64,000 bases of DNA from Trichormus sp. M33_DOE_039 (lineage in GTDB: Bacteria; Cyanobacteriota; Cyanobacteriia; Cyanobacteriales; Nostocaceae), in assembly GCA_015296085.1 (NCBI GenBank), contig DVDT01000005.1, forward strand, positions 124,001 through 188,000, written 5' to 3'. The notes under the pieces are model-generated. The model was not told the DNA's origin. It worked only from the letters and a program-made list of their open reading frames with translations, and searched no databases. The position numbers and the translations under genes are program-made. Numbering within the stretch: position 1 is the stretch's first letter; each line of letters starts with the position of its first letter. Positions 1-64,000 of the stretch are shown one piece after another.

Positions 1-21
1 CTAAACTTTAAATATCTCAAC

Positions 22-528
22 TCAAAATGTTAAGCAATAAATTAATTCATCAGAAAGCTGACTTTTAATCAATTCAGCTTTCTGGTTAACTTTAATTAAA
101 TTAAACCCTAGTCTTTCTACTACCTTACGGGAAGCTAGATTGTATTCGTTCACCGATGCGTATAAAGCGGAAAGCTGAAACCGTTTATTGGCTTCGTTAA
201 TAGCCAATAAACAATAAATAGGTGCATATCCTCGCTTTTGAAAATCCACAAAGGTCATAAAGCCAATTTCTGCATATTGGTCATCAAAAATACCTATCTC
301 CACTAGACCAACGTATTGATTTTGAGGAGTGACAGCAACCCATTTTAGCCAAACCATAGTTTCATTATCTGGTGATTTTTCTAAGGCTGCAAACTGGAAC
401 TGTTGCTGAACTGCTAAAAGTGTGGGGATTGATTCTTCCAAATATTCATAAATTTTTGGGTTACTAATGTATGGATAAAGAATTTGCGCGTGCTGTTCTG
501 TTACCTTTTCTAAACGCAAAACTACCAT
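22..528 (-). CDS. GNAT family N-acetyltransferase (RimJ/RimL-like)
   Basis: A 168-aa protein with the layout of a GNAT acetyltransferase, which moves an acetyl group from acetyl-CoA to an amine. The motif-A region (EIGFMTFVDFQKRGYA) has the R-G-Y-A turn that replaces the usual Q/RxxGxG/A loop in RimJ/RimL-type members. Near the C-terminus N-E-Y-N-L-A-S-R-K-V-V-E-R-L-G-F is the typical helix plus beta bulge of the same branch. No signal peptide or membrane segment is visible, so it should be cytosolic. The ATG start is the only good one and the length fits the family. The gene ends close to the window edge, so its downstream neighbour is unknown. The substrate cannot be predicted. Confidence 0.8.
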   Translation of the reverse strand: MVVLRLEKVTEQHAQILYPYISNPKIYEYLEESIPTLLAVQQQFQFAALEKSPDNETMVWLKWVAVTPQNQYVGLVEIGIFDDQYAEIGFMTFVDFQKRGYAPIYCLLAINEANKRFQLSALYASVNEYNLASRKVVERLGFNLIKVNQKAELIKSQLSDELIYCLTF

Positions 529-546
529 ATCTGCTGCCGTTAAAGA

Positions 547-1488
547 TTAATTTATATAAAATCCCAGATGATTAGCAACTGGGCGATCGCGCATTGGTAT
601 TTTAGTATGGGTGGGAGCATTTAATATTTTTGGCTTCCCCTCTTTGTCTGGGTTTGCTACTACCAATGTAGTAGAACCTCCTCCATCGAGATTTATGGCA
701 TTATAAACACCCAATTTTGTCATAAATTGGGTTAATTCTCTTTTAGTAAATCCTTCGCTATATAGTGGTTGTTTACCATCTACCAAAACTAACCACAATT
801 TCTTACCTGCTTTGTCGGTAGCTGCAACTACTCTCGAATATGGTTTGTCGGTTGAGGAATTTGCATAAATATTTATTTTGGGTTTTCCTTGAAAAACTAA
901 TACGTCATCTCCTGCTAGTCCTTGAATAGTATTTTTCGGACATTCTTCACCCCCTGGAATTTGGGCTTGATTGTTGTTATCAAAGCATAAAACATACCAA
1001 CTTGATTTTTGGCTGGTGTATATTTTATTATTAGAAATAGTTTGTCCTAATACCTTTGTCTTATCTCCACTGTGAGGATAATAATTCCACGGTGTTACCT
1101 CCCTAAAAGGATAAAAATAGCTCCCGTTGATTGCGAGTTTAACTTGAAATTCTTCGACAAATTCAGATGTTGTTCTCGCTTTGGTTTCATTGTCGATAAT
1201 TTCTTGTTCCTGGACTACGTTTTTTGCTAAATTCTCAATATCTGGAGTGACAAATGGTTTAATTCCTGGTGTATTTAAATCAATTGTCACGATATGAATG
1301 ATTACAGGACGTGGCTTTGACTCAATCAAACGCTGATAAACAATCCCTCGGAATAATTCTTGTTGTGTTTCGCTGCGGGGTGGACGACGAAAATGACCCC
1401 AACCATACATTAATATTGGTAAAGATAATAAAATAGTACCGACAATAAAGCAATAGTTAGGTGTTTTGGGAATATATCGCCATTGCAT
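547..1488 (-). CDS. Phosphodiester glycosidase (NAGPA-domain) family protein, membrane-anchored
   Basis: About 313 aa. I chose the ATG at 1488; a TTG two codons upstream is less likely. An N-terminal hydrophobic stretch (roughly residues 14-33) should anchor the protein in the membrane with the rest outside the cytoplasm. The body carries the marks of the NAGPA/phosphodiester glycosidase fold: LAINGSYFYPF (about residue 135) and INLDGGGSTTLVV near residue 265. The founding member removes GlcNAc from a phosphodiester-linked GlcNAc-mannose, and bacterial members are thought to act on envelope glycans. Here that is inference, because the domain is known but no bacterial substrate can be read from the sequence. 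It lies 18 bp behind the end of the GNAT gene's upstream side on the same strand, so the two may be co-transcribed. Confidence 0.78.
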   Translation of the reverse strand: MQWRYIPKTPNYCFIVGTILLSLPILMYGWGHFRRPPRSETQQELFRGIVYQRLIESKPRPVIIHIVTIDLNTPGIKPFVTPDIENLAKNVVQEQEIIDNETKARTTSEFVEEFQVKLAINGSYFYPFREVTPWNYYPHSGDKTKVLGQTISNNKIYTSQKSSWYVLCFDNNNQAQIPGGEECPKNTIQGLAGDDVLVFQGKPKINIYANSSTDKPYSRVVAATDKAGKKLWLVLVDGKQPLYSEGFTKRELTQFMTKLGVYNAINLDGGGSTTLVVANPDKEGKPKILNAPTHTKIPMRDRPVANHLGFYIN

Positions 1489-1549
1489 TGCCAAATTTGC
1501 TAATTTATTGGTAATTGGAAATTAATTTAATTTTATTCTAACCTGAGAA

Positions 1550-2386
1550 ATGGATAGTGATAATTTCAATTTTTGTCACCAAAATTTGCAAAATCGCTCA
1601 TTTAAAGCACTACAACTTCATGATGCAAATTTTAGCGGTGCTGATGTGCGTGGATGTGATTTTTCCCATGCACAATTACAAAGAGCTAATTTTGTGAAAG
1701 CGAAATTTGGTCAGTCACCTAGAATATTTCTGAGTTTGCGAATCACTGCATTCATTGTTTTATGCTTAACTTTTGTAGCAGTTAGCGAAATGGCGTTTGG
1801 CGTAATAGCAAACACTCCAGAAATACCGGCATGGTCATATACTAAAGCTCTAGTTATCAGCTTGGCAATTTCTGGAATAGGCGCAAGTTTGAGGAGAGTT
1901 TTTGCTCAAAAATCAAGCTTGGATAATTTAATTACAACTATATCAGGTGTGGCTTCAGCAGCATTAATTGGTTTTTATTATGGCGGTCTTCTACAAAATA
2001 AAAATCCCCAATTGGCTGTAATATCTGCACTTGTATCATCCATAATAGCGGCAATTTTATGTTTTGTATTTAAGAATGGTTTGATGCGAGTAATTGTTGC
2101 AGTTGCGGGGTTTATTTGTAATTATGGTTTAGCTTTTTTAATTAGTAGTGTCGCCTTTGCCTATTTGAGTACCCAAAGTTATCTAATGGGGAGTATTTGG
2201 GGAATTTTAACTGTGATTTTACTGACTGTGACCATGCGATCGCTAAATTTAGCTATACAAGAAATCACAACTAATGGTATTACTAATTTCAGAGGGGCAA
2301 ATTTAGAGAATGCTAGATTTGACTCAGATATGAATCACAAGCAAGTTGATTTTACTGCTGCGAACACACACAACATCAACTCCTAA
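1550..2386 (+). CDS. Pentapeptide-repeat protein with an inserted multi-span membrane domain
   Basis: 278 aa. The N-terminus (about residues 22-52) reads as pentapeptide repeats of the A(D/N)LXX type: ANFSG, ADVRG, CDFSH, AQLQR, ANFVK. Five to six hydrophobic segments follow (about residues 60-235). A short second group of pentapeptides (NFRGANLENARF) sits near the C-terminus. This split arrangement, repeats around a membrane domain, is common in filamentous cyanobacteria, and its function is unknown. Pentapeptide repeats form a right-handed quadrilateral beta helix, so the two blocks could stack on the cytoplasmic side; that is inference. It is divergent from the glycosidase gene with 61 bp between the starts. 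Confidence 0.75.
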   Translation: MDSDNFNFCHQNLQNRSFKALQLHDANFSGADVRGCDFSHAQLQRANFVKAKFGQSPRIFLSLRITAFIVLCLTFVAVSEMAFGVIANTPEIPAWSYTKALVISLAISGIGASLRRVFAQKSSLDNLITTISGVASAALIGFYYGGLLQNKNPQLAVISALVSSIIAAILCFVFKNGLMRVIVAVAGFICNYGLAFLISSVAFAYLSTQSYLMGSIWGILTVILLTVTMRSLNLAIQEITTNGITNFRGANLENARFDSDMNHKQVDFTAANTHNINS

Positions 2387-2392
2387 GAAACA

Positions 2393-2430
2393 CAGGGGTA
2401 TAGGGGTGTAAGGGTGTAGGGGTATAAGGG
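2393..2430. repeat. STRR (short tandemly repeated repetitive sequence)
   Basis: Degenerate 6-7 bp units built from GGGGTGTA / GGGGTATA follow the pentapeptide gene by six bases. The same motif recurs in both orientations at 8494, 12460, 12552, 27079, 48218, 51653 and 53590. STRRs of this kind are a known hallmark of heterocystous cyanobacteria. Confidence 0.85.
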
Positions 2431-2544
2431 AAGAAAAAAGTGTTTCTTCTATATTTTGCTGGTGCGTAGTCGCACTAGTCAGAGGCTCTCAAGAGATATA
2501 AATTTTTATCATCAATCCTATCCCGTCGCCTATTATCTGCTGGA

Positions 2545-2988
2545 TTAATGCCGACCTGAAGCTGTAAATTGGATATTATCATTCAGTCGGCGAACTAGAC
2601 GGGATAACTCACGGATAATATTCACTGCAATTTCGGGAGTTTCTTCAATTGCATCATAAAGTTGCTCTTGGGTGAGTTCCAAAAATTCGCATGGTTCTAA
2701 AGTGGTGACAGAAGCGGAACGGGGTTGAGTATCAAATACTGCCATTTCACCGAAGTATTTTCCTTGATCTACAACAGCAAGTTGTTTCTCCCCAATATGG
2801 ACTTTGACTCTACCGGAGACGACTATATACAGCGATCGCCCTTCTTCCCCCTGTCGAAAAATGGTATGATGCGCTGGAAAATGCAACTCGTGCATCACTG
2901 AAGTCAGGCGGACAATGAAATCATCCCGCAATTCTTTAAAAATCGGGACTCGCCGGACAAACAATAAACGGTCAACGCTACTGAGCAT
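2545..2988 (-). CDS. Cyclic-nucleotide-binding domain protein (stand-alone)
   Basis: 147 aa, almost entirely one CAP-family cNMP-binding domain. Features visible are FRQGEEGRSLYIVVSGRVKVH (the beta-roll) and the phosphate-binding cassette FGEMAVFDTQPRSASV, which keeps the Glu and the Arg-Ser-Ala that contact the cyclic phosphate and ribose. There is no C-terminal helix-turn-helix, kinase or channel, so it cannot be a CRP-type regulator on its own. It probably binds cAMP or cGMP and acts through a partner. It is convergent with the pentapeptide gene, and the long unoccupied stretch upstream (2989-3425) gives it its own promoter region. Confidence 0.85.
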   Translation of the reverse strand: MLSSVDRLLFVRRVPIFKELRDDFIVRLTSVMHELHFPAHHTIFRQGEEGRSLYIVVSGRVKVHIGEKQLAVVDQGKYFGEMAVFDTQPRSASVTTLEPCEFLELTQEQLYDAIEETPEIAVNIIRELSRLVRRLNDNIQFTASGRH

Positions 2989-3425
2989 AATTTATCTTTA
3001 AACTTGACACAGTGGGCAGTACGCAAAGTAAATACATTCTCCTGATATAGATGCTATGCTGTGCGTTGCCTTGAGTGTACTGTGGCGATCGCTTATTTTC
3101 AATAAAATGGATGAAATTCTGTAACAATACTGAAAAAATGCAGTACAACCAACTTGAGGGTAAAAACTAAAATAATTCATACTGTGGTGGACGCTCCTGA
3201 TTGGTAGATGCAAAAGTCACAAAACAGAGGCTCAAAATATCAACGCTAATTGTTAGCAAGTATACGCTAGTTTAAAAATGCGAATGTCAGGAATGGCAAT
3301 TACTAACAAATTGAAATTTTGAATACAGGAAATAGTGATGAGTTTAAAGCCAACCTCCAAATCATCATTTCCTCAATCTCTACACTCCAGGCTGATTCAA
3401 TGAATTGGCTTTTATGACAATACTT
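2989..3425. other. Intergenic stretch without a convincing gene
   Basis: 437 bp between the cNMP gene start and the end of the WD40-TIR gene. A 71-codon minus-strand frame exists but has an unlikely composition (many Ser, His, Tyr, Cys) and no recognisable fold. One HIP1-like site is present. I see no RNA gene or strong hairpin. Confidence 0.5.
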
Positions 3426-6400
3426 TCAGGCTTCCGATTGCATTTCTTTTGCCTGTTTTTCAATCACTTTAGCAATATCAGTCCAAACCTGATCGCGATC
3501 GCCGTTTTCTTCAGAGAAGCTAATAACTGCTTTGCCATCTTGTGGTAAGGCTTGCAAATCTCTAAGCACTGGTTCGCTGCTCCACATACACGGGCGAATG
3601 ATGATGGGGATAACACGCATACCTTCTGCTTTGCGGCGTTTAAGCAGTTGGGGAACTTCCTTATCATTAATGAAGCGAGATGCCAGGAAATTTTTGCTCA
3701 CAAGCAGTACAGCCAAATCACATTCATTCATTGCTGTTTGAATCGCTTGATACCACTCATCACCCGGTTCAATTCGTCGGTCTTGCCAAGCGTCTATAAT
3801 TCCTCGCCGTTGCATACTCGCAAGCATAGTAACTAACTCATCTTTGAATGCTTCATCTTTGTGAGCGTAGCTAATAAATACTTTGAGTGGTTGCATTGGA
3901 GCTTTGATATTGGCAGGAAATTTACTCAAGGTTGCTTCCCATTGCTCATGCAGGGTTTCACGCAGTGGTGCAAAGCCTGGATGATCGAATGGGATAGCAT
4001 ACAAATTCAGCACTAAATTAAAGAGATTTACTGGATAGTGGGTAGGATTGGAAAAATCACCAGGGTTGCATCCTTTCAAGTCGTGGGGGTTTATTGATGT
4101 CGTTTGACTCTCCAAACAGATGGAAATAAAGCGTCTTTTGGTAACTAGCCGTTCTTGAATAATTTTTACATCGTCTTTGAGTACATCGGCTGATTGTTTC
4201 CAGGCTTGCTGATAAGCAGGAGTATCTATTACAACTACATAATCATCTGGCTTGACTTGATCAGCATAGCTGACTAAATAGACCTGTGCATTCTGCAAAT
4301 CATGAATGAGTTGTTTAACCCAGCTTTTTTGCTCCGGCACATGGCTCAGATAGCAGCGAGGGGCAGCCCATGAGCGGCGGTAGCTTTTGATTTTAGAAAG
4401 ATAAGTTTCATAAGTTTTTCGGAGATGGGCGATCGCTTCTTCACGCTGTAACCAAGGAGACGCACTAGTGCCGATGCTAGGCTGTTGAACTGCTGGCAGA
4501 TCCACTTTACTGCCACACTCATCACAGAAAGCAAATGTTTTACCCTCTCGGCTGCGCTTGGTGACAGTAGCACGTTCCAAGCGGTGGCTATTGGGACAAA
4601 TCACGGGCGGGAAGCGAGTTACTTCGACTTCGCGCTGATATAAAAATTGCTCAAATAATTCTTGAAATATCTTGCGCCCAGATGAGGGCATCTTGTCACC
4701 GTAATATAGCACCAACTCGATTTCGCCTTCGCGCTCTTCAATCATACGAAAGCCGCAGACTTGACCCGTTGCAATTTCGTATTGAGCCTGATTCTGCCAA
4801 TGATTGATGCGAATGAAAGAGGGAGTATAACCGAGTAAGACTACCAGCGTAGCGTAGATATTCTCAACCTGACCGCGCACTATGTAAGAAATATCATCCG
4901 TGAAGGGAATGTCATCTTGTAGCGGGCGTTTTTGCTTGATCAGTCCTGGGAAGATAAGTAGCGTATCGTTATCCAGGGTTTCCCGAAAGCAAATGCTGTG
5001 ATCAAGAAAACGCAAAACGGCTGCATCCAGTAAGATTTGCTGTTCAGACTGTTCTAAACCCTTAAGTTCATCAAAGGCATAGTTGCCCTGTAAAAGTTCC
5101 GTTTCATTTACAGCTCCCAATTCACGGGGATGTTTGTCTGCTTGAAGCACAATCGACGCTGCCAAACTCACCAACAGATCAGGAGTGAGTAAGATGTATT
5201 TATCACCCGCAGAGCCACGAAGAATACAAACATAGCCATGATTTTCAAGATGACCTACCGCCGTCATCATTTCAGCATCGGTGAACTGCCAATCTGGGTC
5301 AGTAGTTTGCAACTGCTGACGCAGTTCTTTTGGTGAAACAAGAACATTTTCACGGTCTGGCTTTTCCTTGAGAGCCAATACATAATCCTTTATGCGCTTG
5401 AAGGTAACGGTAGTGACTGTAGTAGTCATCTCGTCCCACGGGATCTGCACTTTGAGGAGAGCCAGCAGTTCCTGTAGTCCCTCACCAGTCATAGCACTGG
5501 TGCTGATGTAACCACCACTGATGCCATAACGCTGACAAAATTGATCCATCTCCTGCTGAGAAAGAGTCGGCGCACCTCGATCAACCCTTGCACCAACCAA
5601 AACGCTAGGAGGTAGTTTAGCTTTACCCTTTAACTGTTCTAGCCAAAACTCCACCCCTTTAAGTGGATCTTGTCGGTTGCTAGGATCAAATAAGACCATT
5701 GCAGCATCCACATTGTCAAGAAAGATGGAATGGACAGAGCGGTACACGTGCTGACCTGCCAAATCCCATAACACTGCTTCGCATTCTGTACCGTCATCGC
5801 GGGTTTTGCCTAGTTGATCAATTACCCAAAATTGTTGACCATGAGTGGAGGCGTGTTCTTTAAATTGATTGTGCGCTAATCGGTAGCCTAGCCCAGTTTT
5901 GCCGACACCAGAATCACCAACTAAAACAAGTTTGGCAGTAGTATAACGGATAGAATTATTAGATGTTTGACTCAAAAGGGTTTCTACATCTAAGTCCCAG
6001 ATAAATAGAATTGTGTCTTCTTCGCCCATCGTTACCAACCGACGGGAATTTGGATGAATTGCGATACTACGAGCAGCAGAATTAGATTTTTGTTGCAAAG
6101 TACATACAAGTTGCCAATTTTTGAAGAGCCTAATATGTGTTGAAGAATCCCATGATGTTGATACTAAAAATATTCCATCTGCCGAAAAAGCAACATCCTT
6201 AACTTCATCTGTATGGTCTTCAAGTACGGTCAGATTGCTCCATGTTTTGGTATCCCAAATGCGGATTGTTTTGTCGTCAGAGGCTGAAGCCAATTTGGAA
6301 CCATCGGGTGACCACGCTAAACTTCGGATAAGATCTCTATGCACCTGGTTAAGCACTTTCAAGCATTTCCAAGTTTTCGTTGTCCAAATACGGATTACAC

Positions 6401-6965
6401 CATCTCTAGAACCTGAAGCCAATTTGAAGCCGTTCGGTGACCACGCTAAACTCCAGATAGTATGTTTATGACCCTCTAGTAGTGTTAGCGTGTCCCAGGT
6501 TTCAGTGTTCCAAATGTGGATTGTTGCATCGTCAGAGGCTGAAGCCAGTTTGTAGCCATCAGGTGACCAAGCTACCCTATTAATGTCGTCTCGATGACCC
6601 TCCAACACTGCTAAACATTCCCAAGTTTTAGTGTTCCAAATGCGGATTGTATAGTCGCTGGAACCCGAAGCAAATTTAGAGCCATCGGGTGACCAATCTA
6701 CACTCCAGACACGATCTGTATGTCCCTGAAGAATTACTAAACATTTCCCATGTGCCACATCCCAGATGCGGATCGTTTCGTCAATGGATGAAGAGGCTAA
6801 TAGCTGTCCGTCTGGCGACCAAGCAATGCGATTAAGGTAGCCTGTATGCCCTCTTAAAATTCGGCGCAGTGTTAAGCCGGGTACAGGTGAATCACCCACG
6901 CTGAAACCATCAGCAGGTTCTGGGTTATAGTCGGGTAAGTCGGGAAGAAAATCGGATGGGGGCAT
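3426..6965 (-). CDS. WD40 - Ras-like GTPase - zinc ribbon - tandem TIR protein
   Basis: 1179 aa, multidomain and soluble. Residues 35-330 form seven WD40 blades (repeated WSPDG..LAS.S.D.TIRIW). Residues 343-510 are a Rab/Roc-type GTPase with G1 GDSGVGKT (350-357), G3 WDLAGQ (400-405), a G4 variant ARVDRG (459-464) and G5 TSAMTGEG. A COR/winged-helix-like linker follows (about 520-780), then Cys790, His794, Cys814 and Cys817, which look like a zinc ribbon. Residues 870-995 read as a diverged TIR/SEFIR-like fold (RCYLSHVPEQKSWVKQL). Residues 1026-1170 are a clear TIR domain (LKVFISYAHKDEAFKDELV) with a candidate catalytic Glu at SRFINDKEVP. A WD40 sensor, a nucleotide switch and a TIR effector are the parts of an NLR-like receptor. 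TIR domains can cleave NAD+ or make cyclic ADP-ribose signals; that activity is inference here. It is monocistronic. Confidence 0.88.
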   Translation of the reverse strand: MPPSDFLPDLPDYNPEPADGFSVGDSPVPGLTLRRILRGHTGYLNRIAWSPDGQLLASSSIDETIRIWDVAHGKCLVILQGHTDRVWSVDWSPDGSKFASGSSDYTIRIWNTKTWECLAVLEGHRDDINRVAWSPDGYKLASASDDATIHIWNTETWDTLTLLEGHKHTIWSLAWSPNGFKLASGSRDGVIRIWTTKTWKCLKVLNQVHRDLIRSLAWSPDGSKLASASDDKTIRIWDTKTWSNLTVLEDHTDEVKDVAFSADGIFLVSTSWDSSTHIRLFKNWQLVCTLQQKSNSAARSIAIHPNSRRLVTMGEEDTILFIWDLDVETLLSQTSNNSIRYTTAKLVLVGDSGVGKTGLGYRLAHNQFKEHASTHGQQFWVIDQLGKTRDDGTECEAVLWDLAGQHVYRSVHSIFLDNVDAAMVLFDPSNRQDPLKGVEFWLEQLKGKAKLPPSVLVGARVDRGAPTLSQQEMDQFCQRYGISGGYISTSAMTGEGLQELLALLKVQIPWDEMTTTVTTVTFKRIKDYVLALKEKPDRENVLVSPKELRQQLQTTDPDWQFTDAEMMTAVGHLENHGYVCILRGSAGDKYILLTPDLLVSLAASIVLQADKHPRELGAVNETELLQGNYAFDELKGLEQSEQQILLDAAVLRFLDHSICFRETLDNDTLLIFPGLIKQKRPLQDDIPFTDDISYIVRGQVENIYATLVVLLGYTPSFIRINHWQNQAQYEIATGQVCGFRMIEEREGEIELVLYYGDKMPSSGRKIFQELFEQFLYQREVEVTRFPPVICPNSHRLERATVTKRSREGKTFAFCDECGSKVDLPAVQQPSIGTSASPWLQREEAIAHLRKTYETYLSKIKSYRRSWAAPRCYLSHVPEQKSWVKQLIHDLQNAQVYLVSYADQVKPDDYVVVIDTPAYQQAWKQSADVLKDDVKIIQERLVTKRRFISICLESQTTSINPHDLKGCNPGDFSNPTHYPVNLFNLVLNLYAIPFDHPGFAPLRETLHEQWEATLSKFPANIKAPMQPLKVFISYAHKDEAFKDELVTMLASMQRRGIIDAWQDRRIEPGDEWYQAIQTAMNECDLAVLLVSKNFLASRFINDKEVPQLLKRRKAEGMRVIPIIIRPCMWSSEPVLRDLQALPQDGKAVISFSEENGDRDQVWTDIAKVIEKQAKEMQSEA

Positions 6966-7493
6966 AGCTGAGAAACTTTCAGAGCTTTGTTTTGGGTGAG
7001 CTAGTCTGGTTCGCTGCTTGTCTACCTATGTCAACTGCATTTGATTCAGTTTTGAGTGAGACAGAAATACAGTGTCCGCTTAACAATGAATTTGGGCTAA
7101 GGAAGTTACTGAAGAGGTAATAATCCTTAGATTATTTTTATTGCTTATACTTGCTAAAGTGCGATCGCCATAACAAGCATTTGAGCATTTATTTAATGGA
7201 AAACTCTGAGATAGAGACATATAAGCTTTTCTGCCATAATTGGTTATTTTGATAAATGCTGGCAATATTTTCCTAATTATAAGGAAAATCTTCTAAATCT
7301 ATCTTAAATAGGGTGTAGTAAAAACACTGGTAATTCTTACAGGGGTGAACAAAGTGTAGAACAGGTGCGATCAGATACTGTGCTATAATGGCGTACAGAG
7401 TTTGAGAAAACGAGATGTTGTAAAGACGCTGCAAAAATTTTGACGTTCATTTTCTCTCATTGACAGTAATTTCCTTACAAGGAGTATCAAGCA
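6966..7493. other. Divergent promoter region between the WD40-TIR gene and the MNIO operon
   Basis: 528 bp, AT-rich, with one HIP1-like site near 7164 and no convincing open frame. It should carry the promoters of both divergent units. The best promoter match is the extended -10 box at 7381-7389, listed separately. Confidence 0.5.
7381..7389 (+). promoter_or_regulatory. Predicted extended -10 promoter of the TIGR04222/MNIO operon
   Basis: TGCTATAAT is a perfect extended -10 (TGN plus TATAAT). No good -35 hexamer is found 16-18 bp upstream, which is usual for extended -10 promoters. Transcription would start near 7396 and leave a leader of about 98 nt before the ATG at 7494. Confidence 0.45.
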
Positions 7494-8468
7494 ATGGATT
7501 CATTGCTGCATAACCCAATTGCAGATATGTATGGGCCTGATTTTTTAGTGCTTTACGGTTCTGTAATTGCCATAACGTTGGTAGTTTGTTGGCGTTTAGT
7601 GCAAGATCCCAGCAAAAATCAGCCTTTACCGTTAATTCCTGCCAATCCAGATCCTTACAAAATTGCTTATCTGCGTTCTCAAAATGCCGGAATCGCTCAC
7701 ACAGCATTATTTAATTTGATTTTGCAAGGTTATTTGCAAGTTAGTGAACAGTCCATCAGCCAAACACCAGATCATCCTGATGTGGCTAAATTGCAGCCAA
7801 TAGAAAATGCAGTTTTTCAGAAAATTTCTATCCCCTCCACAGCAACAGCATCTCTGTGGTTAGCAAGCCAAGTTGTGCAACCATACAGCCACGATTATGA
7901 AGAACAACTGCACAGTGAACAATTATTAACTACTACAAACCATCACCAATGGCGGATTCAAGTTGGCTTAATTGGGGCAATGATTATTTTTAGCCTTGGT
8001 GGTTATAAACTCCTCATCGCCTTAGCTAAAGGACGCTATAACGTTGCTTTCTTGATCATCATGGGTGTAGCTTCTATTATCTGGTTAATGTGGCTAGTTA
8101 GTAAGCGATCGCTACTCAATGATCGAGGCAAAAAATATCTGCAACAACTACAGGAAACATTCTCACAATTAAAATCCAAAGCCAAATCTAAAACCGCTTC
8201 TTTGTCAGAATACAACTTACTCGTCGCACTGTTTGGCGTGGAAGCATTGGCGGGAACAGTTTACAACCCCTATCACGAAATCTTCTTCCCCCCACAATTC
8301 GCCAGAACAAGCAGATACAGTAGTTCTAGTTCATCTAGTAGTTCATGCAGTAGTGCTTCTGGCTGCGGTGGCGGTAGTTCATGCAGTAGTAGTTCCTGTA
8401 GCAGTAGTTCCTGCGGTAGTTCCTGCGGTGGTGGTTGCGGTGGTGGTTGTGGTGGTTGTGGCGGTTAA
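7494..8468 (+). CDS. TIGR04222-type membrane protein with a nine-cysteine Ser/Gly tail; candidate MNIO substrate
   Basis: 324 aa. AAGGAG at 7479-7484 lies nine bases before the ATG. One membrane helix is near residues 16-36 (DFLVLYGSVIAITLVVCW). A soluble region of about 120 residues follows, then two more membrane helices (about 162-206). From residue 276 to the end there is a 49-residue tail made only of Ser, Gly, Cys and one Ala. Its nine Cys are at 285, 291, 297, 302, 307, 311, 315, 319 and 322, with spacing shrinking from six to three. The overall form matches the TIGR04222 family as I remember it: a conserved membrane part with a variable low-complexity C-terminus. The next two genes encode an MNIO enzyme and its probable partner, so the tail is an obvious target for cysteine modification. 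That link is inference. Outside the tail I count one cysteine, in the first helix. Confidence 0.8.
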   Translation: MDSLLHNPIADMYGPDFLVLYGSVIAITLVVCWRLVQDPSKNQPLPLIPANPDPYKIAYLRSQNAGIAHTALFNLILQGYLQVSEQSISQTPDHPDVAKLQPIENAVFQKISIPSTATASLWLASQVVQPYSHDYEEQLHSEQLLTTTNHHQWRIQVGLIGAMIIFSLGGYKLLIALAKGRYNVAFLIIMGVASIIWLMWLVSKRSLLNDRGKKYLQQLQETFSQLKSKAKSKTASLSEYNLLVALFGVEALAGTVYNPYHEIFFPPQFARTSRYSSSSSSSSSCSSASGCGGGSSCSSSSCSSSSCGSSCGGGCGGGCGGCGG

Positions 8469-8493
8469 ATCAGTTATCAAAAAACTTTTTCTT

Positions 8494-8531
8494 CCCCTAA
8501 ACCCCTACACCCTTATACCCCCACACCCCTA
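8494..8531. repeat. STRR between the first two genes of the MNIO operon
   Basis: CCCCTA / ACCCCTACACCC / TTATACCC units fill most of the 71-bp gap between the stop at 8468 and the next ATG. It is the opposite orientation of the 2393 array. It may alter the spacing or mRNA folding between genes that are probably co-transcribed. Confidence 0.8.
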
Positions 8532-8539
8532 ATTCTTCC

Positions 8540-9373
8540 ATGTTCACTCACCTACCATCTCTAGGCGTTGGGTTGGGATTTCGCCAACCATTCAAAAGTG
8601 ATTTGTTTCTCAACCGTCAGCAGGTGGACTTTCTGGAAATCGTGGCGGAACATTACTTACAACCATCTTGGCAACAACAGCAAGAGTTAGAATTATTAGC
8701 CAGCCATTTCCCCCTGATTCCCCACGCTATTAATTTATCTTTAGGGAGTGCGGAAGGTGTAGACACAGATTATCTTCGTCAACTAGCAGCCTTAATTAAA
8801 CAACTTAACCCGCCTTGGTGGAGTGAGCATATCTGCTTTACGAGAGCAGGTGGGGTTGATATTGGACATTTATCACCCCTACCTTACACTAAAGAAGCCG
8901 TAAAAGTTCTGTGTCGCAACATTGCAGAGGTGCAACGCTGGATTGATGTGCCGTTAATTTTGGAAAATATTACTTACATGGTGACTCTTCCTAGTGCGGA
9001 AATGACCGAAGCGCAATTTTTGGCGGAAGTGGTCAAAAATGCTGATTGTGGTTTGTTATTGGATGTGACCAACCTGTACATTAATGCGGTGAATCATGGC
9101 TATGATGTGCAGCAATTTATGCAAGATTTGCCTTGGGAACGTGTCGTGCAATTGCATTTTGTGGGTGGACATTGGCATGATGGCATATTGATTGATAGTC
9201 ATTCCCAAGCTACACCCCCTCAAATATGGGAACTTATTGATGAAGTGGTGGCGCGTGTGGCGATAAAAGGAATCGTTTTAGAAAGGGATGAAAATATACC
9301 AGAATTTGCACAGTTGACAGCAGAACTGCAACAAGCACGAGAAATTGGGAGGAGGCACGGAAGATGGGGTTAA
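8540..9373 (+). CDS. DUF692 / MNIO multinuclear non-heme iron oxidase
   Basis: 277 aa, a TIM-barrel enzyme of the DUF692 family, now called MNIO. Characterised relatives (MbnB, TglH, bufferin enzymes) use two or three irons to modify cysteines of peptide substrates. The expected metal-ligand set is present: His62 (IPHAINLS), His97 (SEHICF), Glu142 (ILENITY), Asp175 (LLLDVTN), His206 (QLHFVGG), Asp219 and His221 (IDSHSQ) and Glu248 (VLERDE). The N-terminal GVGLGFR also fits. The assignment of each ligand is by pattern and from memory. The gene overlaps the next one by 10 bp and follows the Cys-tail gene by 71 bp on the same strand. Its likely job is to oxidise or rearrange cysteines in that tail. 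I see no clear Shine-Dalgarno before the ATG. Confidence 0.88.
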   Translation: MFTHLPSLGVGLGFRQPFKSDLFLNRQQVDFLEIVAEHYLQPSWQQQQELELLASHFPLIPHAINLSLGSAEGVDTDYLRQLAALIKQLNPPWWSEHICFTRAGGVDIGHLSPLPYTKEAVKVLCRNIAEVQRWIDVPLILENITYMVTLPSAEMTEAQFLAEVVKNADCGLLLDVTNLYINAVNHGYDVQQFMQDLPWERVVQLHFVGGHWHDGILIDSHSQATPPQIWELIDEVVARVAIKGIVLERDENIPEFAQLTAELQQAREIGRRHGRWG

Positions 9374-9912
9374 AGCAAACCCAGCAACTTTTAGCCCAAC
9401 TTTACACTAATACAGAATTGAGATCGCGTTTCTTTGCCAATCCCCAAGCCGTTGGTTTAGAAATGGGACTCAATGACGATGAGGCGCGACAATTCGCGGA
9501 ACTTTCAGCCGCACAGGTGAATGTGTTTGCTAACTCCTTGATATGGAAGCGGTTAGGAGAAGTGCGGGAAATGCTACCGCGTACAGCTAAAGCGTTGGGG
9601 AAAAATTTCACGACGCTGTTTTGGCGATATGCAGAAACTACTATTCCCCAAGGTGTGAAAAAACATCGCGAAGATGCGATCGCTTTTGCTGACTTTATCA
9701 TCAATGTCGCCCAAACCGAAGGCATTGAACCAGTGTGGATAGAAGATTTAGTGCGCTACGAACAAATTTGGCTCTTAACTTACCCACAAGATAGATGTTA
9801 CAAAATTCTGCGCTTGCGTTACGCTGTGCATCAAGACTTAAGTAAGAAAAATGTGCTGGCTATTTGGTGGCGTTTCGGGAGACGTTCACCACTACATCAT
9901 TTTGTACTTTAG
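9364..9912 (+). CDS. Probable MNIO partner protein (SCO6045-like)
   Basis: 182 aa, soluble. The ATG overlaps the end of the MNIO gene and has a strong Shine-Dalgarno, GGGAGGAGG at 9347-9355. The N-terminal 40 residues are helical (LLAQLYTNTELRSRFF) and resemble the start of partner proteins encoded beside MNIOs. The middle (ANSLIWKRLGEVREMLPRTAKALGKNFTTLFWRYAE) and the Arg-rich end (RLRYAVHQDL) recall the SCO6045-like family, which I remember as occurring beside DUF692 and TIGR04222 genes in actinobacteria. MNIO partners generally bring the substrate to the enzyme, and I infer that role here. Its 3' end overlaps the convergent MocR gene by 4 bp. Confidence 0.7.
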   Translation: MGLKQTQQLLAQLYTNTELRSRFFANPQAVGLEMGLNDDEARQFAELSAAQVNVFANSLIWKRLGEVREMLPRTAKALGKNFTTLFWRYAETTIPQGVKKHREDAIAFADFIINVAQTEGIEPVWIEDLVRYEQIWLLTYPQDRCYKILRLRYAVHQDLSKKNVLAIWWRFGRRSPLHHFVL

Positions 9913-11372
9913 TCGGAAATTACCTCCGCTAGTCGCCTAACGCCCTCTTGAATTTGCTGTTCACTGAGTTCCGCATATCCAAAGATAAATTCACTACCAG
10001 GACTAGCATTTAAATATTGTGGATAGGCTGCGCCGATACCGACGTTAGCTAATGCAGCCCGTTTGACAATTTCATCATCAGGAATTTCAGTCTTGATTTT
10101 TACCATCAGGTGCATCCCCGCGTTTTCTCCCATAATTTCCACACTGTCGCCAAAATGCTCAAACAAAGACTGTACTAAAATTTGTCGGCGTTGGTTGTAG
10201 AGCGATCGCATCCGTCTAATGTGCCGTTCTAAATGTCCTTCTGTAATAAAATCAGTCAGGGCGTATTGTTCCAATAGACTACATTGTCTGTCTGCTAGCC
10301 ATTTCGCCCGCGCAAACACATGAACTAAATTTTCTGGTAAAACTAAATAACCCAAGCGCAAAGCCGGAAATAGAACTTTAGAAAACGTCCCGACGTAAAT
10401 AATCGAGTTACCTTGATCTAATCCTTGTAATGCTGGTATGGGACGTTCACCATAACGAAATTCGCTATCATAGTCATCCTCAATCATCATCACCCCAGAC
10501 TTTTGCGCCCAAGCTAATAACTCTAGTCTGCGGGGGAGTGATAAAACCGCCCCTGTAGGGAATTGATGCGATGGGGTGATATACAGAAGTTTAATGTTAG
10601 GAATTACACTTGTTTTTAGTTCATCAACTATTAATCCTGATTGATCTACAGCTACGGGAAATAACTTAGCTCCTTGTGCTAAAAAAGCCCGCCTCGCACC
10701 GAGATAGCCTGGCTCTTCCACCGCAACCCAATCACCCCGATCAATGAGCAAACGTGTAATTAGGTCAATTCCTTGCTGTGAACCACCGACAATCACGATT
10801 TGTTCAGCACTACAATTTACCGCCCTAGAGCGCGAAATATAGGAAGCGATCGCCTCTCGTAATGCTTTATTTCCCAAAGAATAAGAAGTATAATCTAGCA
10901 CCTCTGAGTGAGAGCGACAATAGCGAGAAATTAACTTGCGCCATAAATCTATCGGGAAATGATCAAAAGCAGGTCTACCGTAGCTAAAACTGATTTCTAG
11001 TTCTGCTTCTGGGAGGCGCAAAAATGCGTTGTCATTTAGACTTTCACCATAAGCTGATAACTGTATTGGAGAATTTGCTGGTGATGATTTTGACGGTGTT
11101 GGTGTAGCGTTGAGTAAATCGTCAGGAAGTTGACGACAAACAAAAGTTCCCGAACCCACAATGGTTTCTAGATAACCTTCACTCAGAAGTAGTTCATAAC
11201 CTTGAGTGATGGTAGCACGGGAAACACCAAGTAATTGAGCAAGCGATCGCGTTGAAGGCAGCTTTTGTCCAGACATTAATCTTCCCGCAAGAATAGCTTG
11301 GCGTAGTTCCTCGTAAACTTGGCGATGCAGAGGTAAAGGCGCGTTTGGGTCGATATTAATTGTAAAGTCCAT
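9909..11372 (-). CDS. MocR/PdxR-type GntR regulator with aminotransferase-like domain
   Basis: 487 aa. Residues 1-75 are a GntR winged helix (LPLHRQVYEELRQAILAGRLMSGQKLPSTRSLAQLLGVSRATITQGYE, split by the usual turns). From about residue 120 the chain follows a fold-type I aminotransferase with the PLP lysine in YVGTFSKVLFPALRLGY and the preceding EDDYDSEFRY. MocR proteins use PLP or a PLP-linked ligand to control vitamin B6 or amino-acid genes, and often regulate a divergent gene. Here the divergent neighbour is a PNPOx-like gene at 11798, so regulation of that gene is the natural inference. A composite repeat of about 250 bp now lies between them. Confidence 0.88.
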   Translation of the reverse strand: MDFTINIDPNAPLPLHRQVYEELRQAILAGRLMSGQKLPSTRSLAQLLGVSRATITQGYELLLSEGYLETIVGSGTFVCRQLPDDLLNATPTPSKSSPANSPIQLSAYGESLNDNAFLRLPEAELEISFSYGRPAFDHFPIDLWRKLISRYCRSHSEVLDYTSYSLGNKALREAIASYISRSRAVNCSAEQIVIVGGSQQGIDLITRLLIDRGDWVAVEEPGYLGARRAFLAQGAKLFPVAVDQSGLIVDELKTSVIPNIKLLYITPSHQFPTGAVLSLPRRLELLAWAQKSGVMMIEDDYDSEFRYGERPIPALQGLDQGNSIIYVGTFSKVLFPALRLGYLVLPENLVHVFARAKWLADRQCSLLEQYALTDFITEGHLERHIRRMRSLYNQRRQILVQSLFEHFGDSVEIMGENAGMHLMVKIKTEIPDDEIVKRAALANVGIGAAYPQYLNASPGSEFIFGYAELSEQQIQEGVRRLAEVISD

Positions 11373-11427
11373 GATTGGGAAAGGCAGGGGGTAAGGGAGC
11401 AGGGGGAAGAACTAATTACTAATGACT

Positions 11428-11676
11428 ACGTGAGTTCGATGACCTCTCTCCTTGCAGCTACGGTGTACACACAAGTCTAATCACCTAGCCCGACAACGTT
11501 TTGATCCCCCCTAACCCCCCTTAAAAAAGGGGGGACAAGAATCAAAGTCCCCCTTTTTAAGGGGGATTTAGGGGGATCAAGCCACATTTTGCACCTAGCC
11601 TAGAGATGTGTGTACACCGTAGCTCCTACAGGGGAGAGGTTTGGAGAGGGGTTTTTAAACTTCGTCGAACTCACGT
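11428..11676. repeat. Composite inverted-repeat element in the regulator/PNPOx intergenic region
   Basis: Bounded by ACGTGAGTTCGATGA (11428-11442) and TTCGTCGAACTCACGT (11661-11676), which are nearly perfect inverted repeats. The interior carries part of the dispersed repeat also present at 17341 and 60544 (CCTCTCTCCTTGCAG and GGGGAGAGGTTTGGAGAGG), split by the MITE at 11457-11623. TGACTAA-type tandem units follow the right end. The rest of the 425-bp intergenic region is AT-rich and must hold the divergent promoters. Confidence 0.7.
11457..11623 (+). mobile_element. MITE, 167 bp, copy 1 (inverted-repeat element without transposase)
   Basis: Terminal inverted repeats GCTACGGTGTACACAC and GTGTGTACACCGTAGC are perfect over 16 bp. 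The centre is a strong palindrome (CCCCCCTTAAAAAAGGGGGG and related arms). A second copy lies in reverse orientation at 60609-60776. Flanks TCCTTGCA on the left and TCCTACAG on the right are a decayed target duplication. Transposition would need an enzyme encoded elsewhere. Confidence 0.85.
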
Positions 11677-11797
11677 TAATGACTAATGACTAATGACTAC
11701 TTTTCACAAGTGGACTGGTTATTTAATGCGAAATTGGCTATTGTGTCATTCCACTGCTCTGAATACTCTAACGATGATAGAGTAGAAATTAACAGTT

Positions 11798-12475
11798 ATG
11801 TCTCAAAAACAAGCACCTAGCCCCAGAACAACCGTTAAACGCGTACCTCAAAGAGCTAAATATGAATCTGACGTAATTTATCAAATTCTGGATGAAGGAT
11901 TAGTCTGTCATGTCGGTTTTGTCGCCCAAGGACAACCTGTTGTGATTCCGACAGCCTACGGAAGAGTAGAAGACACATTGTATATTCACGGCTCACCTGC
12001 TAGCCGGATGTTAAAAACACTCCAACAAGGTCTTGATGTTTGCGTCACAGTGACTTTAATTGATGGACTAATTTTGGCAAGATCAGCATTTCATCACTCG
12101 ATGAATTATCGCTCAGTCGTCGTCTTTGGTAAAGCCACACTAGTAGAAGACGCAGAGCAAAAACTAGCCGCCCTCAAAGCATTTACAGAACACGTTATTT
12201 CGGGAAGATGGCCAGAAGTGCGATCGCCTAGTCCCAAAGAATTGACAGGTACTGTGGTGTTATCTTTACCTTTAGCCGAAGCCTCAGCCAAGGTTCGCAC
12301 TGGCGGGCCTTTGGATGATGAAGCTGATTATCAAATCCCTGTATGGGCTGGAGAAATTCCTTTAAAACTGACTGCGGCTACACCCATCAATGATTCTCGA
12401 TTGGACTCAGGTATTGAAATACCCACCTATGTTAGTCAATACACTAGACCACAAATAGAGGGTGTAGGGGTATGA
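11798..12475 (+). CDS. Pyridoxamine 5'-phosphate oxidase family protein (putative FMN-binding)
   Basis: 225 aa. The split-barrel FMN-binding fold is suggested by GLVCHVGFVAQGQPVVIPTAYG, then the HGS..SRML motif (YIHGSPASRMLKTL) and the later MNYRSVVVFGKATLVED. These are the marks of the PNPOx-like group that sits beside MocR regulators rather than of true PdxH. Flavin reduction or B6 salvage is possible; the substrate is unknown. It is divergent from the MocR gene, which supports B6- or amino-acid-linked control. The last residues (EGVGV and the stop) are encoded by an STRR at 12460, so the C-terminus has probably been rewritten by repeat insertion. Confidence 0.83.
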   Translation: MSQKQAPSPRTTVKRVPQRAKYESDVIYQILDEGLVCHVGFVAQGQPVVIPTAYGRVEDTLYIHGSPASRMLKTLQQGLDVCVTVTLIDGLILARSAFHHSMNYRSVVVFGKATLVEDAEQKLAALKAFTEHVISGRWPEVRSPSPKELTGTVVLSLPLAEASAKVRTGGPLDDEADYQIPVWAGEIPLKLTAATPINDSRLDSGIEIPTYVSQYTRPQIEGVGV

Positions 12476-12494
12476 GGGTGTAGGGGTGTAGGGG
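12460..12494. repeat. STRR overlapping the 3' end of the PNPOx-like gene
   Basis: GGGTGTAGGGGTATGAGGGTG-type units start inside the coding region and supply the TGA stop at 12473-12475. Confidence 0.8.
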
Positions 12495-12551
12495 AAATAT
12501 ATGACGTAATTTTTGGGCTAACATTAATTGCTGATTGGTGTAGGTTTTTAG

Positions 12552-12582
12552 ACCCCCACACTCTTACACCCTTACACCCCTA
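12552..12582. repeat. STRR in inverse orientation to the 12460 array
   Basis: CCCCCACACTCTTACACCC-type units lie 57 bp after the previous STRR and are its approximate reverse complement. The pair could fold into a hairpin downstream of the PNPOx-like gene. Confidence 0.75.
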
Positions 12583-12666
12583 GTTAAATAAAATCAAAAT
12601 TATCTGTAGAATATTCATACAAACAGAGATAATATCTGGAGTAAAAAATCTCAGACATCAAAAAAG

Positions 12667-12698
12667 CACACTAAAGACAAACCTTGTCTGACTGTGCG
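12667..12698 (+). terminator. Two-part hairpin upstream of thrC
   Basis: GCACA and TGTGC enclose AGACAA-acc-TTGTCT, giving an interrupted stem. The T-rich stretch that follows (GAATTCTTGGTTTTA) would allow termination of read-through from the PNPOx-like gene. A CAAAATC-type STRR (12722-12750) lies just after it. It could instead be a leader structure of thrC; I cannot decide. Confidence 0.35.
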
Positions 12699-12808
12699 AA
12701 TTCTTGGTTTTAGGTTGAAGCCCAATCCCAAATCCAAAATCCAAAATTGACTGGCTGAGTAATTGCCACGATCATCCATAATATAATTTTGAATTAATTT
12801 TTAAGCCC

Positions 12809-13900
12809 GTGACTGTAAGCTTGTCTATTGCTCAATCTCATCGCCAACCCTGGCCCGGACTCATTGAAGCCTATCGTGAGTATTTACCCGTCAGCGACAC
12901 TACGCCGATTGTCACCTTATTAGAAGGTAATACTCCCTTGATTCCAGTGCCAGCGATCGCAGAACGTATCGGTAGACAAGTGCGGGTATTTGTGAAATAC
13001 GACGGTCTGAACCCCACTGGTAGTTTTAAAGACCGGGGGATGACAATGGCGATTACCAAAGCCAAGGAAGCGGGAGCAAAAGCAGTAATTTGCGCCAGTA
13101 CCGGCAATACTTCCGCCGCCGCTGCTGCCTATGCGCGCCGTGGGGGAATGAAGGCTTTTGTCTTGATTCCTGATGGTTATGTCGCCTTGGGTAAGCTGGC
13201 GCAAGCTTTACTCTATGGTGCGGAAGTTTTATCAATTAAAGGTAACTTTGACCGCGCCTTAGAAATTGTCCGCGATATGGCGGATAACTATCCGATTACC
13301 TTGGTTAATTCCGTCAATCCCTACCGCTTGGAAGGGCAAAAAACCGGAGCGTTTGAAGTTGTCGATGCTTTAGGTAATGCTCCAGATTGGCTGTGCATTC
13401 CCGTGGGTAATGCAGGCAATATAACAGCATACTGGATGGGCTTTTGTCAATATCACCAAGCAGGGAAATGCGATCGCCTGCCCCGGATGATGGGATTTCA
13501 AGCCGCAGGTGCAGCACCGTTAGTCAACGGTCAACCCGTGAAGCATCCCGACACCATCGCCACAGCCATTCGCATTGGTAATCCCGCTAGTTGGGACAAA
13601 GCGATCGCAGCGCAATCAGCCAGCCAAGGTCAATTTAAAGCTGTCACCGACGAGGAAATTCTCGACGCATACAGACTTTTAGCTTCTTCAGAAGGTATTT
13701 TTTGTGAACCTGCTAGTGCGGCTTCCGTCGCTGGGTTGTTACAGGTGAAAGACCAAGTACCCACAGGCGCAACAGTGGTGTGTGTCTTGACTGGTAACGG
13801 TTTGAAAGACCCTGACACAGCGATTAAACACAGCCACGCGCAATTTAAACAGGGGATTGAGGCAGAATTAGATGATGTCGCTAAGGCGATGGGATTTTAG
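12809..13900 (+). CDS. thrC: Threonine synthase
   Basis: 363 aa, fold-type II PLP enzyme converting O-phospho-L-homoserine to threonine. The PLP lysine is Lys74 in [25 protein letters not shown] is the Asn-containing substrate loop, and a Gly-rich phosphate-binding loop appears in [16 protein letters not shown]. The length is that of the short, bacterial class without an N-terminal extension. Translation starts at GTG (12809). No in-frame ATG is near, and residues after it already align with the family. TATAAT at 12782-12787 is too close to the start for a confident promoter. The gene is monocistronic and followed by a repeat-rich region. Confidence 0.93.
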
Positions 13901-14262
13901 ATTAGGGACTAGGGACTGGGGATTGGGGACTGGGATGATTTTGGGTAGGTGGGGTGGAGCAGAGCGAAACCCAACACCGATATTTTACAATTATGAAAAA
14001 TTGAACTAGGCACTAGGATAGAGAGTTGTAGGGGCGGGTTGAGAAATGCAGCGATCGCCTAAATTAATTAAAAGCGATCGTTCTCAAGCAACAAGCTAGG
14101 ATTTTTCTACCTTTTGTCTTGTAATTTTGGGTGGTTATTTTCTCAGAGAGGGTATTGGTAAAAGGCGATAAAAACCCAGTCGCGCCAAAATTTCTTAGAA
14201 ATCACCTTTTATACTTGAAGTTTCAACTTTAGAATCTGACATTTAAACCTTTAAACATGAAC
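13901..14262. other. Repeat-rich intergenic region after thrC
   Basis: No gene seen. It starts with a GGGACTA/GGGATTG STRR (13902-13936). Next is a GGTGGGGTGGAGCAGAGCG-type dispersed repeat (about 13950-13977), then two HIP1-like sites in inverted arrangement (14050-14081). It runs directly into the 21-bp tandem array. Confidence 0.6.
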
Positions 14263-14451
14263 GTTAAGCCTTAAAGTTTGAATGTTAAGCCTTAAAGTTT
14301 GAATGTTAAGCCTTAAAGTTTGAATGTTAAGCCTTAAAGTTTGAATGTTAAGCCTTAAAGTTTGAATGTTAAGCCTTTAAGGTCGAATGTTAAGCCTTTA
14401 AGGTCGAATGTTAAGCCTTTAAGGTTGAACGTTAAGCCTTTGAGGTTGAAA
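14263..14451. repeat. Nine-copy 21-bp tandem repeat
   Basis: Units begin at 14263, 14284, 14305, 14326, 14347, 14368, 14389, 14410 and 14431, exactly 21 bp apart. The early units read GTTAAGCCTTAAAGTTTGAA(T); the later ones read GTTAAGCCTTTAAGGTCGAA(T) or close variants. Diverged partial units precede the array. The plus strand has stops in every frame and the later unit type closes the minus frame, so the array is not coding. It lies 70 bp past the stop of the NB-ARC/TPR gene. Confidence 0.95.
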
Positions 14452-14521
14452 TGAGAATATCGCCAGGGGTGGGATTGCGTCGCTTTCCTTGCAATGACTG
14501 TAAATATTTTTGTCTATCCAC

Positions 14522-17158
14522 TTAACGATAGGCTTCTCTTAAAAACTGTGCATAATTTCCGCGCACTGTCATAGTATCAGGATGACCTACACCCAAAGTG
14601 CGCTCACAAATTGCTAAAGCTTGGTGATACAGGGGTTCAGCTTCACTGTACCTTCCTGTCGTATGGTAGAGTCCTGCCAAATCATTCAGGCTAGTAGCAA
14701 TATCGGGATGTTCTGCTCCTAACAGGAGTTGTCTAAGTTCTAGAACTTGCTGATAAAGGGGTTCAGCTTCACTGTACCTTCCTGTCGTATGGTAGAGTCC
14801 TGCCAGATTATTTAGGCTAGTGGCGACATGGGGATGTTCTGCTCCTAACACGCGTTGAAAAAGTTTTAAAGCTTGCTGATACAGGGTTTCGGCTTCACTG
14901 TACCTTCCTGTCGATTCGTAGAGTGCTGCCAGATTATTCAGACTCATGGCGACATGAGGATGTTCTGCTCCCAATAGGCGTTGTGTGAGTTTTAAAGCTT
15001 GCTGATAAAGGGGTTCAGCTTCAGTGTACCTTCCTGTCTCACGGTATAGTTCTGCCAGATTATTCAGACTCATGGCAATATGAGGATGTTCTGCTCCTAA
15101 CACGCGTTGAAAAAGTTCTAAAGCTTGCTGATACAGGGGTTCGGCTTCACTGTACCTTCTTATCTCACGGTAGTGTCCTGCGAGATTATTCAGACTCATG
15201 GCAACATGAGGATGTTCTGCTCCTAACACGCGTTGAAAAAGTTCTAAAGCTTGCTGATACAGGGGTTCGGCTTCACTGTACCTTCCTGACGCACGGTAGA
15301 GTCCTGCCAGATTATTCAGGCTAGTGGCGATATCGGGATGTTCTGCTCCTAACAGGCGTTGCAACATTTTTAAAGCTTGCTGATACAGAGGTTCGGCTTC
15401 ACTGTACCTTCCTGTCTCACGGTATAGTTCTGCCAGATTATTTAGGCTAGTGGCGACATCGGGATGTTCTGCCCCTAACAGGCGTAGTGTGAGTTTTAAA
15501 TCTTGCTGATACAGGAGTTCGGCTTCACTGTACCTTCCTATATCCAGATAGAGTGCTGCCAGATTATTTAGGCTAGTGGCGACATCGGGATGTTCTTCAC
15601 CAAAGTGATGTTTAATTGATTCTAAACACTGAATAAAGCAGGGTTCTGCTTCTTTATATAATCCTTGTCCTTGATAAAACCAGGCTAACCCAGTAAAAGC
15701 ATAGATTAAATCTTCATCTCTAATGAATGCTGTTAGATGGTTGGTGACTTCTGCCAAATGAAGAATTAGAAGAGTGAGTTGTTGAATTAAATCACGGGTA
15801 GGTTGTTGGGGGATTTGCTTGGCTACTTCTACCATCTGCGCGGCAAAATTTGTTTTCATCTCATCCGCATTGCTTGACTCATCCAACTTCATTTGGAAAT
15901 ATTGCCGAATTAGCGAATGTAAACGGTAAACTCCTTGACTTTGCCGTTGTAATAAATGCAGTTTTAGCAAATCAGCAATGGCTTTCTCTCCAATTTCTTG
16001 CTGTTCATCATCTTCCATTCCTTCCACATCAAAAGGAATGTCAGCCAAAGCATATAAACTCAGCCAACAACCGAGATTTTTTGCATTCTCATCTAACTGT
16101 TCCCAACTCAAGTCAAAAGCTTCAGCCACACCGTATTCATAACGCATCAATGGGTTAGCCTTAGCCATTGCTTCATGTTCCAGTCGCTTTCTCTCTAACC
16201 GCTTCAACAGTGTTTGCAGTGATAAATCTGGCATTGTATCCAGATATCTTCCCACCAACTCTAAAGCCAAAGGCAAATATCCCAAGAATTTACAGATTTT
16301 TCTCGCCACTAAAGGCTCTTTGTTGAGTCGTTCTCTCCCCACCAGCGACTTTAATAATTGCATCGCCGCTAATGGTTTGAGAATACCCAGGCTTAATTGT
16401 GGCAGAGTTCTATCAAACCCCAAGCGAGTTGTGAGCAAGACTTTAAACTTAGATGAGTTTGCAGGTAAATAAGACTTCACCTGTGTTTTGTAGTCTGTGA
16501 CATCATCAAACACCAGCAAAACATCCCCAGCATCCCACCTATCCCAGCAAAGTTTTACCCGATCTACTAATTCTCGGTCATCCGGGGCGATAAATTGAAA
16601 CTTCGCTTCTGCAAATCTGAGAATTTGAATCCCGACATCAATACCCTGTGCTGATAACCAGCAAACCCCACCAGGATATTTTTGCAAGTTCTGTTGAGCA
16701 TACTGGGTTGCAAGTTCAGTTTTCCCCACGCCACCCATACCCGCCACCGCCACGATCGCAACTTGCTGCGATTGTTGTATCATCTCGTGCAGTCGTTGTA
16801 ATTCCGCCTCTCTCCCTACAAATCTTTCCCAAGGTACAGCCGGGGGGATATTGTGCTGAATTTCTTTTTTCGGCTGGGTGTCGGTAACATCGTTATATTT
16901 TGCTGTTAGGTAAGCCTTTAATTTTTCCAACTTCCCACGTTTAGAGGTAGCTAACTCAGAACAACTCTCGGCAAACCTTTTATATACCTCAGTCATGCGC
17001 TTTGTAAACGCGTCCTCACTAATATTAATGACACTGGCTAGTTTCGCTTCACCCTCACCAGAGTTTTTAGTGTCCAACCTGACTAAAAATGCTGCCGTTT
17101 GCTCTGGGGATAACTCATGTTTTGCTGCTTCTTGTCTTAAAAACTCATCCCATTGCAT
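14522..17158 (-). CDS. NB-ARC STAND ATPase with C-terminal TPR array
   Basis: 878 aa. Residues 1-85 are a helical N-terminal domain found on cyanobacterial STAND proteins; its role is unknown to me. The NB-ARC module has a P-loop GMGGVGKT (140-147), Walker B VLLVFDDV (213-220), sensor TTRLG (243-247) and the GxPLAL motif GYLPLAL (293-299). A winged-helix segment follows to about 425. Residues 485-870 hold nine to ten kinesin-light-chain-type TPRs of 42 aa (consensus ATSLNNLA.LY..TGRYSEAEPLYQQAL). Units are almost identical to each other, also in DNA, which points to recent duplication. STAND proteins oligomerise when the repeat domain binds a ligand, and many are anti-phage or cell-death switches. 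No catalytic effector is visible, so a signalling or scaffold role is equally possible. Confidence 0.9.
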   Translation of the reverse strand: MQWDEFLRQEAAKHELSPEQTAAFLVRLDTKNSGEGEAKLASVINISEDAFTKRMTEVYKRFAESCSELATSKRGKLEKLKAYLTAKYNDVTDTQPKKEIQHNIPPAVPWERFVGREAELQRLHEMIQQSQQVAIVAVAGMGGVGKTELATQYAQQNLQKYPGGVCWLSAQGIDVGIQILRFAEAKFQFIAPDDRELVDRVKLCWDRWDAGDVLLVFDDVTDYKTQVKSYLPANSSKFKVLLTTRLGFDRTLPQLSLGILKPLAAMQLLKSLVGRERLNKEPLVARKICKFLGYLPLALELVGRYLDTMPDLSLQTLLKRLERKRLEHEAMAKANPLMRYEYGVAEAFDLSWEQLDENAKNLGCWLSLYALADIPFDVEGMEDDEQQEIGEKAIADLLKLHLLQRQSQGVYRLHSLIRQYFQMKLDESSNADEMKTNFAAQMVEVAKQIPQQPTRDLIQQLTLLILHLAEVTNHLTAFIRDEDLIYAFTGLAWFYQGQGLYKEAEPCFIQCLESIKHHFGEEHPDVATSLNNLAALYLDIGRYSEAELLYQQDLKLTLRLLGAEHPDVATSLNNLAELYRETGRYSEAEPLYQQALKMLQRLLGAEHPDIATSLNNLAGLYRASGRYSEAEPLYQQALELFQRVLGAEHPHVAMSLNNLAGHYREIRRYSEAEPLYQQALELFQRVLGAEHPHIAMSLNNLAELYRETGRYTEAEPLYQQALKLTQRLLGAEHPHVAMSLNNLAALYESTGRYSEAETLYQQALKLFQRVLGAEHPHVATSLNNLAGLYHTTGRYSEAEPLYQQVLELRQLLLGAEHPDIATSLNDLAGLYHTTGRYSEAEPLYHQALAICERTLGVGHPDTMTVRGNYAQFLREAYR

Positions 17159-17291
17159 AGACAGCCTGAAAAATTTTGCTTGATTCTACTTATCTTCCAC
17201 TTTGTTTCTACTTTATCTCGACTTCTCAGGAATCTCCGACTTTAAGGGCAGAAATAAGATTTACACAGTTAAGTTTTTCACTAACTTTGCC

Positions 17292-17699
17292 ATGAATCAT
17301 TATCATTTAACAACTGACGCTGTGTACAACGTTCTCTCGAACCTAACCCCCAACCCCTTCCCTGGTAGGGAAGGGGAGCAAGAATTAAAGCCTCTCTCCT
17401 GGCAGGGGAGAGGTTTGGAGAGGGGTTTCAACGATAATTTGCACATCGTTGCGTCAACTTCTACCAAAACCGCACAGTTAATTTCAAATTCCCCAGCTAT
17501 CGAAAATCCCTCTGCTTGGATACGTGACGGAAATAGCCCCACAGAAATTATTCTCGCCACCGCCATTTTAAGTTCCTTATTAATGGGGGGAATTGCAGGT
17601 GTCATTGTGGCTATGACTGGTTTAGTCAAAACGATCAACCCAAGGACAGTAAACCAAAACGATCGCAAAACAAAACACACCCGAAAGGTTGTCAAATAA
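17292..17699 (+). CDS. Small membrane protein with an in-frame dispersed repeat
   Basis: 135 aa when started at the ATG at 17292. A longer frame opens at 17202, but it covers a low-quality leader. Residues from about 17 to 46 (LTPNPFPGREG and GRGLERGF) are the translation of the dispersed repeat at 17341-17430. A single membrane helix follows near residues 92-113 (IILATAILSSLLMGGIAGVI), with a basic tail (RKTKHTRKVVK). The host protein is unknown to me. Either the repeat has been absorbed as a linker or the gene is decaying. It is divergent from the NB-ARC gene and convergent with the coiled-coil gene. Confidence 0.5.
   Translation: MNHYHLTTDAVYNVLSNLTPNPFPGREGEQELKPLSWQGRGLERGFNDNLHIVASTSTKTAQLISNSPAIENPSAWIRDGNSPTEIILATAILSSLLMGGIAGVIVAMTGLVKTINPRTVNQNDRKTKHTRKVVK
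17341..17430. repeat. Dispersed repeat, uninterrupted copy
   Basis: Begins ACCTAACCCCCAACCCCTTC and ends GGTTTGGAGAGGGGTTT. The same unit occurs at 60544-60910 with two insertions and partly at 11440-11660. It acts as the empty site that defines the insertions in those copies. Flanks AACTGACGC and GCGTCAACTT form imperfect inverted ends. Confidence 0.88.
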
Positions 17700-17746
17700 T
17701 TTTTGACAAAGGTGCAATTTTATACCCTAATTCAGATTGTACAAAG

Positions 17747-17810
17747 AAAAGCGATATCTAACGACGGGCTACGCCTACACCCTCAATCAAAATTATAGAT
17801 ATCGCCTTTT
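17747..17810. terminator. Bidirectional hairpin between convergent genes
   Basis: AAAAGCGATATCTA (17747-17760) pairs with TAGATATCGCCTTTT (17796-17810). The long loop carries CGACGGGCTACGCCTAC, a motif I know as dispersed in cyanobacterial genomes. A-rich and T-rich ends make it usable as a terminator on both strands. Confidence 0.55.
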
Positions 17811-17811
17811 A

Positions 17812-18288
17812 CTAAACAGACTCTTTAACCACTCCGCCCCCTGTACCGGTGCGTTCTTTAGCCAAACTATCAATTGCGTCACCTAAAGCTGTGGTAAGGC
17901 TTTTGCGGGTTTGTGTGTGGGTTTCTTGCTCTGTTTTCAAAGCATGCAGCAAGCGATCGCGTTCTTGAATAACTGCGACTAGTTTGGCTTTTAAGTCTTC
18001 TACAGTCTTGATGGCGGCGAGTTCCTGCTGAATGGCTGGGATATTCGGAGAGTTAGGTAATGTTCCTGTATCAATCCCTTTGAGTTTTTGAATTTCTGCT
18101 TTGAGGGATGCGATCGTTTGACGGAACAAATCCGCATCGGTGCGGCGTTGTTCGGCTTCAGTGTTATAGAGTTTACGCCACTTCTCAGCACTTTCCCAGG
18201 CTGCATCGCGATCGCGCTGTTGTTCTACTACCTGCTGCTTGAGTGATTCAATTTCAGCTAACCATTGTTGTGTTAAATCTTGATTCAT
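17812..18288 (-). CDS. Coiled-coil protein, function unknown
   Basis: 158 aa, highly charged and almost wholly helical. Heptad-like patterns run through residues 5-75 (WLAEIESLKQQVVEQQRDRDAAWESAEKWRK, with its breaks) and 85-135 (ELAAIKTVEDLKAKLVAV). There is no membrane segment, signal or catalytic motif. A Pro-rich break near residue 78 separates two coiled coils. Similar proteins are widespread in cyanobacteria without a known role. A scaffold or filament role is plausible but not shown. Confidence 0.72.
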   Translation of the reverse strand: MNQDLTQQWLAEIESLKQQVVEQQRDRDAAWESAEKWRKLYNTEAEQRRTDADLFRQTIASLKAEIQKLKGIDTGTLPNSPNIPAIQQELAAIKTVEDLKAKLVAVIQERDRLLHALKTEQETHTQTRKSLTTALGDAIDSLAKERTGTGGGVVKESV

Positions 18289-18575
18289 AGCTAGTGATTT
18301 TGTATTTAAGTGCAGTTATAAGCTATTACAGGCAAAATGATAAAAATTTTTGTTCTGTTTATATCCCCTTCCTCGTCTTGCTTGCTTTTAACTGTCTCAA
18401 TCTCGGTTAAAACATATTGCATATCAAGTCTAGGATCTATTGCGGCGTATTCCTAGATGCGTCACTTTCTAGTCACATTTGCTTGCCATACTCAAGGGAT
18501 AACAAGAACAAAATTATTTATATTTTTTTGAATTTTTAATAATCTCAATAATTTGATACAGGGAAATTATTCCCT
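18289..18575. other. AT-rich intergenic region
   Basis: 287 bp without a gene. GGGAAATTATTCCC at 18561-18574 is a palindrome directly before the ATG at 18576 and could be an operator. Confidence 0.35.
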
Positions 18576-18761
18576 ATGACAGATGAGTTAGAGAATAGCA
18601 CTTTTTATTCACCTCAGGATGAATTCAGTTGTTTGAGTTTTCTAACCTTAGTTATATTCGGTAATTTTGCAATTGTTTTATATCTAATTTATCTTTCTAA
18701 AACAAGCTTATGGATTTACAAGCAATTTTACACGGGATTTATGTTGCTGCAATGGCAATAG
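18576..18761 (+). CDS. Possible small membrane protein (doubtful)
   Basis: 61 codons with one hydrophobic stretch (SFLTLVIFGNFAIVLYLIYL). Its last 17 codons lie over the start of the rhodopsin relic in another frame, so at least the C-terminus is suspect. It may be the displaced end of an upstream gene. No homologue comes to mind. Confidence 0.25.
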   Translation: MTDELENSTFYSPQDEFSCLSFLTLVIFGNFAIVLYLIYLSKTSLWIYKQFYTGFMLLQWQ

Positions 18762-18875
18762 GTGCTTTCTATTTCTGGTCATGGCGATCACTTTGTGGAA
18801 AATACTCTTCAATTTGTAGACAATATCACCACTTTTGGCAGACCACAACGCCAGATATCTCGTAGAAAAGTGTAG
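18710..18875 (+). pseudogene. Relic of an Anabaena-type sensory rhodopsin with an internal deletion
   Basis: From the ATG at 18710 the first 26 codons read MDLQAILHGIYVAAMAIGAF followed by YFWSWR. As I remember it, this closely matches helix A of Anabaena sensory rhodopsin (start MNLESLLHWIYVAGMTIGAL). From 18786, in a different frame, 29 codons read DHFVENTLQFVDNITTF and end ISRRKV before TAG. This matches the rhodopsin's cytoplasmic C-terminal tail (ENTLQFVENITLF...QSRRRV). Everything between, six helices and the retinal lysine, is missing. The junction lies at TGGCGATCA, so recombination between two GGCGATC sites is a likely cause. The frame now open from 18710 ends at 18865 after 51 codons. 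The transducer gene follows 14 bp later with its order preserved. The comparison sequence is from memory and needs a database check. Confidence 0.75.
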
Positions 18876-18889
18876 CTTGGAGGTATAAA

Positions 18890-19267
18890 ATGAGCCAATT
18901 TATCGGGCGTACTTGTTGGGCGATCGCAGAAGGTTATATTCCCCCATACAGTAATGGGCCAGAACCTCAGTTTATCAGTCACGAGACTGTATGTATTCTC
19001 AATGCTTGTAACCAAGATGCTCATGTAGAAATCACTATTTACTATAGTGACAAAGAGCCTGTAGGGCCTTATCGGGTAACAGTACCTGCGCGTCGTACCA
19101 AACACGTCCGCTTCAATGACCTGACTGACCCAGAACCAATTCCTCATGATACTGATTTTGCCAGTGTCATTCAGTCAGATGTGCCAATTGTTGTGCAACA
19201 TACTCGGTTAGATTCCAGGCAAGCAGAAAACGCACTTCTTAGTACTATTGCTTACGCCAATAATTAG
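18890..19267 (+). CDS. Anabaena sensory rhodopsin transducer (ASRT)
   Basis: 125 aa, soluble and all-beta. The sequence (GRTCWAIAEGYIPPYSNGPE, then VPARRTKHVRFNDL and VPIVVQHTRLDSRQAENAL) is that of ASRT, the tetrameric protein that binds the cytoplasmic side of Anabaena sensory rhodopsin. GGAGG at 18879-18883 is six bases before the ATG. All conserved parts are intact and the length is canonical. Its normal partner gene directly upstream is reduced to a relic, so ASRT here either has another partner or binds a ligand alone. The fold resembles carbohydrate-binding proteins, and DNA binding has been proposed for it. Confidence 0.92.
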   Translation: MSQFIGRTCWAIAEGYIPPYSNGPEPQFISHETVCILNACNQDAHVEITIYYSDKEPVGPYRVTVPARRTKHVRFNDLTDPEPIPHDTDFASVIQSDVPIVVQHTRLDSRQAENALLSTIAYANN

Positions 19268-19277
19268 GTTGTTTGAA

Positions 19278-19307
19278 TTTTGGATTTTTTGATTGTTCAA
19301 TCCAAAA
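19278..19307 (+). terminator. Hairpin downstream of ASRT
   Basis: TTTTGGATT (19278-19286) and AATCCAAAA (19299-19307) form a nine-pair stem ten bases after the stop. There is no long T-run after it. The CAAAATCC-like content is also STRR-like, so termination is tentative. Confidence 0.4.
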
Positions 19308-19383
19308 TCTCAAATTCTTCTGCCTTACTTAATCACCAAACAATTAATCATTCTGCTTACTAGTCCATATTGACACGAAGAAA

Positions 19384-22122
19384 ATGACGGCAATATCTGA
19401 AGTCATCACACAGCCACAGCAATGGCACAATTTACCAATATCCAGGGTAGCTCAAAACTTAAACACCAATCCAGAAACAGGTTTAAATTCAGACGAAGCC
19501 GCAAAACGAAAAGAACGTTATGGTGCAAATGAACTTAAGGGCAAATCAGGAACAAACCCAATATTGAGGTTCTTGCTGCAATTTAACGAACCGTTGCTAT
19601 ATATTTTGCTGATTGCGGGTGCAATCAAAGCCTTAATTGGACAGTGGGTAAATGCTTGGGTTATTTGGGGCGTAACTTTAATTAATGCCATTATTGGTTT
19701 TGCTCAAGAATCAAAAGCCGAAAGCGCGATCGCTGCTTTAGCTTCCTCAGTCCAAACTAATGCCACTATCCTCCGCAACGGTCAAAAGGTACAAGTTCCA
19801 TCAACAGATTTAGTCCCAGGGGATGTGGTACTACTGACTTCCGGCGATAAAGTCCCAGCCGATTTGCGTCTTGTACAATCTCGAAATCTACAAGTTAATG
19901 AATCAGCACTGACGGGTGAGTCAGTTGCTATTGAAAAAAACACCCAAACCGTTGATGCAGATGCAGTTCTAGCAGAACGGGCTAACATGACTTATGCTGG
20001 TAGCTTTGTTACCTTTGGCACTGGTAAGGGAATAGTCGTAGCTATTGGAGAAGCGACAGAAACCGGGCGTATTTCTCAACTGATTACGCAGGGTACTAGT
20101 CTAAAAACTCCCTTAACGCGGAAATTTGATAAATTTAGCCGCAAATTGCTGTACATTATTCTGGGCATAGCTACGCTGACATTTGCAGTGGGGCTGGCAT
20201 ATGGCAATTCCTGGGCAGGAATGTTTGAAGCAGCTGTGGCTTTTGCTGTCAGTGCCATTCCTGAAGGATTACCTGCTGTCGTCACAGTGACATTAGCTAT
20301 TGGGGTTTCCCGCATGGCGCGTCGTCATGCGATCGTCCGTAAATTACCAGCTGTGGAAACTCTAGGCGGTGCTACAGTCATCTGCTCCGATAAAACTGGG
20401 ACGTTAACAGAAAACCAAATGACTGTACAGGTAATTTATGCGGGTGGTGAACAATACACAGCTACAGGTACAGGATACGCTCCGGAGGGAGAAATTTTAG
20501 CGAATGAACAACCAATAGAGTTGCAGAATTTTCCCGTTTTAGCAGAATGTCTGAAGGCTGGATTGTTGTGTAATGACTCGCACCTAGAACAAAAGGATGG
20601 ACAATGGCAGGTTGTGGGCGATCCAACAGAGGGAGCATTGATCACTGCGGCGAATAAAGTGGGGCTGCATCGTCATCACTTAGAAGCGCAAATGCCCAGG
20701 CTAGATGCGATCCCGTTTGAGTCTGAGTTTCAATACATGGCAACTTTGCATCAAGGAGGGGGTCGGGAAAATTCCTCAAAAGCTAGAACTATCTATGTTA
20801 AAGGCTCGGTAGAAGCAATTCTCAACCGTTGTCAGCAGATGTTAGATGTTGAGGGAAACATGACCTCGGTTGATGCCCAAACCATACATCAAGAAGTTGA
20901 TGCGATGGCGAAGTTGGGTTTGCGGGTGCTAGCTTTGGCGAAAAAATCTGTCTTGGCTGGTAAAGATGACCTCGACCATGCAGATATCGACAAGGATTTA
21001 GTATTCCTGGGATTGCAAGGAATGATTGATCCGCCCAGAACTGAGGCAATTCAAGCCGTAGAAGCCTGTCAGAGTGCAGGTATTCAAGTCAAAATGATTA
21101 CAGGCGACCATGCTGTCACAGCACGAGCGATCGCCCAACGGATGGGTTTCAATCAAAATGGTGAAGTGTTAGCTTTTACGGGTAGTCAACTAGCTCAAAT
21201 GGATGATTCCGAACTAGCTACGGCTATAGAAGATGGGTCAGTATTTGCCCGTGTTGCGCCAGAACAGAAACTCCGCATTGTCGAAGCCCTGCAATCGAAA
21301 GGCGAGATAGTGGCGATGACAGGGGATGGTGTCAACGATGCCCCAGCCTTGAGACAAGCAGATATTGGGATTGCGATGGGGGGTGCTGGTACAGAGGTAG
21401 CTAAAGAAGCCTCGGATATGATTTTGACCGATGATAACTTCGCTTCCATAGAAGCTGCGGTGGAGGAAGGGCGGACTGTTTATCGCAATTTATTGAAAGC
21501 GATCGCTTTCATCCTACCTGTTAACGGTGGTGAATCGATGACGATTTTGATTAGTGTGTTATTTGCCAGAGAATTACCCATTTTATCTTTACAAGTATTG
21601 TGGCTGAATATGGTTAACTCCATTGCCATGACTGTACCTCTAGCCTTTGAGCCAAAATCGCAACGAGTCATGCAACAACCACCACGTAGCCCCCGCGAAC
21701 CTTTACTTTCTCGGAGTTTAGTCAAGCGCATTTTTGTAATTTCTGTCTTTAACTGGATTTTAATTTTTGGTGTCTTTGAATGGATAAAACAAACCACAGG
21801 TAATATTGATTTAAGCCGAACAATGGCGATTCAAGCCTTAGTAGCTGGTAGGTTATTTTATCTTTTAAGTATTAGTCAATTAGGAGTTGCGTTCATTAAT
21901 CAACTGCGAGGAATCAGACAAACATTCAGCGATGCTTCAACAATCGCAATTGGCATTGCTACGACAATAGTGTTGCAGATAATTTTCAGCCAATGGAACT
22001 TGATGAATAATATATTCTCTACTGCTCCACTGAATTTGAATCAATTCTTAATTTGCTTGGTTGTGGGTTTACCTATGGTTCTAGTATCTGCATTAGTTAA
22101 CCGCTTTGATCCTATTGAATAA
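19384..22122 (+). CDS. P-type cation-transporting ATPase (type II, Ca2+/Na+-like)
   Basis: 912 aa. An N-terminal cation-ATPase domain (to about residue 75) precedes the first helices. TGES (177-180) is the actuator motif, DKTGTLT with phosphorylated Asp336 is the P-domain signature, and TGDGVNDAPALRQADIGIAMG is the hinge. About ten membrane helices are present. PEGLP in the fourth helix is the cation site of type II pumps (Ca2+ or Na+/K+ branch), in contrast to CPC of heavy-metal pumps. Calcium or sodium export is therefore likely; the ion cannot be fixed from sequence. A DUF389 membrane protein gene overlaps its end, suggesting coupled expression. Confidence 0.9.
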   Translation: MTAISEVITQPQQWHNLPISRVAQNLNTNPETGLNSDEAAKRKERYGANELKGKSGTNPILRFLLQFNEPLLYILLIAGAIKALIGQWVNAWVIWGVTLINAIIGFAQESKAESAIAALASSVQTNATILRNGQKVQVPSTDLVPGDVVLLTSGDKVPADLRLVQSRNLQVNESALTGESVAIEKNTQTVDADAVLAERANMTYAGSFVTFGTGKGIVVAIGEATETGRISQLITQGTSLKTPLTRKFDKFSRKLLYIILGIATLTFAVGLAYGNSWAGMFEAAVAFAVSAIPEGLPAVVTVTLAIGVSRMARRHAIVRKLPAVETLGGATVICSDKTGTLTENQMTVQVIYAGGEQYTATGTGYAPEGEILANEQPIELQNFPVLAECLKAGLLCNDSHLEQKDGQWQVVGDPTEGALITAANKVGLHRHHLEAQMPRLDAIPFESEFQYMATLHQGGGRENSSKARTIYVKGSVEAILNRCQQMLDVEGNMTSVDAQTIHQEVDAMAKLGLRVLALAKKSVLAGKDDLDHADIDKDLVFLGLQGMIDPPRTEAIQAVEACQSAGIQVKMITGDHAVTARAIAQRMGFNQNGEVLAFTGSQLAQMDDSELATAIEDGSVFARVAPEQKLRIVEALQSKGEIVAMTGDGVNDAPALRQADIGIAMGGAGTEVAKEASDMILTDDNFASIEAAVEEGRTVYRNLLKAIAFILPVNGGESMTILISVLFARELPILSLQVLWLNMVNSIAMTVPLAFEPKSQRVMQQPPRSPREPLLSRSLVKRIFVISVFNWILIFGVFEWIKQTTGNIDLSRTMAIQALVAGRLFYLLSISQLGVAFINQLRGIRQTFSDASTIAIGIATTIVLQIIFSQWNLMNNIFSTAPLNLNQFLICLVVGLPMVLVSALVNRFDPIE

Positions 22123-23149
22123 AATCCGAGGCACTGTGGTAAATATCAAAGGTATCCGTAATCGGTTTAATAATTTTAAGAACCGTCGAATGTCGCCACA
22201 GCAATTAGAACAGATACGCAGTGATTTGTTAGACGAATCAACAATAAACACTAATTATATTGTGCTAATTTTTGGTTCTTGTGTAATTGCGACATTAGGA
22301 TTGCTTTCTAATAGTGCTGCTGTGATTATTGGGGCAATGATTATTGCTCCTTTGATGTTACCAATTCGGGGAATGGGATTTGGAGCTTTAGAGGGAAATG
22401 TTATCTTATTTCGTAAAGCATTGGCTGCTATTACATACGGTACTATTTTAGCCATTGCTTTAGCTTGGCTCATTGGTTACTTAGTGGCACTCCCTCAATT
22501 TGGCAGTGAAATTATTAGTCGTTCTCGACCTACCTTATTAGACTTAGGAATTGCCGTAGCAGCAGGAGGAATTAGTGGTTTTGCTAAAGTGCAACCCAAA
22601 ATTTCTGAGAGTTTAGCCGGAACTGCGATCGCAGTTGCCCTCATGCCACCAATTTGTGTCATTGGCTTAGGTTTATCACAAGTAAATTGGTCACTTAGCA
22701 TCGGTGCAACTCTACTTTATCTCACGAATTTACTAGGAATCACTCTTTCCTGTATGCTGACGTTTTTACTCACAGGTTGCACCTCATTTAAACGTGCAAA
22801 AAAAGCCCTAGGATGGACGTTAGCTTTAACAGTGATACTTTTTATTCCCTTAAGTGTCAGTTTTTTTCAGTTAATTAGACAAGCCAGACTGGAAGTCAGT
22901 TTAAAACAAGCATTACTGAATAGAACTGTGAGCTTTCAACGGATGGTACTACTTGATAGTGATGTCAATTGGTTAACAAATCCACCACAAGTCCGTTTAA
23001 GCGTTCGCACCCAAGAACCCATAACACCAACTCAAGTGCAACTTTTAGAAAAATTTTTAGCAAGAGAAATGGGGCAACCTTTCATCTTAATTTTTGAAGT
23101 TGGTGAAATTGAGGAAGTTAGAAGTGATAGTCGAAAAAATATTCAGTAA
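22106..23149 (+). CDS. DUF389 membrane protein
   Basis: 347 aa if started at TTG (22106), which overlaps the ATPase gene by 17 bp. An ATG at 22190 (before SPQQLEQIRSDL) gives 319 aa and may be the true start. The sequence LIFGSCVIATLGLLSNSAAVIIGAMIIAPLMLPI is the core of the DUF389 domain, here split over two helices. About seven membrane segments cover residues 50-260, and a soluble C-terminal domain of about 90 aa follows. The family's function is unknown. The overlap with the cation pump suggests a role in the same ion or stress response. Confidence 0.82.
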   Translation: MILLNKIRGTVVNIKGIRNRFNNFKNRRMSPQQLEQIRSDLLDESTINTNYIVLIFGSCVIATLGLLSNSAAVIIGAMIIAPLMLPIRGMGFGALEGNVILFRKALAAITYGTILAIALAWLIGYLVALPQFGSEIISRSRPTLLDLGIAVAAGGISGFAKVQPKISESLAGTAIAVALMPPICVIGLGLSQVNWSLSIGATLLYLTNLLGITLSCMLTFLLTGCTSFKRAKKALGWTLALTVILFIPLSVSFFQLIRQARLEVSLKQALLNRTVSFQRMVLLDSDVNWLTNPPQVRLSVRTQEPITPTQVQLLEKFLAREMGQPFILIFEVGEIEEVRSDSRKNIQ

Positions 23150-23174
23150 ATAACAATTAGTAATTGTTATTTAC
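23146..23174. terminator. Perfect 14-bp palindrome over the DUF389 stop codon
   Basis: GTAAATAACAATTA, a single G, then TAATTGTTATTTAC. The stop TAA lies in the left arm. It is AT-rich and no T-run follows, so it could be a weak terminator or a protein-binding site. Confidence 0.4.
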
Positions 23175-23336
23175 TCTGCACAATGATTAGGTCTGAAGAT
23201 AGAGGTAATTTAACTTAAAAATGAATAAACTATCTATTTTAAATAATAATTTAAAGTAAAAATATGAACAAAATTGCTAATAAATTCAAAGTTAATTAAT
23301 TTATCTATTTCTAATGCTCTATAGAGGGAAAATAAC

Positions 23337-24146
23337 ATGAGGGGATTAAAAGGGAAAAATGCCCTGGTTACAGGTGCAAGTTCGGGGATTGGTCAAGCGA
23401 TCGCAATTCGCCTGGCGCAAGAAGGCTGTAATATCGCCATTAATTACCGCAAAAACCCGGAAGCAGCAGAAGATACAGAGGAAATGTCCATGCAAAAAGC
23501 CTGTGGCGATATTAATAACTGCGGCGTTCAATCTCTATTGGTACAGGGCGATGTCTCTCAGGAAGAAGACATCGTGGAAATGGTTAATATCGTAGTTGAT
23601 AAATGGGGCAGTCTTGATATTTTGGTCAACAACGCTGGGATTCAAACCGAATGTCCATCCCATGAAATCAAAACAGAAGACTTTGACAGAGTAATTGGCA
23701 TAAATTTGCGGGGTGCTTATCTGTGCGCCCGTGAAACAATCAAACACTTCCTTGCCCAAAATCGACAGGGAAGCATCATTAATATTTCCAGTGTTCACGA
23801 AATTATTCCCCGACCAATGTATGTCAGCTACTCCATCAGCAAAGGCGGAATGGAAAATATGACTAAAACTCTGGCGTTGGAATATGCAAACCGAGGTATT
23901 CGGGTGAATGCGATCGCACCAGGAGCAACTATCACCCCCATCAACGAAGCCTGGGTGAACGACCCCGAAAAGAAAGCTGTTGTAGAAAGTCATATCCCGA
24001 TGGGTCGTGCAGGAACTTCAGCAGAAATGGCAGCAGCAGTAGCTTTCTTAGCATCTGATGAAGCCGCATATATCACGGGACAAACTCTATTTATTGACGG
24101 TGGACTAACGCTATACGCTGACTTTCGAGAAGCTTGGTCTGCCTAA
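23337..24146 (+). CDS. Short-chain dehydrogenase/reductase, glucose 1-dehydrogenase-like
   Basis: 269 aa. The classical SDR signature is complete: TGASSGIGQA near residue 13 (NAD(P) loop), NNAGIQ, the catalytic Ser in INISSVHEI and YSISKGG with the Tyr and Lys. The C-terminal FIDGGLTLY is also typical. The Asn-Tyr-Arg-Lys stretch after beta-2 (AINYRKNPE) favours NADP. The closest class is glucose 1-dehydrogenase or 3-oxoacyl-ACP-reductase-like SDRs often induced by stress. The substrate is open. It is monocistronic. Confidence 0.88.
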   Translation: MRGLKGKNALVTGASSGIGQAIAIRLAQEGCNIAINYRKNPEAAEDTEEMSMQKACGDINNCGVQSLLVQGDVSQEEDIVEMVNIVVDKWGSLDILVNNAGIQTECPSHEIKTEDFDRVIGINLRGAYLCARETIKHFLAQNRQGSIINISSVHEIIPRPMYVSYSISKGGMENMTKTLALEYANRGIRVNAIAPGATITPINEAWVNDPEKKAVVESHIPMGRAGTSAEMAAAVAFLASDEAAYITGQTLFIDGGLTLYADFREAWSA

Positions 24147-24618
24147 GACAAATAATTTCAGCACTATTTTTATCTCAGATTGCCTCAGTTTTAGGGGCTT
24201 TCTTTTTTGGCGTTGTATAAATGCAGGATAATTTTAACGGTTTTGTGGGCTGGGTATCTTGCCATTGGTGTCAAGTTAAGGGAAATGCCCACCCCACAAG
24301 ATTCATTCTTGAATTGAGCAACGCTTCTTAGTTTGTATGTGTACAAATTGTTTGGTCTCCAAGCTAGTATTTATCGGTAATTTTTAGCTAATTCCACCAA
24401 AACTTGATGTTGTGCGATCGCCTAGTTTCTGTCAGTCCTAACACAATTGCAACACCGCGCTAACTTTAAACTTAGGGTAAGATTACTGAGAAAGTCGCCA
24501 GTAGAAACTATACTCAAAACATTCTAGGCTAGTAGGTACAGACAAGCCCAAAGCTGTCATACCAGGATGTTTGTCTCTGGTAGGTTTTCGTCTTGCTCAA
24601 CCAGCTGCAACTGTAGTT
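24147..24618. other. Intergenic region with one palindromic repeat
   Basis: 472 bp when the YihY start is placed at 24619. The left part holds the palindrome at 24243-24300 and the right part is unremarkable, with one HIP1-like site near 24415. No gene seen. Confidence 0.5.
24243..24300. repeat. Palindromic repeat of the TTGTGGG...CCCACAAG family
   Basis: Left arm TTGTGGGCTGGGTATCTTGC pairs imperfectly with GGAAATGCCCACCCCACAAG. It belongs to the same family as the stronger hairpin at 36121-36184. It may be a small mobile palindrome. Confidence 0.6.
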
Positions 24619-25518
24619 ATGCCACAACCTCGTTTTGTCAGCTTCTTTCGCCACCTCACTTGGCGCACACTCAAGAAAACCGTTGCGAGAACCATTACCA
24701 GACGACTTTTAGGACTGGCTTCAGAAATTGCCTTTAATGCCATGTTATCTTTATTTCCGGCAATTCTGGCTATTCTCACTGCCATTGGACTACTAGAAGA
24801 ATCTTTGCAAGACACCTTTAAACAACTAGCACAACAACTTAGTCAAATCGCACCAGACGAAGCAATAACACTGATTCGAGAATTTGCCAGCCAAGAAATA
24901 GCGCACCCTAAAAATAGAGGACTATTTTCTTTGAGTTTTGTGATTGCACTTTGGACTGCTTCTGGGGCTGTAAGTACCGCCATGACAGCATTTGACCAAA
25001 TTCATCAAATTCCACCAGAAAATATTCGTCCCTTTTGGAAAGGGAGAATTATCTCTTTGGGATTAACCATAGGTACAATTTTGCTGTTAATGTTGGCTTC
25101 TTTCTTAGTATTTATCAGTGACCTGATTTTGGTATTTGTGGTCAGTGGTAATTCATCTTTAATTTTCTTATCGCATCTTTGGCAGTTATTGCGCTGGCCG
25201 TTGGCCTTGGGTATTGTGGCTACAGCATTTAGCTTTATTTACCGCTACGGCCCCAGCGTTTGGAACTCAGGTACACCCATCATGCCAGGAGCAATGCTGG
25301 CGGCTGTGTTTTGGGCGATCTTATCAGCGTTATTTCGACAGTATGTAGCAAATTTTGGTAACTATAACAAAGTTTATGGTGCTGTAGGGACAGTCATTGT
25401 TTTAATGCTATGGCTGTGGATGAGTGCCGCTGTTTTGTTAATTGGCGACCAATTAAATGTGATTGTAGGCGAAGATATGCGCTCTAAGATGTATAAAAAT
25501 TATCTAAAAGATGAGTGA
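24619..25518 (+). CDS. YihY/BrkB family inner-membrane protein
   Basis: 299 aa from the ATG at 24619; a TTG at 24571 would add 16 residues of poor quality. The family core is present: LASEIAFNAMLSLFPAILAI at the start, then about six membrane helices, VIALWTASGAVSTAM, and near the end NFGNYNKVYGAVGTVIVLMLWLW, with GDQLN as usual. The family was once called RNase BN, wrongly. Members are uncharacterised membrane proteins, perhaps transporters. The next gene (DUF4112) also encodes a membrane-associated small protein. Confidence 0.85.
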   Translation: MPQPRFVSFFRHLTWRTLKKTVARTITRRLLGLASEIAFNAMLSLFPAILAILTAIGLLEESLQDTFKQLAQQLSQIAPDEAITLIREFASQEIAHPKNRGLFSLSFVIALWTASGAVSTAMTAFDQIHQIPPENIRPFWKGRIISLGLTIGTILLLMLASFLVFISDLILVFVVSGNSSLIFLSHLWQLLRWPLALGIVATAFSFIYRYGPSVWNSGTPIMPGAMLAAVFWAILSALFRQYVANFGNYNKVYGAVGTVIVLMLWLWMSAAVLLIGDQLNVIVGEDMRSKMYKNYLKDE

Positions 25519-25551
25519 CAGAAGGAGCAGAGAAGAAACTGTTAGGTATTG

Positions 25552-25577
25552 ACTAATGACTAATAGCTAATGACTAT
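25552..25577. repeat. TGACTAA-type heptamer STRR
   Basis: GACTAATGACTAATAGCTAATGAC units lie just before the DUF4112 start. The same heptamer occurs at 11683-11699, 62308-62350, 62421-62430 and 63319-63342. Confidence 0.7.
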
Positions 25578-25583
25578 GTGACA

Positions 25584-25991
25584 ATGTTGGACAATTTTAT
25601 TACAAGTGAGCGATCGCCTATTATGCCTCATGCTTCTCCAGCTGACTATCATACTCAAGCAGCAACTTTAAAGCGTCTACGTTTCTTAAGCCGTCTTTTA
25701 GATAAATTTATTGCTGTCCCTGGTACACCCATTGCGGTTGGTTTAGATCCCATTATCGGATTTATACCAGTTGGCGGTGATATTTTAGGCCTATTACTAT
25801 CTACTTACATCATCATAGAAGCAGCAAAACTGGGTATACCTAAAAAAATCTTACGTAAAATGATAGTCAATATTATTATTGATAGTTTAGTTGGTAGTAT
25901 TCCCGTGTTAGGTGATATTTTTGATTTCGCTTGGACAGCCAATGAATACAATATCAGGTTAATAGAAGAACACGTAAAATTTCCGCGTTAG
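25584..25991 (+). CDS. DUF4112 protein
   Basis: 135 aa from the ATG at 25584; a GTG six bases upstream is possible. The whole DUF4112 domain is visible: LRFLSRLLDKFIAVPGTPI, then VGLDPIIGFIPVGGDIL, and DSLVGSIPVLGDIFDFAW near the end. Two hydrophobic stretches suggest membrane association. The family's role is unknown. The gene begins inside a heptamer repeat, so its natural ribosome binding site may have been replaced. Confidence 0.85.
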   Translation: MLDNFITSERSPIMPHASPADYHTQAATLKRLRFLSRLLDKFIAVPGTPIAVGLDPIIGFIPVGGDILGLLLSTYIIIEAAKLGIPKKILRKMIVNIIIDSLVGSIPVLGDIFDFAWTANEYNIRLIEEHVKFPR

Positions 25992-26094
25992 AATGTAAGT
26001 AAATAATTTATTCTTACTATTGTCTGATTAACCTCAACCATGATAATAATTAGACTTCTGTAAACTGCCTGAAAATTTTTGAGATTACTCATTG

Positions 26095-27030
26095 ATGAAA
26101 GATTGGTGGCAAGCAACTTTTCCCAAGGGACGGCAAAGTCTAGTTATTAGTGATGTTCACGGTTATCCGGTGCAGATTGCCTATGGGGAAAAAGGTACAG
26201 GAAAACCTTTATTTCTCTTACATGGCATGGGTAGTTGGAGCTATAATTGGCGTTATAGTGTAGCTTCTTTATCTAAGTATTTTCGAGTCATTTGTTTTGA
26301 TGCTAAAGGCTTCGGTTTCTCAGATAAGCCTTGGTTACGTCGCGAAAAAAATGGGCATCAAGTTATTGAATTAGAAAGAGTTATTCAAGCATTATGCGAT
26401 GAACCAGCCATTATTGTTGGAGAATCAATTGGGGCATTAATCTCTCTGGCTTTAGCACAAAAAAATCCCCAATTAATCGGTAGGTTAATTGTCATGAATG
26501 CGCCTATTTTTGCTGAACGCCTACCGCATTGGGCTATGGAAATACTTGCCCAAACTCCGTTAGAAGTCTTACAAGCGATCGATCATTTGCGCTTGGCTTA
26601 TTTGTTTGCGCCACTAGTGCGAGAAGTGATGGCTATAGAAAGGCGCAAAGTGCTATTTGATCCCTCTATTCTGACCACAGAAGATGTCTATTGGATTACT
26701 TATCCATTTATTGAACTTCCTGGTACTCTGGTCAAAGTTGCAGAAGAATTACAAATAGCAGCCAAAGAAATTGAAGATTGGCAAGCGAATAAACCCAATA
26801 TGCTCAGTCAAATTCAACAGAATTTAGACAAGATTGATTGTCCCACATTAATTTTGTGGGGCGATCGCGATAGTTGGTTTCCCTCTACTCATGGCGAGAA
26901 ATTACACCAATGCTTACCCAATTCCCAATTTCAAATTCTCGATAACTGCTGCCACGATGCCTCCACTGGTGCAGCCAAAGTGGTCAATCAAGCAATTCTC
27001 AAATTCCTCCAAGATACGAATTTCGTGTAA
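26095..27030 (+). CDS. Alpha/beta hydrolase
   Basis: 311 aa from the ATG at 26095 (a TTG lies one codon earlier). LHGMGSWSYNWRY is the oxyanion region. The nucleophile elbow is GESIGA with Ser, the acid is Asp in LWGDRDSWFP and the catalytic His is in NCCHDASTGA. A lid-like insertion (about residues 140-220) is rich in hydrophobic residues, which suits an ester, haloalkane or lipid-like substrate. Many such hydrolases occur in cyanobacteria and the substrate cannot be assigned. Confidence 0.86.
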   Translation: MKDWWQATFPKGRQSLVISDVHGYPVQIAYGEKGTGKPLFLLHGMGSWSYNWRYSVASLSKYFRVICFDAKGFGFSDKPWLRREKNGHQVIELERVIQALCDEPAIIVGESIGALISLALAQKNPQLIGRLIVMNAPIFAERLPHWAMEILAQTPLEVLQAIDHLRLAYLFAPLVREVMAIERRKVLFDPSILTTEDVYWITYPFIELPGTLVKVAEELQIAAKEIEDWQANKPNMLSQIQQNLDKIDCPTLILWGDRDSWFPSTHGEKLHQCLPNSQFQILDNCCHDASTGAAKVVNQAILKFLQDTNFV

Positions 27031-27037
27031 ATAGCTG

Positions 27038-27169
27038 TCATGAACTGCGTATATAAGAAAACAGGAAAAAGTCTTTTCCTTACACCCCTACACACGGCAG
27101 TTTGCTCAAGTCGGGAAACCCGCCCACGCAACTGCCTCCCCTATACCCTTACACCCCTACACCCCTTTT
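27038..27169. repeat. Repeat block with STRR and a nested 41-bp insertion
   Basis: The left part (TCATGAACTGCGTATATAAG and GAAAAAGTCTTTTCC, 27038-27080) recurs at 53549-53588. An STRR follows. The STRR is split by the GGCAGTT...AACTGCC element (27096-27136), which the 53.5-kb copy lacks. The rest of the region up to 27473 shows no gene. Confidence 0.78.
27096..27136. mobile_element. 41-bp inverted-repeat insertion in an STRR
   Basis: Ends GGCAGTTTGC and GCAACTGCC are inverted repeats, and the centre TCGGGAAACCCGCCC is itself palindromic. The undisturbed counterpart at 53590-53621 gives the empty site. Confidence 0.7.
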
Positions 27170-27458
27170 TCCAGTCAGAACAATGTGGACAACCCACCCA
27201 ATAAAGAACAATGTAATAGACTATAACCCTCTTCCCTTCTGCCTTAAACTCTGTATCAATATGTTGAGGGATTTTAAAAATTGCCAATAAATAAAAAAAT
27301 TAACAACTTATGCAAAGAAATATTAAGCCATAAAACCCTTTTAAATCCTACATTTTCACCTCTTGCTGTCTGCATCCCGTCTTCTGTGTGCCAAAAACAG
27401 CTAGCTGACGGCAAACACGGTATGAGATCATAAAAAAACTAAACTCAATGCAAGTTAG

Positions 27459-28454
<996 letters not shown>

Positions 28455-28515
28455 TAACGATGTCAAGATGCTAGGTTAACAATTAAATCTGATTTTGAAA
28501 AAAAGCTAATGCTTG

Positions 28516-28550
28516 ACGATTGAGGAGGTATCAAACCTTCTTAATCGTCC
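28516..28550. terminator. Hairpin between convergent por and the EPS cluster
   Basis: GACGATTGAGGAGGT and AACCTTCTTAATCGTC pair with two mismatches around an ATCA loop. Read on the minus strand, a seven-T run follows after about ten bases, which suits termination of the exopolysaccharide operon. On the plus strand it would serve por less well. Confidence 0.55.
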
Positions 28551-28711
28551 TAACTTTACCTAAGTCTACATATTTTTCACGCCTTTGTAGCCTCATCGAC
28601 ACAAACATAGCCATACCCAATTGAGCCTATACCCTGAGTCAAGCCAGATTTAATTGTTTTGAGATTTTATTGACGAATCATCACTCACTCTCAACCCAAA
28701 GCAACTTTGAT

Positions 28712-30898
28712 TCAAACCTTAATTTTACGCATACTAATACTTTCTTGTGGATAATCTTCCTCAGCAAAGTAGTAGCTATAGCGTTCATTTTGAGGAACAA
28801 CACCGTTAACTACCTGTCCTAAGACATTTTGACCAGATTTTTCTAAAAAGTCTCTAGCGAAAGCAGCGTTAACTGAATCTACTACTCCCGGACGAACTAC
28901 TAATAAAACACCGTCAGCCATTTGTCCTAAAGTAGCAGCATCAGCAGCAACATTTAAGGCAGGCGTATCAATGATGACAAAATTATAGCTAGCAGCAAAG
29001 TTGTCAATCAAAGTTGCCATGCGCCTAGAGTCTAATAAAGCCGCAGGATTGGGCGGTACTACTCCAGAAGTGAGGACATCCAAATGCTCCATAACTGGCT
29101 TAATCGCTATTGTAGTGTCTGCCTGCTCAACGATCACATTGCTAAGACCTTGACTATTATTGATATCCCAGAGTTTATGCTGTACTGGACGGTGTAAATC
29201 TGCATCTATGAGTAATACTTTATGTTCTTTCTGCGCTATCGCTGTAGCTAAATTAGCTGCTACTGTTGACTTACCCTCTTGAGGTACAGAGCTAGTAACA
29301 ACGATCACTTTTAGCTCTTTATCAGCACTCATAAACCTCAGATTTGCTCTCAACATCCGGTAAGCTTCACTAATGGGAGAGCGAGGAAAATCTCTAATAA
29401 TAATCCTTTGGTCGTAATACTCTATCCCTTCATTTTCGTCAGCATATTTTCTCAGTTTATTAACTTTAGGAATTATTCCTAATAAAGTTAAACCAAGGAG
29501 GGATCTAGCCTCATCAATAGTCTTAATAGACTTATCTTTGGCTTCCAAGATATATACAGTTGCCAGAGCTAATATAAACGCTAACAAGCTAGCACTCAAG
29601 TAAGGAATTACTGGCGAATTGATTGGCTCTTCCGGTGATTCAGCTAAAGAGATGATGCTGGCATTACCGACATTTTGATTTTCTGCAATCCGGCTTTCTT
29701 GGAGTTTTTGTAACAACAATGAATAGGTAACTTGAGCCGCTTGAACTTTACGTTCTAACTGACGTTGTTGTTGTTCTAATCTGGGTAGGTTATTGAGTCG
29801 TTGTTTATAGGCAATTTGTAAGTTAGATAAAGTAGTAGCTTGCTTGGCTGCCCCTAGACGAATTGACTCTAATTCTAATAATCTGGCGGATAGTTGCTGT
29901 TTTAATGCTCCTAACTGTATATTCTGATTTAGTTGAGATTGATTTGTGCCTACAACCTGATTGACTCTTTGTTGCAATAGCTGATTTAAGGAAGCTATCT
30001 TTTCTTCTAAGTCAATAATTTGTGGGTGTGTGTCTTGCAAAACCGTGCGTCTAGCTGCGAGTTGCGATTCTAGTTGTTGAATTTCTTGAAGAATATTTTG
30101 TACTCCTAAAGTCTGACTCAGGGAAGTTATCATTACTGCCTGTTGTGGGTTCATACCGAGTTGTTTACGGATTTCTTGAGACTGTGCCTCACTATCAGCA
30201 ACTCTAGATTGTGCCGCATTCATTTGTTGTTGTAGTTCTGTAATGACTTCCAGTGATTTTGTTGCTTCTTCTTGTAGGTTGACAACTTTATACTTTTCTT
30301 TAAACCTTGCCAGTTCTGCTTCTGCTCGGAGAACTACTAATTCCGCGCTTGGCAATTGCTTTTCAATAAATCTGCGAGCTGCTGCGGCTTCTGCTCTTAG
30401 GGAAGACACATTCTGCTCTAAGTAAATTTCTATGAGAGTATTAACAATTTTGGCAGATGTTTCAGGGTTAGTATCCTGGTAGGAAATTTTTAGCACATCA
30501 GTGCCTTTAATTTCTCTGACATTTAGTTTTTTGAGGAAATCTTTAGTTTTTAAAGTTTTACCTTGAGTATTTTTTAGATTAAGTCGGTTGATGGTTTTTT
30601 TTACAAATGGTATGGAAGTTACAATCTCTGCTTCTGTATTTAACGGATTCGTCCTATTATCCTGAACTAAAGGTTCTAATTTACTTAGTTCTGTGCCTAC
30701 TCCTGTTAATGTGGAAGTTGTATTATTTCTCTGAAATTTTAGTTTTGCCTCTGCTAAATAAGCAGGTCTTTGCACATAAGAAAAAGCCATTAGGGAGACT
30801 AAGAAGCTAGGGGCAAAAACAGCTAATGCCATGCCTCCACGACGCTTAATGATGTACCAAGACTTGTCAACCAAGGAAGTAGATTCTTGATTTTCCAT
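28712..30898 (-). CDS. Wzc-like polysaccharide co-polymerase and tyrosine autokinase (BY-kinase)
   Basis: 728 aa. An N-terminal Wzz domain with membrane helices near 22-44 and 431-452 encloses a long coiled coil (about 155-400). The kinase has Walker A SSVPQEGKST (536-545), Walker A' LLIDADLHRP (562-571) and Walker B VIIDTPA. The tail carries four tyrosines in RYSYYFAEEDYP for autophosphorylation. Such proteins control chain length and export of capsule or exopolysaccharide, and phosphorylation cycles between subunits drive the process. It is the last gene of the minus-strand cluster. No outer-membrane Wza-like gene is in view, so the exit channel must lie elsewhere. Confidence 0.92.
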   Translation of the reverse strand: MENQESTSLVDKSWYIIKRRGGMALAVFAPSFLVSLMAFSYVQRPAYLAEAKLKFQRNNTTSTLTGVGTELSKLEPLVQDNRTNPLNTEAEIVTSIPFVKKTINRLNLKNTQGKTLKTKDFLKKLNVREIKGTDVLKISYQDTNPETSAKIVNTLIEIYLEQNVSSLRAEAAAARRFIEKQLPSAELVVLRAEAELARFKEKYKVVNLQEEATKSLEVITELQQQMNAAQSRVADSEAQSQEIRKQLGMNPQQAVMITSLSQTLGVQNILQEIQQLESQLAARRTVLQDTHPQIIDLEEKIASLNQLLQQRVNQVVGTNQSQLNQNIQLGALKQQLSARLLELESIRLGAAKQATTLSNLQIAYKQRLNNLPRLEQQQRQLERKVQAAQVTYSLLLQKLQESRIAENQNVGNASIISLAESPEEPINSPVIPYLSASLLAFILALATVYILEAKDKSIKTIDEARSLLGLTLLGIIPKVNKLRKYADENEGIEYYDQRIIIRDFPRSPISEAYRMLRANLRFMSADKELKVIVVTSSVPQEGKSTVAANLATAIAQKEHKVLLIDADLHRPVQHKLWDINNSQGLSNVIVEQADTTIAIKPVMEHLDVLTSGVVPPNPAALLDSRRMATLIDNFAASYNFVIIDTPALNVAADAATLGQMADGVLLVVRPGVVDSVNAAFARDFLEKSGQNVLGQVVNGVVPQNERYSYYFAEEDYPQESISMRKIKV

Positions 30899-30995
30899 GA
30901 TAGGTAAAATTAATTCAAGCTTGTATTGATCTGTGAAACCGAATATTGCTCTAGCAGTGAAATTCAGTTGTTAATTCAGCAAGATACAGTTAATG

Positions 30996-32159
30996 CTAAA
31001 GCAGTAATAAATGATTTTGATTTTTATGAGTGCCATAGTGAACTGTCGTAATTCCATCAATGACTCTGGCTAATTCTTCGCTGGTCAAATTAGAGCCAGA
31101 AGGTAAGCAAAGACCGTGTGCAAACAAATCTTCTGCAACTGCACCGCCAAAATATTCACACTCAGAAAATACAGGTTGTAGGTGTAAAGGTTTCCATACC
31201 GGGCGGGATTCAATTTGCTGTGTAGCCAGTGCAAGACGGACTTGTTCTCGATTTGCGCCAAAAGCCTCAGAATTTATGGTTAGACAAGTTAGCCAGCGAG
31301 TGGATCGTCCATAATTAGCTTCTGGCATGAATTCTAATCCCGGTAGTTTTCCTAAAGTAGAAGCATACATTTCAAAGTTATGTCTTCTAGCTGCAACTCG
31401 CTCATTGAGAGCTAACAATTGACCACGACCAATACCAGCTAAAACATTACTGAGGCGGTAGTTATAGCCAATTTCTGAATGTTGGTAATGGGGAGCGCGA
31501 TCGCGTGCTTGGGTGGCTAAGAAACGAGCTTTTGCAGCCAATTCTGGTTCTGGAGATACTAGCATCCCACCACCAGAAGTGGTAATGATTTTATTGCCAT
31601 TAAAAGAGTAGATTCCAATGCGCCCAAACGTCCCAGGTGAACGTCCTTTGTAGGTGGCACCTAGACTTTCTGCTGCATCTTCAATCAATGGAATGTCATA
31701 TTGATTGCAAGCTGCCAAAATTGGGTCTATGTCTGCACTTTGCCCATATAGATGTACTACTATTACGGCTTTGGGCAACTTACCCAAGCGATCGCGCTGT
31801 TCTAGAGCTTCCCGCAGTAAGTCGGGATTCATATTCCACGAAATGCGATCGCTGTCAATAAATATCGGTTTTGCTCCTTGATAAACTATGGGGTTAGCAG
31901 TAGCAGTAAAAGTCAGAGTAGAGCAAAACACCTCATCTCCAGCCTCTACTCCAACCAATCGCAGAGCCAAATGCAAAGCCGCAGTTCCAGAACTCACAGC
32001 AGCAGCATAAGCAGCACCAGTAATTTGACAAAATTCCTGTTCAAAAGCATCAACATGAGGGCCAACAGGTGCAATCCAGTTAGTTTCAAATGCTTCTTTA
32101 ACAAAGTCTAATTCATAATTACCTATATGTGGAGTTGATAAGAGAATTGGTTTATTCAT
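30996..32159 (-). CDS. DegT/DnrJ/EryC1/StrS-family sugar aminotransferase
   Basis: 387 aa, PLP-dependent. The active-site lysine is in YSFNGNKIITTSGGGML, and ESLGATYKG precedes it. These enzymes aminate 3- or 4-keto nucleotide sugars such as the product of FlaA1-type dehydratases. The dehydratase at 44530 in the same cluster provides such a keto sugar, so a 4-amino or 3-amino sugar is likely in the glycan. The protein has the IAPVGPHVDAFE start and the usual length. Next to it, a putative N-acyltransferase fold (32224) could acylate the amine. Confidence 0.92.
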   Translation of the reverse strand: MNKPILLSTPHIGNYELDFVKEAFETNWIAPVGPHVDAFEQEFCQITGAAYAAAVSSGTAALHLALRLVGVEAGDEVFCSTLTFTATANPIVYQGAKPIFIDSDRISWNMNPDLLREALEQRDRLGKLPKAVIVVHLYGQSADIDPILAACNQYDIPLIEDAAESLGATYKGRSPGTFGRIGIYSFNGNKIITTSGGGMLVSPEPELAAKARFLATQARDRAPHYQHSEIGYNYRLSNVLAGIGRGQLLALNERVAARRHNFEMYASTLGKLPGLEFMPEANYGRSTRWLTCLTINSEAFGANREQVRLALATQQIESRPVWKPLHLQPVFSECEYFGGAVAEDLFAHGLCLPSGSNLTSEELARVIDGITTVHYGTHKNQNHLLLL

Positions 32160-32223
32160 GGTTCAATCCCCTAACTTTAGTTATGAAGTTACACTTGTAA
32201 CTCAGCAATAAGGAAACGAAATC

Positions 32224-33306
32224 CTACCCATTTTCTTGATAACGATAAGTAGGGAAATATTGAGAATTTAAGAGATGATCTACACTAATATCTAAATGTT
32301 TAGCTCGCAATTTAACCAAAGAATTATATTTTTCTTCATTTGTAATTAGGCGTAATGTTAAAAAGGTATAGGTTTGTTTAGAGAAACCAGCTTTAAAGTT
32401 ATATACTCCATCTTTAGCTCCTCCATATCCACCTCCCATATGAAAAACTTTATTACCGCGTTCTTTTGCCCAATAGCGTATATGATCAAACAGTAACTTA
32501 TCAGGAGATAATTTTAAAAATTTATTTCTTGTTCCGCTTAAATAAGATTGTACTATTCCGCAGCATTCGGTAAATAAGCAGGTACAAGCTATTTCATTTT
32601 CAAATTTAACAATACCTAGATGTATATTATCGCTGAGATTCTTTAATAAATATGAAAAATATTCATACCCAAAATAATATATCTCTTTAGCTGAAACACG
32701 TTGCATAGTTTCATTATAAGCTTCTAGAAACTCATCAAAATATTGTTCAAATGAAACTATGCTTGCTTCCAGTCCAGACCGTTTGTGTCGATTAATTACT
32801 TTCCGATATTCAGACTTAGTTTGCATCCAAATTTCTTCAACGGAAAGAGTTAAATCAACACCAATAGTCTCACCGGTAACATTGCAAATATCAGACTCAT
32901 ATATTTCATGCAGTCCTGCATTCAAGATCGGATGAAGTCGCAAAAATGCTGAACAGATATTCTGAGAACTTAATATAGATATAAACTCCCTCATAGCTAC
33001 TTTTAAAAACTCCGGTGAAATAGATGCTGAATCACTCACTAGAATGCCAGGATATCCGTAGGGTGAAACAATATCAATAATGTCTGATTCTGTTTCTCCT
33101 CCAAATAATTTATCGTCACATTGACGCAGTAAATAAGGCACAAAAAATTTATTTTCACCTTCAGTAATCAGAATAGCTTGTGCAATGCTTTGAGTTCTTT
33201 GAGACTCCAAGTAGACATACTCTTGTTTATGAAAAATATCATGACGTATTTCTTGCAGGATTTCACACCACAAAGGATTTTCTATATCTATAATTTGAAC
33301 TTTCAT
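32224..33306 (-). CDS. FemAB/GNAT-fold acyltransferase (PF13480-like)
   Basis: 360 aa. The middle and C-terminal half read as the FemAB/BioF2-like double-GNAT fold: TKSEYRKVINRHKRSGLEA and later YLSGTRNKFLKLSPDKLLFDHI, ending with HMGGGYGGAKDGVYNFKAGF. Family members transfer an amino acid or acyl group to an amine, for example in exopolysaccharide loci. The neighbouring aminotransferase could supply that amine on a sugar; this is inference. Base composition is more AT-rich than in the flanking genes, as usual for variable EPS genes. Confidence 0.78.
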   Translation of the reverse strand: MKVQIIDIENPLWCEILQEIRHDIFHKQEYVYLESQRTQSIAQAILITEGENKFFVPYLLRQCDDKLFGGETESDIIDIVSPYGYPGILVSDSASISPEFLKVAMREFISILSSQNICSAFLRLHPILNAGLHEIYESDICNVTGETIGVDLTLSVEEIWMQTKSEYRKVINRHKRSGLEASIVSFEQYFDEFLEAYNETMQRVSAKEIYYFGYEYFSYLLKNLSDNIHLGIVKFENEIACTCLFTECCGIVQSYLSGTRNKFLKLSPDKLLFDHIRYWAKERGNKVFHMGGGYGGAKDGVYNFKAGFSKQTYTFLTLRLITNEEKYNSLVKLRAKHLDISVDHLLNSQYFPTYRYQENG

Positions 33307-33907
33307 ACTATAGAACTCCTATTTGATTTTTGAACAGATATAAGACCAAACCCTAAAGCTCTATTTTCTAATCTCCACCCCCTCTTCTCTGCTTCTAAAC
33401 TATGCAGTCCAATTCAATAATTAAATAAAATTATTATATGTAATTCTTGCAGATAAATATTAATCACATCCAGCTATAAATTACAATCCACATGCAACAT
33501 CCTTTAGCAATTTTCAAATAAAATCTTGATTGTTACTAAGACTGTATAACTATGTAATCATAACTTTATTTGTTCTGTATTGCTAAAGAGAGATGAAACT
33601 AATAATTAGGCAAAAATTGTTACTTGTTCTCAAAGTAAAATAATATTAATTTCATCAAATCTATGCAGCAAAAGTATCACAGGATGATGATGACTTTACC
33701 ATTAATATCAGAATATTCACTCTTAATCATTAAGGGTAAAGCCAAAAATTACTAAATTACCGATTTTCGATTTCCTTAGAGCTTTTTATCAATCAACTTG
33801 TCTAGAGTTTCTGTATCATCTTTACTATGTGATAGTTGATGCTTCTTTTACTCCTTGATAGAAGCATTCATCAATGTCATAAATCTACTTTCTCGATTGA
33901 TGTGAAA
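33307..33907. other. 601-bp AT-rich gap inside the EPS cluster
   Basis: No open frame longer than about 60 codons and no similarity I recognise. The gap is much longer than others in the cluster and is very AT-rich. It may hold an internal promoter, or be the remains of a lost gene. I saw no repeat or hairpin of note. Confidence 0.5.
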
Positions 33908-34558
33908 CTAGAAAATTTCGCGTACTAAATAAAAAGCTTCAGCTGCAAACTTTCCAACAGTGCTACCACGTAAAATAGCCAATGCTCTTAAAGCTTCTTC
34001 AGAACGTTCGTGAGGAAAAGGCTTGATTTGTGAAGCGTACATTTGCATCGCTTGTAGTTTAGTTTCTAGATAATCAGAAATATCAACAAAAACATTAGGA
34101 ACAAAATTGGGTGTTATGTAAGGAGCATTCCAGTTAGTTTCAGACATAGTTTCATAGCAATAAATAGCTTTGGGAGCAAAATTGTTAATCGGTCTAGCTG
34201 CTACTAAAGATGATAAAAAAACTATCTGGTGATCTAAATGAATATCACCTGTAAATGGTATGAACAACCTATCTGGTTCTACTTGTTTATAGACTTGAAT
34301 AAGTTGTTGATTTACGTCACTGTGGGGAACACTATCTAGTCCAGCTGCTGGTAAAGAGAGGAAGATAGTTTCTTTTACACCTAATAGTTTATGAGCTGCT
34401 AAAGCTTCTTGTTTATCCTGTTCAATGACTGCTTGTGTATGACCTTGAGTGATGGTTACTACATATACTTCATCCCCATCAGCAGCAAATCGAGCCATTG
34501 TTCCTCCAACACCTAGGACTTCATCATCAAGGTGAGGAGCTATTACAAGTATTTTCAT
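33908..34558 (-). CDS. PIG-L family N-deacetylase
   Basis: 216 aa. The zinc site is clear: APHLDDEVLGVGGT (His-x-Asp-Asp) at residues 7-20 and IHLDHQIV near 106. PIG-L enzymes remove an acetyl group from GlcNAc-type residues in lipid-linked or nucleotide sugars. In this cluster it may free an amine on the repeat unit or on a sugar donor. No signal peptide is visible, so it acts in the cytosol. It precedes the 601-bp gap and follows WbqC. Confidence 0.9.
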   Translation of the reverse strand: MKILVIAPHLDDEVLGVGGTMARFAADGDEVYVVTITQGHTQAVIEQDKQEALAAHKLLGVKETIFLSLPAAGLDSVPHSDVNQQLIQVYKQVEPDRLFIPFTGDIHLDHQIVFLSSLVAARPINNFAPKAIYCYETMSETNWNAPYITPNFVPNVFVDISDYLETKLQAMQMYASQIKPFPHERSEEALRALAILRGSTVGKFAAEAFYLVREIF

Positions 34559-34596
34559 TTTTATAATTTCCTGATTGAGTTGTGCTTTGTCAAATT

Positions 34597-35280
34597 CTAG
34601 AGAAAATTTCTAGTTTCTGAACCGCAGCAAAAAAGCGTATCCAAAATTGAAAGGTTTGGAATAAAACCCAATTCTGGGAAAACCTGTGTGTAGTTTGGAT
34701 AACTAAACTCTTGCCAAAATATATCAATATTAGCATCGGCAAATGCTTGCATATCCATATATTGTCTACCTCCAGCACCTGATAAATAAGCAGTCGCTTC
34801 TACAGCATGACAAATATTAATTAGGAGTTCAGATTTGTTACCATCAAGTGCTAAATCAGAGAGATAAATTATGGGTTTATGAATCTCTAAAATATCCATT
34901 ACCCATTTAATCATTCTCATATTGAGTTCACAGAGATTCACCCATTCTTGATTAAGTATTTGCTCAATTCCTGGACTATATTTCTCAAAATAAGGAGTGC
35001 GTGAATAGTTGGTTACAATAGCATTCCAGTGCTTCCTTGACCAAGGAAACTCTAAATTGATTTCCATTGTATTAATCAATTCTTCCTCTCTGGAACGATG
35101 GTAGACTGGTACAGTAAGCCATTGAGAACCTTGACTAGTTTTGATTTTGTTACGGTGTTGAATACCCCGTCTCTCAAACTGTACACTGTCCATCACCACA
35201 AAAATATCACCTTGGTTTAGTTTGTGAAAAAAGCCCAGATAAGGCAAATACTGTGGTTGGTGAATCACTGCGACTTTCAT
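34597..35280 (-). CDS. WbqC family protein
   Basis: 227 aa. The start VAVIHQPQYLPYLGFFHKL is the WbqC signature, followed by DSVQFERRGIQHRNKIK and later YLSGAGGRQYMD. The family occurs in O-antigen and capsule loci and is thought to take part in amino-sugar modification; the exact reaction is not known to me. It sits between a priming sugar transferase and the PIG-L deacetylase. Confidence 0.88.
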   Translation of the reverse strand: MKVAVIHQPQYLPYLGFFHKLNQGDIFVVMDSVQFERRGIQHRNKIKTSQGSQWLTVPVYHRSREEELINTMEINLEFPWSRKHWNAIVTNYSRTPYFEKYSPGIEQILNQEWVNLCELNMRMIKWVMDILEIHKPIIYLSDLALDGNKSELLINICHAVEATAYLSGAGGRQYMDMQAFADANIDIFWQEFSYPNYTQVFPELGFIPNLSILDTLFCCGSETRNFL

Positions 35281-35292
35281 GATTTAAATACC

Positions 35293-36027
35293 TTAACTTT
35301 CTGACAAATTGTTATCCTGTTCGTAGACACCTTCTTGACGCAGTACAACTGGAATGGTGCGAAGAATAATAATTATGTCCAACCAAAAACTCCAGTTGTT
35401 TACATACCAAACATCTAACTGAATTCGTTTATCTAAATTATTTAGTAATCCACCATTTACAGCTTCCCATGCGGTTAATCCTGGAGGCATGAGTAAGCGT
35501 TTTTTTTGCCAATTGGTATAGGTAGATAAGCTTGAAACTAATAGGGGACGAGGGCCTACTAAACTCATATCTCCACGCAGAATATTGAATAGTTGAGGTA
35601 ATTCATCTAAATGATATTCCCGTAAGAATTTACCAATCGGTGTAATGCGGGGATCACCTTTGAACGTATTAAGACCAGCACCAATATAGATAGCTCCATC
35701 AACCATTGTGCGAAATTTATAAATCACAAATGGTTTTCCTAATCTTCCTAAACGTTCTTGACAAAATAAAACTGGGCCAGGAGAGCTAATCTTAACTGCT
35801 AATGCAATTATAAAAAACAGAGGTAATAAAATGATAATTGCTACACTGGCTAATATTATATCTAATAACCGTTTCAAGAATAATTGATTTTTGAAACTTT
35901 TATGTTTTGTTAGATATTCTTCTTCAGCTACTTGCCACTTTTCTGTTGTCCAAAATTCGGCGTTAAGATTGCCATCATCTTCTAAAAGATTGTGACTGCA
36001 CAAATTAGTATTCATCATATAACTCAC
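35293..36027 (-). CDS. Priming sugar transferase (phosphoglycosyl transferase, PglC/WcaJ-type)
   Basis: 244 aa with a GTG start; an ATG at 36018 is equally possible. One membrane helix (residues 53-78, IILASVAIIILLPLFFIIAL) is followed by the catalytic core: KFRTM, YHLDELPQLFNILRGD with the Asp-Glu pair, and SLVGPRPLL. It transfers a sugar phosphate from a nucleotide sugar to undecaprenyl phosphate, which starts the repeat unit. It is the short, single-helix form without the CoA-binding-like N-terminal domain of WcaJ. Confidence 0.92.
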   Translation of the reverse strand: MSYMMNTNLCSHNLLEDDGNLNAEFWTTEKWQVAEEEYLTKHKSFKNQLFLKRLLDIILASVAIIILLPLFFIIALAVKISSPGPVLFCQERLGRLGKPFVIYKFRTMVDGAIYIGAGLNTFKGDPRITPIGKFLREYHLDELPQLFNILRGDMSLVGPRPLLVSSLSTYTNWQKKRLLMPPGLTAWEAVNGGLLNNLDKRIQLDVWYVNNWSFWLDIIIILRTIPVVLRQEGVYEQDNNLSES

Positions 36028-36120
36028 TTATTTCTAAAACAATCCACAAGCAACAAATTTCTCAATTGAACCTAAAAGAACGCTATTCAAGTCAGTATGA
36101 TTAGCGAATTAGGTTATCCA

Positions 36121-36184
36121 TCTTGTGAGATGGGTATTTTGTCCGTCCCGAAGATAGGACGGGCAAAATGCCCATCCCACAAGA
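36121..36184. repeat. Long palindrome of the TTGTGGGATGGG family
   Basis: Two 28-bp arms (36121-36148 and 36157-36184) are complementary except at three positions, around an 8-bp loop. The right arm reads GGACGGGCAAAATGCCCATC then CCACAAGA. Similar but weaker at 24243. It lies in the gap between two EPS genes and could act as an mRNA hairpin inside the operon. Confidence 0.8.
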
Positions 36185-36239
36185 GAATTTGGGAGATTTA
36201 TGTTAAGAAGCCCTGAATCAAAAAAGCTTTACTTAGATA

Positions 36240-37373
36240 TCAAAGAGCTTCTGCATACAAAGTTTCATGTAGTTGCAATATCTGTCGGAGATCATAAATA
36301 GCCATCATTTCCTGTCCACGCTTACCCATAGCTTGAGCTTCGTCAGGATGCTCTAATATCCAACTCATTGCTGAGGCAAGTGCGTCTATATCTCCCACCT
36401 TCACAAGCAAACCACAGCCTGTTTCTAGTAAATCTCGAATCCCTCTAATGTCCGTACCGATCGCAGGAATTTGCAAACAAAAGGATTCCATCAAACTTCT
36501 TGGTAGTCCTTCTTGTTCAGAAACCAGTACTGTGGCTACTGAAGCACGGAGTAACGTCGGAATATCCCGCCGGAATCCCAAAAAGCGCACCTGATTCTGC
36601 ACTCCCAGTTCACATGCTAATTTCTGCATCTGCTCTTTTAGCACCCCATCTCCCACAAAAGCCAAACAAGCTTCAGGTTTAGCCAACCGAGCCATAGCTT
36701 TCAACATATCTGGATGGCGTTTGCGGGGAATGAATTCAGCTATAGACAGAAAAAGTTGTGTTTCTAATGCTAATCCCATTTCCTGACGGACTTGCATCAC
36801 ATCAGCATTGGTCACAGTATTGATATTGTAGCGATCGCTATCTACCCCAATTCCAGGCATATAGCGGACTCGTTCCTTTGGTAGAATCTGGTATTGTTTA
36901 GCGGCTTCTTCATCTTCCCGATTGATAGTGACAATGTAGTCTGTCCAACGTCCGGCCAGCTTCTCCAGAGTTAAAAAAATAGCATTTTGAAGTGGTACAC
37001 CTCCAAGATAAAAATTAAACCCGTGAGTCGTGTAGATGATTTTGAATTTCCCCTGTTTTCTCAAATCTTTGAGAGCATAGCGAGTGACGAAAGCCGCTAC
37101 TGCCATATGTACATGAACTATGTCATATTTTTCCCTTGTTACGACTGCTCGGATTTGTGGAGGAGCAATCAATAGATTTGTCTTATCTAGTGGGTTGCGT
37201 GAAAAATCCACATCCCAAACGTGATCAAAAGCCTGCAAGCATTCAGTAGAAGTAGAAACTCCATTAGCCATAGCATCTACTCGCCAACCCTGAGCGCGGA
37301 AGTGGGCAGCAAAAGGCAGGAGAAAGGCTTTGAGGCTATTGGGAAGGGCAGTGATAATTAACAGGCTCTTCAT
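36240..37373 (-). CDS. Glycosyltransferase, GT4 family
   Basis: 377 aa from the ATG at 37373. A TTG seven codons upstream lies inside the previous gene and is unlikely. The true ATG overlaps the stop of the previous gene (ATGA), so translation is coupled. It has the GT-B fold: the C-terminal domain carries EQEGLPRSLMESF (E-x7-E) and GIRDLLETGCGLLV, and GVDSDRYN ends the N-domain. It adds one sugar to the lipid-linked repeat unit from the cytosolic side; donor and acceptor are unknown. Confidence 0.9.
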   Translation of the reverse strand: MKSLLIITALPNSLKAFLLPFAAHFRAQGWRVDAMANGVSTSTECLQAFDHVWDVDFSRNPLDKTNLLIAPPQIRAVVTREKYDIVHVHMAVAAFVTRYALKDLRKQGKFKIIYTTHGFNFYLGGVPLQNAIFLTLEKLAGRWTDYIVTINREDEEAAKQYQILPKERVRYMPGIGVDSDRYNINTVTNADVMQVRQEMGLALETQLFLSIAEFIPRKRHPDMLKAMARLAKPEACLAFVGDGVLKEQMQKLACELGVQNQVRFLGFRRDIPTLLRASVATVLVSEQEGLPRSLMESFCLQIPAIGTDIRGIRDLLETGCGLLVKVGDIDALASAMSWILEHPDEAQAMGKRGQEMMAIYDLRQILQLHETLYAEAL

Positions 37374-38569
37374 GGTTTGTGTGTCTTCAACCAAGTTTCA
37401 GTTTGATTGCAAAGATAGAGGTAAAACTCAAACCTGCGCTGACGCAGGACTTGCTCCGTGTATTCTCTGGCTTTTTGCAAATTACGAGTTGACATCTGGG
37501 CTAGACGTTGTGGATTAATCACCACCTCACGAATTTTTTGCGCTAAAGCAGTCACATTTCCCGGTGCAACCATATCCTCTGGCGGTATGAGTTCGGGAAA
37601 TCCACCCACTGTAGAGCCGATGCAAGGTAGTCCCCTCGCCATAGCCTCAATCATTGCTCTAGGTAAACCTTCTTGATGAGATGGCAAGACGAAAAGATCC
37701 GCTTGATCCAATGCAGCACGCACGGCATCTCCAGCTGGTAACTGACCCCGAAAATCAACACACTCTTTTAAGCCTAGTTTTGCTGCTCGTGTTTCTAGTT
37801 CTTGTCTATGCTTGCCATCCCCAACCAAAACTAACTTGAGTTTCATTCCCTCCTGTACACAATGAGCTACAGCATCAATTAACACATCTGGTGCTTTATA
37901 AAGTTGTGCCAGCGTGCCGACACTGATGATAGTAAAAGTATGGATTTCCTGCTTGGGTATGCGTGGAGCAGAGACGAAGACCTCATCCGGTAAATCCACA
38001 CTTGAATAGTGTGTGGAAAAAGCATTCTTGGCTGGTGGATATCTATGTTGCAGGGCTTTTTCTGTGACATAAGCAGCTGCACAAGCTCCAGCGCATTGCC
38101 TTCGTAATTGACGAGGAAACCACAAGCGAAAGACAGGTCTTAAAGGATGCTTCACAGAATTGGGTGCAAACACATCATATGGGTCTGCTACAACTTCCAC
38201 TCCATAGGGATAGTGATGTTGGTCTAAAATAGGTTGGAGATGGTTAGCAATTTGCGAAGAAACACGCATAATTATGGCATCACCAAACACAAAAGCATTT
38301 TTAACTGTCTGTTCCACCTGTCTGGCTTGAGAAAGGTACTGCTTTAGTCCTACGTAGTCAGGTAGAGGTATAAAGGAAACGCGATCGCCATCCGCCCTTT
38401 GATAATCAGGTGAAACTGAATCAACTGCACGCACACGGGCTACCACACGCACATTCTCAAAAACTTCCAAATAACGCTTCCAGAATGAGTGGGGAAAAGT
38501 TGTCTGCGTCCACACTGCTCCGTCAGGAGTCTGCTCAAAATGATGCTCCAAGGTGACAAGAATATTCAT
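37370..38569 (-). CDS. Glycosyltransferase, GT4 family
   Basis: 399 aa from the ATG at 38569, six codons inside a longer TTG-started frame. The ATG overlaps the TGA of the relic upstream (ATGA), so the original gene order was coupled. GT-B motifs: ISVGTLAQLYKAPDVLIDA, EGLPRAMIEAMARGLP (E-x7-E) and VGGFPELIPPEDM. The C-terminal region (RNLQKAREYTEQVLRQRR) matches the fragment at 38566-38730, so the two were paralogues. Donor sugar unknown. Confidence 0.9.
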   Translation of the reverse strand: MNILVTLEHHFEQTPDGAVWTQTTFPHSFWKRYLEVFENVRVVARVRAVDSVSPDYQRADGDRVSFIPLPDYVGLKQYLSQARQVEQTVKNAFVFGDAIIMRVSSQIANHLQPILDQHHYPYGVEVVADPYDVFAPNSVKHPLRPVFRLWFPRQLRRQCAGACAAAYVTEKALQHRYPPAKNAFSTHYSSVDLPDEVFVSAPRIPKQEIHTFTIISVGTLAQLYKAPDVLIDAVAHCVQEGMKLKLVLVGDGKHRQELETRAAKLGLKECVDFRGQLPAGDAVRAALDQADLFVLPSHQEGLPRAMIEAMARGLPCIGSTVGGFPELIPPEDMVAPGNVTALAQKIREVVINPQRLAQMSTRNLQKAREYTEQVLRQRRFEFYLYLCNQTETWLKTHKP

Positions 38570-38730
38570 ATTTTTTGCTTTAACCAAATTTCTGTTTGCT
38601 GACGCACATATCGCTAGGATACAATCCGTCGCTCGCGCTAAATTTCATCTGCATACTTTTTGGCCGTCTCTAGATTACGCGCTGACATAGAAACGATACG
38701 TTCTAGATTGGTTAATACTTCCGAAAATAT
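38566..38730 (-). pseudogene. C-terminal relic of a glycosyltransferase
   Basis: Reading the minus strand in one frame gives SEVLTNLERIVSMSARNLET, then AKKYADEI, a TAG, RERRIVS, a second TAG, and RYVRQQTEIWLKQKI before TGA. This aligns over its whole length with the C-terminus of the next gene (MSTRNLQKAREYTEQVLRQR then NQTETWLK), with stops replacing codons. A further in-frame TAG lies upstream at 38731. The rest of the gene is gone. Its final TGA still overlaps the ATG of the downstream gene. Confidence 0.82.
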
Positions 38731-38858
38731 CTACTCAGTAATTAACTATGTGATGCGTCTGAATATCAAAAGTGACATAGCAAAATGGGCAGTAGATATA
38801 ACTAAAACTGGCTTATGTGAATCTTGAATTTATTCAATTATAACATCAGTTAATCACA

Positions 38859-40469
38859 TTATTTATCGTAGTGATTCTGATATATATTTATCTTTTTACC
38901 ACTGGTTACATATAATTTGTTTTCCTCGATTTGGCATTTTGATGTACATTTATCGAATAAAAATATGCCTCCTTGCATAGTGTTATTAATCTGATTATCT
39001 ATCATTGAATTTTGGCTAACATACATATTATTTATATTTTTACCGAGGAGCATTGCTGCTCGGTAATCATCATGAAAATTACCATTGCTCTTACCTGGAT
39101 TGACAATTGTATTTTTTGATATTTCCAAGTTGGTAATAGGCATAGATATATATATGCCACTAGCCAGAGGATTATTGATTTTATTGTTTGAAATCAGGAT
39201 ATTTTCACTGCCAATATTTTGATGCTGATCTCTCCATAATCTGATTCCACTTGTAGTATTGTCTCGACGACGACCTTGTTGCAATAAATCCTGAAAGGAA
39301 ATTTGATTATTAATGATCCTCAAGTTTTTTATAGGAGCATCTGAATCTGGTTCTAGTGCAATACCCGCACCAGGTGTATTACCCCATAAAGAACGCCAAC
39401 CATCAATATTTAAACTAATTTGATTATTAGCAACATAGCAATTACTAATTGCTGGGTTTGTAGTATTACCATGACTAAAAAATGACCAGATCACAATGCC
39501 AGAGTGTGCTTCATTGATGACATTGTCTGTTACAACCTGATGATCTGAACTTTTAGCGTAACCAGTAATATATATCCCATTAGTAAAACCAGTAATGAAA
39601 TTATTAGTAACTATATGTTGATCTCCATGTATCTCAATTGCCGTTCTTGCTCCTTTTGTTCCAGCTCCTTCTCTAGATGAAAAATGATTATTGACAACGG
39701 CTATACGCTTACCATGAGTATAAATAGTTGAATGGTCGTAATCCACTTTTCCCCCTCCAATGAGTTTAAAGTGATTATTTTTAATAGAAACTTCAGATAC
39801 ATTACCATTCACGGTAATAGTATTAGCATTATTTTGATTTTTAAATAAAGAATTTTGGATGTGAATTCTTGAACCGATAAAAATTCTGACAGCATATCTC
39901 ATTTGGTCTTTTTTATCACTTAAATCTGCTGCTGATTTCACTGGATTATTAGCTCCATTTCCATCAATTGCTAAGTTATCTATAGAAAAATCAGATAGGT
40001 CAGAATTTTTTCTTTCTCCTGCGAAGATTGAATCATAATTACCTTGTTGATCAGCAAGCTTGATCAAACTTTCTTGATTGCCATCTCCTTGGAGTTTAAC
40101 TTGTCCACGAATTGTAATTGCGTGTGATTTAGCAGGGATAATCTTGATTTTGTACTCGCCCTTGGGAAAGAATACAACTCCTCCTCCTGCCTTATACACA
40201 GTATCTATGGCGTTTTGAATGGCGTTTGTATCATCGGTGATATCATTGGCGATCGCTCCAAAATCTTTAACAGAAACTATCAATTTTGGTTCAGAAGGCT
40301 GAGATGTTAGTTGTAGTGCTTGTGAGATTTGCTGATTGACATTCTGTTGTGTGTTTTTAACCATGAGAACAGGAATGAATATGGGAAATAAAACCGTGAG
40401 AATTCCTAGAGAGGGAACAGCTAAAATTTTCATCAAAATTAATAAATTATGTTTTTGATTTTTCATCAT
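38859..40469 (-). CDS. Secreted parallel beta-helix protein, pectate-lyase-3-like
   Basis: 536 aa from the ATG at 40469; a GTG is two codons earlier. A hydrophobic segment at about residues 11-34 is a signal peptide or anchor. Then comes VKDFGAIANDITDDTNAIQNAI, here broken, and GGGVVFFPKGEYKI: the start of the right-handed beta helix in the pectate_lyase_3/GH28-like group. The remainder is rich in NN-type turns (ISNNKINNP, VTDNVINEA). Such proteins in EPS loci cleave or epimerise the polymer or bind it. No catalytic set can be assigned. It probably acts outside the cytoplasmic membrane on the cluster's own product. Confidence 0.8.
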   Translation of the reverse strand: MMKNQKHNLLILMKILAVPSLGILTVLFPIFIPVLMVKNTQQNVNQQISQALQLTSQPSEPKLIVSVKDFGAIANDITDDTNAIQNAIDTVYKAGGGVVFFPKGEYKIKIIPAKSHAITIRGQVKLQGDGNQESLIKLADQQGNYDSIFAGERKNSDLSDFSIDNLAIDGNGANNPVKSAADLSDKKDQMRYAVRIFIGSRIHIQNSLFKNQNNANTITVNGNVSEVSIKNNHFKLIGGGKVDYDHSTIYTHGKRIAVVNNHFSSREGAGTKGARTAIEIHGDQHIVTNNFITGFTNGIYITGYAKSSDHQVVTDNVINEAHSGIVIWSFFSHGNTTNPAISNCYVANNQISLNIDGWRSLWGNTPGAGIALEPDSDAPIKNLRIINNQISFQDLLQQGRRRDNTTSGIRLWRDQHQNIGSENILISNNKINNPLASGIYISMPITNLEISKNTIVNPGKSNGNFHDDYRAAMLLGKNINNMYVSQNSMIDNQINNTMQGGIFLFDKCTSKCQIEENKLYVTSGKKINIYQNHYDK

Positions 40470-40514
40470 ACTCACTACCTAATTTGTATGTAATGATATT
40501 TTTAGAAAATAATC

Positions 40515-41993
40515 TTATTTCCTTAGCCTTTTTAACTCAGAATTGTTTAGCCAACAAACACCAATATAAGGAATCAGCGAGTACCACACTAAAGGACGTA
40601 CCACCATTGCAGATTCAGCACGAGCATAAAACAGAAAAAATGAAATAAAACTAGCCAGCATTGCCATTTTTGCGTGATCGCAAGATGTATTTGCCCATAA
40701 CATTAATTTGATGTATAGAAAACCAATTATTCCTAAGGTAATTGGTGTACCAATCCAACCAAAGTTTAAGTAAGCTTCAGCAATAAAGGAGAATCCGTAA
40801 CTGCCGCCCATAGCAGCAGTATATGGATTTAATTGCTCAGTTAACCAATGGTTTGGAAGACCACGAGCAACACTTGGATGGAGTTTGCCAAAAATATTAG
40901 GTATGAGGGTAAATAAAGCATAAAAATAATCAGCCCCCATTTGAAATTCTCTATCTCTAGGAACTATTTGAAGAGTATAAGCAACTGTGAGCATAGAAGC
41001 TCCCATCTCTGATATAGAGGCTATGAATGGATTATCTATGGAAGAAAAAGCCTCTAGTAAAAAATCTATGGATAACCTGTCTTCACCAACAGTGTTTCTC
41101 GTAATTGCAACTAGCGGAAAAATAATAAATAGTATGAGCGAACCTATACTAATTAAAAAAGTTTTTGGTATAGGTTTAATAACCTGATGCCATAGCCATG
41201 CTAAAGCAATTAATGGCATAACGGCTTGATTTCTTTCACCCGAAAAAAACCTAACTATTGCGTAGAGAATGATGATACTTACGGATATTAACCTACCTTG
41301 AGGTTTGTGCTTACTTCCAGCCAATAAAAATAGGGATGAGGGAATGATAAAATCAGCTAGAACTTGAGGAGCAGCATTAAAACTTGTTGCGGATTCTTGT
41401 TGATAAAGTGAACTATAGCCGGAAGACATTACATAAGTAATAGTCTCTTTAAGAACGACTATAGCAGGTAAAAAAGATATACATAATAACCGCGAGCCAA
41501 TTACATAACAATATCTATCATTGGTATGAGTAGATTGTATGGGATGTTTTACTTTGAAAGTAGCAAGACTAATTAATGCCCCCAAGTGAAAAGCTCCAAA
41601 CCCAATAATTACTAAGAAAATTGTATTTAGGAGAGTATCTGATGATAAAGAGGGGACATCTAATGTTAAATACCAATTACCTAAACCATTTTCGTTTAGA
41701 TGAAAAATCTCTAGCATTGCCTGTCCAGCATTAAATAAAAAGGCAGACAGCAAAAACAATGTATAGGGATTAAACAAACTTTTTGTGAGTAAATACCATG
41801 ACCAAAAAGACCAAATAGTCAGTCCACATAATATACAGCAAAAAGGATAAATCAGTGATTCTGGTTGATAATTAAATGGTTCATAGAGAAATCGAAACAG
41901 AATCAAAGCGATGAGTAGAAAACATTGGATAGTAATGATAATTACCAAGTCATATGTATTTGGCTTGACAGTTTTTGTGGCATTCATCAACAT
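40515..41993 (-). CDS. O-antigen polymerase-like membrane protein (Wzy candidate)
   Basis: 492 aa with about 11-12 membrane helices and a large periplasmic loop near residues 310-400, the usual form of repeat-unit polymerases. Sequence identity in this group is low, so topology and place in the cluster carry the call. The start overlaps the previous gene by 44 bp; an ATG two codons later is also possible. As Wzy it would join lipid-linked repeat units in the periplasm, together with the flippase at 43208 and the chain-length protein at 28712. Confidence 0.82.
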   Translation of the reverse strand: MLMNATKTVKPNTYDLVIIITIQCFLLIALILFRFLYEPFNYQPESLIYPFCCILCGLTIWSFWSWYLLTKSLFNPYTLFLLSAFLFNAGQAMLEIFHLNENGLGNWYLTLDVPSLSSDTLLNTIFLVIIGFGAFHLGALISLATFKVKHPIQSTHTNDRYCYVIGSRLLCISFLPAIVVLKETITYVMSSGYSSLYQQESATSFNAAPQVLADFIIPSSLFLLAGSKHKPQGRLISVSIIILYAIVRFFSGERNQAVMPLIALAWLWHQVIKPIPKTFLISIGSLILFIIFPLVAITRNTVGEDRLSIDFLLEAFSSIDNPFIASISEMGASMLTVAYTLQIVPRDREFQMGADYFYALFTLIPNIFGKLHPSVARGLPNHWLTEQLNPYTAAMGGSYGFSFIAEAYLNFGWIGTPITLGIIGFLYIKLMLWANTSCDHAKMAMLASFISFFLFYARAESAMVVRPLVWYSLIPYIGVCWLNNSELKRLRK

Positions 41994-43170
41994 AAGTTTT
42001 TACAAGTGCTTGTACACTAGAGGAAATATTAAAGTCGCTGTTTTTCAAGATAGCTAGACTGTCTGTTTGAGTGATTCTTGATTGGGAATTCCTTACTGCT
42101 AAAACTGCATCAGCCCAGACTCTAGCCGGTTGCGACAGACTAATTTTCTGCACTAGAGGCTTGATTTTCTGAAGTTCGTCTGTAATGACATCAGATAATA
42201 TCAAGGGTAATCCAGCTGCTTGAGCTTCTATGCTGACTATTGGTAAACCTTCATGAAGCGATGGTAAGAGAAATACATCCATAGCTCCCATCATAAGTCG
42301 GGGAATATCAGAGCGAGTGCCTGCAAAGATCACGCGATCGCCTAAACCCATCTGCACAACTTTTTGGTAAATCTCTAATTGCAAATAGCCTTCTCCCAAC
42401 AGTAACAAGCGCATTTGCGGTTCTCGTTTGGCAATTTCGGCGGCAATTTCGATTAAAAATCGATGATTTTTTTGGGGATGGAATCTACCTACATGACCAA
42501 TAACGAAGGCATCGGCAGGTATACCAAATTCAGCCCGGATAGCTACCCGATCAACAGTATTCTCAAAGGGTTTGAGGTCAATACCAAAGTAAAAAACTTG
42601 CCAGCGTGAGTCATCTTGCCACTGAGTACCAAACAAATCTGCGGTTGCTTGGTAACTGCATCCACAACCCAAGGTGGCGTTGTGGGCAATTAAAGATTTC
42701 ATGAAAGAACGATACCAACGTCGATATAAGCCTTTTTCCTGAGCAGAAGTATCGTTGTGACTGTGGGCAATACGGACAGGGACACCTGCCTGTTTTGCTA
42801 AGTATAGGACATAGCCACTAAAGTGATGCAGGTGACTATGAACGATGTCATAAGGGCCGAATTCGCGCAGAATTCGTTTAATGTTAGCGGCGTACACCCA
42901 CGGATACTTACGTTGTAGAGGACAAGAGATAATCTGAGAACCGAGACTGCGAATCTCTTCATCGTAAGCGCAAGGTTCTGTGGTGTGGACGAGGAAGTCC
43001 ATTTGGAAGCGATCGCGATCAATGTGTCGCAAAATGTGCATCAACCAAGTTTCTATTCCACCTCTGACCATCCCCCCAACTACGTGCAGGATACGGATGG
43101 GACGCTGTTGTGTGAACGACTGGTGAGAATCTTTGTGATCTATGTCTTTTATTCTAGTGAAAGTATTCAT
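41950..43170 (-). CDS. Glycosyltransferase, GT4 family
   Basis: 406 aa. It begins with RPIRILHVVGGMVRGGIETW, typical of GT4 members. HSHLHHFSGYV and HVGRFHPQKNHRFLIEIA follow, and then EGLPIVSIEAQAAGLP with the E-x7-E pair. Fully cytosolic. It should add a sugar during repeat-unit assembly. It overlaps the polymerase gene that follows and lies 37 bp after the flippase. Confidence 0.92.
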   Translation of the reverse strand: MNTFTRIKDIDHKDSHQSFTQQRPIRILHVVGGMVRGGIETWLMHILRHIDRDRFQMDFLVHTTEPCAYDEEIRSLGSQIISCPLQRKYPWVYAANIKRILREFGPYDIVHSHLHHFSGYVLYLAKQAGVPVRIAHSHNDTSAQEKGLYRRWYRSFMKSLIAHNATLGCGCSYQATADLFGTQWQDDSRWQVFYFGIDLKPFENTVDRVAIRAEFGIPADAFVIGHVGRFHPQKNHRFLIEIAAEIAKREPQMRLLLLGEGYLQLEIYQKVVQMGLGDRVIFAGTRSDIPRLMMGAMDVFLLPSLHEGLPIVSIEAQAAGLPLILSDVITDELQKIKPLVQKISLSQPARVWADAVLAVRNSQSRITQTDSLAILKNSDFNISSSVQALVKTYVDECHKNCQAKYI

Positions 43171-43207
43171 GTCATAACCTCTTTACATACTGCTAAATAT
43201 CAACAAA

Positions 43208-44494
43208 CTAGGGAAGGTTTTGAGGTTGGGGAAGCGGTGTATTTAGTTTGTGTATTGCATAGATGATGACACCCGAACTAAAAATTGCTTGGACAATTGC
43301 AGCTACAATTAGAGCGATCGCTGCACCTTGCAGTCCCCAAACAGGAATTAACCACAGACAAACTACAGCCGAGGTCACTGTCACCGAGGCAAACAAAGGC
43401 ATTTGGATGCGAAAGTACCTTGCAGCAGTCATCCCATAACCCAAGAAAGAAGATATGTAGTCGATTCCGGCGGCAACCATCAGCCAGACAAAGACTTTTG
43501 TATACTGAGCATACTCAGGTCGATAAACAATAGTGAGAATTTGCCTACCAGCGACCAAAACGACGAAGACACCGACTCCTCCCATCAACAAGGCAATTCC
43601 TACCAGATGAAGCAGCAACCTACGAAAAGCAGCCCCATTTCCCGCCACATAGTATTTTGCTAACCGAGGACTTGCTGATTGTCCCAAAGCGTTTACTACC
43701 ATGCTTCCGGCTACCATGAGGTAAGATATAGCAGCAAATACCCCCAATTCTCGTTGACCTACATAGCTATCGATAAAGTATTTAGGAATATTTGTGTTGA
43801 GGGAAATTAGCATCATGACGAAACCCATAGGTAAGGCTAGCCATACAAGCTTAGATAGGGTTTTGAAATGCCATCGGGGGCGTAAGGCTAATCTGTCTGA
43901 ACTCAATCGTTTCAAAATATATGCACCAGTAGGAATGTCGTAAACAACTAGAACAGCAGCCCAAGCCAACACCAGCCCCAATACACCCCACACCAAATGG
44001 TCTGACAGATAGACCCCCAAACCCAAAAGCAGCAACGATAGTGATCCTTTAATCATTAACGATATCGCCATCCGATCCATCCGTTCATGCTGCTGAATTA
44101 GTCCGTAATACACATCACTAATAGACTCAAACCCTTTTGCTAAACCAACTAGCAAAATAATTAGCGATGTCTCCCATTGGTATCCAGATATGAATGTAAT
44201 CGTTGCAATGATGATCAATGCCAATGTTGTACCTAATAACCTCAGACCAAGATAATCTCGAAAAACATATTGTTTTTTAGCATCTGTGGCTTGAACAGCG
44301 CGTAATTGTAGATTGGTAAACATCATCACGGGTGCAGTAACTGCTAGACCCAAAGTAAACTGTCCAACCATTTCTGGACTACCGAGTTTCGCCAAAACTA
44401 CAAGCATTCCCCACTGACAACCGGCATAAACAGTATTACCAATGAATGTCCAGGAAAAGTTGCGCCGTAGTGATAGGGGCTGATTTTCTGGCAT
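43208..44494 (-). CDS. Oligosaccharide flippase (Wzx-like)
   Basis: 428 aa with about 12 membrane helices. The start SLRRNFSWTFIGNTVYAGCQ and GRQILTIVYRPEYAQ at the usual point near helix 9-10 are marks of the MOP/Wzx group. It would turn undecaprenyl-linked repeat units from the cytosolic to the periplasmic side. It is the second gene of the cluster, 35 bp after the dehydratase. Confidence 0.92.
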   Translation of the reverse strand: MPENQPLSLRRNFSWTFIGNTVYAGCQWGMLVVLAKLGSPEMVGQFTLGLAVTAPVMMFTNLQLRAVQATDAKKQYVFRDYLGLRLLGTTLALIIIATITFISGYQWETSLIILLVGLAKGFESISDVYYGLIQQHERMDRMAISLMIKGSLSLLLLGLGVYLSDHLVWGVLGLVLAWAAVLVVYDIPTGAYILKRLSSDRLALRPRWHFKTLSKLVWLALPMGFVMMLISLNTNIPKYFIDSYVGQRELGVFAAISYLMVAGSMVVNALGQSASPRLAKYYVAGNGAAFRRLLLHLVGIALLMGGVGVFVVLVAGRQILTIVYRPEYAQYTKVFVWLMVAAGIDYISSFLGYGMTAARYFRIQMPLFASVTVTSAVVCLWLIPVWGLQGAAIALIVAAIVQAIFSSGVIIYAIHKLNTPLPQPQNLP

Positions 44495-44529
44495 ATACTT
44501 CTGTAAAATTAGTTCTCGACTTTTACCCT

Positions 44530-46575
44530 TTATTTAGTTTGCGGTTCCACACTGGCTAAAATATTTCCTGTGGTATTAGCTACTAGAGAAATATTATTTC
44601 TCGCATCTGATATCCAAGACTTTTCGGGATATTGAGGTTTGTATCCTATTACCAGTTGCTCTAGTAAAAGGATTATGGATCTATGATCATTTTTGCTAGC
44701 GGCTGAACATAGTGCTTCTACATTCATTGCTAGATTGATAGGTAAGATGCGACTAGCATTTTTCACAATCAACAGTTTTTGATGTTCAGTCGGTTCATAT
44801 TCTTCCCCAGCAATAAACAGTTCCTCAAATAACTTTTCCCCTGGTCTTAGCCCTGTAAATAAAATGTCAATTTCTTTGTTGACTTCATATCCCGAAAGAC
44901 GAATTAATTCCTTTGCTAAGTCCACAATTTTTACAGGTTGACCCATATTCAGCATGAAAACTTCACCACCGTGGCCTAAAACTGCTGCTTGCAAAACTAG
45001 TTGTACAGCTTCGGGAATAGTCATGAAATAACGGCAGATATCAGGATGAGTTACTGTCACTGGGCCGCCTGCGGCAATTTGTTTTTTAAAAGTAGGAACT
45101 ACACTACCTCGACTACCTAAAACATTACCAAAACGTACTGCAACATAGGGTCTGCCACTATCTTTTGCAGCTTGTAGCACTAACATTTCTGCGACTCTTT
45201 TACTAGCACCCATGATGTTAGTAGGATTGACTGCTTTATCAGTGGAAATCATGACAAAGTTGTGTACATCATATTCTAGTGCCATATCCAAGAGGTTTTT
45301 TGTTCCCAACACATTATTAGTGATTGCTTCTGGTGAATTTAATTCCATCAGAGGAACGTGTTTATGTGCTGCTGCATGAAAAATTACGTCTGGTCGAAAT
45401 TTGTCAAAGGCGTGTCTCAGTCGCTCCTTAAAGCGAATATCAGCAATGAAGGTATGTATTTGAGGTGTATATCTTTGTGCTTTGCCTTCTTCTTTGAGAA
45501 TTGTGATTAATTGCTCCAATTCTTGTTGAATATTGAAGACGGAATTTTCTCCATGTCCCATCAGCATGATTTCAGCGGGACGACATTGGCAAATTTGACG
45601 GCAAAGTTCACTACCAATTGACCCACCTGCACCTGTAATGAGTACCGCCTTACCCTTGAGAAATTGAGAAACTCGTTCAATATCTGTCTGTATTGGTTCG
45701 CGTCTGAGTAAGTCTTCAATTCTGACATCTCGAATGCTGTCTACTCTCACTCGACCATTAAGGATTTCGTGCATTCCTGGTAAGGTGCTAGTCTGAATGC
45801 CGGTGGCTTTGCAAATATCAACGATTTCTCGAATAACTTTACCCGCAACTGTTGGCATCGCGATGATGACTTTTTGAATTTGCAGAGACTGTACAATATG
45901 AGGAATTGTATGGCGATCGCCTACCACTGTAATCCCCCGAATCTTAGCGTGTAATTTCTGCGGATCGTCATCAATAAAAGCAATGGGATTAAAACCCAGT
46001 TGCGGATTTCTTTGCATTTCTTCCACGAGGTCAATACCAGCATTACCTGCACCGACAATCAAGACACGCTCTTGTAGAGAAAATATTGTATATTTCTGTC
46101 TAATTCTCTCTACAATCCGTAAACTAAAACGCACTCCACCGACAAAAATCGCCGCCAGCAAACCATCAATTAAGGGAAATGAGGGTGGTAGTTTAGCAAT
46201 ATTGAGATACGGTAGTAAATCGGAGTTATAAAATATCAACATTTGGATAACTACCGTAATACCCATGTATGCAACAATATTTATGAGTTCCTCAATGCTG
46301 GCATAACGCCAATACAGCCTGTAAAAACGCAAATTCCACAATACAGTTATTTTAATTAGTAAAAAAAGTATTGTGACTCTTCCTAACTCAGAAATATATG
46401 TTTGCAGCCCTTGATTGCCATCTAAAGTCAAAAGCAAAGCTAATAATGGTGTCAGGGCAAAGATAATACCATCAATAGTAATTAAATACTTATTTCTGAG
46501 ATTGAAAAATCTTTTAAAGAACTGACTAAGATATTTATGCAACCAAATACGGTAATTAAAAAATAAGTCATTCAT
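44530..46575 (-). CDS. FlaA1/CapD-like nucleotide-sugar dehydratase, membrane-bound
   Basis: 681 aa. Four to five membrane helices (residues 28-155) precede a Rossmann domain with GAGNAG (175-180). A second Rossmann domain with GAGGSIGSE (315-323) is the catalytic one. STDKAVNP (444-451) and Met455/Lys459 in MGASKR fit the SMK triad of the WbpM branch, which has Met in place of Tyr. WbpM-type enzymes convert UDP-GlcNAc to the 4-keto-6-deoxy sugar. The DegT aminotransferase at 30996 could use that product. It is the first gene of the long minus-strand cluster. Confidence 0.93.
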   Translation of the reverse strand: MNDLFFNYRIWLHKYLSQFFKRFFNLRNKYLITIDGIIFALTPLLALLLTLDGNQGLQTYISELGRVTILFLLIKITVLWNLRFYRLYWRYASIEELINIVAYMGITVVIQMLIFYNSDLLPYLNIAKLPPSFPLIDGLLAAIFVGGVRFSLRIVERIRQKYTIFSLQERVLIVGAGNAGIDLVEEMQRNPQLGFNPIAFIDDDPQKLHAKIRGITVVGDRHTIPHIVQSLQIQKVIIAMPTVAGKVIREIVDICKATGIQTSTLPGMHEILNGRVRVDSIRDVRIEDLLRREPIQTDIERVSQFLKGKAVLITGAGGSIGSELCRQICQCRPAEIMLMGHGENSVFNIQQELEQLITILKEEGKAQRYTPQIHTFIADIRFKERLRHAFDKFRPDVIFHAAAHKHVPLMELNSPEAITNNVLGTKNLLDMALEYDVHNFVMISTDKAVNPTNIMGASKRVAEMLVLQAAKDSGRPYVAVRFGNVLGSRGSVVPTFKKQIAAGGPVTVTHPDICRYFMTIPEAVQLVLQAAVLGHGGEVFMLNMGQPVKIVDLAKELIRLSGYEVNKEIDILFTGLRPGEKLFEELFIAGEEYEPTEHQKLLIVKNASRILPINLAMNVEALCSAASKNDHRSIILLLEQLVIGYKPQYPEKSWISDARNNISLVANTTGNILASVEPQTK

Positions 46576-47417
46576 ACCTGTCCAAGCCTTTAGGTGATAG
46601 ATGGCAATTTGAATTCACCAATAAATATTGAATCTCCCTGATGTCAGCACTGGAAAATCATCTATGACTTACTCTTAATCTTAAATACCTCATGCTAATA
46701 TTGGTCGGTTTAACCTTAAATAGCAAAAATACAATTGGTAAGTCAGGCTAAAATTAGCTACGTTTCTTCTTGACTTGGTATTTATGTTTAACTAAATGAT
46801 GTAGTAATTGTTCAAGACATTAATGTTTTAACATCTGACGAGAGAATAGTCTCGCCAATTTGGCATTAACTCAAAAAATAAATAATAACTAAAATCGTAT
46901 GTTGATAGATATTAGTATTTTAAAATTCAGGTGTTTGAACAGATACAATTGATCCAACAAAAGGATGATTTTAGACAAAAATAACTCTAAGATTAAATTA
47001 AATAGACAATAAGTATTTTAAGTTATTATTTTGACGTAGAATTTTATTTAAATCTCCTTAAAATAGAGTAAAAAACACGACAAAAATCATATATTTACAA
47101 TTTATTGTCTCTTTTCTATCACGTATTTAGATGTATTGAGAATAGGGCTATATACTAAAGGGGAGAGAAATTAAGAGGCTGTTTATAGCATTGTTGTGGG
47201 ATGAAAACCTTGTGGGATCTGCATTTTAGCATATAGTGTGAGTACGGAATTAAACAGAACTAGTAACAATGACAGATTCATTGAGAACATGCTAATTCAA
47301 TCAGTTAAGTGAACGGATATAACATCAACTTTTGTGCCTATTCCTTTATGGATTAACCTAAACGCTATAACTATGTATAGTTAAAATCACTATATTTGAT
47401 CTAAGTGCAAGGATTAT
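46576..47417. other. Divergent upstream region of the EPS cluster and the ABC gene
   Basis: 842 bp, very AT-rich and without a convincing gene. Its size suggests regulated promoters for both directions. Near the right end, CTATGTATAG (47370-47379) is a palindrome and AAGGAT precedes the ATG of the ABC gene. I could not fix a -35/-10 pair with confidence. Confidence 0.5.
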
Positions 47418-48161
47418 ATGTCAGGTTCAGCACACAATTCATCTCCGCTTTTAGAAGTGCAAAACGTCCACGCTGGATACATTAAAGATGTTGATATCTT
47501 ACAGGGTGTGAATTTTCGGGTTGAGCCAGGTGAATTGGTGACAGTGATCGGCCCTAACGGTGCAGGTAAATCAACTTTAGCAAAAACCATTTTTGGCTTG
47601 TTAACACCCCATACGGGAAGCATTACCTTTAAAGGTGAGAATATTGCTGGACTCAAGTCAAACCAAATTGTTCGTCGGGGAATGTGCTACGTACCTCAAA
47701 TTGCTAATGTCTTTCCCTCTTTGAGTGTGGAAGAAAACCTAGAAATGGGAGCTTTTATCCGTAATGATGCTCTCACGCCCCTGAAAGATAAAATATTTAC
47801 CATGTTTCCTAGATTAAGCGATCGCCGACGGCAACGTGCTGGTACACTATCCGGGGGAGAACGTCAGATGTTAGCAATGGGCAAAGCTTTAATGTTAGAA
47901 CCTAGTTTATTAGTCTTAGATGAACCTTCAGCCGCTTTATCCCCCATTCTAGTAACGCAAGTATTCGAGCAAATTAAAGAAATTAATCAAAGTGGTACAG
48001 CGATTGTCCTTGTGGAACAAAATGCTCGCAAGGCTTTAGAAATGGCCCACCGTGGTTATGTCCTAGAATCTGGTCGTGATGCTATATCCGGCCCTGGACA
48101 AGAATTATTAACTGATCCTAAGGTAGCAGAATTGTATTTGGGTGTGGGGAAAGGGCATTAA
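47418..48161 (+). CDS. LivF-like ABC transporter ATP-binding protein
   Basis: 247 aa. Walker A GPNGAGKST (45-53), Q-loop YVPQIANVFPSLSV, signature LSGGERQ (144-150), Walker B LLVLDEPS (164-171) and the switch His region VLVEQNA. The ordering, and VEQNARKALEMAHRGYVLESG at the end, place it in the LivF half of branched-chain or neutral amino-acid transporters. Permeases, LivG and a binding protein are not in view, as is common in Nostoc where these genes are scattered. AAGGAT lies just before the ATG. Confidence 0.9.
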   Translation: MSGSAHNSSPLLEVQNVHAGYIKDVDILQGVNFRVEPGELVTVIGPNGAGKSTLAKTIFGLLTPHTGSITFKGENIAGLKSNQIVRRGMCYVPQIANVFPSLSVEENLEMGAFIRNDALTPLKDKIFTMFPRLSDRRRQRAGTLSGGERQMLAMGKALMLEPSLLVLDEPSAALSPILVTQVFEQIKEINQSGTAIVLVEQNARKALEMAHRGYVLESGRDAISGPGQELLTDPKVAELYLGVGKGH

Positions 48162-48165
48162 TTTG

Positions 48166-48193
48166 GTACGGACGCGATTTAATGCGTCTGTAC
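48166..48193. repeat. Hairpin repeat GTACGGACGC...GCGTCTGTAC
   Basis: Ten-base arms with one G-T pair, four bases after the ABC gene stop, followed by a TCATTAG heptamer repeat. Half of the motif (GTACAGACGCGA) recurs near 60479. May serve as terminator. Confidence 0.6.
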
Positions 48194-48217
48194 AAGAGTC
48201 ATTAGTCATTATCTCTG

Positions 48218-48240
48218 ATACCCTTACCCCCTATACCCTT
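48218..48240. repeat. STRR immediately before dacB
   Basis: ATACCCTTACCCCCTATACC units end two bases before the ATG at 48242, so they occupy the place of the ribosome binding site. Confidence 0.75.
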
Positions 48241-48241
48241 T

Positions 48242-49708
48242 ATGATGTCCAAACAAGTTACTTTTAGCTTAGTGTTATTGTTGGTCGGTAGTCATCTGAG
48301 TGTGACTCAGCAAACTGTGAAAGCGCAAACACCATTCACACCAACAAATACAAGAAAATCAATCTGTCCGGCTCAAATCACAACAGCTATAGATGCAGTA
48401 GTGAATCGTCCCCTATTTAATCGCAGTCGTTGGGGAATTGTCGTCAAGCCACTATCATCTGTGCAAACTCTCTACAGCCGTGACGCGCAAAAATATTTTA
48501 TTCCGGCTTCTAACACTAAGTTGCTAACAACAGCAGCAGCATTACAACAATTGGGTGCAAACTTTCGCTTTCGCACATCGATTTATCAAAATCGTAACGG
48601 TGTTTTTACTATTGTCGGTAGAGGAGATCCCAGCCTGAGCGATACTCAATTAAAAACACTCGCTCAACAGCTAAAACAAAAGGGTATTACTCAAATTCAG
48701 CAGTTAATTGCTGATAATAGTTATCTCCAAGGAGATATTGTTAACTCAACTTGGCAATGGGAAGATGTACAATCGGATTATGGCGCGCCCGTTAATAGTT
48801 TTATTCTCAATCAAAATATTTTTGGTTTAGAATTGAGACCCCAAGCGGTGGGTAAAACTCCGCAATTGGCGTGGAATGATAATAATGAGTCAAGACAGTG
48901 GTTGGTAATTAATCGGTCTGTTACCGTTGCCGAAAAACAACCAAGTTACATCAATGTTAACCGTGATTTAACTGGTAAAGTGCTGCGAATAGAAGGACAA
49001 TTAGCCGCTAATTCTGCACCATATACAATAGATTTGCCAGTAGTTGACCCTGATTATCACTTCTTACGGCGTTTCCGCACAGCCTTGACAACAGAAAAAA
49101 TTACTTTGGGACAAACTTTAGTTTCTCAGAGTGGTAATTATCCACAGGAATTAGCATCTGTGCAATCGCCACCTCTATCTGAGTTAGTCATGGAAACTAA
49201 TCAAAATAGTAATAATCTTTATGCGGAAGCACTATTGTTAGCCCTGGCTGGACAACAACCCAAACAACAAAATCAGAACAGTACTAATTTAGGTGTGCAA
49301 GCTTTGAAAAAAAGTTTAACTCAGTTGGGAGTTGACCCCACAGGTTATCAATTAGTGGACGCTTCTGGTTTATCACGACGGAATTTAATTACTCCAGAAG
49401 CATTGGTACAAACTTTGCAGGGAATGGCGAAAACTCCAGTTGCAAATGTGTATCGTGCATCTCTACCCGTAGCCGGAAAAAGTGGGACTTTAACAACCCG
49501 GTTGCTTAACACTCCAGCGGAGGGAATTGTGCAAGCTAAAACAGGTACATTAAGCGGTGCAATTTCGCTCTCAGGATATATAAATTCACCACAATATGAA
49601 CCTATGGTTTTTAGTATCATGGTCAATCAATCGGAACAACCAGCAAGCGTTTTAAGGCAAGGTATTGATGAGATAGTAGTATTGTTGGCGCAGTTACAAC
49701 GTTGTTAA
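48242..49708 (+). CDS. dacB: D-alanyl-D-alanine carboxypeptidase/endopeptidase (PBP4, S13)
   Basis: 488 aa. A signal peptide covers residues 1-28. The nucleophile is Ser90 in PASNTK (SxxK with Lys93). TNQNSNNLYAE holds the SxN motif, and KTGTL near residue 430 is the third box. A large insert between the first two motifs is typical of class C PBPs (DacB). It removes terminal D-Ala and cuts cross-links in the periplasm. No ribosome binding site is seen because an STRR abuts the start. Confidence 0.92.
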   Translation: MMSKQVTFSLVLLLVGSHLSVTQQTVKAQTPFTPTNTRKSICPAQITTAIDAVVNRPLFNRSRWGIVVKPLSSVQTLYSRDAQKYFIPASNTKLLTTAAALQQLGANFRFRTSIYQNRNGVFTIVGRGDPSLSDTQLKTLAQQLKQKGITQIQQLIADNSYLQGDIVNSTWQWEDVQSDYGAPVNSFILNQNIFGLELRPQAVGKTPQLAWNDNNESRQWLVINRSVTVAEKQPSYINVNRDLTGKVLRIEGQLAANSAPYTIDLPVVDPDYHFLRRFRTALTTEKITLGQTLVSQSGNYPQELASVQSPPLSELVMETNQNSNNLYAEALLLALAGQQPKQQNQNSTNLGVQALKKSLTQLGVDPTGYQLVDASGLSRRNLITPEALVQTLQGMAKTPVANVYRASLPVAGKSGTLTTRLLNTPAEGIVQAKTGTLSGAISLSGYINSPQYEPMVFSIMVNQSEQPASVLRQGIDEIVVLLAQLQRC

Positions 49709-49737
49709 AAGGTAGAATAAAGCCGAATGAAAATGGT

Positions 49738-49785
49738 AGTCACCAGTTTATATAATGTATGATTTTTTGATAATTACTGGTGACT
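49738..49785 (+). terminator. Terminator-like hairpin downstream of dacB
   Basis: AGTCACCAGT (49738-49747) pairs perfectly with ACTGGTGACT (49776-49785) across a 28-nt AT-rich loop. The T-rich sequence TTATTTTTCTCTTTTG follows within ten bases. Confidence 0.6.
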
Positions 49786-49959
49786 GCTAATTATTTTTCT
49801 CTTTTGTGATTGGTTAATACAGGTAATACCAATTCAAAATATTTTACAGATGGGCTTACCCTTTCGTAATCCTCTAGAGAAGTAAGCTTGCAGTAACATC
49901 TCTGTAGTTCTGCGGTGAAGCAATGCCTACAAAATTCAGCCAGATCGTAATTAAGTATT

Positions 49960-50169
49960 TTAGCTGACCAAATCAACTAAGGCATCATCGCGGAAGCGAA
50001 CTACACTTGAGACTAGGCAGCCACGATAGTGTTCCGATGTGAATACTGAAAGTGTAATATTCGTATCTTCAGTATTGGATATACTTTTGACTTTACATAC
50101 TTGCATCTTGTTATTGCAGTATGCAACTATGCGATCGCCAACTTTAACATCTAATGCGCTGATCTTCAA
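49960..50169 (-). CDS. Small conserved hypothetical protein
   Basis: 69 aa, starting MKISALDVKVGDRIVAYCNN. The pattern VGDRIVAY and the alternating hydrophobic strands (MQVCKVKSI, NITLSVFTS) suggest a small beta-barrel. I believe such short proteins recur in cyanobacteria, but I cannot name a family. Codon use and a HIP1 site at 50131 look genuine. It has 254 bp to the next gene on the same strand and is probably monocistronic. Confidence 0.6.
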   Translation of the reverse strand: MKISALDVKVGDRIVAYCNNKMQVCKVKSISNTEDTNITLSVFTSEHYRGCLVSSVVRFRDDALVDLVS

Positions 50170-50335
50170 TTGAGCCTCAAAATAATTTAGGGGATTTATT
50201 TAGTGCTAGTGAAAGGTGTTGCGGGGTTTAATTTGCTCACTAATGTATACCTATACTAATATTAGCGTATAACTGAAATAAAGACAAACTAATAAGTCCA
50301 TTGCCTACTATCAAGTTATAAAAATTCAAAAATTA

Positions 50336-50361
50336 AGACTCAGGTATAACTACCTGAGTCT
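50336..50361 (-). terminator. Rho-independent terminator of the RNA-binding protein gene
   Basis: Perfect 11-bp stem AGACTCAGGTA / TACCTGAGTCT with a four-base loop. On the minus strand it is followed by TTAATTTTTGAATTTTT. It lies 62 bp past the stop at 50424. Confidence 0.82.
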
Positions 50362-50423
50362 CTACTAACCCAAATTAATTTTTTAAACTAACAGATTAGC
50401 TAAAATAGCTAAATTTGTGAGTT

Positions 50424-50723
50424 TTAGTAACGGTTATTTCTACCATAGTTACTGCGACCACCACCAAAAGAACCTCTCTCTTCTCTAGGCTTCGCTTTGT
50501 TCACTTTGAGGTCACGACCCATCCATTCTGCACCATTCAGCGCATCAATAGCTGCTGTTTCTTCAGCATCAGTACCCATTTCCACAAAACCAAAGCCGCG
50601 TAAACGACCTGTTTCACGATCAGTGGGTAGCTGAACTCTTTTAACAGAACCATATTCTGCAAACACAGCGTTTAGGTTTTCTTCTGTAACTTCGTAAGAT
50701 AGATTTCCTACATAAACTGACAT
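50424..50723 (-). CDS. RRM-type RNA-binding protein, RbpA-like
   Basis: 99 aa. One RNA recognition motif with RNP2 VYVGNLSYEV (residues 3-12) and RNP1 RGFGFVEM (43-50). The C-terminal tail is Gly/Arg/Asn-rich (GSFGGGRSNYGRNNRY). This is the glycine-rich Rbp family of cyanobacteria, many members of which are cold-induced and thought to act as RNA chaperones. A 20-bp direct repeat sits 54 bp upstream of the start, in the probable promoter or leader, and a good terminator follows. Confidence 0.93.
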   Translation of the reverse strand: MSVYVGNLSYEVTEENLNAVFAEYGSVKRVQLPTDRETGRLRGFGFVEMGTDAEETAAIDALNGAEWMGRDLKVNKAKPREERGSFGGGRSNYGRNNRY

Positions 50724-50776
50724 AAATTTTCTCCAAAATCATGAATGTATAGAGATTTAGGTTTCGGAGAAAAGTT

Positions 50777-50820
50777 TGTCAATACCAAAAACAAAAAGCC
50801 TGTCAATACTAAAAACAAAA
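50777..50820. repeat. Twofold direct repeat upstream of the rbp gene
   Basis: TGTCAATACCAAAAACAAAA and TGTCAATACTAAAAACAAAA, 24 bp apart, one mismatch. On the coding strand each copy contains TTGACA, a consensus -35 hexamer. Confidence 0.75.
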
Positions 50821-51021
50821 GCTGTTAACCGAATTAACTCTCACTTCACATGATGACATAGTAGATGACTTTTAGGGAGAAATTTGGAAAAAGCTTTATA
50901 TAAAGTCATATAAGCACTTGATCTAAGTATGAGAAAAAATTTTGAGAGGATGTTGCATAAGCGATCGCCAAATTAATGATTAATCATTAAACCTATAATT
51001 TTGAGATACAAGGTAAAGTTT

Positions 51022-51489
51022 ATGATTCATCATTTTTCGATCGCGGCGGAAAATCCCCAGCACGCTGCCACAGTTTTAGCAGAAGTATTAAATGGAAAAG
51101 CTTTCCCCTTTTACCCTCATCCCGGAAGTTATATGGTGTTTCCCCTGGATGAACATGGTACAGCAATTGAAGTTTATCCTTTAAACACTGAATTAAAACC
51201 AGGTGAAGGTGAGGGTCAATGTACATTTGTAGAATCTCCCCAAGCTTCCAGATATACAGCTACCCATGCAGCCATCTCTGTGAATGTTAGTCAAGAAAAA
51301 ATTGAAGAAGTTGGACAACGAGAAGGTTGGAGAGTTTTACGTTGCAACCGTGATTCATTCTTTGATGTGATGGAATTTTGGTTAGAAAATAGAATCATGA
51401 TCGAACTACTAACACCAGAAATGGCAGATCAATATCTAGCACTCAGCAAACCAGAAAATCTACAACAAATTTTTGCTGCGACAGCTTAA
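51022..51489 (+). CDS. Conserved protein with a VOC/glyoxalase-like fold, function unknown
   Basis: 155 aa from the ATG at 51022. A TTG at 51001 would add seven residues, and the AAGG in between looks like a ribosome binding site. The chain starts MIHHFSIAAENPQHAATVLAEVL, as in vicinal-oxygen-chelate proteins where the first His binds metal. EVYPLNTE and IMIELLTPEM contain later Glu residues that could complete the site. Two similar halves are suggested, with ATHAAISVNVS opening the second. The substrate is unknown. Confidence 0.65.
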   Translation: MIHHFSIAAENPQHAATVLAEVLNGKAFPFYPHPGSYMVFPLDEHGTAIEVYPLNTELKPGEGEGQCTFVESPQASRYTATHAAISVNVSQEKIEEVGQREGWRVLRCNRDSFFDVMEFWLENRIMIELLTPEMADQYLALSKPENLQQIFAATA

Positions 51490-51495
51490 TACTAA

Positions 51496-51650
51496 GAGGG
51501 TGTTTGAAAAGTCGAAAGGTATACCAGTAACCCCTCTCCAAACCTCTCCCCGAAACGGAGAGAGGCTTTGAATCTCACATTCCTTTGTAGGGAAGGAGGG
51601 TTAGGTTTTTAAGATTGTGCTGTTAGCCATAATACTTTTCAAACATCCTC
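51496..51650. mobile_element. MITE, 155 bp, with GAGG(G/A)TGTTTGAAAAGT ends
   Basis: Terminal inverted repeats GAGGGTGTTTGAAAAGT (51496-51512) and ACTTTTCAAACATCCTC (51634-51650) differ at one base. The interior contains the same C/T-rich core as the dispersed repeat at 17341, in the opposite orientation (CCCCTCTCCAAACCTCTCC). The ends recall transposase-recognised termini, but no transposase is in view. Confidence 0.8.
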
Positions 51651-51652
51651 AT

Positions 51653-51700
51653 AAGGGTGTAAGGGTTGTGAACATCTACACCCCTAGATCCCTATACCCC
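51653..51700. repeat. STRR between the MITE and msrB
   Basis: AAGGGTGTAAGGG then CACCCCTAGATCCCTATACC units in both orientations. It reaches the last base of the msrB stop codon. Confidence 0.75.
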
Positions 51701-52194
51701 TAACTCGGAATAAACTTGAGTGCTACGCCATTCATGCAATAACGTTGGCCTGTAGGTGCAGGGCCATCTTCAAAAACATGGCCTAGATGACCACCACAAC
51801 GACTACAGTGAACTTCGATTCTGGTCATGAAAAATGATCGGTCTACAGTAGTAGCGATCGCCCCTTCGATGGGAGCAAAAAAACTCGGCCAGCCAGTACC
51901 ACTGTTAAATTTAGTATCTGATGTAAATAAAGGCTGCTCACAGCCACCACAGACATAAGTACCCGCAGTATATTGCTTATCTAGGGGGCTAGTAAATGCG
52001 CGTTCTGTGCCATGTTGTCGCAAAACCCGAAATTGTTCTGGCGATAAAATTGAACGCCATTCTGCGTCAGTTTTAGTAATTTCAAATTCAGTATTAGAAG
52101 TTGCCATGATGCTAGACCTTGGTAAAAAAATCGGTGGGAACAAAGCTGTGCCAACTAATGCCGCACCAGTTTGCAAAAAGTAACGTTTGTCCAT
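51700..52194 (-). CDS. msrB: Peptide-methionine (R)-S-oxide reductase, exported
   Basis: 164 aa from the ATG at 52194; a 14-codon extension exists but is poor. The N-terminus DKRYFLQTGAALVGTALFPP is a signal peptide or anchor, so the enzyme acts outside the cytoplasm or at thylakoids. The zinc site is CGGC plus CSRC, and the catalytic Cys lies in RYCMNG. GTGWPSF and HLGHVFEDGP are the conserved substrate loops. It repairs oxidised methionine (R-form) with thioredoxin-type reductants. It is 75 bp behind the FUSC gene on the same strand. Confidence 0.93.
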   Translation of the reverse strand: MDKRYFLQTGAALVGTALFPPIFLPRSSIMATSNTEFEITKTDAEWRSILSPEQFRVLRQHGTERAFTSPLDKQYTAGTYVCGGCEQPLFTSDTKFNSGTGWPSFFAPIEGAIATTVDRSFFMTRIEVHCSRCGGHLGHVFEDGPAPTGQRYCMNGVALKFIPS

Positions 52195-52269
52195 ATATCT
52201 ATATATTATGGGCATAGGGCATAGGGAATTGGGCATTTGATTTTTCTTTCACATTCACCTGTCACCTTC

Positions 52270-53427
52270 CTAATCTCTACCCTCACTTAACATAGCCGCC
52301 ATTCTTTGCAGTTTTCTTCCTACCTCTTCCATTGTGTAAAAGAAGGTAAAAAATCTTAGTAATTCATCTATTTCCTGATCTACTTGGTGCAGTGCTGACA
52401 GTTGGTTTAATTTTTCTGTGGCGTGATTGAGTGCAATTTCTATCTCTGGTAAAGATATTTGCGATCGCGTGGATTTAACAGCCATTGCTAAGGTCAGCAT
52501 GGCATTTTGCGTTTCCTGTGCTAGTTCAACAATTTGGACTGAAAGTAGTTGCCAAAAAGTGTCTTGCTGTTTGGCTAGTACAGTATGTTCCATTGTCAGG
52601 ATATGTTCCCAAACCCTGCGAATGAGAAATTCCCATGCCTCATTGATTTGAGTTTCTAGGGGTTCATTGGTTTGCCCTTGTTTAACTTCTTGCCATAGTT
52701 CCCTTCCCGTCCGCAGGGATGTAATAATGCTGAGTTTCAGCGCATCTACTCTAGGACGGTCATATGTACCTGTAAATGCACAGTTGATGACTAGGCTGTA
52801 AAATTGATCTAAATTGATAAGAGTTTGTGATAGACAACGCCGCAGTTCTTGCCCAGCACGGGCAGGAAAAATAAAGTTATTCACCAGTAAAGCCACACCA
52901 ATACCCAACAGGGTTTCTAAAAATCTGTGCCAAGCGTATAGCCAAGGCAATTGACTATGACTCAAAATCACGATCGCTGATACATATCCTGCTAATTTAG
53001 CGGCTTCCTGAAATTTCCAAGCGGAAGTGAGAAATATCGTGATTAATACACATATCCCCAATGACCAGAAATTACTACCCAACAAAATCACGAAGACTGC
53101 GCCAGCAATAGCACCAATAGCTGTGCCAATCAATCGCTGCATGCCGAGTTTCAGCGTACTGCCTTGGGTAGAAGACATGACAATAATAGCTGCGATCACG
53201 GCGTAAAAGGGGTAATTCCACTGCAACCTCTGAGCAATAACTAAAGAAACGGCTGAGGCAATAGCGATTTTGAATGCCATTCTACTTTGCAGTATCAATG
53301 ACAACCCTTGAGGTGTGGTTGCCCAAACTTGCAATTTCAAGATAATTCGAGAAGGAAGCGATCGCGGCTGATTTTTGACTTGACTCAATAAAGGCGGAGG
53401 GCTATCTGGACGTTTTACCATACCCAT
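52270..53427 (-). CDS. FUSC/aromatic-acid-exporter-like membrane protein
   Basis: 385 aa. Six hydrophobic segments lie between residues 48 and 190 and are the membrane part (FKIAIASAVSLVIAQRL, then YPFYAVIAAIIVMSSTQGST, GTAIGAIAGAVF). The rest is a soluble helical domain. ATIVMSSTQGSTLKLG-like sequence and GTAIGA are marks of the FUSC_2 group. Members include AaeB-type exporters, but a substrate cannot be assigned here. It begins ATGGGTATG; either ATG may serve. Confidence 0.82.
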   Translation of the reverse strand: MGMVKRPDSPPPLLSQVKNQPRSLPSRIILKLQVWATTPQGLSLILQSRMAFKIAIASAVSLVIAQRLQWNYPFYAVIAAIIVMSSTQGSTLKLGMQRLIGTAIGAIAGAVFVILLGSNFWSLGICVLITIFLTSAWKFQEAAKLAGYVSAIVILSHSQLPWLYAWHRFLETLLGIGVALLVNNFIFPARAGQELRRCLSQTLINLDQFYSLVINCAFTGTYDRPRVDALKLSIITSLRTGRELWQEVKQGQTNEPLETQINEAWEFLIRRVWEHILTMEHTVLAKQQDTFWQLLSVQIVELAQETQNAMLTLAMAVKSTRSQISLPEIEIALNHATEKLNQLSALHQVDQEIDELLRFFTFFYTMEEVGRKLQRMAAMLSEGRD

Positions 53428-53737
53428 CGGGATAATAATAGCTGATTTGTATGAAATCTAGCGCAAATTAAGTTCCCACTTTTAATTTTTCTGATTTTTG
53501 GCTGAAAAAAGCACAAGATGTGAGAAGACAAGCTAGACACAGTAGCCCTCATGAACTGCGTACATCAGAAAACATGAAAAAGTCTTTCCCTTACACCCCT
53601 ATACCCTTACACCCCTTCTTCAAGCTAGAAAAACAAATGACTAATTACTCAACACTATTTTCCAATTAGAAAAGAGAGTTGCTGGATTGGTTTGGGAACA
53701 CTAAATCCATAAATTGTCAAGATTGAGTAGTGTGATA
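53428..53737. other. Intergenic region with shared repeat block
   Basis: 310 bp between the divergent FUSC and kinase genes. It holds the block at 53549-53621. The remaining part before the kinase ATG is AT-rich and must contain both promoters. I fix no box. Confidence 0.5.
53549..53621. repeat. Repeat block plus STRR, uninterrupted copy
   Basis: TCATGAACTGCGTACATCAG and GAAAAAGTCTTTCCC match the block at 27038. The STRR that follows is continuous here, whereas the 27-kb copy has a 41-bp insertion. Confidence 0.78.
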
Positions 53738-56700
53738 ATGACTCCAGTAAATATTCCCGGATATCAAGTCAGCGAACCAATCTACAATGGTTCTAAAACC
53801 GTGGTTTATCGAGGGTATCGGCAGACGGACTCATTACCCGTAGTCATTAAATTACTGAAAAATCTCTATCCCAGTTTTAGTGAACTGGTACAGTTTCGCA
53901 ATCAATACAGCATCGCCAAAAATCTTCAATCACCCCTCATCATCCAAACCTACGGACTAATACCCTACCAAAATAGTTATGTACTGATCATGGAGGATTT
54001 CGGGGGAATTTCCTTAAAAGAATGGGCTGTGGTCAGAAAATTAGCTTCTCTAGAAGCATTTTTCCCAGTGGCGATCGCTCTTTGCGATGCCTTAGAAATC
54101 CTCTACCGCCATCATGTTATTCACAAAGATATTAAACCCAGCAACATCTTAATTAATCCCGAAACCCATCAAGTAAAATTAATTGACTTTAGTATTGCAT
54201 CTTTGCTGCCACGGGAAACCCAAACACTCATCAGTCCCAATGTTTTAGAAGGAACGCTGGCTTACATTTCACCAGAACAAACAGGTAGAATGAATCGCTT
54301 CCTTGACTACCGCAGCGATTTTTATTCTTTGGGTGTGACGTTTTACGAATTACTTACAAGGGAGTTACCTTTTCCTGCAAATGATCCGATGGAATTGGTG
54401 CATTGCCATATTGCGAAGATGCCTAAAACATTAGAGAACAGAGAAAAAATTCCCCCGGTACTTTCAGATATAGTGATGAAATTGATGGCGAAAAATGCCG
54501 AAGACCGCTATCAAAGTACATTGGGATTGAAATTTGATTTAGAAAATTGTTTAAAACAGTTAAAAACAACTGGTAGGATTGAGCAATTTGAGATTGCAGT
54601 CTACGATGTGTGCGATCGCTTCCTCATCCCAGATAAACTCTACGGTCGCGAGAACGAAGTTCAAACGCTTCTAGAGGCTTTTGATCGAGTGAGTCAAGGC
54701 GCAACGGAAATGATGCTAGTGGCTGGGTTTTCCGGTATTGGTAAAACTGCGGTTGTCAACGAAGTTCATAAACCGATTGTTAGACAACATGGCTATTTTA
54801 TTAAAGGCAAATTCGACCAATTCAACCGTGATATTCCTTTCTCAGCTTTCGTACAAGCCTTCCGCGATTTGATGGGACAGTTATTAACAGAAAGTGATGC
54901 TCAAATTCAGCGATGGCGCAGAGAGATATTAGCAGTTCTTGGCGAAAATGGGCAAGTAATTATTGAAGTTATTCCTGAATTAGAACGGATTATTGGACAA
55001 CAACCACCCGTACCAGAATTATTTGGCACGGCTGCCCAAAATCGATTTAATTTATTATTTCAAAACTTTACTCAAGTTTTCACTAGTCCTGAACATCCAT
55101 TGGTGATGTTTTTAGATGACTTGCAATGGGCAGATTCAGCATCATTAAAATTAATTCAACTATTAATGGCTGATCATAAATATTTTCTATTAATTGGAGC
55201 ATATCGTGATCATGAAGTGACTTCAGTACATCCTTTAGTATTGACTTTAGATGAAATCAAAAAGACACCTGCAAAAATTAATCAGATTAATTTAGTATCT
55301 CTAAGCCAAGAGCAAGTGAATCAGTTAGTTGCTGATACACTTAAATGTGCAACAGATTTGGCATGGAATCTTTCTGTACTGATATTTCGTAAAACCCAAG
55401 GTAATCCCTTCTTTACTAACCAGTTTCTCAAATCATTACATCAAGATGGATTAATCCAATTTATCCCAGGTAGTCAGGGGGGATGGGAATGTGATATTGC
55501 CACAATCAATCAGCAAGCATTGACAGATGATGTTGTGGACTTTATGAGTTTTCAACTGCAAAAGATGCCTCCATCAACACAAAAGATTTTGCAACTAGCG
55601 GCTTGTATTGGTAATCAATTTGAACTAAGCACTTTAGCCATTGTTTCAGAACAATTAGAAGTGGAAACGGCTGCTGATTTATGGAAAGCCTTGCAGGAAG
55701 GATTAATTTTACCAATTACCGATGTTTATAAGTTTTATCAACAAGAATCATTGGCAGAAACTCCAGAAAAAATCAGCAATGCTTATGAACAAGTGAAAGT
55801 TGCTTATAGATTTTTACATGACCGAGTACAGCAAGCTGCTTATTCTCTTATTCCCCACGCTCAGAAAATCAGAACTCATCTTAAAATTGGCCGATTACTC
55901 CAGCAAAACTTATCAGAAATAGAACAAGAAGCAAAACTATTTGATATTGTTGGGCATTTAAACATAGGACAAGCTTTAATTACCCAACCCAGCGAACAAG
56001 AAGCATTAGCTTACCTGAACCTCAAAGCAGGTAGTAAGGCGAGAAAATCCACAGCTTACACCACCGCCAGAGCATATTTACAAACAGGAATTGATTTATT
56101 ACAGACAAATAGCTGGCAAACTCAGTATGAATTGACTTTCAAACTTTATGTTGCTGCTGTGGAAGTGGCGTATTTAAATGGTGATTTTGAAGGCATGGAA
56201 CAGATGGCAAAAATTGTATTGCCAGCAGCCCAAACGATTTTAGACAAAGTGAAAATTTACGCCATTCAAATCGCTGCACATACGACACAGAGCCAGATGT
56301 TAGAAGCGATCACCATAGCTAGGGATGTCCTTTTACAATTGGGCGTAGAATTCCCGATTGAACCTGACCCAGCCGAGGTTGACAGAGCTTTACAAACTAT
56401 TGCTGCTCAACTCCAAGGTAGACAAATTGCAGACTTAGTCAATCTCCCCATCATGACTAATTCCACATCCCTGGCGGCAATGCAACTTTTAAGCAACTTA
56501 TTTTCAGCAGTTTTGGTGGGAATACCGGGATTATTACCCATTTTAAGTGCAAAGATGGTAAGTTTATCGCTCCAGTTCGGTAATGCCCCGACATCAAAGG
56601 TCGGATATGCAATTCATGGAATGGTACTGTGCAATTTTTTCCAAGATGTGAATACTGGCTATGATTTCGGTAAATTAGCACTGAACTTACTTGAGAAATT

Positions 56701-59539
56701 CAATTTAACTGAATATAAGTCTATAACTCTACTACTGTTTGGGGATTTTATTCAGCACCACCGGGAAGCTATGTCTGTCACCACGCTAACGCTGAAAAAT
56801 GGTTATGGAAGTGGGATGGAAACTGGCGATTTTCTGCGTGCTGGCTATTGCAGTGTGGGTTATAACAATTTGAGGTTGTTTAGCGGTGTCGAACTGGATG
56901 TTTGTGAATCTGAGCTAGCAACTTACAGCACTGCTTTAGCCCAGGTAAAACAATTTTCACCGCAAATTTATTTAAATATCACTCGGCAAACAGTAAAAAA
57001 TTTGCAAGAAGCGGTGAGTCAACCAGATTGCTTAGTTGGTAGCGTCTATGATGAAACAGAGATGTTTTCTAAGCACCATCAGGATCATGATCTCACTGCG
57101 ATCGCGATGTTGTACATTAATAAACTACTGCTAGCTTACTCCTGGGGCAATTATTCGACTGCAATTCACTACATTAGCCAAGTCAAGCCTTATTTGATGG
57201 CAGTATCAGGATTAATTTATGTGCCTATTTTCCATTTTTATGCTGCCCTGAGTTACCTCGCTTCCTACTCTACTCAGCCGGAACAGCAGCAAGCCGAAAT
57301 TCTAGCAGCTGCACAAACTCACCAAACCATTCTGCATCAGTGGGCGCAAAATGCACCAATGAATCATTTACATAAATGGTATTTAGTGGAAGCAGAAAAG
57401 CAACGTGTTTTAGGTGAAAAAATCATCGCCATTGAATGCTATGACAAAGCCATTGCTTTAGCACAAGACCATGAATTTATTCACGAAGCCGCTTTAGCCA
57501 ACGAACTCACAGCTAAATTTTATCTCGACTGGGGTAAACAGCAATTTGCTCAACTCCACATCACCAATGCTTACTACGCCTATGCTCGTTGGGGAGCGAA
57601 AGCCAAAGTTAATCACTTAGAAAAAAGTTACCCCCAACTACTGCAACCCATCCTGCTGCACCAAAGAGTTAATCTCAATCCTTTAGAAACCATTGCTGCT
57701 CACGGGACTATTTCATCTACTTGCACTTCTAGTTCCGACAGCACTAGTATTGCCAACATTCTAGATTTTACCTCTGTTCTCAAAGCTGCTATTGCTATTT
57801 CCAGTTCTCTAGAATTAGATACACTCATCGCTAGTCTGACGCGTATTATCCTCGAAAACTCAGGGGCGAAAAAAGTTGCACTGCTGCTTCCCGCAGAAAA
57901 TACTTGGCAAGTCCGAGCCATTACTTCGGTTGATCATCAGGATATAAAAACTGTTCTTGAACCACAATCAGTAGATGATTGTCCCGATATTCCTATCACA
58001 ATTATCTACTACGTTAAAAATACCCAACAAACAGTTTTAGTTAATAATGGTCAAACAGATATCCCTGGTTTGATGGGAAAATATCTGCTAGAACATCAGC
58101 CCCAGAGTTTATTATGTACCCCTATTATTAATCAAGGGCATTTGTTGGGGATTCTCTACCTAGAAAATCAAATTACAAGTGGAATATTTACTAGCGATCG
58201 CCTTGCTGTTTTAAAATTCCTCTGTACCCAAGCTGCCATCTCTTTGCAAAATTCTCGACTCTATTATGATCTGCAAGAGCGAGAAAAGTTTCTTAGTAGT
58301 ATTTACGAAGGTGTTGGTTGTCTGATCTTTGTCGCTGATGTCACAGGCGAAGGTAAATTTGAATATACGGGATGGAGTAAATCCTGTGAACTCACAATTG
58401 GTATACCTGCGGCTAAAGTTTTGGGAAAAACTCCACAAGAATTATTAACTGCGGATGAAGGTAAAATAGATTATGACAAATATATGCTGTGTTGCCAAAC
58501 TGGAAAACCTGTCACATATGAAGAATGTATGACATTGAATGGACAAGAATCTTGGTGGTTAACTTCCCTAAGTCCATTAACAGACAGCACAGGTAAAGTT
58601 TATCGTCTAGTGGGGACAACTGTTAATATTAGCGAACGCCGCCAAGCTGAGACAGCGGTAAGAGAAAAATCTCAAGCACTGACTCAAGTTTTAGATGATT
58701 TACAACAAGCCCAATTACAAATTGTCCAAAGTGAAAAAATGTCTGCATTGGGTAATTTAGTGGCTGGGGTAGCTCATGAGATGAATAATCCGTTAGGGTT
58801 TATTTCTACTAGTTTGAAACAAGTTAAACCCACTTTAGCTGATATTATTACCCACTTAAAACTTTATCAAACAAGCATACCTGTATCAGATGATGAAATT
58901 CAATACCATGCTGAAGAAATCGATTTAGATTATATTTTAGAAGATTTACCCAAAGTCATGGATGCGATGGTTATCGCTTGCGATCGCCTGAAAAATATCA
59001 GTACCAGTCTCCGCACTTTCTCCCGTGCAGATAAAGATTATAAAGTACCGTTCCATATTCATGAAGGCATTGACAGCACCATTTTAATTTTGAAACATCG
59101 TCTCAAAGCTAACGAAACCCGTCCTGCTATTGAAATCATCACTGATTATGGTAATCTACCTCAAATTGAATGTTTTCCTGGGCAATTAAATCAAGTATTT
59201 ATGAATATTCTAGCCAATGCCATTGACGCATTAGAAGAATCTAATAATGGACGCTCGTTTGCTGATATTCAAGCTCATCCCAACCACATTATTATTCAAA
59301 CCTCAGTCCGAGAACAGCAAGTACAAGTTGCTATTACTGATAATGGTATCGGCATGAGTGAAGAAATCAAACACAAAATATTTGAGCATTTATTTACTAC
59401 TAAAACTGTTGGTAAAGGCACAGGTTTAGGGTTGGCTATAGCTAAACAAATTGTGGAAGAAACTCATCAAGGTAAGTTGATCTGTCACTCTGTTTTGGGT
59501 GAGGGTACAACATTTATCATTGAAATTCCAGTGTCATAA
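53738..59539 (+). CDS. HstK-type Ser/Thr kinase - AAA ATPase - GAF - PAS - histidine kinase
   Basis: 1933 aa from the ATG at 53738; a TTG eight codons upstream is less likely. Residues about 1-265 are a Ser/Thr kinase: VVIK with Lys38, HKDIKPSN with Asp131, and DFS in place of DFG at Asp151. A P-loop GFSGIGKT (330-337) opens an AAA_16-type ATPase. A long helical region of TPR-like type runs to about 1320. A GAF domain (about 1340-1500) and a PAS domain (about 1515-1640) follow. The H-box has His1680 in GVAHEMNNPLGF, and the HATPase has NQVFMNILANAIDA and DNGIGM. This is the Nostoc HstK family, linking Ser/Thr and His phosphorylation. No receiver domain is attached, so the partner regulator lies elsewhere. 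Ligand unknown. Confidence 0.93.
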   Translation: MTPVNIPGYQVSEPIYNGSKTVVYRGYRQTDSLPVVIKLLKNLYPSFSELVQFRNQYSIAKNLQSPLIIQTYGLIPYQNSYVLIMEDFGGISLKEWAVVRKLASLEAFFPVAIALCDALEILYRHHVIHKDIKPSNILINPETHQVKLIDFSIASLLPRETQTLISPNVLEGTLAYISPEQTGRMNRFLDYRSDFYSLGVTFYELLTRELPFPANDPMELVHCHIAKMPKTLENREKIPPVLSDIVMKLMAKNAEDRYQSTLGLKFDLENCLKQLKTTGRIEQFEIAVYDVCDRFLIPDKLYGRENEVQTLLEAFDRVSQGATEMMLVAGFSGIGKTAVVNEVHKPIVRQHGYFIKGKFDQFNRDIPFSAFVQAFRDLMGQLLTESDAQIQRWRREILAVLGENGQVIIEVIPELERIIGQQPPVPELFGTAAQNRFNLLFQNFTQVFTSPEHPLVMFLDDLQWADSASLKLIQLLMADHKYFLLIGAYRDHEVTSVHPLVLTLDEIKKTPAKINQINLVSLSQEQVNQLVADTLKCATDLAWNLSVLIFRKTQGNPFFTNQFLKSLHQDGLIQFIPGSQGGWECDIATINQQALTDDVVDFMSFQLQKMPPSTQKILQLAACIGNQFELSTLAIVSEQLEVETAADLWKALQEGLILPITDVYKFYQQESLAETPEKISNAYEQVKVAYRFLHDRVQQAAYSLIPHAQKIRTHLKIGRLLQQNLSEIEQEAKLFDIVGHLNIGQALITQPSEQEALAYLNLKAGSKARKSTAYTTARAYLQTGIDLLQTNSWQTQYELTFKLYVAAVEVAYLNGDFEGMEQMAKIVLPAAQTILDKVKIYAIQIAAHTTQSQMLEAITIARDVLLQLGVEFPIEPDPAEVDRALQTIAAQLQGRQIADLVNLPIMTNSTSLAAMQLLSNLFSAVLVGIPGLLPILSAKMVSLSLQFGNAPTSKVGYAIHGMVLCNFFQDVNTGYDFGKLALNLLEKFNLTEYKSITLLLFGDFIQHHREAMSVTTLTLKNGYGSGMETGDFLRAGYCSVGYNNLRLFSGVELDVCESELATYSTALAQVKQFSPQIYLNITRQTVKNLQEAVSQPDCLVGSVYDETEMFSKHHQDHDLTAIAMLYINKLLLAYSWGNYSTAIHYISQVKPYLMAVSGLIYVPIFHFYAALSYLASYSTQPEQQQAEILAAAQTHQTILHQWAQNAPMNHLHKWYLVEAEKQRVLGEKIIAIECYDKAIALAQDHEFIHEAALANELTAKFYLDWGKQQFAQLHITNAYYAYARWGAKAKVNHLEKSYPQLLQPILLHQRVNLNPLETIAAHGTISSTCTSSSDSTSIANILDFTSVLKAAIAISSSLELDTLIASLTRIILENSGAKKVALLLPAENTWQVRAITSVDHQDIKTVLEPQSVDDCPDIPITIIYYVKNTQQTVLVNNGQTDIPGLMGKYLLEHQPQSLLCTPIINQGHLLGILYLENQITSGIFTSDRLAVLKFLCTQAAISLQNSRLYYDLQEREKFLSSIYEGVGCLIFVADVTGEGKFEYTGWSKSCELTIGIPAAKVLGKTPQELLTADEGKIDYDKYMLCCQTGKPVTYEECMTLNGQESWWLTSLSPLTDSTGKVYRLVGTTVNISERRQAETAVREKSQALTQVLDDLQQAQLQIVQSEKMSALGNLVAGVAHEMNNPLGFISTSLKQVKPTLADIITHLKLYQTSIPVSDDEIQYHAEEIDLDYILEDLPKVMDAMVIACDRLKNISTSLRTFSRADKDYKVPFHIHEGIDSTILILKHRLKANETRPAIEIITDYGNLPQIECFPGQLNQVFMNILANAIDALEESNNGRSFADIQAHPNHIIIQTSVREQQVQVAITDNGIGMSEEIKHKIFEHLFTTKTVGKGTGLGLAIAKQIVEETHQGKLICHSVLGEGTTFIIEIPVS

Positions 59540-59585
59540 GATATCGATTGCACTTTGAAATTACACAGTTATTCATAAATTGCGC

Positions 59586-59608
59586 TGACTGTTAACAGTT
59601 AACAGTCA
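59586..59608. terminator. Perfect palindrome between convergent genes
   Basis: TGACTGTTAAC, an A, then GTTAACAGTCA. It lies between the kinase stop (59539) and the gatD stop (59622). It has no T-run, so it may act as a weak bidirectional terminator. Confidence 0.45.
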
Positions 59609-59621
59609 ACACGAAATAAGA

Positions 59622-60437
59622 TTAGGCAACTACGGTAGATTTTGGCAGGTTAACTTGCAATTTTTTAAACATCGATTCTCTAGCTTGTATAGCTAAAGTA
59701 TCCTCTAAAGGTTGTAAAATAATTGGCTGTTGATACTTTAATCGCAAGGCCGTTTGAATTAACCAGTCAGCAACAAAGGGATTTTTTGGTAGCAATGGCC
59801 CATGAGAATAAGTCGCTATAGCATTTTGATAAAACGCGCCTTCTGTACCATCTTCGCCATTATTCCCTAAGCCATACACGACTTTTCCCAAGGCTTCCAC
59901 TGAACCTAATTTGGTGCGTCCACCGTGATTTTCAAAACCTACTAAATAAGGTTTACTTCCTGTCATTGCTTCCAAATCTTTTGCTAGTCGGCTAGCTGTA
60001 ACTTCTATCACTAAGTTACCGATACAACGCTTAGTATTCTCGCCGGGATGAACGGAGACTAAATCGAGAATTCCTAACCCTTCAATACGTTGTCCTAATC
60101 CTGGTTCGTAATAATGTCCTAAAAGTTGGGGTGAACCACAAGTAAAAACTCCTGGTGTACCGTTTTCGATTTTCTCGCGGATGGCTTCAGCTTTCGCGCC
60201 TTGCAAATCACGCATGACAATCTCTTGCTGTCTATCTTGTGCGCCACCACCAACTATTACATCTACAGATTTAATATCATCTGCTGTGGCGTTTTGGTCG
60301 AGGGGTAATACTTTCACGCTATATCCCCGCCATTGAGTGCGACGTTCTATAGTAATCACATTACCGCGATCGCCATAGGTACTCATCAATGTAGGATATA
60401 GCCAACCGATTGTTAATTCTAATTGTTGGGAATTCAT
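59622..60437 (-). CDS. gatD: Lipid II isoglutaminyl synthase, glutaminase subunit GatD
   Basis: 271 aa from the ATG at 60437; the open frame extends 20 codons further from a TTG inside repeat-derived sequence. It is a class I glutamine amidotransferase of the CobB/CobQ-like type: Cys100 in FTCGSPQLLG and His212 in YSHGPLLPKNP form the catalytic pair, and ENHGGRT is a GatD mark. It releases ammonia from glutamine for MurT, which amidates D-Glu of lipid II. The murT gene lies upstream on the same strand. About 510 bp with a nested repeat separate them, where such pairs are normally adjacent. Confidence 0.9.
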   Translation of the reverse strand: MNSQQLELTIGWLYPTLMSTYGDRGNVITIERRTQWRGYSVKVLPLDQNATADDIKSVDVIVGGGAQDRQQEIVMRDLQGAKAEAIREKIENGTPGVFTCGSPQLLGHYYEPGLGQRIEGLGILDLVSVHPGENTKRCIGNLVIEVTASRLAKDLEAMTGSKPYLVGFENHGGRTKLGSVEALGKVVYGLGNNGEDGTEGAFYQNAIATYSHGPLLPKNPFVADWLIQTALRLKYQQPIILQPLEDTLAIQARESMFKKLQVNLPKSTVVA

Positions 60438-60608
60438 AGTTTTGATGTTAGTTAAGGAGTAGAGGAGAATAACTCGTGTACAGACGCGACATATCAAATC
60501 TGTGTTGACTAGTGACTATATACTGTGTGCAATTTGCTTTCAAACCTAACCCCCAACCCCTTCCCTGGTAGGGAAGGGGAGCAAGAATCAAAGCCTCTCT
60601 CCTTGCAG

Positions 60609-60776
60609 GCTACGGTGTACACACATCTTTGTTGCTCAGTGCAAAATGTGGTTTGATCCCCCTAAATCCCCCTTAAAAAGGGGGACTTTGAATCTATTCC
60701 CCCCTTTTTTAAGGGGGGTTAGGGGGGATCAAAACGTTGTCGGGCTAGGTTATTAGACTTGCGTGTACACTGTAGC
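60609..60776 (-). mobile_element. MITE, 168 bp, copy 2 (reverse of copy 1)
   Basis: Ends GCTACGGTGTACACA and GCGTGTACACTGTAGC. The nine bases TCCTTGCAG stand on both sides (60600-60608 and 60777-60785), a clean target duplication. The interior is the reverse complement of 11457-11623 with scattered differences. Confidence 0.9.
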
Positions 60777-60790
60777 TCCTTGCAGGGGAG

Positions 60791-60888
60791 CCAGTGCGTT
60801 GCGGTGAATCCAGCCCTGTAGGCGGGTCTCCCACCGTAGGGGACTGGTGAACCCGAAGGGGGGTTCCCCCCGTTGTAGCAACTGGCGT
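60791..60888. mobile_element. 98-bp inverted-repeat insertion (CCAGTGCGTTGC...GTAGCAACTGGCG)
   Basis: Comparison with the uninterrupted copy at 17341 shows that GGGGAGAGG is interrupted here, with GAG duplicated on both sides. The interior contains GGGGGGTTCCCCCC, a palindrome. The ends recall the 41-bp element at 27096, which may be a relative. Confidence 0.75.
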
Positions 60889-60947
60889 GAGAGGTTTGGA
60901 GAGGGGTTTTAAAAATAAGTTGCACATTGCGTGAATGTTGACTAAAT

Positions 60948-62291
60948 TTAAAGAATTTTCCTTCCTGTGAGGACTTCTCTCACTTCTAGCATGGCTGAGT
61001 AGGTGGGGAGAATGTGCAAGGTTTCATCTGGTGGTGTATGTTCTAAAGCTGTGGCGATCGCTCTTCGTAAATCTTCTTCGACAATTAAATTTAGATGATT
61101 CTGGGGCGATTTTTCGCTATAACGCAGACGTAAAGCCATATCATAAACGCGATCGCCACTCACTACTAAAGTTCCACCACGTTCGACTAATTTTTCGGTA
61201 TCTACGTCCCAAATCCAAGATACATCTGTGCCGTCGGGGGTGCGATCGTTTAATACTAATAATGTGGTTTTATCGGTGCTTTGGGTGACGACGCGAATTG
61301 TTTCATTCGTTCCCACGGGATTTTTTGATAATAAAATTCTGACGCGTTTACCATCGATAACTAAATCTTCTGCACGACCAAAAGCTGCTTGAAAGTTATT
61401 AATAGTACTGCGAATTATGCTTTCATCAACACCTAATACTTTAGCAGCTGTGGCGGCAGCTAAAGTATTGTATTTGTTATATAACCCAACTAAAATTTGT
61501 TGCCATTCACTACTTGCTAACGCTGGCTGACTCTTAGTAAATCCACAACTGGGACAAGTGAAATCTCCTAAATGAGATAAATACACACCTTTGTAATCTA
61601 GAGAATGTCCACATCTCGGACAATATATAGAATCAACAGCGTGAGGGATAGCTTCTAAATAATGTTCTGGTTCATTTAAGCCAAAGAATAATACTTTTTG
61701 CGGCAGTTGTTGACCGAGATGGGATAAAGTTGGATCATCAGCATTAGGAATTACAACTGTTTCTGGCGGTAGAGTTGAGATCACTTTTGTCCAGCGTTTG
61801 CTGATGGTATCTACTTCGCCGTATCTATCGAGTTGATCCCGGAATAGATTCAAACACATAATAATTCGTGGCTGGAGTGGTGTTAAGACCTTGGGGACAA
61901 TATTCTCATCCACTTCCAAAATTGCATAATCAACATCCAGCGTTCCCACCAAATTGGTACTTTCTAGCAATGCTGTCATCAAACCATTTTCCAGATTTGC
62001 ACCTGTGGAATTATGGGAGACACGGAAACCTTGGTTTTCTAATATCGTGCGTAACAGTAGCGATGTAGTAGTTTTGCCGTTAGTACCAGCAATGATAATC
62101 ACACCGTTTTTGACTTGCTGGCTCAACAATTGTAACAGTCTGGGTTCAATGCGCCGAGCGATCGCCCCTGGTAATACACTAGCAGCACCCATACGCAGCG
62201 ATCGCACCCCAAACGTGACGCTTTTCGCCACCAACACCGCAAATCCCAAACGCAGTCTATCTATAAGTTTTATCTTATTACCCACATCCAT
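60948..62291 (-). CDS. murT: Lipid II isoglutaminyl synthase, Mur-ligase subunit MurT
   Basis: 447 aa. The Mur-ligase ATP loop is GTNGKTTTS near residue 69. A four-cysteine zinc ribbon, CPRCGHS and CPSCGF (about 225-255), is the MurT hallmark inserted in the central domain. The C-terminal DUF1727 region has VLNDRTPDGTDVSWIWD. MurT with GatD amidates the alpha-carboxyl of D-Glu in lipid II, which changes cell-wall cross-linking. The pair is best known from Gram-positives and also occurs in cyanobacteria. It is the first gene of the pair. Confidence 0.93.
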   Translation of the reverse strand: MDVGNKIKLIDRLRLGFAVLVAKSVTFGVRSLRMGAASVLPGAIARRIEPRLLQLLSQQVKNGVIIIAGTNGKTTTSLLLRTILENQGFRVSHNSTGANLENGLMTALLESTNLVGTLDVDYAILEVDENIVPKVLTPLQPRIIMCLNLFRDQLDRYGEVDTISKRWTKVISTLPPETVVIPNADDPTLSHLGQQLPQKVLFFGLNEPEHYLEAIPHAVDSIYCPRCGHSLDYKGVYLSHLGDFTCPSCGFTKSQPALASSEWQQILVGLYNKYNTLAAATAAKVLGVDESIIRSTINNFQAAFGRAEDLVIDGKRVRILLSKNPVGTNETIRVVTQSTDKTTLLVLNDRTPDGTDVSWIWDVDTEKLVERGGTLVVSGDRVYDMALRLRYSEKSPQNHLNLIVEEDLRRAIATALEHTPPDETLHILPTYSAMLEVREVLTGRKIL

Positions 62292-62579
62292 ACCCTAATT
62301 CTTTTGATCAATAGTCAATGGTCATTAGTCATTAGTCAATGGTCATTAGTCAGTACGGGCGGGTTCTGTGAGATGTTCATGGGGAAAACAGATATGTTGG
62401 TTAAACCCGCCCGTACAAAAGTCATTAGTCATTCTCTCACCTATTCCCTGTCACCTGTCCCCATAGATCCCCCTAGGCGTTATCTTAAAAAATAGTAGAC
62501 GGGCGTAATTATATATCCAGCCCTGGTTGCCTAATTCAGCACACCTAACGATAAATAGTAGCTTGCAAGGTGCTTTTTG
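62292..62579. other. Repeat-rich intergenic region upstream of the PSI factor gene
   Basis: 288 bp with TCATTAG heptamers (62308-62350 and 62421-62430) on both sides of the palindrome-ended repeat. The last 90 bp carry no repeat and should hold the promoter. No gene seen. Confidence 0.55.
62353..62416 (+). repeat. 64-bp stem-ended repeat, copy A
   Basis: Perfect 13-bp ends GTACGGGCGGGTT and AACCCGCCCGTAC around an AT-rich interior (GAGATGTTCATGGGGAAAAC). Copy B, reversed, is at 63259-63320. Both lie among TGACTAA heptamers. Confidence 0.88.
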
Positions 62580-63167
62580 ATGACTAGTATCAAGTTTCCT
62601 GTTTTACATAAAAAAATTGCTGACTGGCGATGGTTGGTTTCCAAATGTCTGTCATTGCTGATTTGTTTGTTAATTGTTGGTACACAGCCAGCTTGGGCAG
62701 GTATTAACGATGATAATTATGATGGCAATATGTTTGTGGTTTATGCGGGTAATGGTTCGCTAGTACCTCCTAGACAGACCCTTGCCCAATCTTTAGCGGA
62801 ACATAAACCGACGGTATTGGCTTTTTATCTAGATGATAGCCGTGATTGTAAGGAGTATGCGATCGTTATTTCACGGATACAAGAATTTTACGGTCAAGCT
62901 GCTGAGATTATGCCAATTAGTGTTGATACTATTCCCACCCAAAAAAGCGACGACCCCACACAACCCAGATACTACTACACTGGAGGCGTGCCTCAAGTTG
63001 TAGTGTTGAACCAGTCAGGTAAAGTAGTTTTAAATAAACAGGGTCAAGTGCCTTTTGAAGAGATAGATGATACACTGCGAGAAGTGTTTGATTTATTACC
63101 ACGAACCGAATCAGTGCAGTTGAAGCGGCGATCCTTCAATGAGTTCAGTAGTGAGTTAGCTAAATAA
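62580..63167 (+). CDS. Thioredoxin-like thylakoid photosystem I accumulation factor
   Basis: 195 aa from the ATG at 62580, one codon after a TTG. A hydrophobic N-terminus ending in QPAWAG (to about residue 40) is a signal peptide or anchor. The body is a thioredoxin-like fold without a CxxC: VLAFYLDDSRDCKEYAIVIS stands at the usual active-site place with a single Cys, and the cis-Pro is in GGVPQVVVL. The set and the neighbourhood of the sequence fit the family annotated as thylakoid membrane PSI accumulation factor, needed for PSI levels; I rely on memory for that name. It lies alone, between two copies of the 60-bp repeat. Confidence 0.82.
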   Translation: MTSIKFPVLHKKIADWRWLVSKCLSLLICLLIVGTQPAWAGINDDNYDGNMFVVYAGNGSLVPPRQTLAQSLAEHKPTVLAFYLDDSRDCKEYAIVISRIQEFYGQAAEIMPISVDTIPTQKSDDPTQPRYYYTGGVPQVVVLNQSGKVVLNKQGQVPFEEIDDTLREVFDLLPRTESVQLKRRSFNEFSSELAK

Positions 63168-63173
63168 CCGTCG

Positions 63174-63196
63174 GGGTAGACCAAATTGGTCTGCCC
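63174..63196 (+). terminator. Terminator downstream of the PSI factor gene
   Basis: GGGTAGACCAA and TTGGTCTGCCC pair over 11 positions with one G-T pair. TAAATTTTAG follows. It starts seven bases after the stop. Confidence 0.7.
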
Positions 63197-63258
63197 TAAA
63201 TTTTAGTGCCATCTGTTACTGCATTCTTCATCCTGTAAAAGCTAATGTTGAGATTTAG

Positions 63259-63320
63259 TAGGGGTGGGTTTAACCAACATATCTGTTTTCCTCATGAACA
63301 TGTCACAGAACCCACCCCTA
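63259..63320 (-). repeat. 62-bp stem-ended repeat, copy B
   Basis: Perfect 12-bp ends TAGGGGTGGGTT and AACCCACCCCTA. The interior is the reverse complement of copy A. Two arm positions differ from copy A and pairing is kept in both. Confidence 0.88.
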
Positions 63321-63356
63321 ATGACTAATGACCAATGACTAGTAGAGTGGTTGCTG

Positions 63357-63965
63357 ATGTCAAAGGTTTATACTACTGATGAACTAATTCAAATTCTGGC
63401 AGCTGAACGCCAAGCTTGCCTCAAAGGAGAGCGTCTAAAATTAGAAGTTACTGTATCTGGTAATCCTTTAATTGACCAGTTTATCAGAACGGATGGGCTA
63501 CAGAAATTTACTGCCTATCAAGATTTTAAAGATGCGATTCACAATTATCAGCGAGAATATGAAGTTTCTGGGATTGTTTGGCGCGAGATGACAGTTAAAG
63601 GTAAAACATTGCGTTATCCAGAAGTAGATAATCAATTAATTGCCCTAGCCAGTGATTTGCAAATCATCAGATCAGCGAAAAATTCCATATTAAATTTTTG
63701 GTATGATGTCACGGCACAGATGGATTTGTATTTAAGTTTTAATAACAGTAAACAATATCAAAAAATTACAATATCTGATGTAGCAAGAATCGCCCAAATT
63801 ACTGAATGGGCTGGTTTGTGGAAGTGGGAAAATACTAACTTTTTAGAAATGATTTTACAGATGGGATGGGGGAAGCCAGAGGAAGCCAGTTACAAACGTG
63901 GTAGACCAAAATCAGGAAGTGAGTTTATTCATGCTGTCAATCCTGGTCATCAGCCGATTGGTTGA
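63357..63965 (+). CDS. Conserved hypothetical protein
   Basis: 202 aa from the ATG at 63357, two codons after a TTG. No signal peptide or membrane helix. The N-terminus TTDELIQILAAERQACLKGE is helical and the middle is mixed; a Lys/Arg/Gly stretch (YKRGRPKSGSEF) near the end recalls an AT-hook-like basic patch. I recognise no domain. Similar proteins are common in Nostoc genomes as far as I recall, without a known role. A TGACTAA heptamer array lies just upstream. Confidence 0.68.
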   Translation: MSKVYTTDELIQILAAERQACLKGERLKLEVTVSGNPLIDQFIRTDGLQKFTAYQDFKDAIHNYQREYEVSGIVWREMTVKGKTLRYPEVDNQLIALASDLQIIRSAKNSILNFWYDVTAQMDLYLSFNNSKQYQKITISDVARIAQITEWAGLWKWENTNFLEMILQMGWGKPEEASYKRGRPKSGSEFIHAVNPGHQPIG

Positions 63966-64000
63966 TTACCAGGATTGATGGATTTTTTGAAAGAGCGATC

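Follow-up and report, generated by a model that had tools for sequence, protein, structure and literature searches.

A conserved gene unit of a TIGR04222 membrane protein, an MNIO enzyme, and a partner-like protein, with a cysteine-rich tail as the probable substrate

Introduction

Three adjacent genes in the genome of Trichormus sp. M33_DOE_039 encode a membrane protein whose tail is rich in cysteine, an enzyme of the MNIO family, and a protein resembling the partners of such enzymes. This arrangement raises the question of whether the tail is what the enzyme modifies and, if so, on which side of the membrane. The window analyzed here is the whole stretch of 64,000 nucleotides from contig DVDT01000005.1 (positions 124,001 to 188,000). 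An earlier note on this DNA described the genes as a candidate new MNIO system, but the combination of TIGR04222, MNIO, and partner is already published. In Antoine et al. (2025; PMC12452194, cited throughout from excerpts), TIGR04222 tails were proposed as MNIO substrates that occur with "PME-type 2" partners. Beyond the content of those excerpts, the present work adds the conservation of the three-gene unit, the Cys tails without a linked enzyme, the predicted cytosolic placement of the tail, and the predicted fold of the third protein with its NHLP-like N-terminus.

Gene Organization and Protein Features

The genes, designated A, B, and C, and their features are as follows.

7479..7484, + strand: AAGGAG ribosome-binding-like site before gene A (sequence reading)
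7494..8468, + strand: gene A, TIGR04222 membrane protein, 324 aa (NCBIfam TIGR04222, 99.8 bits against a cut-off of 43)
7545..7601, + strand: transmembrane (TM) segment 1 of gene A, residues 18-36 (hydropathy peak of 2.15 and charge counts, 62 aligned sequences)
7968..8099, + strand: TM hairpin 2 and 3 of gene A, residues 159-177 and 184-202 (hydropathy peaks of 2.01 and 2.59)
8319..8465, + strand: 49-residue Ser/Gly/Cys tail of gene A, residues 276-324, with nine Cys (sequence)
8540..9373, + strand: gene B, MNIO (DUF692, MbnB_TglH_ChrH) enzyme, 277 aa (PF05114, 2.5e-93)
9364..9373, + strand: overlap of genes B and C, 10 nt (gene coordinates)
9364..9912, + strand: gene C, helical MNIO-partner-like protein, 182 aa (AF2 model, pLDDT 92.7)

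The ATG of gene A is at 7494, and the start given earlier (7381) lies 113 bases upstream. Gene B starts 71 nt downstream of gene A, and its 10-nt overlap with gene C, which is identical at 20 of 27 Nostocaceae loci, makes translational coupling of the two likely. The compact operon with overlapping second and third genes that had been proposed is supported. Promoter-like sites in 6900-10000 were not above chance (seven found and 6.5 expected). In the whole genome, PF05114 has one match, which adjoins the sole TIGR04222 match (gene A, at E <= 0.001), and NF038399 matches only gene C at E <= 0.01.

The TIGR04222 profile covers residues 20-253 of the gene A product. In its structural model (pLDDT 86.6), the hydropathy peaks coincide with confident helices, and the tail has low confidence and no secondary structure. 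The three hydrophobic peaks and the nine tail cysteines agree with the earlier description of a membrane protein that ends in a 49-residue Ser/Gly/Cys tail. The number of tail cysteines varies; L115, a relative with a 98% identical A domain, has eight owing to a repeat indel. A PDB search with the gene A profile returned low-scoring matches only, mainly in the tail region, and Foldseek with the model gave nothing meaningful.

For gene B, the residues His62, His97, Glu142, Asp175, His206, Asp219, His221, and Glu248 are invariant in 11/11 aligned MNIOs, including four of other MNIO types, and they align with the same residues of TglH in a PDB alignment. We take these eight residues to be metal ligands in both proteins. 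Together with the PF05114 match, this invariance confirms the MNIO identity and complete ligand pattern claimed before. The best NCBIfam model is BufB, with 258.8 bits, below its cut-off of 310. By analogy with its family, from which we infer the iron content, the product would be an iron enzyme.

Conservation of the Gene Unit

Of the 80 nearest MNIO loci retained, 73 have genes A, B, and C in the same order on a single strand, across several phyla; the unit was found in cyanobacteria, Acidobacteria, Planctomycetes, and Methylocystis. Gene A adjoins gene B in 76 of these loci, with one additional copy that leaves its frame. The latter (L231) is a 570-aa frame in which A slips near its end into the frame of B, such that the tail there is not read as a tail; a fusion of A with the MNIO was considered and rejected, and its source is a metagenome assembly, in which an error is possible. 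Apart from A and C, no ORF family of at least 70 aa recurs beside gene B with comparable constancy. This constancy and the adjacency of A and B argue against a reading that we regard as quite unlikely, in which B and C act on something else (a peptide not linked to the unit, or a different portion of A) and the tail stays unmodified, serving, like the tails of the unlinked group, as a metal-binding or disulfide-forming low-complexity element.

Among the Nostocaceae with both families, the genes lie together in 27/27 sampled genomes (one locus being a remnant), with a gap of up to 0.9 kb, a clustering that exceeds chance. Tandem A genes, two or three with differing tails, accompany a single B and a single C at 10 of these 27 loci. 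Such a ratio is the pattern of precursors versus enzymes, which is expected if A is the substrate. The conserved unit and the multiplication of A beside single B and C genes support the suggestion in the earlier note that A is the likely substrate, and the tail is the probable MNIO substrate on these sequence grounds. Incomplete forms of the unit speak against this reading: A was lost and B and C were kept at a near-identical locus (L155), A is also absent from L195, and C is absent from L183.

Could the three genes be neighbors through shared ancestry alone, without a joint function? Other genes do persist nearby in Nostocaceae, namely an ion-channel gene at 22/27 loci and a gene that appears deaminase-like by eye at 20/27. 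However, the unit stays intact without those neighbors where the neighborhood differs (the window, L054, L115, and L137), as it does in other phyla. This explanation was therefore already disfavored, and we give it almost no weight. The ion-channel gene, upstream of A, was also considered as an operon member and rejected, as its gap varies from -28 to 933 nt and it is absent from the window.

At the level of genomes, the expected co-occurrence of the families was clear in Nostocaceae, in which an MNIO is present in 27/43 genomes with TIGR04222 versus 6/102 of the others; in the cyanobacterial class sample, it was weak (3/21 versus 5/173).

Tails With and Without a Linked Enzyme

A TIGR04222 match above the cut-off with no PF05114 match was found in 34 sampled cyanobacterial genomes (18 from the class sample and 16 Nostocaceae). 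Of these, 27 are in the tail comparison, which has 94 linked tails (window included) and 31 unlinked tails. Left out were G156 (which has one Cys-rich and two Cys-less TIGR04222 copies), G185, G197, G244, G247, G271, and G294, as well as three fragments, one unlinked Cys-less paralogue (L264), and two tail-less A copies (the second copy of L124, beside an MNIO, and L123, beside an MNIO remnant).

All 94 linked tails have at least three Cys. They are richer in Cys than the unlinked tails and have Ser-Cys repeats; at least one Ser-Cys is present in 86/94 linked versus 5/31 unlinked tails, in statistics and Fisher tests that ignore kinship. This difference in kind also speaks against a substrate other than the tail. 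Nevertheless, three or more tail cysteines are kept by 20 of the 31 unlinked proteins, although the cyanobacterial genomes among their sources lack a PF05114 match (ESFC-1 excepted), and beside the unlinked genes, no other neighbor family recurs in more than 4/28 loci. Both observations favor the alternative of an unmodified tail. The presence of Cys tails in a second TIGR04222 group without a linked MNIO implies some role of the tail without the gene B enzyme. The earlier expectation that tail cysteines mark the enzyme was not supported. In a tree of 128 rows (quick, with long branches and a midpoint root), only four changes of MNIO linkage are needed, such that the statistics are closer to a contrast of two groups than to one of 125 independent proteins.

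Topology of the Tail

The N-terminus of gene A is net negative in 48 of the 62 aligned linked sequences, and the flank C-terminal to TM3 is strongly positive, with a net charge above zero in 60/62. In a wider set, the charge counts favor a C-in orientation in 89/95 linked and 31/31 unlinked rows, a reading by charge counting, which is a rule of thumb. By these counts, TM segment 1 probably runs out-to-in and the protein is predicted to be N-out/C-in with a cytosolic tail, which would place the tail within reach of a cytosolic enzyme. The tail had been envisaged earlier as a modified surface on the membrane; the charges point to the cytosol and not to an outer surface. For the unlinked proteins, the aligned region ahead of TM1 carries a net positive charge in 17/31 rows, which as it stands is against N-out. 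When the 22 long unlinked forms were read directly, all 22 had an extra hydrophobic segment ahead of TM1; the flank N-terminal to this segment was net positive in 21, and the part linking it to TM1 was net zero or negative in 20.

An exported tail with a periplasmic product is the main competing topology. In this case, A would act like a bufferin fused to a membrane anchor and buffer copper outside the cytosol. The excerpts of PMC12452194 place such tails in the periplasm, as a prediction from models of other members, and state that bufferins act there; BufB being the best NCBIfam model of gene B points in the same direction. In addition, about one K/R lies in the short loop between TM2 and TM3, which would face the inside in this topology. 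Against this stand the charge counts favoring C-in and the added segment of the long unlinked relatives, and we consider a periplasmic tail unlikely.

The Partner-Like Protein

The gene C model is confident (pLDDT of at least 92 in the last nine ten-residue blocks). Its first 60 residues resemble NHLP-clan RiPP leaders, and it has a short C-terminal beta part. Among 50 listed PDB matches in Foldseek, the top TM and probability belong to MbnC 7dz9_C (TM 0.41, probability 0.51, and E 0.91, which is not significant); NGO1945 and TglI are absent among these 50. Weak matches to HvfC and ApyI were found in 3/53 and 2/53 gene C family members, respectively. The link of gene C to MNIO partners is drawn from this weak fold match and these few weak profile matches, which lend support to the partner-like role assigned to it earlier. 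No Pfam model, DUF2063 included, matches gene C at E <= 1, and a rescanned family member (L233) matched no model. The earlier label of gene C as SCO6045-like gained no support from the Pfam scan. A PDB sequence search with the gene C profile gave nothing significant, the best being nitrile hydratase alpha (E 0.09); the borosin precursor SonA appeared in that search at E 1.4-1.8.

The only NCBIfam matches of gene C are two NHLP models, and its N-terminal 60 residues match NF038399 in 47/53 family members (E <= 0.1), the best at 3.8e-10. These matches would suit gene C being a RiPP precursor itself, with an NHLP-type leader and a core, and A being a transporter or sensor. However, the scores are below the curated cut-offs in the window (NF038399, 24.5 of 40 bits; TIGR04509, 16.9 of 34), and for NF038399 in 7/7 genomes scanned. 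Moreover, the model keeps its confidence up to the C-terminus and shows no disordered Cys-rich core, and the remainder of the protein resembles ApyI/HvfC partners in some members. We therefore rejected this explanation as very unlikely.

Proposed Mechanism and Implications

We consider it fairly probable that A, B, and C form one modification unit, in which B and C oxidize cysteines of the tail where it sits, on the cytosolic side of the membrane. Gene A would hold a disordered Ser/Gly/Cys tail there, and gene B would act together with gene C, which probably docks to B and offers it the substrate. Only a subset of these cysteines would be oxidized, and the products would most likely be thiooxazole- or thioamide-type groups like those of bufferins and methanobactins. 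The modified tail would remain attached to the membrane, where it may most plausibly bind a soft metal (e.g., copper) or have a redox role. The data show the three-gene unit and how widely it is conserved, the complete ligands of B, the predicted fold of C, and the pattern of charges, whereas the tail as substrate, the chemistry, the metal, and the function are inferred.

A more specific version, which we regard as possible but doubtful, is a membrane-tethered, cytosol-facing MNIO product: the tail of a full-length integral membrane protein would become a metal- or redox-active patch where it stands, with no leader, signal peptide, or cleavage involved. In this version, C would recruit the enzyme, its NHLP-clan leader-like N-terminal domain acting in trans, and the unlinked unmodified Cys tail would be the older state to which the MNIO was added later.

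If the tail is modified, the reach of MNIO chemistry would go past small exported peptides and include fixed portions of membrane proteins, and the widespread TIGR04222 family would gain a testable function. The TIGR04222 groups with and without the enzyme are a natural comparison of the effect of the modification. A cytosolic tail would rule out bufferin-like periplasmic buffering for this TIGR04222 branch, and finding an NHLP-like module in an MNIO partner would be a hint that RiPP leaders and MNIO docking domains have a common origin. Among the listed matches in open-license literature, we found no bench test of the TIGR04222/MNIO/partner arrangement and no mass or metal data on such tails. 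Likewise, no open-license paper was found that joins multinuclear non-heme iron, cyanobacteria, and membrane protein, or DUF2207, glycine-rich, and cysteine.

Comparison With Known Systems

Gene A has a weak similarity to the DUF2207 C-terminal membrane domain (PF20990; residues 70-220), at 22.9 bits versus a gathering score of 33. The first 60 residues of gene C are like NHLP/Os1348-type RiPP leaders, but gene C has no core and its model continues into a partner-like fold. Methanobactin MbnB/MbnC is likewise an MNIO with a partner, and MbnC is the protein nearest to the gene C model among the 50 listed PDB matches. MbnA is a short free peptide. In the PDB profile search, gene C had no sequence match to MbnC.

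Bufferin systems (BufA/BufB/BufC) also combine an MNIO with a partner, gene B is best matched by the BufB model, and cysteines are the targets in bufferins according to the excerpts of PMC12452194. Bufferin precursors have a Sec signal peptide, whereas gene A encodes a 324-aa three-helix membrane protein with an acidic N-terminus, without the initial positive charges of a signal peptide (by sequence and charge counts). Also absent here are the non-membrane precursor, a BufB score of 310 (258.8 for gene B), and the DUF2063 partner of bufferin systems.

The closest counterparts are the TIGR04222/MNIO/PME-type 2 clusters of Antoine et al. (2025), which, as far as the excerpts go, share a TIGR04222 membrane protein that ends in Ser/Gly/Cys, an MNIO gene next to it, a partner or partner-like protein without the DUF2063 signature (described there as structurally related to NGO1945/TglI), and the substrate proposal. 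The terms NHLP, Nostoc, and cyanobacteri are absent from the main text of that paper. In its excerpts, those clusters are mostly from Actinomycetota and their tails are predicted to be periplasmic, whereas the units described here are from cyanobacteria, Acidobacteria, Planctomycetes, and Methylocystis, the charges place the tail in the cytosol, and gene C has an NHLP-like N-terminus.

Gene Content of the Operon

In the window, we found the three genes described in the earlier note, as judged from gene coordinates and family matches:

7494-8468, gene A, TIGR04222 membrane protein (99.8 bits against a cut-off of 43)
8540-9373, gene B, MNIO enzyme (DUF692; PF05114 at 2.5e-93)
9364-9912, gene C, partner-like gene, overlapping B by 10 nt

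The genome has a single TIGR04222 match and a single PF05114 match, which adjoin each other. The A protein has three hydrophobic segments by hydropathy (TM1-TM3), followed by a 49-residue tail with nine cysteines that is unstructured in the predicted model. The complete ligand pattern reported for B was borne out: all eight residues are unchanged across 11 of 11 aligned MNIOs and correspond to TglH residues in a PDB alignment. The start placed at 7381 is unsupported; promoter-like sites are no commoner than chance.

Next to the operon on the reverse strand (3426-6965) is a gene whose 1179-aa product combines WD40 repeats with a Roc/Ras GTPase domain and a TIR domain, resembling an NLR-like or signalling protein. 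At 9909-13900, a GntR/aminotransferase (MocR-type) regulator gene is convergent with C and is followed by a pyridoxamine-oxidase-family ORF and a PLP-dependent-enzyme ORF; none of these ORFs in this vitamin-B6-like neighbourhood is a metal gene.

Gene C matched no Pfam family at E <= 1. Its confident model (pLDDT 92.7) consists of nine helices and, at the end, a short three-stranded part. Foldseek returned nothing at E <= 0.001; among 50 listed matches, MbnC of the MbnABC complex ranks first by TM (0.41) and by probability (0.51), with E 0.91. Within the C family (53 members), HvfC matched three, ApyI two, and DUF2063 one, each weakly; on these weak fold and family matches, the third gene looks partner-like, as had been claimed. 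The N-terminal 60 residues match NF038399 (Os1348 NHLP-clan model) in 47 of 53 members at E <= 0.1 (best 3.8e-10), and TIGR04509 matches the N-terminus in 33 of 53. NHLP matches at E <= 1 were absent from one family member (L233) and from all five partner proteins of other MNIO loci. When seven genomes were scanned with NF038399, gene C was the top match in all seven and the sole match in six, always below the curated cut-off. C looks like an MNIO partner with a RiPP-leader-like front part, which may act as a leader in trans.

Distribution and Conservation of the Unit

A genome-collection search seeded with the enzyme confirmed at least 550 stretches, of which the best 80 loci were retained. 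Among these best 80, profiles detect A in 76 and C in 77, and the order A, B, C on one strand holds in 73. Because the search began from the enzyme, these counts show that A accompanies the enzyme, not that the enzyme accompanies A. In a 77th locus (L231), A is present but out of frame near its end. A was not found by profile in L195, and in L212 the sequence begins 828 bases before B, with the contig end too near to judge A. In L155, whose source is closely related to the window's organism, A is absent though B is 97% identical to that of the window and C is intact. Among the ORFs in A's place (L155, 3688-4802), one has a weak match to the DDE_Tnp_1 transposase domain, under the gathering score at E 0.0021. 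C was not found by profile in L183, and is not visible in L189 and L228, where the sequence stops at or just past B.

The recorded taxa among the best 80 loci are Cyanobacteria, Acidobacteria, Planctomycetes, Methylocystis, other Alphaproteobacteria, Deltaproteobacteria/Myxococcales, and single MAGs of other groups, although MAG names can be wrong. An A-B-C unit with B 67% identical to that of the window was also seen in an Akkermansia muciniphila MAG by title (L179), which may be a mislabelled bin.

In the Planctomycetota sample, 8 of 149 genomes have TIGR04222 over the cut-off. We searched these eight and the cyanobacterium ESFC-1 (G336) for PF05114, which was found in eight of the nine; the exception is G342, with a contig of just 3.8 kb. 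In five of the eight Planctomycetota genomes (G330, G334, G401, G443, and G450), A and the MNIO are neighbours; in G423 (long-form A) and G417 (A fragment), the MNIO is elsewhere. It is not alongside the second A copies of G334 and G336. The second TIGR04222 protein of ESFC-1 (L265, 4493-5557) has a Ser-Cys tail, is away from the genome's single MNIO, and is possibly a substrate in trans.

Among 194 genomes sampled across the cyanobacterial class, 21 have TIGR04222 over the cut-off, 8 have PF05114, and 3 have both; the corresponding numbers for 145 Nostocaceae genomes are 43, 33, and 27. The two genes are neighbours in all 27 Nostocaceae genomes that have both; the gap is widest in L130 (886 nt) and at most 175 nt in the other loci. 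One of these loci is a remnant (G239, L123) with a tail-less A, a 76-residue MNIO piece, and a whole C. The usual neighbours encode an ion channel and a protein that is deaminase-like by eye; A-B-C is whole where they are missing, as in the window, L054, L115, and L137. Tandem A genes (two or three) occur in 10 of the 27 loci, with B and C single; their tails differ (4 to 11 Cys) and one copy in L124 is tail-less. These multiple A copies with differing tails against one B and one C suggest that A is substrate-like.

Other MNIO clusters were also seen in the survey. In L151 (Nostocaceae), a peptide of 69 aa that has a leader-like double-glycine motif and ends in a Cys-bearing stretch (4210-4416) is followed by an MNIO (4735-5655) and a distant relative of gene C (5671-6489). 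The same pair of MNIO and partner occurs in L152, and in L153 an MNIO adjoins a peptide of 69 aa (4220-4426) whose GG motif precedes a Cys-bearing end. L058 (9589-11585) and L059 (6793-9089) are cyanobacterial bufferin-like loci with a small Cys protein (signal-peptide-like start by eye), an MNIO, and an HvfC-like partner.

Tails With and Without a Linked MNIO

In a quickly built tree of 128 A domains with several long branches, one group comprises 29 rows without an MNIO gene alongside (unlinked), and the other 96 linked and 3 unlinked rows. The tails speak against a strict pairing of tail cysteines with the enzyme: 20 of 31 unlinked tails have at least three Cys. Linked tails are richer and differ in kind (table), as differences between groups with kinship ignored. 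Methylocystis tails are a minimal form with 3-5 Cys.

Table. Tail features of TIGR04222 proteins.
Median Cys (range): linked, 6.5 (3-12; n = 94); unlinked, 4 (0-9; n = 31)
Ser-Cys at least once: linked, 86/94; unlinked, 5/31
CGG motif at tail end: linked, 80/94; unlinked, 20/31
Spacing of neighbouring Cys: linked, 3 or 5 residues in 57% of cases; unlinked, most commonly 2 residues (44%)

Around unlinked A, no family of neighbouring ORFs (at least 70 aa) was shared by more than 4 of 28 loci, so a replacement enzyme is not apparent in the vicinity. The existence of an unlinked group points to a tail that was first useful with unmodified cysteines, the enzyme being a later addition in one lineage, although gain and loss of the enzyme are indistinguishable in the tree. 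Long TIGR04222 proteins of about 450-545 aa (most of L040-L052 and L147-L149) carry some 150-200 N-terminal residues ahead of the first hydrophobic segment; five that were scanned gave no Pfam match over the cut-off.

Membrane Topology and Proposed Mechanism

Judging from flanking charges, the tail is most likely cytosolic. Across 62 linked sequences in the alignment, the net charge of the N-terminus is negative in 48 and positive in 3; that of the flank following TM3 is positive in 60 and never negative. A larger set shows a positive TM3 flank in 89 of 95 linked rows and in every one of the 31 unlinked rows. In each of the 22 long unlinked rows, an extra hydrophobic segment directly precedes TM1; its N-flank is net positive in 21, and the piece between it and TM1 is net zero or negative in 20. 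This pattern fits an N-in long form and an N-out short form, with the C-terminus in for both. As counter-evidence, 17 of 31 unlinked rows have a net positive charge in the aligned residues ahead of TM1, and about one K/R is present in the TM2-TM3 loop.

The best-supported mechanism is that B and C would modify the tail cysteines in place, on the cytosolic side of the membrane that anchors the tail. By comparison with characterised MNIO families, the products would likely be thiooxazole or thioamide, and the role may be soft-metal binding or redox.

Comparison With Published Systems

Our searches of open-licence literature turned up no experiments on these TIGR04222/MNIO proteins. Antoine et al. 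(2025; PMC12452194) consider TIGR04222 proteins to be putative substrates of MNIOs; these proteins, most of them in Actinomycetota, have cysteine-containing Ser/Gly-rich tails and PME-type 2 partners. They also state that C-proximal Cys are absent from more than a quarter of TIGR04222 proteins and MNIO from a third of TIGR04222 genomes. The combination of TIGR04222, MNIO, and PME-type 2 partner is already described there, and the earlier designation as a candidate new MNIO system is not supported; A-B-C is a true, well-conserved, and unexplained system, but of a published kind. What is added here is the probable cytosolic tail, the cassette across several phyla, the two TIGR04222 groups, and the NHLP-like partner, which together sharpen the open question. 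On topology, a cytosolic tail of A would oppose the periplasmic placement stated in PMC12452194, which derives from other members.
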